Below, in pieces: positions 1 through 27,375 of a DNA stretch of 27,375 bases (position 1 is its first letter; each line of letters opens with the position of its first letter). Both the position numbers and the translations under genes were made by a program. Below the pieces are notes generated by a model. The model saw only the letters and a list, made by a program, of their open reading frames with translations. It was not told the DNA's origin and did not search any database. The stretch is taken from positions 1 through 27,375 of IMG/VR virus record IMGVR_UViG_3300031708_000037; one strand, written 5' to 3'. Origin of the DNA: a virus.

Positions 1-267
1 AAAGCGCCGCTCGAAATCGGTCATGCGGGCAAGCATCATCGTGTCGAAGCGTTGCTCGAAATCGAAGATTTTCGTGTTGAGCGTTTGCTCGCCGCCCACT
101 TCAAGAGAGCCGACGCGGCGCGCCAGATCCTCGAGATGTCGCAGGGCGTCGTCGATCTTTTTCGCAATGAGCACAAATTGCTCTTGCTCTGCGGTCGCCC
201 GCGCCTGGTCGTTTGGGGGGTCCGGCCTGCTGACCGGGATGGGACGGCCCTCGCTGTCGCGCGCCAT
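1..267 (-). CDS. Partial coiled-coil protein of the tail region (cut by window edge)
   Basis: The frame opens with ATG at 265-267 and stays open to the left edge, giving the first 89 residues of a longer protein. It starts one base after the stop of the tail-collar gene, so it continues the late tail operon. The N-terminus is Pro-rich and polar (MARDSEGRPIPVSRPDPPND). It is followed by a strongly helical, charged stretch (IAKKIDDALRHLEDLARRVGSLE) and two similar segments, DFEQRFDTMM and DFERRF, that suggest a heptad-like or repeated coil. I do not recognise a family. By position it could be a fibre-associated trimerisation protein or the start of a longer structural protein. Function is unassigned. 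Confidence 0.6.
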   Translation of the reverse strand, partial: MARDSEGRPIPVSRPDPPNDQARATAEQEQFVLIAKKIDDALRHLEDLARRVGSLEVGGEQTLNTKIFDFEQRFDTMMLARMTDFERRF

Positions 268-268
268 G

Positions 269-1858
269 TCATTCAAACCTTATGATGAAGGGAAGCGCCA
301 GGAACGGCGGCATATTGTTGTGCGCCCACTGATCGCCCGCGCCATAGATCGCGATGCCGGTGGGGTGGTGATGAATCACGTGGCCGGTCGGCCCGGCGCT
401 GACCCATGTTCCGCTGTGCGCGGCGTGAACGCCGGCGTGGGCGCCATGGGTGTCGCCGCCGCCCAAAGTGAACCCAGCGCCAGGGGTAAGATTCACACCG
501 GGTGTAAGCGCGCCCTGCGGCACATGGTGGGTATGGGGGCCATCGCCATGGCCGTGCGGCGGATCGTTCAAATGATGGCTGTGATGAGGCTCACCGAGGC
601 CGTGGGGATGGTGCGGATCGGAGACGCCATGGGCGTGGTGCGGCATCTCGTTGACGGTGAGAACGTGGGAAATCGCGCCGCCCACCGCAGCCAGGCCCCA
701 TGAATGGCCGGCGCCGACGATTGTGCGATCGAGCAGATTGGGGACGCCGAAAGTGGCGAGGCCGTCGCCGCCGTGGCGAGCGCGGAGCTTCGCCGCCAAT
801 TGAGGCGCGTCGACGACGTTATAAACAGCGCCGTCGCAAGCCAGGAAATTCGGCGGCAAGTCCTCGATCGGCCAAGCGATGATGCCGCCGATCGGGACGG
901 CCATGACGTTCAGTTCGCGTCGCAGCGTCGCGGCGAAATTGGGATCGTTGCCGAGCGCCGTCGCCACCCGGACGAAGGTGTTGAGCGTCGCCGGCGCGCC
1001 AGTTTGCAGACTCGCCACCCCCTCTTGCACCCGCCGGCGGGTCCAGAACGCCGTCGGCATGGTCGCGTTGTCGGCCGTCGCGTCCGGCGCCACGCCGGTG
1101 ATGACGGCGGTGAACGGCCGTGTTCCGTCGCGCCAAACATATTGATCGGGATTGAGACCCGCTTCCTCGAGCGCCTCGCGGGCCGCTTCGACGTAACGCC
1201 GGTCTTCGCCGGTTTGGGCGGCGTCGCGTTCGGCGCCTTGGGCGGCGACCAGCGCCCGCTCCCAATAGGAGCGCGTCGCCTCGCTCACCCCCGGCGCGGC
1301 CGAGATGACCCAATCGTCAAACGGCCCCGGCGAGCCGTAGGCCGTGAGGATTTTGACCAGAAGATAGCCGCTCGCCCGATCGTAGGCCTCGACATAGCCG
1401 ACCGCGAAGTCGTCCGTCGTGCTGAAGCGCTGAACCGCCACGAACGGCGTCGGGGTGAACAGATCGCGTTGCGGCCCTTCCTCGACCACGAACTGGATGC
1501 GCTCGTCCGCGATCAACGACCCCTCGGTACTCGATCGCGCCAGGAGAAAGCCCAGGGTCGCGGCGGCGGTTATCTGCTCTAGCGCGGGCAGCAGCACCTC
1601 GTTGATGCGCGCCAGCGCCAACTCCTCGAACCGGCGGATCGCTTCCTCGTAGTCGGCCCGCTGATCCTCAAGCCCTCTCAGGCGACCTTCGATCGCCGCC
1701 ATCGCGCGGCGCCAGGTCGGCAAAATCGGATCGTTCGGATTGATGGCGAATTGCTCGTCGAGGCGACGCATTCGCGTCGTGTCGAGCCCCGGGCTGGTCA
1801 AAGGCGACGTAGCCGAGCGAGCCGTCGCCATCCGCTTCGTGTCGACAACTGCGTTCAT
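269..1858 (-). CDS. Tail fibre / tail-collar protein with His-rich metal-binding region
   Basis: This 529-aa protein ends in a phage tail-collar module. Residues about 320-385 read PIGGIIAWPIEDLPPNFLACDG and then FGVPNLLDRTIVGAG, the pattern of the collar domain of T4 gp12-like short fibres. The C-terminus NNMPPFLALPFIIRF is the usual end of this family. Residues 405-446 are extremely His-rich with repeated HxH or HHxH units (PHHPHG, PHHSHH, PHGHG, PHTHH), and more His follow at 470-498. In known short fibres such HxH motifs bind Zn or Fe in a trimeric needle. The N-terminal 100 residues are helical and probably attach the fibre to the baseplate. The ATG at 1858 was chosen because it forms an ATGA overlap with the upstream 70-aa gene; longer in-frame extensions lack this coupling. 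Likely role: host receptor binding. Confidence 0.85.
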   Translation of the reverse strand: MNAVVDTKRMATARSATSPLTSPGLDTTRMRRLDEQFAINPNDPILPTWRRAMAAIEGRLRGLEDQRADYEEAIRRFEELALARINEVLLPALEQITAAATLGFLLARSSTEGSLIADERIQFVVEEGPQRDLFTPTPFVAVQRFSTTDDFAVGYVEAYDRASGYLLVKILTAYGSPGPFDDWVISAAPGVSEATRSYWERALVAAQGAERDAAQTGEDRRYVEAAREALEEAGLNPDQYVWRDGTRPFTAVITGVAPDATADNATMPTAFWTRRRVQEGVASLQTGAPATLNTFVRVATALGNDPNFAATLRRELNVMAVPIGGIIAWPIEDLPPNFLACDGAVYNVVDAPQLAAKLRARHGGDGLATFGVPNLLDRTIVGAGHSWGLAAVGGAISHVLTVNEMPHHAHGVSDPHHPHGLGEPHHSHHLNDPPHGHGDGPHTHHVPQGALTPGVNLTPGAGFTLGGGDTHGAHAGVHAAHSGTWVSAGPTGHVIHHHPTGIAIYGAGDQWAHNNMPPFLALPFIIRFE

Positions 1859-2067
1859 GGCGCTGCCGCAGGCTCGGCCGTGTGGATGGCGATGGCGATT
1901 TTCTTGGCGATATCGCCGCGCACAGTCTGGCGGCTGGACGGCGAGAAGCTGCGTCCGGCGTAACGGACCGATCGCCACAACTGGACGCGATAATAGGCGT
2001 TGTCGGCGAAGCTGGGGAGCGGCGGGAACGACCTCGGCCGCTCAGTCGTCTTGGGGCCTTTAGCCAT
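1855..2067 (-). CDS. Small hypothetical late-operon protein (70 aa)
   Basis: A 70-aa basic protein lies between two tail-fibre genes. It overlaps the end of the upstream 795-aa tail gene by 8 bp and the start of the collar gene by 4 bp (ATGA), so it is translationally coupled on both sides; this is the main evidence that it is real. The sequence (SFADNAYYRVQLWRSVRYAG, then a basic and Ala-rich C-terminus) has no signal peptide, membrane segment or motif I recognise. By position it could be a fibre connector or chaperone, but nothing in the sequence shows this. Confidence 0.6.
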   Translation of the reverse strand: MAKGPKTTERPRSFPPLPSFADNAYYRVQLWRSVRYAGRSFSPSSRQTVRGDIAKKIAIAIHTAEPAAAP

Positions 2068-4447
2068 TGGCGATCCTTCTCAGTTCCGGTTCGTATGGCG
2101 GTTCGCCCGGAGGAGCCACGATCAGGTCCAGGTCGATCGAGACCGACACCTGGACGCGTTCGGCGATGTGATAGGTCGCGAGCACATTGTCGGTCGTCCC
2201 CTCGATGCGGATGCGGAAACCGTCGATCATCTCGTCTTCCTGGAATTCGAAGGTCAGCCGACGGACGACCACCATGGCGTCGCGGGGGTCCGTCGTGTCG
2301 TCCTGGAAGCTCGGGTAAACGACCGTCGCGTAGTTGGCGCCAGTCAAAAGCCGGACGTGGCATTCCTGATAGGGCTCGCCGCGCCATTGCTCCAGGCGGA
2401 TGTCGACAAAGACGACGTTGACCGGCGCCGGCAGGTTCTGGATCGTCGAGATGTGGCGGAAGTCGGAGCGCGGGCGCCAGGTGTAGGCCCAGCCGTTCGG
2501 GCCGACGCCGATGCCCGGCATGACGTCCGTCGTCCCGGTCAGCACCACCCGAAACGGCAACAGCGGCGGCAGCCCGTTCAAGGGGTTTGGCGAATCCGCG
2601 CTCGCCGCTCCCAGCGCCGTCCAGACGCCGTTGACCATGACCTCGAAACTCGTGTTGCAGGCCGGCGGGCGGATCGAATCGACGTTGATATCCATGGCCG
2701 CGATGCCGTTCTGCAATTCAAGCGGCTGCAGTTGAACGGCGACGCGCGGCACGTCGAACTCGGCGAAGTTAAGTTGGAACGGAATGTCGCGCTCGACGTC
2801 GCCCATCGCCCATCCGGCGGGGGTCCCGATGAACAGCATTCCTTGAGCGTACTTGTTGCCGAGGATGGTGACGGCGAAGTGATTGCCGGCGGTCTGCAAG
2901 ACGATGGCGAACCGCTTGCCCTGCGTCAGGAAGACCGGGACAAAATTCGCCCGCGTGTGGGCCGGATAGACGCGCAAGTCGAGCGTCGACACGGTTGTCC
3001 GCGCCACGACGCGATCGAATTCCGGCGCGCCATGCGCGGTCTCGACGATCAGCACATGGATATCGCCATCCGCTGCGGCGCGACTGAGGAAGAAATCGAC
3101 GCTGGTTAGCCACCCGTCCTGCGCGTTGAGGAAGGTCTCGGCGATCGTCGAGCCGGAAAGGCTGTGCGTCGTGACGATTCGATCCCAATAATATTCCTCG
3201 ACCTCATCGACCCAGAATTGTTGCAACCGATAATGAAAGTAGTCGGGCGTGTATTGGACCCCGTCCATGATTTGGAAGGTTTCGCCGGTGGCCGGCCGAA
3301 TGAAGATTTCTCGGATGGGGTCCCAGACCAGGTTCATGGTCCCGCCATCGCCGTGCTGATCGTACCAAAAGACGGTGTTGCTGCACCAGTAGAACGGCGT
3401 GCCATAGCGAACTCGCATGCGGGTCTTGGACATCTCGACCCATTCGGTGACGTGCCACTCGAATTGACTGATCGCCATCTCGCCGTCGTTGCCGAGCACG
3501 CTCAGCCGCGGGACTTGATCGTAACGCGGCAGCATGAAGTTGTTCTGGACGATGACGGTCTGGTCGAACTGGTTGAGAAGCGCGAGCTGCGCCTCGCGCT
3601 CGGCCGCCGGCGGAAAGCGGACGCCCTCCTCGATTTTCGCCAGCCAGTCGACGTGCTGAGTGTCGGAATAGATGGTCGTCAAAAAGCGGTCCGCGCCCCA
3701 GGCGGTGTAGTCGGCCGGCAATTGAAGTTGCTCCATGACCCGCGCCATGTCGCGCGCGAGATCGAGCACGAAATTGAGCCGCGCCGTCCCGCGAAGGCGC
3801 GAAGCCAGGTTCGCAAGATCCGACCCCAGCGTGTCGAGCCGGGCGCCGATGCGGGTGCGCCACGAATCCATGTCGTTGGCGCGCAGGTTCAGATTGAACA
3901 GCGACTCGGCGCGGTGCTCTTCCGCCGGCGTGATCGAGACGATGCCGGCCGGACTGAGAAGGACATAGGCGACCGGGAGCACATTGGCGGCGATCGCCGG
4001 CCGGACCGGGTCGGGGCCCTCCTGGCCGTACACCGGCGCGTGATTGACGTGCCGGCGCGACTCGGTCGAGACCACGCGAGCGACCGTCGCCCGCGTGGTG
4101 GCGTCGGTGATGAAGGTGCGCGGCTCCGTCTGGGTTTCGATGTCCTGGCCCCAGACCGAGATCGTCGCCCAGCGGCGGGTGACGACCGGCAGATAGCCCA
4201 GGAAGTCGATTTCCGCCCCTGGATCGTCGGCGAGGAAGAAGAACGGCCCGGCGTTCGAGTAGAGCCGCCCAGGACCGAGCCGGACCGTGCTCGGGCCGAG
4301 TTGGGCGACGGGGAAGCCGGCGAAGGACGAGCCCGGCCCCAGGTCGCGCAGCATCTCGTCGAAGGTCTGTTGCGGGAAGCGGCCGAAATTGTTGAAGTCG
4401 CCTTCGGTGACCTTCTGCCAGTCCTGGATTTGCACCCTGCGCAGCAT
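2060..4447 (-). CDS. Large tail/baseplate-attached protein (795 aa)
   Basis: This 795-aa protein follows gpI by 11 bp in the tail operon. The start MLRRVQIQDWQKVTEGDF at 4447 is preceded by a GGGAGA Shine-Dalgarno-like sequence; the open frame runs further upstream into gpI but without a credible start. The N-terminal 200 residues contain compact beta-rich text (GPSTVRLGPGRLYSNAGPFFFL, then FLGYLPVVTRRWATISVWGQDIETQTEPR). This resembles the N-termini of phage tail proteins that sit on the baseplate next to gpI and carry fibres. Residues about 490-600 look like a carbohydrate-binding-type beta sandwich (SGSTIAETFLNAQDGWLTSV, then LTQGKRFAIVLQTAGNHFAV). It probably anchors fibres or contacts the host surface. 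The family name is uncertain; the structural role is inferred from position and composition. Confidence 0.7.
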   Translation of the reverse strand: MLRRVQIQDWQKVTEGDFNNFGRFPQQTFDEMLRDLGPGSSFAGFPVAQLGPSTVRLGPGRLYSNAGPFFFLADDPGAEIDFLGYLPVVTRRWATISVWGQDIETQTEPRTFITDATTRATVARVVSTESRRHVNHAPVYGQEGPDPVRPAIAANVLPVAYVLLSPAGIVSITPAEEHRAESLFNLNLRANDMDSWRTRIGARLDTLGSDLANLASRLRGTARLNFVLDLARDMARVMEQLQLPADYTAWGADRFLTTIYSDTQHVDWLAKIEEGVRFPPAAEREAQLALLNQFDQTVIVQNNFMLPRYDQVPRLSVLGNDGEMAISQFEWHVTEWVEMSKTRMRVRYGTPFYWCSNTVFWYDQHGDGGTMNLVWDPIREIFIRPATGETFQIMDGVQYTPDYFHYRLQQFWVDEVEEYYWDRIVTTHSLSGSTIAETFLNAQDGWLTSVDFFLSRAAADGDIHVLIVETAHGAPEFDRVVARTTVSTLDLRVYPAHTRANFVPVFLTQGKRFAIVLQTAGNHFAVTILGNKYAQGMLFIGTPAGWAMGDVERDIPFQLNFAEFDVPRVAVQLQPLELQNGIAAMDINVDSIRPPACNTSFEVMVNGVWTALGAASADSPNPLNGLPPLLPFRVVLTGTTDVMPGIGVGPNGWAYTWRPRSDFRHISTIQNLPAPVNVVFVDIRLEQWRGEPYQECHVRLLTGANYATVVYPSFQDDTTDPRDAMVVVRRLTFEFQEDEMIDGFRIRIEGTTDNVLATYHIAERVQVSVSIDLDLIVAPPGEPPYEPELRRIANG

Positions 4448-4458
4448 CTTGGGTCTCC

Positions 4459-5739
4459 CTACAGCAAGCTCGGCCGATGTTCGGCGAAGGTCGTGCTCTC
4501 GCGAACCGGATCGCCGAACGCCAGCGGATGAACCACGGCGAAGTCCGCCAGCACGCGGTCGCGCAGCGCCTTGCCCGCGACAATCGCCCGCATGGCGCGG
4601 TTGAAGTCGCTCAAATCGTCGGGCGCCGCGAACGACTCGGCCGCCGCCGTCTCGCCGGCGAACCAAGCCGGCCAGGCCTCGCGGGTGATGAGGTCGACCA
4701 TCAGCTCGGCGTGGTAAGGCGGGAAGCCGACGCGATCGACGCCCACGAAGCTCACGCCGTCGGTCATCGGCACGGCGACCGCCGGGTCCATGAGATAGAT
4801 GCGGTCGGCCAACATCTCGTAGGCCTCGCGCCCATGGCCGGCGTAGCGATCGTCGGCATGGTCGTTGACGTAAAAGAACTCGCCGGCCTCGCCGACGTCG
4901 CTATCCCGCTCGAATTGCACGTTGATCGGGTCGAGGCCCGGCGCGATCGTCGACAGGTGCAATTCCGAGGTCACATGATCGTAAGAGCCGTCCAGTTGGA
5001 AACTGTAAAGGCGCGGCGCGAGTTCGTCGGCGTCGACAAACCGCTCCTCGCTCACGTGATCTTCGCCGGCGACGAAGGCCGCCCCGGCGAGGCCAGGAAC
5101 GGACACTCGCTCATAGTCGATCGTCTCGCGCGCCTCGACGCGCGTGCGCCACTCGACCATGCCGAGGTATTGATCGGGCTGGCCTGGCCGGCGGAGCACC
5201 GCGCGGCGGCCGTACAGCGCCGGCCCGTCGTCTCGACCGGCGGCGTATTTCCCGACAACACCGTTGCCGGCGAAGAACTCGCTAACCGACTTGCCGACGC
5301 CGTGCGCGAGTTGAATGCGCAGCTCCGGCATCTGGCGAACCCATGCGTCCCACTCGTCCTTGGTCATCGAGGGCGAGGCGAAGAAGCCTTGAGGCGGCGC
5401 CAGCACCTCAAGCAGGTTGTATCCGCCGGTAAAGTCCCGGCCGGTCGTTCTGAGCGCCATCTCGACGCCGGCTTGCGTCCCGCGCAACGCCTGGAAACGC
5501 CATTGGTTGGCGGTCCACTCGCGCTTCGTGTGCTCGGCCCATTCGTCCTCCCAGAGACGCGCCTGCATCGCCCAGGCGAGAACCGGAAGGTTTTCGCGCG
5601 AGATCGCCCAGGGATCCCAGACGTCCGCCACCGCCTCGGCATAGAGCGCCGTCAGCCGCTCGCCGTCGACGTCGGCAAGCGCCTTCTCCAGGCCGGTCGC
5701 GGCCCGATAGAGAAGCTTGGCGCCGTGATGCTCGCTCAT
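4459..5739 (-). CDS. I: Baseplate wedge protein, P2 gpI-like tail protein I
   Basis: The N-terminal half matches the phage tail protein I family: helical, Trp-rich text (AEAVADVWDPWAISRENLPVLAWAM, then WEDEWAEHTKREWTANQWRFQALRGTQAGVEMAL) typical of P2 gpI. That protein joins gpJ in the baseplate wedge of contractile tails. The gene follows gpJ with an ATGA overlap, as in P2 order (V, W, J, I). At 426 aa it is much longer than P2 gpI (about 176 aa). The extra C-terminal 240 residues are beta-rich and aromatic (LYSFQLDGSYDHVTSELHLS), followed by a helical tail, and could be a fibre-docking domain. The fold of that extension is unknown to me. Confidence 0.85.
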   Translation of the reverse strand: MSEHHGAKLLYRAATGLEKALADVDGERLTALYAEAVADVWDPWAISRENLPVLAWAMQARLWEDEWAEHTKREWTANQWRFQALRGTQAGVEMALRTTGRDFTGGYNLLEVLAPPQGFFASPSMTKDEWDAWVRQMPELRIQLAHGVGKSVSEFFAGNGVVGKYAAGRDDGPALYGRRAVLRRPGQPDQYLGMVEWRTRVEARETIDYERVSVPGLAGAAFVAGEDHVSEERFVDADELAPRLYSFQLDGSYDHVTSELHLSTIAPGLDPINVQFERDSDVGEAGEFFYVNDHADDRYAGHGREAYEMLADRIYLMDPAVAVPMTDGVSFVGVDRVGFPPYHAELMVDLITREAWPAWFAGETAAAESFAAPDDLSDFNRAMRAIVAGKALRDRVLADFAVVHPLAFGDPVRESTTFAEHRPSLL

Positions 5740-6644
5740 TCGCGCCGCCCCCTTCGGTTAAGCACGATGTCGGTGACCTTGACGCAGCCGGTCAGGTCGA
5801 CGGCGACGGTGGCGGCGGGCTCGACGATGCGAATGTCGGCAACGCCGTTCACTCGCTCGGCGGCGGCGGCGATCGTCATGCGGGTGTGATCGAAGCCGAG
5901 CCAGGCCTGATTCGTCACCAGTTTTTCGAGGCTGTCGCGCAAGGTTTCGAACGCGACCAGGGCGTCGACGCCGGAAAACAGCCACACGTCCAGCTCGTAG
6001 CGGGTCTCGATCACCGCGGGGCCGACGACCGAGACGATATCGGTCAGACCCTTGCGGCTGTGGGCGTGGACGAAGGCGCGCACCGCCAGCAATTGCGTTT
6101 GCGTCGGCAGCGGGTCGGCGGCCGATCGCATGATGGCGATCTTGACCCGCCCGGTCCCCTCGACCGTCGTCGCCGAGGCGTCGTGAAGTTTCCGATCGGC
6201 CGACAGCGCCCAGAACACATAGGCCTCTTCGGTCCCATGCGGGCTCAACGTCGCCGGCGAAAGCCAGATGCGCCGGCGATAGCGTTCGTCGTCCTCGTCT
6301 GGGTTGCCGTTTTCGTCGGTCAGACGCGGAACCCCGCCGGGATAGCGGGAGGCGATCGCGTCGAGATCGCCGCCGACCGCGAAGGCCAGCGTGACGGAGC
6401 GCGCCGCCTGATTGACCCGATCGCGCTGCAGGAGCTCGAAATAGGTCGAGGACTCCTGCGTGATCTTGACCGGGTCGAACTCGAGCCCCTCGACGTCATA
6501 GACCGCGCCGGCGGGCGGGTCGTGCTCCTTCCACAACTCGACGAACCGGTCCATCCGGCTTTCGAGAATCGTCTCCGCGTTCAAAGCCTCGAGGACGTCG
6601 AAATGCGGGAGGGATTTCGGGTCTAGGACGCCGAGGCGATTCAT
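5736..6644 (-). CDS. J: Baseplate assembly protein J
   Basis: A 302-aa baseplate J-like protein, the main wedge component of contractile (P2/Mu-type) baseplates. Recognisable features are the N-terminal helix-rich part, the central segment AFAVGGDLDAIASRYPGGVPRL followed by DERYRRRIWLSPATLSPHGTEEAYVFWAL, and the C-terminal region with ALVAFETLRDSLEKLVTN. The segment with asymmetric Gly and the YRRRI stretch is the usual family core. The start at 6644 (MNRLGVLDPKSLP) gives an ATGA overlap with gpW; a start four residues upstream is possible but breaks the coupling. Length matches the family. Its neighbours W and I support the call. Confidence 0.92.
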   Translation of the reverse strand: MNRLGVLDPKSLPHFDVLEALNAETILESRMDRFVELWKEHDPPAGAVYDVEGLEFDPVKITQESSTYFELLQRDRVNQAARSVTLAFAVGGDLDAIASRYPGGVPRLTDENGNPDEDDERYRRRIWLSPATLSPHGTEEAYVFWALSADRKLHDASATTVEGTGRVKIAIMRSAADPLPTQTQLLAVRAFVHAHSRKGLTDIVSVVGPAVIETRYELDVWLFSGVDALVAFETLRDSLEKLVTNQAWLGFDHTRMTIAAAAERVNGVADIRIVEPAATVAVDLTGCVKVTDIVLNRRGRRE

Positions 6645-7132
6645 GTCGCCTCCCACTGCCCGCCGCCACGGCCGACCAGGCCGGCCGAACGGCGCGCCTC
6701 AGGCGTGAAGTCGCCGAGATGGCCGCGCGGGCGATAGACGCCCTCGATGCGGTTGCTCATCTGGCCGGCGCGCAATTGCTCGACGCTGGTCAGCCGGCTC
6801 TCGTCCTCACGCCGTTCGATCCGAACCCGCGTCACCCGATAGTTCGGCTCCCACAATTCGATCGACGAGGCGATGGCCCAAAAGAACCGAGTGATGACGC
6901 GCGGGATCGCCGATTCGCCTAAGATGTGGGGAACGAACGAGCCGGCCCAGCGGCGCAGCACCCGCTCGTGGTAGCGGGTCATGAGAATGGTCTCGATCGA
7001 CTGCAGCACGTGCGGCCAGCCGACCATCATCGCCCCGGTTCGCCGATCGATGCCGACGCGCACCGGCGCGAGCAGGATTCGCCCGCGTCGAAGGTCCGGC
7101 CACAGATCGTTGATTTGGGCGCGACTATTCAT
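6641..7132 (-). CDS. W: Baseplate protein W, GPW/gp25 family
   Basis: A 163-aa protein of the gp25/GPW family, a conserved baseplate wedge component with T6SS TssE relatives. The characteristic stretch is WPHVLQSIETILMTRYHERV followed by LRRWAGSFVPHILGE, matching the family pattern of an IETIL helix, a T-x-x-x-ER-V motif and a Gly-Ser turn before a hydrophobic helix. It lies between the 97-aa protein (ATGA overlap) and gpJ (ATGA overlap), which is the standard V-W-J-I baseplate order with one small insertion. The C-terminal 50 residues (YRPRGHLGDFTPEARRS) are an extension relative to short W proteins. Confidence 0.85.
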   Translation of the reverse strand: MNSRAQINDLWPDLRRGRILLAPVRVGIDRRTGAMMVGWPHVLQSIETILMTRYHERVLRRWAGSFVPHILGESAIPRVITRFFWAIASSIELWEPNYRVTRVRIERREDESRLTSVEQLRAGQMSNRIEGVYRPRGHLGDFTPEARRSAGLVGRGGGQWEAT

Positions 7133-7422
7133 TCTTGCGCCGCCTCCTTCTTGCGCCGGGCGCGCGGTGCGGCGTGCTCAGCGTGAGCGGCGTGGGCGCG
7201 CTGATGCGGAGCGGCGGCGGCGTCGTGCGGCTTTCGCCCCAAGGCCGAGCCGAGCGGCGTCTCCCCAGGGCTTTCGCTGATCGCCCCCTGATCGAGCCAG
7301 TAAGTGGCTTGCGCCGCGGTCAAAAGCACCACGCGATCTTGACCGCGCGCCTTGACCGGCCGGCCGCCCAACTCCTTGAGACCAGGGACTCGGACGTAAA
7401 ATTCGCGCAGAGGCTCAACCAT
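7129..7422 (-). CDS. Small hypothetical protein between gpV and gpW (97 aa)
   Basis: A 97-aa protein in the baseplate operon, starting 12 bp after gpV and overlapping gpW by ATGA. AGGAG lies about 10 bases before the ATG. Residues 1-50 form a small beta-type unit (FYVRVPGLKELGGRPVKARG, then RVVLLTAAQATYWLDQGAI) of a kind common in short phage structural proteins, where a VLLT-AQA-x-x-WLDQG segment ends the domain. The C-terminal 45 residues are Ala-, His- and Arg-rich and probably disordered. Function unknown; position suggests a minor baseplate or tail-assembly protein. Confidence 0.65.
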   Translation of the reverse strand: MVEPLREFYVRVPGLKELGGRPVKARGQDRVVLLTAAQATYWLDQGAISESPGETPLGSALGRKPHDAAAAPHQRAHAAHAEHAAPRARRKKEAAQE

Positions 7423-7434
7423 GATGATTCGCTC

Positions 7435-8082
7435 CTATCCGTCGTCATTGGGAATCGGGTCTTGGCTCCCCAGCGTCGGCGGGCTGGAGAAAAAGATGCC
7501 CTCGCTGGTGATCGCCACCCATTGCTCGCCCATGCGCAGTTTCGCCCCCTTCTCATGCGCGGCGAAGCGGGCCTCGCCGACTTGGCCGGTGACGCCGCCG
7601 GACTTGTGAAAGCGAAACTTCATGCTCGGCTTAGCGGCGGCGCGCTGCGGCTCGCCGTCCTTTTGCTCCTGCTGCTCCTCGCGCAGAAAAATCTCGTAGC
7701 TGTCGCCCTTCTTGGTGGTGTGCAGTTCGCCGAGTTGATAGGTCTCCGCGTTCTCCCCCGCCTCTTCGGCGTGGTCGGGCGGCTTGAACTTTTCGTTGGG
7801 CGCGTCGGCCGACACGGTCGCGCTCTCGTCCATCTGACCGTTGACCGTGTCGATGGTGACGTTCTGCCCTTTCTTGTAGAGCCGCCGCTCGCGCGCCCCG
7901 CCGCGATGGTTGGCCGTGTCGAGCCATGGCGACAAAACCGGCTTGCCGTCCGGGTCTTTGCCCCATGCGACCCGCAACTTGTCGCCCTTGATCTCGTCCA
8001 CCGTTCCTTGATGCACGCCGCCGGCCGTTTTGCGCTGGATGTCGGCGACGTCTTGGATGAGCCGGCTGAGTTCGTTGGCCAT
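7435..8082 (-). CDS. V: Baseplate assembly protein V (spike)
   Basis: A 215-aa protein with the gpV architecture. A short N-terminal helix ([19 protein letters not shown]) is followed by an OB-type beta barrel ([21 protein letters not shown], then [17 protein letters not shown] and [19 protein letters not shown]) that forms the hub of the membrane-piercing spike. The C-terminal 100 residues are charged and less typical ([20 protein letters not shown]), ending in beta text. No His-x-His iron site is obvious at the tip, unlike P2 gpV. The gene begins directly after the stop of the longer collagen-like gene. It heads the V-(97 aa)-W-J-I baseplate order. Confidence 0.8.
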
Positions 8083-8559
8083 TCACGTTTCCCCGCGCTC
8101 AAGCGCCTCGACCCGCTCCTCGAGCGCGGCAAGGCGGCTCACGTCGGCGTCTTCTCCCGCCGGGCCGGGCGGACCCGCCGGTCCAGCTACGCCCTGCGGT
8201 CCAGGCGGCCCCGGCTCCCCGACTGCTCCCTGCAGCCCAGGCGCGCCCGCCGGCCCTTGCGGACCGAGCGGCCCTAACTCGCCCTGCGGCCCCGCCGGAC
8301 CCGTCTCGCCGGCCGCCCCTGGCTCGCCTTGCGCACCGGGCTCGCCTTGTGGGCCGGGAGGCCCGGCCGGGCCCGGCCCGCCAGCGCCCGGCGGCCCCGG
8401 CGGGCCGCGCATTCCGATCGGGCCTTGTCGACCTTGTGGGCCGGCCGGACCCGGAGGCCCCGGCGGGCCTTCGCCGACTGGCGCGCGATCGAGCCGGCCG
8501 AGATCCTTCGGCGTCGCCTCGACCAACAGCGGCGGCTCGCGATTGTCCGCCAAGGTCAC
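8083..8559 (-). CDS. Collagen-like structural protein (158 aa)
   Basis: A 158-aa protein of which residues about 29-136 are Gly-X-Y collagen repeats rich in GPP, GPA and GEP triplets, with one break in register near residues 58-66. A short coiled-coil follows ([19 protein letters not shown], 139-157). Such segments trimerise, and phage collagen-like proteins usually sit in fibres or tail needles. The start is a GTG at 8559 preceded by AAGGAGG with ideal spacing, overlapping the stop of the shorter collagen gene (GTGA). It lies directly upstream of gpV. The C-terminal coil shares its opening residues with that of the neighbouring 84-aa protein, so the two look like paralogues. Virion location is inferred. 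Confidence 0.85.
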
Positions 8560-8810
8560 GTCTCAGCCTCCTTGAGCTCCTGGATCGTCGCTTGCAGCTC
8601 TGCGACCGTCGCCTCCAACGCGGCGATGCGCGCCACGTCGGCCGGCGGGCCAGGCGGGCCTTCCGGACCAGGCGGCCCTTGCGGTCCGGCCGGGCCTTGA
8701 GCGCCGGCGGGTCCGGCCGGGCCAGGCGGGCCTTGCGGCCCGGGCGCTCCGCCGGCCGATTGACCGCCGCCCATCTTGCCCAGCACAACGAACTTTGGTT
8801 CTTGCGCCAT
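8556..8810 (-). CDS. Short collagen-like protein (84 aa)
   Basis: An 84-aa protein with three parts: a Gly-rich N-terminus ([21 protein letters not shown]), a collagen block of about 12 Gly-X-Y triplets (residues 21-57) and a C-terminal coiled-coil ([20 protein letters not shown]). I chose the ATG at 8810 because GAGG lies 5 bases upstream; a TTG at 8825 is an alternative that would overlap the upstream gene. The same order of parts and the shared ADV-x-R-x-AALE coil start in the next gene point to duplication. Probably a trimeric virion protein; exact role unknown. Confidence 0.8.
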
Positions 8811-8821
8811 GAAAGCCTCAT

Positions 8822-9613
8822 TCAAGCTGCGGCGGCCTGCGATCGTCCGCCTGGGTCAGTCTCCGGAATGTCCAAAGGCGCAATCCCGAGCGCCGTTAGG
8901 CCTTGCAAGGTGTAGCTGCCGCGCTTCTGCTCGATCCGCCACGACGGCAGGCCGGGCGTGGTCTGGAAATGCGCCTCGATCAGCGCGGCGATGGCGCCAA
9001 GATCCGGATCGTCGTGCGCGAGGTCGAAGAAGTCGCGCCAGAAACCTTTCGGGATCGGCTCGCCATAAACCGGGTCGGCCAAGACGCCGAGCTGCATCCG
9101 CATGATCCGCGAGGCGAAGCGAATCGCGCTTTGCTGCTGCTGCTGACCAGGGCCGCCGCGCCGGACCTCGACGCGTGGGCGCCCGGCGACGGTGAACAGC
9201 CGCCACAACTCCGACCATGGGTTGTCCACGGCGAGCAAAGCTTGCAGCGCTTGTTGGGAAAGGAAGCCGATCGACAGTTCAAGCCCGCTGTCGGTTTGCG
9301 CCAGCGTCGTGGTGTGCGGTCCGCCCGGCGGCGCATGGGCGTTGGCGTCAGGCCCGGCCGGCGCCACCACGATCTGATCGGCGACCGCGCACTCGATGGT
9401 CAGATAGACTCGCGCGTCGGGATTGTGCAGCGAGTCGTCCTGAGTGTCGGCGTCGGCGTCGTCGGTGTAGACGCCGATGAACGGCGCGCGCTCCTCCTCG
9501 ATCTTGAGATCAGCGGCTTGGGCGGGCGAATCGTACACGCGCCCGCCGGCCCAGGTGCGGCCTTTGAGCGCTTTGACCGTCAACAATCTTAGAACATCCT
9601 GCCCGAGGATCAT
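8822..9613 (-). CDS. Hypothetical neck/tail-completion-region protein (263 aa)
   Basis: A 263-aa protein coupled by ATGA to the upstream 142-aa gene. The start [21 protein letters not shown] at 9613 sets the coupling; longer readings have no support. The first 170 residues are alpha/beta ([18 protein letters not shown], then [19 protein letters not shown] and [19 protein letters not shown]), similar in style to tail-terminator or minor tail proteins that occupy this site in other phages. A run of five Gln (encoded by CTG repeats on the plus strand near 9130) sits in a loop, and the C-terminus is helical with [19 protein letters not shown] cannot assign a family; a tail-terminator or neck role is a positional inference. 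Confidence 0.65.
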
Positions 9614-10038
9614 GAGACGTTCACCAACGAGCACCAGCAATGAAAACGGGCCGAGCCGTCGTCGCCGATGCGAGTGATCTCGACCATGCGATTGGTCGGC
9701 TCGCGCTCCTCCGGCATCTCGATCCGATCGCCGCGACGCGGCGCGCCGAAGCGCCGCCATTCATCCGTCAGAAACAACACCCACTCGAAATCGATCATCA
9801 GCGTCGCCGTGCCGACCGTGCCGCCGCCGCTCCCGGCCTCGACCGGCAGGCCGCTGACCGCCCAAGTCACGATCGCCGGCAAGCGCCGGACCGGCCGGTT
9901 TGGATCAGGCCGCCCGCCCGGGATGACGACAAAGTCGCCGCCGCCGCCGGGGAGCATCGGCAGCCAGATGACCGGGTCTTCGAGCACCCGTCCGACCGCT
10001 GCGGCGGTGCGCGCGTCGATATTGTCGAACAGCGCCAT
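9610..10038 (-). CDS. Hypothetical head-tail joining-region protein (142 aa)
   Basis: A 142-aa protein beginning 6 bp after the major capsid gene, the usual place for head-completion proteins. The sequence is beta-rich and contains DPVIWLPMLPGGGGDFVVIPGG, a WAVSGLPVEAGSG loop and RRGDRIEMPEEREPTNRMVEITRIGDDGSARFH. The last segment, a short hydrophobic strand followed by a turn, is common in proteins that close the capsid or cap the tail tube. It overlaps the next gene by ATGA. No recognised domain; possible head-tail adaptor. Confidence 0.65.
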   Translation of the reverse strand: MALFDNIDARTAAAVGRVLEDPVIWLPMLPGGGGDFVVIPGGRPDPNRPVRRLPAIVTWAVSGLPVEAGSGGGTVGTATLMIDFEWVLFLTDEWRRFGAPRRGDRIEMPEEREPTNRMVEITRIGDDGSARFHCWCSLVNVS

Positions 10039-10044
10039 CAGCGT

Positions 10045-11070
10045 TCAACTGCCGCTGATCCGGGCGCGGCGCAGCATGTCCGGCCGCGAACACACGAACA
10101 GCGGATAGTTGTACGCCTCGAACCGCACCCAGGCGCCGCGGTCGCGGTCGGGAATGGTGAGCGCGTAAATGTCGCGGCCAGGCAGATTGATGAACGGGTC
10201 GAACTCCGCCGGCCCCCAGATTTGACGGAACGCCTCGTTGGCGCCGACCGGGAAGAAATGCGCCTCGTTGCCGGCGATCGCCATCGTCGTGCCGTCGTCG
10301 GTGCCGCGATAGTCGTGCCAGATGACCCCGCCGAACGGGAATTGATCGAGAATCTGAGCGCGCAAATCCGCCGCCGCCGACCAGTTGAGATAGGTCGCCT
10401 CGACCTTCGGATGGGTTAGCAAGCGCTCGTAAAACTCGGCCCCGCATAGCGCGTGCAATTGCGTCCGCCCGGGGATCCAGCCGCCTTGCGAGGTGCGCTC
10501 AACGTCGCGAGTCAATTGCCGCAACAGCATGCGCAGATTGGCGGCGGGGTCGTTGAGCGGAAAGTCGATCCACGCCGGGAGCGGGACGCCCCAGCTCTGC
10601 CAGAAATCGTCGAGCACCGAGCCGTCGGCGTCGAGCACTATGCCCAGCACCGCGCCAAGCCGCATGTATTCCTGGGTGAACTCGAGGTCGATTCGGATCT
10701 TGGCGCTGCGGTTGGCCAATTCCTGTTGAACCATGGCGATCTGCTGGAAGTCCGGCGCGAGCATGAGCCCGGTCAGGCTTTCGGCCATCAGGGTCGAGCC
10801 CTTGGCCAGTCGATGAATGATGAACGAGCGCAGATCGCTCGGCTTCTTTTCCAGCTCGACCGGCGGCGCGCCGATCGGCGAGGTCGGGATCAGCGACAGC
10901 ACCCCCTCGCTCTGCGCCATGGCGATTTGGCGGGTGCTTGAACTCGAGACGGTGAACAACGCCGGCCCGAACGCGCCGAGCATCGACGGTTGATAGGCGA
11001 TCCGTTCGACGACCGCGGTGAGTTGAACGGCCTGGAACGTCGGCAGATTGAACAGGTTGGAGAGGAGCAT
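10045..11070 (-). CDS. E: Major capsid protein, lambda gpE-like
   Basis: A 341-aa protein matching the lambda gpE family, the HK97-fold major head protein. Supporting signs are the N-terminal arm (MLLSNLFNLPTFQAVQLTAVVERIAYQP), the segment QIAMAQSEGVLSLIPTSPIG then RSFIIHRLAKGSTLMAESL, the typical EYMRLGAVLGIVLDADGSV, and the late gpE-type stretch EAHFFPVGANEAFRQIWGPAEF. Length is the same as lambda gpE (341 aa). It follows the gpD-like decoration gene after a 164-bp spacer with a hairpin, and AAGGA lies upstream of its ATG. The spacer is unusual in an otherwise tightly packed operon and may allow separate high-level expression. Confidence 0.92.
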   Translation of the reverse strand: MLLSNLFNLPTFQAVQLTAVVERIAYQPSMLGAFGPALFTVSSSSTRQIAMAQSEGVLSLIPTSPIGAPPVELEKKPSDLRSFIIHRLAKGSTLMAESLTGLMLAPDFQQIAMVQQELANRSAKIRIDLEFTQEYMRLGAVLGIVLDADGSVLDDFWQSWGVPLPAWIDFPLNDPAANLRMLLRQLTRDVERTSQGGWIPGRTQLHALCGAEFYERLLTHPKVEATYLNWSAAADLRAQILDQFPFGGVIWHDYRGTDDGTTMAIAGNEAHFFPVGANEAFRQIWGPAEFDPFINLPGRDIYALTIPDRDRGAWVRFEAYNYPLFVCSRPDMLRRARISGS

Positions 11071-11197
11071 GACCGCAAGTCCTTATGATCCGCCGCCGGC
11101 GCTTTTGCGAAAGAGCGCGGCCGTGATAAGTTCTTTGCGTTTCAGGCCCCCTTTTGGCTTTTAGGCCTCCCTGTTTCCAGCTTTTCCTCTCACATTG

Positions 11198-11229
11198 CCG
11201 CCGGCCTCCATCCGGCGGTTTTTTCTTTT
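11198..11229 (+). terminator. Hairpin plus T-run, plus-strand terminator shape
   Basis: The plus strand reads CCGCCGG, a 7-base loop, CCGGCGG, then TTTTTTCTTTT. This is a perfect 7-bp GC stem followed directly by a T-run, i.e. an intrinsic terminator for plus-strand transcription. The surrounding genes are on the minus strand and there is no plus-strand gene here. On the minus strand the stem is preceded by the A-run and not followed by T, so it should not stop the late transcript; it could stabilise or separate the capsid mRNA or block antisense transcription. Confidence 0.6.
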
Positions 11230-11234
11230 GGCTT

Positions 11235-11600
11235 TTACCGCATGACCACGTGAGCGGCGGCGAGGCCGGCGTAAGCCTCATTTCGCTCCTCTTCGCCGAT
11301 CTCGCCGACGAATCTCAACATCGCCCGCTGCAATTCGCAGTCGCGCACCATGCCGGTCGCCCGAACGTCGGCGTCGCGGGCGTCCACCGTCTGAAACAGC
11401 ACGGCGAGCGCGCCGTCCTCGCCGCCGGCGAACGGCGCGTATTTGACCTCGTCGCCGTCCTGCGCCTGCAGGATCGTCCCGTCAGGATAGAGGCCGCCCT
11501 GGGCGACCACGATTTGCTCGCGCGAGCGGTAGCCGTTCGCCTCGCTGACAATGAAATTGGCGGTCGGGCCATAGGCCGGGACCTCGATAACGGTGCTCAT
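11235..11600 (-). CDS. D: Head decoration protein, lambda gpD-like
   Basis: A 121-aa protein of the gpD/HDPD type, which forms trimers that stabilise the expanded capsid. Recognisable text is MSTVIEVPAYGPTANFIVSE at the N-terminus, then QIVVAQGGLYPDGTILQAQDG and ALAVLFQTVDARDADVRATGMVRDCELQR. The GGLYPDGTIL turn and the DARDADV–CEL stretch are typical of the family. It sits between the prohead protease and the major capsid gene, exactly as in lambda (C, D, E). The ATG at 11600 is the first credible start; the longer open frame upstream overlaps the protease gene. Confidence 0.88.
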   Translation of the reverse strand: MSTVIEVPAYGPTANFIVSEANGYRSREQIVVAQGGLYPDGTILQAQDGDEVKYAPFAGGEDGALAVLFQTVDARDADVRATGMVRDCELQRAMLRFVGEIGEEERNEAYAGLAAAHVVMR

Positions 11601-11626
11601 TTTGCTTCGCCTTCCTTTGGCTTGGC

Positions 11627-12049
11627 TCAGGCCCGCGCCCGCCGGGTGTCGGCCTGAGTGTTGGCGTTGGTGCGGGTGATTGCGGCGTCCCATCCGGCCG
11701 CGGCGGGGTCGGCCCGCGACGTCCCCGGCGCCGACGACACCGCCTCCGCTCCCGTCTCCGCCGACCGTTCGGCCAGCGTCAGTCGAGCCGGGTTGGCCGG
11801 CGTCAGCTCGCACATCGCGCCGACCGCATCGGCCGGCATTTGCGGGGCCTCGCACGCGAGCCGCAGGGCGAAGGCCTCCTTGCCCTTCACCCGCGAATCG
11901 GCGGCGATCGCCTTGAAGCGCGTCACCTGGGTGGCCTCGCCCTGAGCCGTTGCTTGCGTAAGTCTGGCGTCAAACTCGGTCTGTTGCATGCCGACCATCG
12001 GCGGGCCGGCGTCGAGGGTGGCCGTTTCGAGAGATTCAAATTCTTGCAT
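11627..12049 (-). CDS. Probable nested capsid scaffold (lambda Nu3-like internal start)
   Basis: Inside the protease gene, in the same frame, the codon for Met334 is preceded by AAGGACGAGGCCC, which gives two Shine-Dalgarno options (AAGGA at 8 bases, GAGG at 3). Starting there yields a 140-aa protein, MQEFESLETATLDAGPPMVG onward, with helical Gln/Ala/Glu-rich content (FDARLTQATAQGEATQVTRF), the composition expected of a scaffold. In lambda the scaffold Nu3 is made the same way from an internal start of gene C. The internal start is seen in the sequence; its use is inferred. Confidence 0.55.
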   Translation of the reverse strand: MQEFESLETATLDAGPPMVGMQQTEFDARLTQATAQGEATQVTRFKAIAADSRVKGKEAFALRLACEAPQMPADAVGAMCELTPANPARLTLAERSAETGAEAVSSAPGTSRADPAAAGWDAAITRTNANTQADTRRARA

Positions 12050-13048
12050 GGGCCTCGTCCTTGTTGCCTTGGCCCCGGCTGCGGCCGGTGCCGCTTGACG
12101 TTCATCCGCTCGGCGGCCGGCGCGGCGGGTCAGGTCGCTTAGCACTTCCTCGAAAGTGCCAACGTCGTCAACGAGGCGCGCGTCGATCGCCTCGCGCCCG
12201 ACATAGACCCGGCCCTCGGTGCTGCGCGCCGCACTGGCGGGAGTGCGGCGCCCACGTCCGGCCGCCACCGTCTCTACAAATAATTCATAATACCGATGCA
12301 CTTCATCGCGCAACGTCGCCTCCGCGTCGCCGCTCAGCGGCTCCAGCGGGTTGCCGTCCATTTTGCGCGCCCCTTCGAACAGCAGGGTCGGGGTCACCCC
12401 CTCGTGGTCGAGCTGGCGCGAGAAGTCGAGATGCAGAATGAGGCAGCCGATCGAGCCGCTGATCGCGGACGGCGCGACGATGATTCGGGTCGCGCCGGAG
12501 GCCAGCGCATAGCCGGCCGAGGCCGCCATGCTGTTGGCGATCGCGATCACCGGCTTGCTCGCCGCCACGTCGCGCACCGCTTGCGCCGCCTCGAACGCGC
12601 CGTTGGCCTCGCCGCCCGGCGTGTCGAGATCGAGAATCAAGCTCTTCACCCGCGAATCCGCGCCGGCCCGGGCCAACTGGTGCTTGATCCCCTCATAGGA
12701 GGTCTCGCCCGAATAGGATCCGACGAAGGCGCCGCGGTTGATCAGCGTGCCGGTCACGGTGATAACGCCGACGCCCTGGCGGGTGAGCTTGAACGGCTCG
12801 ATCGAGCGACTGCGCCCGCCCTCTTGCCCCTCGCTGGCCGGCCATTCGCCGACGAATCGGCTGGCTTCCGGGCGCGGCCGGCGCGGCGCGGAGAGCGCGG
12901 GGAGGAGCGGATCGTCGGGCAGGGGCATGGGCGTGACGCCCAATCTCCCGGCAAGCGCGTTGTAGACGATCGCCGCCTTGACCGGATGAGCCCACAAGGG
13001 CGCGTCAATCAACCGCGACATGACGTGGGCGTAGCGCAGCGCGTTCAT
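11627..13048 (-). CDS. C: Prohead protease, SppA/S49 (lambda gpC-like), with scaffold domain
   Basis: A 473-aa protein. Residues 90-310 form a serine peptidase domain of the ClpP/SppA (S49) type. They show the GVGVITVTGTLINRG strand, LILDLDTPGGEANG, the nucleophile segment NSMAASAGYALASG (Ser about residue 177) and ARKMDGNPLEPLSG, which contains the probable dyad Lys (about residue 229). This is the lambda gpC type, which processes portal and scaffold during head maturation. From residue 334 the protein changes to a polar, helical scaffold-like region. The ATG at 13048 (MNALRYAHVMSRL) overlaps the upstream 63-aa gene by ATGA; a longer reading to 13138 has no ribosome-site support. Confidence 0.9.
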   Translation of the reverse strand: MNALRYAHVMSRLIDAPLWAHPVKAAIVYNALAGRLGVTPMPLPDDPLLPALSAPRRPRPEASRFVGEWPASEGQEGGRSRSIEPFKLTRQGVGVITVTGTLINRGAFVGSYSGETSYEGIKHQLARAGADSRVKSLILDLDTPGGEANGAFEAAQAVRDVAASKPVIAIANSMAASAGYALASGATRIIVAPSAISGSIGCLILHLDFSRQLDHEGVTPTLLFEGARKMDGNPLEPLSGDAEATLRDEVHRYYELFVETVAAGRGRRTPASAARSTEGRVYVGREAIDARLVDDVGTFEEVLSDLTRRAGRRADERQAAPAAAGAKATRTRPMQEFESLETATLDAGPPMVGMQQTEFDARLTQATAQGEATQVTRFKAIAADSRVKGKEAFALRLACEAPQMPADAVGAMCELTPANPARLTLAERSAETGAEAVSSAPGTSRADPAAAGWDAAITRTNANTQADTRRARA

Positions 13049-13236
13049 GCGTCGAACTCCTCGTCGAATTCCTCGAACCCCCACCAGGTCTTGCGGCATT
13101 GTTTGCAGAAGCGCACCGTCCAGCCTTCGGCGTTCCACATGATGAGCGGCACGTCATCCTCGGGGATCACGGCGGAGCAATAGGAGCACGGCACGGTCGG
13201 CACGCTGTCCGGCCGCCCCAGGCCACCTCGGCCCAA
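13045..13236 (-). CDS. Small zinc-ribbon protein (63 aa)
   Basis: A short protein with two Cys pairs, CSYC and CKQC, about 25 residues apart (VPCSYCSAVIPEDDVPLIMW, then RFCKQCRKTWWGFEEFDEE), the layout of a small zinc ribbon. The acidic and aromatic C-terminus may bind a partner. The start is uncertain: a TTG at 13236 has GAAGGCGGG upstream, while in-frame GTG codons about 12-15 residues later would give a shorter form starting just before CSYC. It overlaps the protease gene by ATGA. Role unknown. Confidence 0.6.
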   Translation of the reverse strand: MGRGGLGRPDSVPTVPCSYCSAVIPEDDVPLIMWNAEGWTVRFCKQCRKTWWGFEEFDEEFDA

Positions 13237-13270
13237 TTAAAACCCGCCTTCGGTTCGAGCGGCGGCGCGT

Positions 13271-13510
13271 TCATGCGTCGAAATTCCTGAAGTCCGAGGC
13301 GATTGCGATCTTTGCCGCGATGATCTTGTCGATTGCTGCTTTGACCCCTCCTCGAAGCGCGCCATCGACGGCCCGGGAGTCAATGAGCGATTGAACGAGT
13401 GCGGTCGGTTCGTCGACCGCACGGACTAAATCGTCAGTTTCTTCCTCATCCGCCGCGCGGAGCGACCGCATCTGGCGCCCTATACTTTCCATCACTCGCT
13501 CGGCATTCAT
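13271..13510 (-). CDS. Hypothetical helical protein overlapping the Arc-type gene (79 aa)
   Basis: A predicted all-helical acidic protein (MNAERVMESIGRQMRSLRAA, then EETDDLVRAVDEPTALVQSL and AIDKIIAAKIAIASDF). It overlaps the 3' end of the Arc-type gene by 65 bp in another frame, which is unusual in an operon where most overlaps are 4 bp. No good Shine-Dalgarno sequence precedes the two adjacent ATG codons (13513 and 13510). It may be a separate coupled gene or the shifted C-terminus of the Arc-type protein. No family recognised. Confidence 0.45.
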   Translation of the reverse strand: MNAERVMESIGRQMRSLRAADEEETDDLVRAVDEPTALVQSLIDSRAVDGALRGGVKAAIDKIIAAKIAIASDFRNFDA

Positions 13511-13691
13511 CATGAAACGGACAAAAATCCGGCTGCTCGAACGTACGGGCAAGCCGGAGCACCATTTCAGCGTTCAGGGATACTCCATGACTTTGGGCGG
13601 CGGCCTTCAGCCTAAGATGCTCGTGCTCTCTCATCCGCAGATTGACCTGCACGATGTCGGTCGTTTCGCGGCGCGCAAGAGCGGCCTTCAT
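13446..13691 (-). CDS. Arc/MetJ-type ribbon-helix-helix DNA-binding protein
   Basis: An 81-aa protein whose residues about 13-50 match the Arc repressor pattern: a strand with alternating polar residues (VQVNLRMREHEHLRLKAAAQ) followed by SHGVSLNAEMVLRLARTFE. The SLNAE-x-V-x-RL stretch is diagnostic of Arc-family proteins, which bind DNA as dimers of dimers. The Cys-containing C-terminus (PDFCPFHDECRASDG) is not typical and may result from a frameshift, since a helical frame overlaps it. It is coupled by ATGA to the S74 spike gene. An Arc-type regulator within the head operon could control late or accessory phage genes. Confidence 0.75.
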   Translation of the reverse strand: MKAALARRETTDIVQVNLRMREHEHLRLKAAAQSHGVSLNAEMVLRLARTFEQPDFCPFHDECRASDGKYRAPDAVAPRGG

Positions 13692-14863
13692 CGCGCCGCC
13701 TCCAATTGTTCGACGCGCGCGGCCAGTTGCTTAATCGCGCCAAGGAGAAGGGCGAACATGTTGTTGGTTTCGATTTGCATCGGGTTGAACGGCGCGTCGC
13801 TCGACGCGGTCGCCGGCGGCGCTGGTGGCTTGACGATAAGCGACGGCGCGACTTCCTGAATGCGTTGCGCGACGAGACCGATCGGGATCAGAGTCTCCGG
13901 CGTCGACCCGACTGGCTTGATGTCGCCGGGCGTCGAATTGTCCCTCCAGCGAAACTGATAGAGCGGGATTTTCTCGACTGCGGCGAGACAATCGAAGGTC
14001 GCCGGCGCGATGTCTTGCTTGAGGCGTTCGTCGCTTTGGTTGGTGAGTTGCAGCCAGCCGGTGGCGTTATTGATGTTGACGAAAACGTTGCCGTTCCAGT
14101 GGAAGGCGTACCAATGCTCGCCGCCAAGCGACGTATGCAGTCCCAAGTTTCCCGCGCTCAACCCGTTGTTGCCAGTAACGGTGCCGCCCACGTTGGCCGC
14201 GCCGACTATGTTGGCGGTTGTGCCTACGTGCAGGTGTGCGCTTACGCTGACGCCGCCCGTCGCGGTGACGCCGCCGTCCAGATCAATCAGGACCGCCGCG
14301 CCCCATGTAATCTCAGCGCCGGCCTCGCCGTTCGCGGCCGTGTTGAAATGCATGACGCCGTTCGACGCGCTAACGGCAAACGCCGGCCCGTCGAAGGCGT
14401 AGCGCCATACGCCTTCAGTCAAAACAGCATTGCGAGTGAGATGGTTGTTAACCTCGCCGCCGCCGATCACGATCTGCGGGACGATGAGCGTCGGTTCGTC
14501 GAGCGTGCGGCCGCCATGCTCGCGAACGATCGGCGGCGCCTCTTGCCATTCGCGATCCTTGCGCCCGTAAGTCCGCCCGTCCTCGGGCTCGCCCGCGATC
14601 GCTTCAACGATGCGGTCGAGCAGCTCTCGCACGTCCTCGGGCACGCCGGTGACCTTAAGCGCGCCGTCGACCAGTTCTAGCGGCGCTTCGACCGCGATCG
14701 TCTGCGCCGGCCCGCGCTCGGGATCGAGGCGGCCGACCAAAGTCTGGCCGTCGACCTCGAGGGCGAAATCGTCGTTATGGCCGGCGACGACAAATTCGTG
14801 CAACGGCTCGCCGGCGGCATCGACCCGATCGCGAAGCGGCAGCGTGATCTTGGGATCGATCAT
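13688..14863 (-). CDS. Tail spike/fibre with C-terminal peptidase S74 chaperone domain
   Basis: A 391-aa protein. Residues 150-270 are a Gly/Asn-rich beta region (SVSAHLHVGTTANIVGAANV, then NVGGTVTGNNGLSAG), typical of fibre shafts. From residue 277, SDERLKQDIAPATFDCLAAV followed by EKIPLYQFRWRD and IPIGLVAQRIQEVAPSLI is the intramolecular chaperone auto-processing (S74) domain, which trimerises the spike and then cuts itself off before the SDERLKQDI serine. The last 25 residues form a coiled-coil. The start at 14863 gives an ATGA overlap with the gpW-like gene. Its place among head genes is odd: such proteins normally lie in the tail module. Confidence 0.85.
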   Translation of the reverse strand: MIDPKITLPLRDRVDAAGEPLHEFVVAGHNDDFALEVDGQTLVGRLDPERGPAQTIAVEAPLELVDGALKVTGVPEDVRELLDRIVEAIAGEPEDGRTYGRKDREWQEAPPIVREHGGRTLDEPTLIVPQIVIGGGEVNNHLTRNAVLTEGVWRYAFDGPAFAVSASNGVMHFNTAANGEAGAEITWGAAVLIDLDGGVTATGGVSVSAHLHVGTTANIVGAANVGGTVTGNNGLSAGNLGLHTSLGGEHWYAFHWNGNVFVNINNATGWLQLTNQSDERLKQDIAPATFDCLAAVEKIPLYQFRWRDNSTPGDIKPVGSTPETLIPIGLVAQRIQEVAPSLIVKPPAPPATASSDAPFNPMQIETNNMFALLLGAIKQLAARVEQLEAAR

Positions 14864-15126
14864 GGCCCGATCCGTCGCGATCCGGCGGTGATGGCGAATC
14901 GACGCCAGCGCACCGGCTTGCCGGACAAGAGCGCGCACTCGTTCTCGGCCGCGCGGTATTCGTTCAACAGCCGATCGAGATTGGCGTTCGAATAGCTCAC
15001 TCGACGATTGACGCCGTTGGCGGAATAGGTCACGTCCGATTCCTGCGAACCGGAAATCAGTCGATTGTAGGCCGCCCACAAGGCCGCGGCGCGGGCGCAC
15101 GGGTCGCTCCAATCGATCGCCGCCAT
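14860..15126 (-). CDS. Head-tail joining protein, lambda gpW-like
   Basis: An 88-aa protein right after the portal gene. It has a helical N-terminus (ARAAALWAAYNRLISGSQES) followed by a beta hairpin (DVTYSANGVNRRVSYSNANL) and a helix (DRLLNEYRAAENEC). This helix-hairpin-helix order is the gpW fold, a small protein that prepares the portal for tail binding. Lambda W is 68 aa; this one has about 20 extra C-terminal residues. The order terminase-portal-joining protein is lambda-like apart from the cargo island. Confidence 0.8.
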   Translation of the reverse strand: MAAIDWSDPCARAAALWAAYNRLISGSQESDVTYSANGVNRRVSYSNANLDRLLNEYRAAENECALLSGKPVRWRRFAITAGSRRIGP

Positions 15127-15128
15127 CG

Positions 15129-16736
15129 CTATTCTCCGTCCGCCGGCTCGCGCTCGTCGCCCAATCCGCCCAATCCGTCGTCCGAGCCGCCGGCGGGCGC
15201 GTCGGGCGCCGGCGACGTGTCTATTTCGAGCTCGTCGGCGTTGTCCTTCTCGCGCTTGAGCTGGTCATCGATGTCTTGCCAGTCGGCCCCCTCGTCGGCG
15301 CACCACATTTCGCGCGTGATGATGCGGTTCTTGAGCTTGATCTCATTCGCCTTGGCGGTCTTGAAATCGTCGGCGGTCGGCTTCGGCGGACCGCGCCAGT
15401 CCGCCCGACAAACGGCGTCGCGCCGGGCGTAGAACGCCTCGATGCCGCCCGGGATCTCGGTCTCCCCAAGCTCAATGTCCTCCTCGAGCCAGCTCTCATA
15501 AGCGATCTGCATGAAACGGCCGGCGATATGCCGGCGGCGGTACTGGTTGATGAGCCAGATTTCCGCGCCGCCCATGCGCTCGCTCGAATAGGTCGCGCCC
15601 TCGCGATCGCCGGTCAATTGCTCATAGGTGATGCCGAGACAGCGGGCGACCTCCTGCAGCAGCGATTTGGCGAACGGCTTGTAATTCTCGTTCGGATGCT
15701 CCGAGCGCAGAAAGTTGAGCTTCTCGCCGGGGAAGATGTGCAGGATCTTGCCCTGTTTGCCGAGGTCGAACTTGGTGTGGTTGTACCATTGCGCCCGCGC
15801 CGCCATGAACTTGCTGAAGTCGCCACCCTCTCCCGCCTGGCCGCCGTTGACCGGCGTCGCTTGCTCCTCCTCGTCCTGCAGCGCGCTCAACAATTGTTCG
15901 GTCGGCGCGTCCGACTCGATCGTCGCGGCGAAGATCGCCTGGATCAGCGCAGCGGTTAGGGTCGCGTTGGCGAGCTGATCGTACTGGCGGACGACTTGGA
16001 TGGCCGGCGCCATCGGCGAGATGCCGCGCACCACGGTCGGCGGCGAATCGTGAACATGGATGACGACCAGGCGCCCGTAACGGTCGCGGGCTTTGACTTC
16101 CTTTTCCTGGACCAGCCCCGGATTGTTGGGGTCGAAATTGTCGATGCAATAGGTGACCGGCGCGCCGTCAGCGTCGAGAACCACGCCTTGCACCGACGGC
16201 TGCTTCTTGGCCGCTTGCGGAATGCGCTGCGGTGGGATCGCCTGAATTTTGGTGCCGTGACTGTTGCCCGGCCGCATCTTGTAGCGCACCAGGCCAGTGA
16301 TTTCGCCGAGCCCGAACCACCATTTGATTGCTTGGGCGCACATCTGCCCCAGGTCGTGCCGCATGGCGAGGTCGCAAGCGTATGGGCTGCGGGCCCAGAC
16401 CTCGAAGCGTCGCTCGACCTGGCGCGCCCATCGGGCGGCGGAGGCCTCGTCGCCGCCGAACACCGCCGGGTCGGGCCGGGCGTTGAGCGCCATGAACGGG
16501 CCGCACATCGCCGCCGTCGCCTGTTCGACCCCGCCGGCGAGCCAGCCGGAATTGTGCAAGGCGTCGATGGTGCGGGCGGTGACCTCGATCCAAGCGGCGC
16601 GGTATTCGTCGAGCGGCTCGCGCAGCGCCGGGTTCCACGCGAACAGGAACGGCGACTGCAAAGAGCGCAGAAACGCCGATTGGCTGCGCCTGCGCGGCCC
16701 CTCGCGCTTGCGCAAGAACGGCAGCATGAAATTCAT
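15129..16736 (-). CDS. B: Portal protein, lambda gpB-like
   Basis: A 535-aa portal of the lambda family, which forms the dodecameric ring through which DNA enters. Typical features are the N-terminal stem region with GWLAGGVEQATAAMCG, the segment LVRYKMRPGNSHGTKIQAIP, HVHDSPPTVVRGISPMAPAI, the ITYEQLTGDREGATYSSERM stretch conserved in lambda-type portals (LTGD then YSS-x-R), and a final acidic helical tail. Length agrees with lambda gpB (533 aa). The ATG at 16736 is followed by MNFMLPFLRKREG. The gene ends 2 bp before the gpW-like gene. Confidence 0.92.
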   Translation of the reverse strand: MNFMLPFLRKREGPRRRSQSAFLRSLQSPFLFAWNPALREPLDEYRAAWIEVTARTIDALHNSGWLAGGVEQATAAMCGPFMALNARPDPAVFGGDEASAARWARQVERRFEVWARSPYACDLAMRHDLGQMCAQAIKWWFGLGEITGLVRYKMRPGNSHGTKIQAIPPQRIPQAAKKQPSVQGVVLDADGAPVTYCIDNFDPNNPGLVQEKEVKARDRYGRLVVIHVHDSPPTVVRGISPMAPAIQVVRQYDQLANATLTAALIQAIFAATIESDAPTEQLLSALQDEEEQATPVNGGQAGEGGDFSKFMAARAQWYNHTKFDLGKQGKILHIFPGEKLNFLRSEHPNENYKPFAKSLLQEVARCLGITYEQLTGDREGATYSSERMGGAEIWLINQYRRRHIAGRFMQIAYESWLEEDIELGETEIPGGIEAFYARRDAVCRADWRGPPKPTADDFKTAKANEIKLKNRIITREMWCADEGADWQDIDDQLKREKDNADELEIDTSPAPDAPAGGSDDGLGGLGDEREPADGE

Positions 16737-16804
16737 CGGGGCTGGCCTCGCGCGCGCTTGAACTTTACGCGCAAACCCTCAAGGCTCGCAATTGGCGGGG
16801 GTTT

Positions 16805-17131
16805 TTAGCCGCTCGAACGCCCGCGGCGATGAATCTGGCGCCCGGCGAGATCGCGCCTCGCCGTCTGGTTTCGATCGAGGGCCGTGATCACTTCGTCAAT
16901 GTCGTTGTCAGCCGAGGGGACGAACGCCCGCCAGCCGCCGACGCGCAGCGCTTGGACATAGAGCCAGCCCGGCCCGACGTTATAACGCGCATGTTCGACG
17001 TACTCTTTGCCCGGCGGCGCCTCCTTCGCCCACTCCAACAGCGGTTCGCGGCCGGCCGCGCGGAGCGCCGCCTCGAATTCGTGCAAGCCGTCGGGCGATG
17101 ATTGTCGCTTCGCCGATTGTTGCTTCGTCAT
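16805..17131 (-). CDS. Hypothetical protein upstream of portal (108 aa)
   Basis: A 108-aa protein starting MTKQQSAKRQSSPDGLHEFE; a TTG four codons upstream is an alternative start. The middle is an alpha/beta unit with aromatic residues (KEYVEHARYNVGPGWLYVQA, then LRVGGWRAFVPSADNDIDEV), the C-terminus is very basic (RRDLAGRQIHRRGRSSG). No recognised domain. It lies between the small HTH gene and the portal, 68 bp before the latter, at the edge of the cargo island. Function unknown. Confidence 0.5.
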   Translation of the reverse strand: MTKQQSAKRQSSPDGLHEFEAALRAAGREPLLEWAKEAPPGKEYVEHARYNVGPGWLYVQALRVGGWRAFVPSADNDIDEVITALDRNQTARRDLAGRQIHRRGRSSG

Positions 17132-17187
17132 TTGGCGAACCAAATTCGCTCATCGGGCGAGCGCGTCGCAAGGCGACATATCGGTTG

Positions 17188-17220
17188 AGCGAGAGCGGAC
17201 ATTCTGTCCCGCTTTCTCGC
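17188..17220. repeat. Imperfect inverted repeat (possible operator or hairpin)
   Basis: The spacer between the HTH gene and the 108-aa gene contains GCGAGAGCGGACA, TTC, then TGTCCCGCTTTCTCGC: an imperfect palindrome of about 32 bp whose core GGACA-TTC-TGTCC is exact. Neither strand shows a T-run after it, so it is not a classical terminator. It could be an operator for the adjacent HTH protein or an mRNA hairpin. Confidence 0.4.
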
Positions 17221-17226
17221 ACCAAC

Positions 17227-17490
17227 TTATTGATCGTCTGGGGCTTGATCGTTGGCGTGCCGGAGCAGGAACTCAACCGTCTCGGCGGTGATCGCCGGGT
17301 AGTGATGGAGGATTTCGAGAATCACTTCGATCTGTCGCGGGATCGGCTGCGCGCCGGTCAAGTAGCGCCGCAGCGTGCGCGGCGTGATCCCGAGAAAGCG
17401 GGCGACGTCGCCTCGATAGGCGATCAGCGAGTCTCGGCCCCGGCGGCGATAACAGTGATTGATGATGAAGGCTAAACGTTCGGGCGTCAT
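17227..17490 (-). CDS. Small helix-turn-helix protein (87 aa)
   Basis: An 87-aa protein whose centre reads YRGDVARFLGITPRTLRRYL, a helix-turn-helix in which DVARFLGI is the first helix and TPRTLRRYLTG the recognition helix; a helical C-terminus follows (IPRQIEVILEIL). The ATG at 17490 has GGGA 5 bases upstream; longer starts at 17514 or 17541 lack a ribosome site. It lies in the cargo island beside a 45-aa protein and a near-palindrome that could be its operator. Probably a regulator of nearby genes. Confidence 0.65.
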   Translation of the reverse strand: MTPERLAFIINHCYRRRGRDSLIAYRGDVARFLGITPRTLRRYLTGAQPIPRQIEVILEILHHYPAITAETVEFLLRHANDQAPDDQ

Positions 17491-17545
17491 GCGGTCCCGT
17501 GCCGAGTTCCACATGAACGTCAGTGGAACGGAGCTTACCACAAAC

Positions 17546-17683
17546 TTACCGAGGCCTTACGGCTTCCTCATCTTCGCGCGGGCCGCGCTCGCGCTCGTTA
17601 TAAAATTCCGCCAAAGCATTGGCTTTTATCGGCTTGACGCCGCGCCGCTTCGCGGCTTCGTGAGGGGTCGCTTGGCCCCGCAA
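17546..17683 (-). CDS. Very small conserved-looking protein with TTG start (45 aa)
   Basis: This frame was found by reading the gap between the HTH and ASCH genes. It encodes GQATPHEAAKRRGVKPIKAN, then ALAEFYNERERG and an acidic tail, ending with TAA at 17546-17548. The composition is unlike a random shadow frame, with clean codon use and helical text. A TTG at 17681-17683 with GGA 9 bases upstream is the best start; the frame stays open to about 17752 without ATG or GTG, so the true start might lie in sequence such as RPLYWIAALRG. No family assigned. Confidence 0.45.
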   Translation of the reverse strand: MRGQATPHEAAKRRGVKPIKANALAEFYNERERGPREDEEAVRPR

Positions 17684-17733
17684 CGCCGCTATCCAATAGA
17701 GTGGGCGAGGCGAACGATTCGGGGGTCGAACGA

Positions 17734-18063
17734 ATGAAGGCGTTGACGATCAGACAACCCTGGGCGGACCTCATTCTCGCGGGCGTCAAGACTCGCGAAT
17801 ATCGAAGCTGGCGGGTCGACTATCGCGGCGCGCTGCTCATTCACGCCGCCAAGCGCAAAGAGCCATTCGCCGACGTGCCGCGCTCGACGCCGCGCGGCGG
17901 GTTCGTCGGCGTGGTCGATCTGGTCAACATCTTCGTCACCGACGAAATTGATCCGGGCAAGCGCTACGCCTGGGCGCTCGCCAACCCGCGCCGCATCCCG
18001 TTCGTCGCCGCGAAAGGGCGTCTCGGTCTGTTCGACCCGCCAGAGGAGCTGCTGCGGACGTAA
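17734..18063 (+). CDS. ASCH-domain protein (109 aa)
   Basis: The only well-supported plus-strand gene. The N-terminus MKALTIRQPWADLILAGVKT followed by REYRSWRVDYRGALLIHAA matches the ASCH domain, a PUA-like fold that binds RNA or nucleotides. The IRQPWA motif, the G-x-K-x-x-EYRSW segment and the later GGFVGVVDLVNI strand are the family hallmarks. Length is normal. The ATG at 17734 has GGGGG at 8 bases; a GTG eleven codons earlier is possible. It points against the restriction operon, and the two share a convergent end with a hairpin. A role in translation, RNA processing or modified-nucleotide handling is a family-level inference only. Confidence 0.85.
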   Translation: MKALTIRQPWADLILAGVKTREYRSWRVDYRGALLIHAAKRKEPFADVPRSTPRGGFVGVVDLVNIFVTDEIDPGKRYAWALANPRRIPFVAAKGRLGLFDPPEELLRT

Positions 18064-18097
18064 AAAACATACCCGTCCCGCCGAGCGACGGGACGGG
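18062..18097 (-). terminator. Intrinsic terminator for the restriction operon
   Basis: On the minus strand a perfect 9-bp stem (CCCGTCCCG / CGGGACGGG, positions 18072-18080 and 18089-18097) with an 8-base loop is followed after four bases by six T (plus-strand A-run 18062-18067). It lies about 175 bp after the stop of the endonuclease gene and touches the stop codon of the convergent ASCH gene. On the plus strand no T-run follows the stem. Confidence 0.65.
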
Positions 18098-18272
18098 CAT
18101 GCACGGACGATCAAGATCCCGGCAACAGGAGAAGTGACCTCCCGTCCATCTTTATCGTTCGTCGCGGGCCGGCGGTCTATTGCTCGCTCGAATGCGCGCT
18201 GGCCGACGCATGAACGCCCTGCGCCGCCCATTACATCCTCGTCGGCTGCGGCTGGCCGCGAGGCCCCAAGGG
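18064..18272. other. Convergent intergenic spacer without a supported gene
   Basis: This 209-bp gap between the ends of the ASCH and endonuclease genes holds the terminator hairpin at its left end. One plus-strand frame ending at 18213 reads FIVRRGPAVYCSLECALADA, which looks like part of a zinc-finger micropeptide, but it has no start codon in frame. I see no other element. Confidence 0.4.
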
Positions 18273-18965
18273 TTAAACCTGATCGGCGGCGTCCTCGGCC
18301 TCGGCTTCCTCCGCGGCCTGCTGCTCGGCAAGCGCCTTGGGAAGCTTGGCCAGAGGTCGGCCCGCCTGATAGTCCTCGATCCGCTGCAACAGCATTTCGG
18401 TCGTGACGGGGCTTTCGGCAAGCTTCAAGAAAGCCTTTCGACCCGGATGCAGAACGTCCCACGGAGACCGAAACTGTGTCGCTCGCCGTTTGCCGGGGTC
18501 ATTGTTGCCGAATCCGTCGATGGCGCGGTTCCACACCGGCTTGAACGTCTCGATCAGCATGTTTTCCCCGAGGGGAATCCAGATGTCATCGACGACAAGC
18601 TGCCGGACGTGAAAATCGGCGAGGTCGAGATTTTCGGCCTCCGCGATGGACGCGGCGTGCTTTTTCAGCCGGTCGCCAAGGGCGCGGCCTTTCACGGCTG
18701 CATCCTTCGACAGGCCGCCCTTGCGCCCTCCCTTCGGGATCGCCTTGCCGATATAGATTGGCCGCTCGAACTTGCCGCCCCCGTTGGCCTCGGCGATGGC
18801 CGCATAAGCGGGAAACGGCCCGGTGTAATAGATCACATAGACGCCAGCCCCCGCGGCCTGATCGACCGCCGAAAGCGGCTCGGTCGGACGCGCCAGAAGC
18901 TCGATCTCGATGCTCTTGGCGAGATTGAGCTTGTCGAGAGGATTGTAAGCCGTCCCCTTTTTCAT
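18273..18965 (-). CDS. Type II restriction endonuclease, Eco29kI family (GIY-YIG)
   Basis: A 230-aa protein of the Eco29kI family, GIY-YIG nucleases that cut CCGCGG. The two signature strands are GVYVIYYTG (Tyr43) and PIYIGKA (Tyr71). Arg99 and His103 in DRLKKH have the family's R-x-x-x-H spacing, and ENMLIETFKPVWN supplies the Glu (139) and Asn (146) region. The text FGNNDPGKRRATQFRSPWDVLHPGR is also typical. The C-terminus is Ala/Glu-rich. The ATG at 18965 forms an ATGA overlap with the methyltransferase stop; the longer open frame is a shadow. The target is predicted from the family, not seen. It is intact, so the operon should give a functional restriction barrier. Confidence 0.88.
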   Translation of the reverse strand: MKKGTAYNPLDKLNLAKSIEIELLARPTEPLSAVDQAAGAGVYVIYYTGPFPAYAAIAEANGGGKFERPIYIGKAIPKGGRKGGLSKDAAVKGRALGDRLKKHAASIAEAENLDLADFHVRQLVVDDIWIPLGENMLIETFKPVWNRAIDGFGNNDPGKRRATQFRSPWDVLHPGRKAFLKLAESPVTTEMLLQRIEDYQAGRPLAKLPKALAEQQAAEEAEAEDAADQV

Positions 18966-20122
18966 GCCGCGGCCTTCAAACGCCGGGCGATGTCCTCGCC
19001 AACGGTCCGGGCAAGAAGCACGGGAACGGCATTGCCAAGTTGGCGCATGGTTTCGCTCCATGAGCCGTGAAACAGGAAATCGTCGGGGAAGGTTTGAAGG
19101 CGGGCGCTCTCCCGCACCGTGAAATACCGCACTGTCCCGTTTGGCGGGGCCAGCATGTTCTCGCCGCCCGGCACACCGTGAACACCGGCCTTGAGCGTCT
19201 TGGCCGGTTCATCGAGCGGGCTGCCGGTGTGACCGGCGTAGCTTCGCGCGCCTGGCTGGAAACGATGATTGAGAAGGCGGCTTGCCGCAGCGGTGTCATA
19301 CTCGGGATCTGGCAAGTCGTGGATCGCGTCCCGCACGGTCCTCCACGGAAGCGTCGAGGGGCGCTCGTCCATGCGCTTGCCGCGGTCCCTGGCCCGCGGG
19401 TTGATGATCCTGCCCTTCCGCGCCACCGCGTGGCGTTCCCAATAATCTCCGCGGGTTTGATCCCATAGGAGGGCGTCGAGCGAATGCGTTTCCTCGGGGA
19501 AGGTCCATTCAATGCCGAGGTCGTCCCTGAACCCGACGAAAACGACGCGCTCGCGGCGCTGCGGAACTCCGTAGTCGGCGGCGTTCAACACGCGGGTTAC
19601 GACGCGGTAGTGCAAGTCGGCGCGGACGCCGCTCGTGTGATGGCGCTCCAGCCATGCCAGGTGATCAATCCAATCCTCGCCGCTTCGCGCGGCGACGTTC
19701 GGATGCTCAAGCTGCAAGCGGACGTACTCGAAATAATTTCGGAAGGCTGTCCGCGTCAGGCCCTTCACGTTCTCGAACACAAACGCCTTGGGGCGTGCCT
19801 CGCGGATGGCGCGGATCGCCTCGGGGAACATGTCGCGCGCGTCGTTGAAGGCGCGGTGCTTGCCGCCAAGGGAAAAGGGCTGGCAGGGCGGCCCGCCGGA
19901 AACAAGCTCGATCTTGTTCCTGTACCGCTGAAAATCGACCTCTCGCACGTCGCCCTCGGTAACTTTCCAGCCGGCGACGGCCTTGATTCCGCGGTCCTGG
20001 TTCTCGCGGATGGTGTCACAGCAATAGCTGTCCCATTCAATGACGTTGAGGGGATGAAAGCCTGCTAGATGCAGCCCTATCCCAAGTCCTCCGGCGCCAG
20101 CGAATAGTTCAACTGATTTCAT
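18962..20122 (-). CDS. DNA cytosine-C5 methyltransferase (Dcm family) of the R-M system
   Basis: A 386-aa C5-cytosine methyltransferase with all main motifs in order: I, VELFAGAGGLGIGLHLAGF (residues 4-22, AdoMet binding); IV, GGPPCQPFS with catalytic Cys80; VI, FENVKGL (Glu117); VIII, QRRERVVFVGFR; IX, FTVRESARLQTFPD; and X, QLGNAVPVLLA. The region between VIII and IX is the target-recognition part. It protects the host and phage DNA from the neighbouring Eco29kI-like nuclease. It is coupled by ATGA to vsr upstream and to the endonuclease downstream. No controller (C) gene was seen; expression of the nuclease may depend only on coupling. Confidence 0.93.
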   Translation of the reverse strand: MKSVELFAGAGGLGIGLHLAGFHPLNVIEWDSYCCDTIRENQDRGIKAVAGWKVTEGDVREVDFQRYRNKIELVSGGPPCQPFSLGGKHRAFNDARDMFPEAIRAIREARPKAFVFENVKGLTRTAFRNYFEYVRLQLEHPNVAARSGEDWIDHLAWLERHHTSGVRADLHYRVVTRVLNAADYGVPQRRERVVFVGFRDDLGIEWTFPEETHSLDALLWDQTRGDYWERHAVARKGRIINPRARDRGKRMDERPSTLPWRTVRDAIHDLPDPEYDTAAASRLLNHRFQPGARSYAGHTGSPLDEPAKTLKAGVHGVPGGENMLAPPNGTVRYFTVRESARLQTFPDDFLFHGSWSETMRQLGNAVPVLLARTVGEDIARRLKAAA

Positions 20123-20532
20123 GGTTCCAAGAATGCCTTAATTGTCTCGGCCAAGGAAGTCTTGTTATTTACCTGACACTCCCAAACAACGAGCGCATCC
20201 CAGCCCGCAGCCCGGAGTTCTTGCTGTTTTACGCTGTCTCGCTTGCGATTACTTTCCAACTTCGTCTCCCAAAAATCGAGCCGCGATTTCGGAAGGCGGG
20301 CGAGCTTGCACCGCGAATCAGCGTGACGATGCCAGAAACAGCCATGCACGAAAATCACCTTGCGGCGAGTTGCGAACACCAAATCCGGGCAACCGGGGAG
20401 ATCGCGGCGGTGAAGGCGGTAGCGATAGCCCATGCCATGCACGAGGCGGCGTACGGTCATCTCGGGGCCGGTGTCCCTGCCCCGGATGCGGCTCATGCGC
20501 TCGCTTCTCTGCTTAGGGTCCAGGGTGTCCAT
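20119..20532 (-). CDS. vsr: Very short patch repair endonuclease Vsr
   Basis: A 137-aa Vsr protein, which nicks DNA 5' of T in T:G mismatches formed when 5-methylcytosine deaminates. Family features are MSRIRGRDTGPEMTVRRLVH, the catalytic Asp in GCPDLVF, the HGCFWH motif with two active-site His, the Cys-rich zinc part (CFWHRHADSRC) and the NRKRD Asp followed by GWDALVVWECQ. Length is normal. Its ATG lies at 20532 and its stop overlaps the methyltransferase start, so the repair enzyme and the methylase are made together, which limits mutation at methylated target sites. Confidence 0.93.
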   Translation of the reverse strand: MDTLDPKQRSERMSRIRGRDTGPEMTVRRLVHGMGYRYRLHRRDLPGCPDLVFATRRKVIFVHGCFWHRHADSRCKLARLPKSRLDFWETKLESNRKRDSVKQQELRAAGWDALVVWECQVNNKTSLAETIKAFLEP

Positions 20533-20755
20533 GTTGGGTCAAGTTAGACCGCTGCCCGGAGCTCTGAAAGGGCGAGCCGCCGAGGAGCGTCGAACGGCTC
20601 GTTCGGCGTGTTCGTCCGCATCGTCGACCGCTGGCGCGCCGTTGACCGCACCATCGGCGTCCTCGGCCTCGTAAAGTGCGGCGACGCCCCGGCCAAATCC
20701 CGGACGCCGAGATCGTCGCCTTTGCAAAGCCGGATCGACGCCTGCGGCCTCGGGC
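20533..20755. other. Spacer between vsr and the ABC-GNAT gene; possible gene remnant
   Basis: This 223-bp segment holds no gene I can support. A minus-strand frame ending at 20539 (ALYEAEDADGAVNGAPAVDD) and a plus-strand frame (GSFGVFVRIVDRWRAVDRTI) both look partly protein-like, yet neither has a good start, ribosome site or recognised family. It probably contains the promoter of the vsr operon or a decayed gene. No strong hairpin with a T-run was seen. Confidence 0.35.
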
Positions 20756-21865
20756 TCAGTTCAACAACGCTTTCGCGTCCGCCGCGCTGATCGCGGGCGC
20801 CCTGGCGGGAACGAATTCAAACACCGCGCACGGCCGGGGATTATAGCGTTCAGGCAGCGTGCGCGTGGCGCTCACCGATGAATACGTGCCGGGCCGCTTG
20901 CGCATCACCCAATTCGGGCTGCGATCGAACGAACGCACCAGCGCCGGGTGGGCCGGATAGGTGTGCAAGCGCAAGCCGGCGGCGCGATACGCCGCGCCCA
21001 GCCAATCGACCAGGATCATCGCCAGCCCCAAGCCCTGATAGTCGGGCAGCGTCACCAGCCGGGAGACGCCCTTGATGTCCTCGGCCTTGGGGTGGGGCCG
21101 GTGCAGGACGCCGGCGAACGAGGCGGGAACGCCCTCGACGAATAGGACGAAGCACGCCGCGCCGCGATGCAATTCCGCCGTCAGATAGTGAAACGGAGCG
21201 AAAAGCTGCCAGCTTTCGAAAGGCGCTCGCGCGATCTCGACGTTGAGCTCCGGTCGTCGTTGAAGAGACCTCCATTGGAAGGTCATGGTCGCCGGCTCCA
21301 GCGTCCAATCGGGTTGCAGCCAATCGATCACGTCATAGTGACAAGTCACGGCGACGAATCGGCGCTCGTGCTTGCGGACATATTTCTGCACCGCCTGACA
21401 GCCGATATGCGCCACTCGCCGATCGACGACCGAGGTGAATTCGTCGATCATGATGTCGGCGCCGCCCTCGAGGAGATGGCGGGCGAGTTCGACGCGGAAC
21501 TTCTCGCCGGTCGAGAGCACGCCATAGGGCTTCATCCAGCTTGGAATGGTGTTGAAGCCGACCGCCTGACAAATCTCGGCGATCTGTTCAATCGAATAGT
21601 CGACGGCGAAATCGTCGCACACCGAGCCCGCCGTCCATTCGAGCGTCGCCGCCTCGCCGAACAATTGCCGCGCGATGGTCGACTTGCCCGAGCCCGACGG
21701 TCCGACGATCAGCCCCACGCGCCAGTCGCGCTCGTCGAGCGGCAATTCGGCCTGCCAGCGCTGAGTGAGCTTGTCGCGCGCCGGAACGTCGAACATGCCG
21801 GAGAGCTGCTTGACGCGCGGCGTCAGCTTGAGATCGGTTGCGACCTCGACGTCCAATTGGCGCAT
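20756..21865 (-). CDS. ABC-type ATPase fused to a GNAT acyltransferase domain
   Basis: A 369-aa fusion. The N-terminal half is an ABC ATPase without membrane segments: Walker A GPSGSGKST (55-63), signature LSTGEKFRVELAR (117-129), Walker B ADIMIDEFTSVVDRR (136-150) and the switch His in CHYD (176). The C-terminal half (about 225-330) is a GNAT domain: a beta strand with CFVLFVEGVPASFAGVLHR, then motif A SRLVTLPDYQGLGLAMILVDWL, with the acyl-CoA-binding Q-G-L-G-L-A. GGAGG lies 7 bases before the ATG. Similar fusions occur in phages and prophages; their substrate is unknown to me. A role in nucleic-acid or protein acylation linked to phage defence or counter-defence is speculation. It stands alone between the HTH-ImmA gene and vsr. 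Confidence 0.85.
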   Translation of the reverse strand: MRQLDVEVATDLKLTPRVKQLSGMFDVPARDKLTQRWQAELPLDERDWRVGLIVGPSGSGKSTIARQLFGEAATLEWTAGSVCDDFAVDYSIEQIAEICQAVGFNTIPSWMKPYGVLSTGEKFRVELARHLLEGGADIMIDEFTSVVDRRVAHIGCQAVQKYVRKHERRFVAVTCHYDVIDWLQPDWTLEPATMTFQWRSLQRRPELNVEIARAPFESWQLFAPFHYLTAELHRGAACFVLFVEGVPASFAGVLHRPHPKAEDIKGVSRLVTLPDYQGLGLAMILVDWLGAAYRAAGLRLHTYPAHPALVRSFDRSPNWVMRKRPGTYSSVSATRTLPERYNPRPCAVFEFVPARAPAISAADAKALLN

Positions 21866-21960
21866 CGATCATCCTCCGTCCCGGCCTCGTTGCCCCCTCC
21901 GTTCCGTTTGTCCGTTGTCCAACAACAGCTTCGCCGCGGGTAGTGTCTCAATTTGAAATT

Positions 21961-23037
21961 TCATTTCATCACGGTAAGGCGCGGCCTCCGGTGGACCGAG
22001 GCGCCCAAGTTGTAGAAAGCATGCAAATCGTGTTCACGGGCATGAAGAAGTCGGGCCAGCTCCTGGGCCGAATATCCAAGTGCATCCATATGGATGCGAA
22101 GCATTGTCCCGATCACCGTGGGATTCTCGGGCTCGAAGTCGAGCTCTGGGGGCTCACGAAGCCGTAGCCTTCGAGCATTGATCTGCTTCCAAAGATATTG
22201 AGCCTGGTTCTTCGTTACCAAGCCGAGGGAGCTGGCGCGCATCAATAGCGCTTGCATTGCCACCTTCCACTCGGGCTTGAGGGCCGCCAACAATGCGAGA
22301 TCGACGCGGCGTCCGAGGAACGCGCCTCGAATATCACTGCCCGGCATCAAGAGGGCTGAGGCAAAGGCGTTCGCCTCCTCTTCCATCGTCGGGGACGGGA
22401 AGCGGTGCATGACGAGATGCCCAAGTTCGTGAGCAAGTGTGAACCGGAGGCGATCTGCGGGCTGCTCGCTATTCAGCACGATAAGTGCCGGAAGGCCGGG
22501 AGTCGCGAACGTAACTCCACTCACTGATGCCCCGGCCAATGGGGAATGCGCGACCAAGATGCCGGCGCGCTCGACGAGCAGCGTCAGGTCTTTGATCGGG
22601 CCTCTTGGCATCTTCCAATGAGCGCGCACAAGGGCCGCGATCTGCTCGGCATCCCCATAGTCCTCAATGTCCAAGCGCGGGAGATCATTAGCATGGGTGT
22701 ATTCTGCTCCCTCGAGTAGGCGCCGAAGATGCATGATCCGGATGTTCAGTTCAGCGACAATGGCATCCATGTCGCGCACGCTCACATCGGCCTTGCGCCG
22801 CCACATCGGATGCACACTCACGGGAGCGCCGTAGACCGGGTCCGTCAGCAAGAAGAACGATCGCGGCAGCTCATATGCAGTTTCGGCGCGTAACAGCACT
22901 TCCTCGCGCGCCTCGACAAATCCATTTTCTATACGAGATAGCAGGGATTGATCGACACCAAGCCGGGAGGCGGCGTCGGTCTGTTGGAATCCCTTTCGCT
23001 GCCGCGCGATGCGCAGCATGGCCCCGTTCGCATGCAT
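21961..23037 (-). CDS. HTH (XRE) and ImmA/IrrE metallopeptidase fusion, probable antitoxin/repressor
   Basis: A 358-aa protein. Residues 8-60 are an XRE-type helix-turn-helix (RIARQRKGFQQTDAASRLGV, then DQSLLSRIENGF). Residues about 150-240 are an ImmA/IrrE zinc peptidase: FTLAHELGHLVMHR carries the HExxH site, and MEEEANAFASALLMPGSDI supplies the downstream Glu and the usual ANAFA-x-x-LLMP motif. Proteins of this type cleave repressors or act as antitoxins. The gene starts 5 bp after an uncharacterised gene, so the two form an operon. Lower GC and more AT-ending codons than in the structural genes suggest separate acquisition. An autoregulator role is supported by the palindrome in front of the operon. 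Confidence 0.88.
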   Translation of the reverse strand: MHANGAMLRIARQRKGFQQTDAASRLGVDQSLLSRIENGFVEAREEVLLRAETAYELPRSFFLLTDPVYGAPVSVHPMWRRKADVSVRDMDAIVAELNIRIMHLRRLLEGAEYTHANDLPRLDIEDYGDAEQIAALVRAHWKMPRGPIKDLTLLVERAGILVAHSPLAGASVSGVTFATPGLPALIVLNSEQPADRLRFTLAHELGHLVMHRFPSPTMEEEANAFASALLMPGSDIRGAFLGRRVDLALLAALKPEWKVAMQALLMRASSLGLVTKNQAQYLWKQINARRLRLREPPELDFEPENPTVIGTMLRIHMDALGYSAQELARLLHAREHDLHAFYNLGASVHRRPRLTVMK

Positions 23038-23042
23038 AGCGA

Positions 23043-23627
23043 TTACTCGCTAGTCTGAGGCTTGTCGGCGGTCTTTCTCGGTCGGACCTGCGGCAGCGCA
23101 TTGTCGCTTGGTCCGGACGGGCGCGGCGGAAGCTCAATTACATTCGAAGCCTCTCCGCCAAATATTGGATAACTCCAAATCTTCCGTCTGCGGCTCCGCT
23201 TCGTTACCGCGACCATTTCCATCTTGGTCGCGAGCTTATCCAGGACGTAACAGACTTCAACTTTGAAGATATCGGGCAAAAACTGCGGAATGCTCAGTTG
23301 TGGATCCACAAATTCGAGCACCGCTTGGGTTTCGATGTTTGATCCGATTCCTTTCGAGTTCGCCTTCTTGAAGCGAATCAGAACCTGATCGCGAAACAGG
23401 AACTTGACCGTCTGGCCCTCCATGACGGGATGGATATCGGGATCGCCATCGAACTCCGTGAGGGCATGATCCTTGATGAAGTCGAATACGACAGACGCCC
23501 GCGACCGCGCCGATAGCTTGCCCTTCTTGGGCATTTCGAGCCATTCGGTCCAGGCGCGATCCAGAATGGCCCGGATACGCTGCTCAAAGTCAGTAAGAAT
23601 GTGGCGGACTTCGTCCTGATGGTTCAT
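23043..23627 (-). CDS. Uncharacterised protein paired with HTH-ImmA, putative toxin or defence effector (194 aa)
   Basis: A 194-aa protein, first gene of a two-gene operon with the HTH-ImmA gene. The N-terminus is helical (HILTDFEQRIRAILDRAWTE). It is followed by alpha/beta text (RASVVFDFIKDHALTEFDGD, then VKFLFRDQVLIRFKKANSKG and VEVCYVLDKLATKMEMVAVT) and a disordered basic tail. No catalytic motif stands out. Small proteins of this look commonly precede HTH-ImmA genes, an arrangement resembling toxin-antitoxin defence pairs such as RosmerTA as I recall it; identity with that system is unproven. The ATG at 23627 has GAGGGGA upstream, overlapped by a palindrome. Confidence 0.65.
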   Translation of the reverse strand: MNHQDEVRHILTDFEQRIRAILDRAWTEWLEMPKKGKLSARSRASVVFDFIKDHALTEFDGDPDIHPVMEGQTVKFLFRDQVLIRFKKANSKGIGSNIETQAVLEFVDPQLSIPQFLPDIFKVEVCYVLDKLATKMEMVAVTKRSRRRKIWSYPIFGGEASNVIELPPRPSGPSDNALPQVRPRKTADKPQTSE

Positions 23628-23639
23628 GGAACCGGTTCC
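23628..23639. promoter_or_regulatory. 12-bp perfect palindrome abutting the start codon (candidate operator)
   Basis: GGAACCGGTTCC is its own reverse complement and lies directly before the ATG of the 194-aa gene. Its left half on the coding strand overlaps the Shine-Dalgarno sequence GAGGGGA. A repressor bound here, most likely the HTH-ImmA protein made from the same operon, would control the pair. Binding is inferred. Confidence 0.5.
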
Positions 23640-23691
23640 CCTCGAATCGCTCGCTCAGGGTGGCACGGTCATTTCCCATTTTCAAGGTTTT

Positions 23692-23880
23692 TTATGCACG
23701 ATCTATGTTTTTCCCCAACGTCTTGCGGCCCGCCTTCTTCGCGATCTCAGCACGACGCTCGGGCGTCATCTTGGCGGCCCGCGCCGCGCCGCCCTTGGTG
23801 CCGAGCGCCTTAGCGGCCGGGTCCTTCTTGCCATCGTCGATCGGCAAGTGCTCGGTCTCTTCGCCCGTCGCAATGCGCAT
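23692..23880 (-). pseudogene. Small KGG-type protein, apparently frameshifted at both ends
   Basis: The 62-aa reading starts MRIATGEETEHLPIDD and contains ALGTKGGAARAAKMTPERRAEIAKKA, the centre of a small conserved protein common in alphaproteobacteria and their phages. Upstream in the same frame the text RRPADVIGNAVKV also looks conserved but has no start codon; a GTG in another frame would join it if one C were added. At the other end, removing one G from GCGGGCC would give KKAAARRWGKT and a stop at 23703-23705, the ending I remember for the family, in place of GRKTLGKNIDRA. Either the gene is decaying or the sequence has two indel errors. Function of the family is unknown. Confidence 0.55.
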
Positions 23881-23934
23881 GACTTTGACGGCGTTGCCGA
23901 TGACGTCGGCGGGGCGGCGTTCACCTTGGGGCCT

Positions 23935-24510
23935 TCACGCTATGAGCGCTTCGCACTTCAAGCCTTGCTCCTCGAAGGCGGCCAGAAGCTCGCGCTGCTG
24001 CAGTTCGCCCTCGCAGCGCACCACGATCGAATAGTTGAGCCCCTTGAGCTTGGGCGCGGCGCGCTCCGCAATGTCCTCGGCCAGCTTGTCCAGTTCGCGC
24101 TCGTCAAAGCCGATGACGAGATCGATCGTCGGATCCTCTTCGCGCAGCGCCGTGATCTCGGCGATCAGGAGATCGTCGTCCCAGCGGGCGTTCTCGGCCA
24201 GCTTGTTGTCGGCGATGACGTAGGCTTTCTTTTGCGCGTCGCTCCAGCCGCGCGCGACCAGGCACGGCGCTTCCTCGAGCTTGAGCCGCTCGGCCGCCAG
24301 CTTCCGCCCGTGGCCGGCGAGGATCATGTCGTCCTCGTCAATCAAGATCGGGATGGTGAACCCCCATTGCCGCATCGAGCGGGCGATTTGCTTGACCTGA
24401 CGGGCTGAATGGGTGCGCGCGTTGCCGGGGTACGGCTTGAGGTCGGCGAGCGTCCGCATCTCGACCTGAGCGGAGGAGTTTCTGAGCAGCTTGACGCGCG
24501 CAGCGCTCAT
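23935..24510 (-). CDS. ParB-like nuclease-domain protein
   Basis: A 191-aa protein with a ParB/Sulfiredoxin N-terminal domain: the first motif LKPYPGNARTHS (24-35), then GFTIPILIDEDDMILAGHGRK with the conserved GHGR, and the helix LAAERLKLEEAPCLVARG. The C-terminal part (GLNYSIVVRCEGELQQRELL) is the common ending of stand-alone phage ParB-like proteins. Many relatives are fused or adjacent to DNA methyltransferases; this one has none attached. The ATG at 24510 overlaps the terminase stop by ATGA, so it is part of the packaging operon. Possible roles are DNA nicking, a nucleotide-dependent switch or a regulator. Confidence 0.85.
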   Translation of the reverse strand: MSAARVKLLRNSSAQVEMRTLADLKPYPGNARTHSARQVKQIARSMRQWGFTIPILIDEDDMILAGHGRKLAAERLKLEEAPCLVARGWSDAQKKAYVIADNKLAENARWDDDLLIAEITALREEDPTIDLVIGFDERELDKLAEDIAERAAPKLKGLNYSIVVRCEGELQQRELLAAFEEQGLKCEALIA

Positions 24511-26411
24511 TCGTTGAACCGGGCCGCCCAATTGGCCATCGACGATCGGCGCGGCCGCGGCGGCGATGGCGGCGCGGCGCCATCCGGTGAAGGCGGCGGC
24601 TCGATCGGACGGCGCGCCGCCCTGGCGCGCAGATCGATCGCCTTGACCGCCGGCGACTGACGAACCCCCCACGCGTAGCACAGCGCGTCGAGCGCCTCCA
24701 CTTGCTGGCCCCGCCGCTTGGGCGTGAACTCGATCACCGGACGATTGCGGACATAGCGCACGCGGCGGACCTCGCCCGTCACCTGATCGAACCAATTCAC
24801 CGGCAGCTCGTCGCTCACTCTGAGCGCGTGCGGGTTTGGATTGCCCTCGACGTCGAACGGCTCGGCCGACAGCAATTCCAGCACGGCGGTTTTCACCTGA
24901 TCGTGGGCCAGGATGAACAGCCTGGCCGTCTTGCCCGACTTGATGCGCTGCGCCCTGGCCCAGATCGGCCGCGCCCCGCCGACGCCGCGAATGGCGTAAA
25001 TCCGCCGATGCAGCCGCGCGCCGCAGAAGTCATAAACCTTTTGCGTCCGGCCTTCGTGGCCGCCCGAGTCGATCGCCGTGCCGTCGATCTTGATCTCCCA
25101 GCCGAACGGGTGGCGCCACCGGGTCATGAGAAACGCGTCGACATCGCGCCAGGTCTGATCTTCCAGAGTGTTGCCGTCGATGATCACGTGGGCGAGCACG
25201 CACGGGGCCCCCGCGAGCGGCCAGCCGACCACGCAAATCTCGACCCGATCGTCCTGAACGTCGGCGCCGGCGGTCAACAGGACGATCTCTTCCGGGATGC
25301 GCTCCAGCCCGATCGGCTCGACCCGGCCGGCCAGGACGTCGGCGCTGAGCCGATTGATCGAGGTCCGCCACGTCTTGCCGAGGGTGAGATTGGTGAACAC
25401 CTGCAGCTCGGCCGGACCGCCGCGCTTGGCCTTCAAGAACTCGGCCGCCAGCTTGCCCCAGGCGGCGTTGGGCAGCAGCGAAACGAGGGTGTTGAGCCGA
25501 TAGCCGCGATGGCCGACGATCTCCGGCCGTTGCGCCCGCCAACGCCCGTCCTCGACCAGTCTCGGCTTCCAGCGTTCCTCGATCTCGCCGCCGCAGCGCG
25601 GACAAAAGCCCGTCGCCTTATCCGGCTCGCCTTCCGGCCACTGGATCATCTCCCACAGCAATTCGAACCATTCGGCGCAATGCGGACAGGCAATTTCATA
25701 AACCCGCATGTCGCTCTCGTTGTACGCGCGCTCGACCAGGCTCACGTCCTCCTCGGTCGGCGTCGAGCCGCGCACGATCTTTCGATCGGCGTGAGCGAAG
25801 GTCCGCTTCTCGGCGATCGCCAGCGGGTCGCCCTCGACCGTGATCTCCATCGCGTCGATCTCGTCGCAATAGAGCACCTTGAAGTCGTGCCGCCGCAGAT
25901 TGCGCGTCGCTCGGGCCGACAGGATCTTGAGGCTCGCGCCGCCGATGAACCGCTTGCGGGTGAGCGTGTTGCGGCCCTCGATGCGGCCGGAGATCATCAA
26001 CCCGCGCAACGCCGGTGAACTCTCAAACAACGGCTCGATCTCGTCGGTCGCGTAGTCGCGGGCGTCGTCATCGACCGGAACCAAAAGCCCGATCGGACAG
26101 GGATCGATCATCACCGTGGCGCCGATCGCGATCATGAGCGCCTTGGTGAAGCCGACGCGCGAGGGCTTCATCAACGTCACGTATTCGGGCGTCGGCGCGC
26201 CGATCGTGTCGAGAATTTCCCGCATGTACGGCCAATTGCGGAACGCCCCGGTGCGCGCGCTCTGCCCGGCCGGCAAAACGATGTTGCTCTCCGCCCATTC
26301 GGCGAGCCTGAGCGACGCGGGCGGCTCGAAGCGGCGAAACAGCCGTTCGCGCCACTCGACTTGCGCGCCGTCAAGCGCTCTCAGCGTCAGCGTCGGCGTG
26401 CTTGTTGCCAT
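24507..26411 (-). CDS. A: Terminase large subunit, lambda gpA family
   Basis: A 634-aa packaging motor and nuclease of the gpA type. The ATPase half shows a Walker A-like loop KPSRVGFTK (82-90), Walker B VLYCDEID (179-186) and the coupling motif RGSTP (214-218). Two Cys pairs, CPHC (242) and CPRC (270), form a zinc site typical of this family. The nuclease half begins at LLTAGADVQDDRVEI (378-392) and continues with AIDSGGHEGR (446-455), which carry the metal-binding Asp residues. Length is close to lambda gpA (641 aa). It overlaps the small subunit gene by 41 bp and the ParB-like gene by 4 bp. Confidence 0.93.
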   Translation of the reverse strand: MATSTPTLTLRALDGAQVEWRERLFRRFEPPASLRLAEWAESNIVLPAGQSARTGAFRNWPYMREILDTIGAPTPEYVTLMKPSRVGFTKALMIAIGATVMIDPCPIGLLVPVDDDARDYATDEIEPLFESSPALRGLMISGRIEGRNTLTRKRFIGGASLKILSARATRNLRRHDFKVLYCDEIDAMEITVEGDPLAIAEKRTFAHADRKIVRGSTPTEEDVSLVERAYNESDMRVYEIACPHCAEWFELLWEMIQWPEGEPDKATGFCPRCGGEIEERWKPRLVEDGRWRAQRPEIVGHRGYRLNTLVSLLPNAAWGKLAAEFLKAKRGGPAELQVFTNLTLGKTWRTSINRLSADVLAGRVEPIGLERIPEEIVLLTAGADVQDDRVEICVVGWPLAGAPCVLAHVIIDGNTLEDQTWRDVDAFLMTRWRHPFGWEIKIDGTAIDSGGHEGRTQKVYDFCGARLHRRIYAIRGVGGARPIWARAQRIKSGKTARLFILAHDQVKTAVLELLSAEPFDVEGNPNPHALRVSDELPVNWFDQVTGEVRRVRYVRNRPVIEFTPKRRGQQVEALDALCYAWGVRQSPAVKAIDLRARAARRPIEPPPSPDGAAPPSPPRPRRSSMANWAARFNE

Positions 26412-26922
26412 TGTCGTTTTGCGCCTTCGGCAACGGCGCTTTGCCCGCGATGGCGACCTCGCGCAAAAGCTCCTGCGTCAATTCCTGCAACAGCTCGTAA
26501 TGGTCGCGGCTCAAATCCGGGGCGCGCTCGCGCATCCTCGAGGCGATGGACCGAAACAGGAACTGCGTCGCCTGGATCAACTCGCCCCACATGGCCTCGA
26601 TCTCCGCCATGCTGACCAGCGTGCCTCGAAGCTGATCGTAGCGAAGATCGGTGAGCCGCCGCTGGCTGTCGCGCAGCGCGGCGTTGGCGCGCATCGCCTC
26701 GCCGGTGCCGTAGCCGGAGGCGAGCCGGCGAAAATGCCCGAGCACGAACCGGATGGACGGGAACAGCGGGTACTTCTTCGCCGCCGAGCGCTTGATGATG
26801 CCCGTCCGCCAATATCGGCGAATTTCCTGCGCGTCGCAGTCCAACACTCGGCCGAGCGTCGCCTCGTCCACCTCGGTCGTGCCAACTTCGTCGGTCGGCT
26901 CAGCGGTCGGTTTCCGCGCCAT
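26371..26922 (-). CDS. Terminase small subunit (Nu1-like DNA-packaging protein)
   Basis: A 183-aa protein. Residues 19-65 form a Nu1-type winged helix-turn-helix (EATLGRVLDCDAQEIRRYWR, then TGIIKRSAAKKYPLFPSIRF), which recognises the packaging site. The rest is helical and dimer-forming (RANAALRDSQRRLTDLRYDQ, then AEIEAMWGELIQATQFLFRS). The last residues are polar. It is the first gene of the late operon as read leftward, starting MARKPTAEPTDEV at 26922, and its end overlaps the large subunit start by 41 bp, a sign of translational coupling. Confidence 0.85.
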   Translation of the reverse strand: MARKPTAEPTDEVGTTEVDEATLGRVLDCDAQEIRRYWRTGIIKRSAAKKYPLFPSIRFVLGHFRRLASGYGTGEAMRANAALRDSQRRLTDLRYDQLRGTLVSMAEIEAMWGELIQATQFLFRSIASRMRERAPDLSRDHYELLQELTQELLREVAIAGKAPLPKAQNDNGNKHADADAESA

Positions 26923-27167
26923 CCGTTATGTTTTCGTTGAACACATGGGGCTGCCAATTTGAGCGATTTCTCGGGAAGCGGCGCGCCCGCGATTCCCGCT
27001 CAAGAACACGGTCCCTAATTTCGAGCCGGAAACGTGCATATCGCGGTAATGGCTCGATTGAGCTTCTGCCGTCGCGGACGGCGCTGTCAAGGCTAGCCGT
27101 CTTTTCAGCGATCGAGGGGGGAGGGGTCGAACGCGCGGGCGGATGGGGCGAGGGGAGAACCGCCAGG
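26923..27167. other. Spacer between TetR-type gene and packaging operon
   Basis: This 245-bp segment has no supported gene; the frames on both strands have shadow-like composition. It should carry the late-operon promoter and perhaps a packaging site, and it may contain a phage-host junction, since the gene to its right is of a host type. No tRNA fragment was seen. The leader closest to the terminase start (AACATAACGG before ATG) has only a weak ribosome site. Confidence 0.4.
27068..27090 (-). promoter_or_regulatory. TTGACA element followed by a 15-bp palindrome (candidate promoter/operator)
   Basis: On the minus strand a perfect TTGACA (27090-27085) is followed after two bases by GCCGTC-CGC-GACGGC (27082-27068), a 6-bp inverted repeat that would fill the space to a -10 element. 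The hexamer at the right distance (AGAAGC) is a poor -10 match, so the promoter call is weak; the palindrome itself is exact and could bind a repressor. It lies 146 bp before the small terminase gene. Confidence 0.35.
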
Positions 27168-27375
27168 TCAGATTGCCCGATGCTTGGCCAAGACCGCGAT
27201 AACGATATCGCGCGCGTGCAGCAGGACGGATCTGTGCTCCTCTGCCGAGAACTCGACGAAGCCCAGTCCCCGGAGCAGGAAAAGTCCTTCAATGGCCAGC
27301 AAAGCGTGACGAACGTCATGGGCATCGCCTGATTTGGACAGGAGCGGATCGAGCAGCGTTCGGTAATAGCGACGC
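27168..27375 (-). CDS. C-terminal fragment of a TetR-family regulator (cut by window edge)
   Basis: A frame open from the right edge to a TGA at 27168-27170 gives 68 residues: RRYYRTLLDPLLSKSGDAHD, then VRHALLAIEGLFLLRGLGFV and a helical end AVLAKHRAI. The helix ALLAIEGLFLLRGLG is typical of the ligand-binding, dimerising C-terminal domain of TetR/AcrR regulators. The DNA-binding half lies outside the window. It points the same way as the phage operon. It may be a host gene flanking the prophage or a moron; the sequence does not decide. Confidence 0.7.
   Translation of the reverse strand, partial: RRYYRTLLDPLLSKSGDAHDVRHALLAIEGLFLLRGLGFVEFSAEEHRSVLLHARDIVIAVLAKHRAI

Follow-up and report, generated by a model that had tools for sequence, protein, structure and literature searches.

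The stretch of DNA analysed here, referred to as the window, is a whole virus record of 27375 bases. On its minus strand the genes for the small and the large terminase subunit are followed by a ParB-like gene, a block of genes for a 62-aa, a 194-aa and an HTH-IrrE protein, a gene encoding a fusion of an ABC ATPase with a GNAT acyltransferase (ABC-GNAT), and the genes for Vsr, a C5-methyltransferase and an Eco29kI endonuclease. Beyond the endonuclease comes the ASCH gene, which is convergent, and the portal gene lies farther along (Table 1). The ABC-GNAT reading frame is intact from its ATG at 21865 to its stop at 20756, and a GGAGG is found 8 nt 5' of the ATG. Elsewhere on the minus strand, two adjoining collagen-like proteins with Gly-X-Y repeats (8083-8825) are probably parts of the tail fibre, and a tail-fibre-like protein (13688-15112; C-terminal PHROG tail fibre matches, S74-chaperone-like) is encoded by the portal gene and not among the tail genes.

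Table 1 Features of the ABC-GNAT module and its surroundings in the window. Residue numbers refer to the ABC-GNAT product.
Feature	Position	Strand	Basis
Terminase genes, large (24507-26411) and small (26371-26922), upstream of the module	24507-26922	-	Pfam, PHROG
ParB-like partner, 191 aa; ATG overlaps the stop of the large terminase gene (ATGA)	23935-24510	-	ParB HMM E 3.4e-64; PHROG
Conserved C-terminal tail of ParB, homologous to the microprotein of Mu-like and Porphyromonas phages	23938-24081	-	HMM
Genes for the 62-aa, 194-aa and HTH-IrrE (RmrA-like, RosmerTA-type antitoxin) proteins, in the gap between ParB and ABC-GNAT	21961-23880	-	Pfam, PADLOC
ABC-GNAT fusion gene, 369 aa, family phrog_11143	20756-21865	-	ORF, Pfam, PHROG, AlphaFold
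ABC ATPase domain, residues 1-203	21257-21865	-	Pfam and structure match
Walker A GPSGSGKST, residues 55-63 (coordinates: GPSGSGKS, 55-62)	21680-21703	-	~100% conserved in 230 relatives
ABC signature LSTGE, residues 117-121	21503-21517	-	L, S, G 100% conserved
Walker B and catalytic Glu, residues 137-142 (IMIDE, 138-142)	21440-21457	-	D141, E142 invariant
Switch His H176 (TCHYD)	21338-21340	-	100% conserved
GNAT acyltransferase domain, residues 205-353	20807-21253	-	Pfam and structure match
H226-Y227, family-invariant dipeptide after GNAT helix 1	21185-21190	-	99-100% of 225 sequences
Acyl-CoA pyrophosphate loop QGLGLA, residues 277-282	21020-21037	-	Q277, G278, G280 97-100% conserved
Vsr (20119-20532), C5-methyltransferase (18962-20122), Eco29kI endonuclease (18273-18965)	18273-20532	-	Pfam, PADLOC
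ASCH gene, convergent; usual 3' neighbour in the window's clade	17701-18063	+	Pfam E 3.6e-8; ASCH HMM E 3.6e-37

Both halves of the fusion are recognized by Pfam above the curated cut-offs (ABC_tran, E 1.2e-7; Acetyltransf_1, E 9.3e-6), and the PHROG family phrog_11143, annotated as 'unknown function', matches residues 6-323 (E 2.5e-91). An earlier note, made from the letters alone, had described a full set of ABC motifs and a GNAT loop in one soluble chain, and the family bears this out: Walker A, LSTGE, Walker B, switch His and acyl-CoA loop are all present and invariant across 230 relatives. In these dereplicated homologues a conservation of about 100% is reached by G55, S57, G58, G60, K61, L117, S118, G120, D141, E142 and H176 in the ABC half and by R269, V271, P274 and G278 in the GNAT half, so the motifs are not due to chance. 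An AlphaFold model, for which 58 homologues served as input, is confident (pLDDT 92.3, pTM 0.84) and recovers the ABC as well as the GNAT fold. When compared by VIA-align, the ABC half resembles nucleotide-binding domains (NBDs) with Z-scores of 14.9-13.5 (MJ0796, 1l2t: Z 14.4, rmsd 3.6, 180 aligned residues), and the GNAT half resembles 1y9k (Z 13.9, rmsd 3.9, 135 aligned) and RimI (5isv, Z 13.3). A full-length relative in BFVD stems from Leptospira phage LE4 (E 6e-34, TM 0.84).

Could the ABC half simply belong to a transporter? Several phage records annotate relatives as ABC transporter, and among its structural matches transporter NBDs rank as high as ABC ATPases that work without membrane domains. 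Nevertheless, an ordinary transporter ATPase is hardly credible. The chain has no membrane domain, no transmembrane or permease gene was found among the conserved neighbours of ABC-GNAT at 230 loci, and full-length relatives carry the GNAT half. In addition, Walker A and signature are separated by 57 residues, a spacing that is longer in transporter NBDs. ABC-F proteins, ABCE1 and Rad50/SMC have Walker A, LS[N/T]GE, Walker B, D-loop and switch His in common with ABC-GNAT, in which these elements are also intact, but the model of the latter contains a single ABC domain, with neither a coiled coil nor a second ABC domain joined by an ABC-F linker. The transporter, ABC-F and SMC readings were rejected on architecture.

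The family is widespread. By tblastn it is found in 73 phage records with hosts ranging from Gordonia to Aeromonas and Streptococcus, and at least 133 virus contigs carry close relatives of the window's gene; hundreds more sequences belong to other clades, and metagenomic phages with the family number in the hundreds. A further 278 stretches come from bacterial genomes, mainly of Planctomycetes and Actinomycetes, and are taken as prophages since terminase or portal genes often lie near. In some phages (L075/L076, Lactococcus phage P335, Streptococcus phage Javan141 and L328) ABC and GNAT are encoded by separate adjacent genes, a sign that both halves function jointly. Tandem duplicates of the fusion occur in L046-L050, one phage group in which the copies are about 1 kb apart with genes for aspartate decarboxylase and a CoA-transferase-like protein in between. 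In L097-L107 and L114, from many Nonomuraea species, ABC-GNAT is accompanied by terminase-like genes, perhaps as a domesticated prophage.

Phage ABC-GNAT proteins have been predicted before to acylate a DNA base (PMC7824862, 2021, citing 2013 work). The novelty implied by the earlier note therefore falls away: the window's protein belongs to a known, predicted and uncharacterised family, and the core prediction is not new. In the literature searched we found no experiments on the family, and publications on the carrier phages LE3/LE4 and those of P. gingivalis hold no restriction or modification data. A search for COG2401 and MK0520, which we take to be names for ABC-acetyltransferase fusions, returned nothing. 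The com slot, the exchange with Mom, the tail microprotein and the links to donor enzymes, which are described in the following, did not appear in the literature searched either, although the 2013 work may hold some of them.

A survey of gene neighbours, one of the checks proposed at the outset, brought out a ParB-like partner, a com gene and an exchange with Mom. Among the 210 loci with enough upstream sequence, a ParB-like gene, or just its C-terminal tail of about 45 aa, precedes ABC-GNAT in 193, and neither is present in 17. Full-length ParB genes, ending in the tail of about 45 residues, number 152; at 48 further loci the upstream match consists of just the tail or a shortened version, and those of Mu-like and Porphyromonas phages measure about 50 aa. 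In HMM searches the tails of full-length ParBs and the stand-alone tails retrieve each other, and the stop of either mostly overlaps the start of ABC-GNAT by 3 or 21 nt. Microproteins of about 50 aa that resemble the ParB tail (phrog_28816) stand alone directly 5' of ABC-GNAT in L086 (5852-6001), L090 (5328-5456) and L281 (5834-6004).

A ParB-like gene also precedes Mom in the actinophages Appa and StevieBAY (ParB HMM, E 2e-38 and 2e-42). As these proteins match the ParB HMM yet are without the ABC-GNAT-type tail, the tail is probably the part specific to ABC-GNAT, and ParB itself a partner common to Mom. At their C-terminus the two Mom-operon ParBs carry a CxxC motif instead of the tail (L444 2469-3621, L446 2181-3561). 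ParB-like proteins accompany other DNA-modification systems as well, namely as DpdB and DndB (PMC10853773, PMC12839542).

Another recurrent neighbour is the Com zinc ribbon (PF10122, E 4e-15; four Cys conserved), which is encoded directly 5' of ABC-GNAT at 39 of the 210 loci. These are Mu-like phages, all within a clade that also carries a formyltransferase; directly 5' of the window's ABC-GNAT com is absent. In phage Mu, Com is the translational activator of mom (PMC6483171). As a control, 80 com loci were picked by Com similarity alone, with ABC-GNAT disregarded. Here com is followed by an open reading frame with DNA-methyltransferase motifs in 64 cases, by broken copies in two, by Mom in three, by ABC-GNAT with formyltransferase in one and by genes of no clear type in the rest. 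With mostly DNA methyltransferases and some Moms behind com, the com slot is a DNA-modification slot. An exchange is also seen between the P. gingivalis phages BK068089 and BK068093, whose tail-region DNA is 92% and 83% identical at the nucleotide level: after the last tail gene the former continues with tail microprotein, ABC-GNAT and formyltransferase, the latter with Mom. None of 328 ABC-GNAT loci contains a Mom gene; the large phage PX29 has both, 17 kb apart.

The same neighbourhoods allow for a protein as substrate. In about half of the loci with flanking sequence (94 of 180) the gene just downstream of ABC-GNAT encodes the large terminase, which makes a packaging protein conceivable as target. 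The GNAT half might acylate a phage or host protein, be it terminase or portal, RNA polymerase or one involved in defence, with the ABC half as an ATP-driven scaffold. The protein N-acetyltransferases RimI and Naa50 are among its nearest listed folds, and phage Rac acetylates host RNA polymerase (PMC7552054). We consider this explanation unlikely, since in Mu-like phages the gene follows com close to the end of the genome and adjoins terminase at only 2 of 39 loci, since com otherwise controls DNA-modification genes, and since the ParB partner is common to Mom. The earlier note had left the choice between a base, tRNA and protein; the gene neighbourhoods favour a DNA base.

How does the window fit into this picture? 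Its ParB and ASCH genes are intact, as is the rest of the module, but they stand apart from ABC-GNAT, ParB by 2 kb. Its closest relatives, such as L005 and L014, have ParB and ABC-GNAT overlapping by 21 nt and ASCH abutting ABC-GNAT, and lack the window's defence genes between the partners. Given this contiguity, a conserved module has most likely been interrupted twice by inserted cargo in the window, once by a RosmerTA-like block and once by an Eco29kI-type restriction-modification (R-M)/Vsr cassette. The HTH-IrrE protein matches RmrA in PADLOC (E 6e-54), which we read from its name as a component of RosmerTA, and together with the adjoining 194-aa protein (phrog_15813; 21961-23627, minus strand) it is probably a RosmerTA-like toxin-antitoxin pair. 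The R-M/Vsr cassette is complete, with genes overlapping by ATGA, and lies inside the phage packaging region. For CCGCGG, presumably the Eco29kI site, there is no clear avoidance: the window has 18 copies of it and 36-86 of five other GC-only palindromes, while GGGCCC and CCCGGG are rarer.

With Eco29kI R-M, Vsr and an RmrA-like protein next door, ParB and ABC-GNAT might themselves be seen as a defence or conflict module serving to mark incoming DNA or nucleotides or to damage them, or to protect self from a nuclease, all the more as ABC ATPases and ParB-like proteins are found in Dnd and BREX-linked defence (PMC10853773, PMC12839542). This is very unlikely to be the role of the family. PADLOC matches of the window's ABC-GNAT are weak and concern ATPase regions of mad3/mad8, no nuclease is conserved beside the gene at 230 loci, and the defence genes between the window's partners are missing there in relatives. 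A role in triggering defence, as once proposed for the fusion, found no support.

Toxin-like activity on tRNA is a related thought. Known GNAT toxins act on aminoacyl-tRNA, and the window has an IrrE-type antitoxin gene adjoining ABC-GNAT. The IrrE gene, however, is particular to the window and not to the family, which is linked to DNA-modification slots instead, and we see only a slim chance that the fusion is a tRNA or aminoacyl-tRNA acetyltransferase.

Downstream neighbours differ between clades. An ASCH (PUA-fold) gene, mostly convergent, follows ABC-GNAT in about a fifth of the loci (43 of 198). The N4-acylcytosine amidohydrolase YqfB relies on a catalytic K-x2-T-x-R (PMC6972931); K-x2-E-x-R is found in 32 of 40 ASCH neighbours, and also in the window's ASCH (KTREYR). 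With the catalytic Thr replaced by Glu, ASCH as a YqfB-type eraser of N4-acylcytosine was dropped. Because of the missing Thr, the sequences make a reader or binder appear likelier than an eraser.

One clade (67 rows, support 100) has a Formyl_trans_N gene 3' of ABC-GNAT. Its product resembles the hydrolase domain of 10-formyl-THF dehydrogenase, and the His and Asp positions are kept in most members; the position at which classical transformylases have Asn is Gly. In a separate clade ABC-GNAT is followed by an aspartate decarboxylase (Pfam E 2e-33), whose YxGS cleavage site is preserved in all 11 sequences, and then by a short CoA-transferase-III-like protein, whose match is confined to the N-terminus. 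In both clades these genes abut or follow ABC-GNAT. The decarboxylase/CoA-transferase-III-like pair is seen after ABC-GNAT in L082 (7101-8212) as well as in L046, L053, L055, L064, L096, L185-L187, L189 and L192. Of the isolated phages, Jace has this pair, Gordonia phage Axumite has ParB with the formyltransferase, and Nonlabens phage P12024S is without ParB. These accessory enzymes suggest amino-bearing acyl donors, for example beta-alanyl-CoA; alternatively, the pair might supply CoA itself.

All these observations lead us to think that ABC-GNAT is probably the catalytic core of a Mom-like phage DNA-hypermodification system. In such a system two ABC domains would form a dimer with ATP and either clamp the DNA or open it, and the intact ABC motifs suggest that the reaction depends on ATP. 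The ParB/Srx-like partner, judging from its linkage, might recruit or load the enzyme onto DNA via the short tail. The GNAT half would then move an acyl group from acyl-CoA to the exocyclic amine of a base once the phage DNA has been replicated, at about the time of packaging, and the modified DNA would withstand host restriction. In other clades, decarboxylase and CoA-transferase-III-like protein might provide a beta-alanyl-type donor, and the formyltransferase might formylate the transferred amine. As the window's accessory genes are ParB and ASCH only, its version probably uses host acyl-CoA.

It is tempting to go further and regard the family as a second independent solution of the Mom type, ATP-driven and ParB-assisted, that places several amino-acyl groups (beta-alanyl, N-formylated amino-acyl) on bases. 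We offer this as a tentative idea and would lean against it at present; if true, it would mean DNA modifications that are hitherto undescribed. DNA hypermodification is a main route by which phages escape restriction, and it also yields useful enzymes. Thanks to the com/mom slot and the exchange with Mom, a prediction made a decade ago can be put to the test with phage isolates. Which chemical groups to seek is hinted at by the genes linked to ABC-GNAT, namely those for the decarboxylase, the CoA-transferase-like protein and the formyltransferase.

Among known systems, com-mom of phage Mu is the natural point of reference. Mom, too, is a GNAT-fold enzyme; com stands 5' of the Mu-like ABC-GNAT relatives, the same slot is used in sister Porphyromonas phages, and some Moms have a ParB partner. 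The comparison with Mom that had been proposed thus gives a split answer: gene position speaks for a likeness in function, whereas homology beyond the GNAT fold finds no backing. An ABC domain is lacking in Mom, as is any visible QxxGxG acyl-CoA loop like that of ABC-GNAT, and sequence homology is undetectable: the Pfam scan gave no Mom match in ABC-GNAT (PF25680), BLASTP reached E 1.6, and hhalign of the profiles returned a probability of 0.1% with a shallow Mom set. The 50 fold neighbours listed for the GNAT half do not include the Mom crystal structure 8bv8, which does not imply that a likeness in fold is excluded. After the first GNAT helix Mom has HYS where ABC-GNAT has HYL, a likeness by eye that we do not count as evidence. 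Dpd and Dnd also pair a ParB-like protein (DpdB, DndB) with a DNA-modification enzyme, but their chemistry is that of deazaguanine and phosphorothioate, and they contain no ABC-GNAT.

With the GNAT superfamily (RimI, Naa50, PA4794; Z 12-14) the second half has the fold and a Q/RxxGxG/A loop (QGLGLA, 277-282) in common, while the invariant HY dipeptide and the attached ABC half are its own. The first half, with Walker A, signature, Walker B Glu and switch His, is an ABC ATPase. The closest system is the ABC ATPase-coupled GNAT family of Iyer and Aravind (PMC7824862), for example in Tenacibaculum phage pT24, for which the same role is predicted. The window protein finds a match in pT24 that spans 95% of its length (31% identity, E 4e-46); in contrast to the window, which belongs to the ParB and ASCH clade, pT24 has the two halves annotated as separate ORFs and gives no ParB or tail match. 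With ABC followed by GNAT in one chain and a match to the phrog_11143 profile, the window's protein is a member of this published family.
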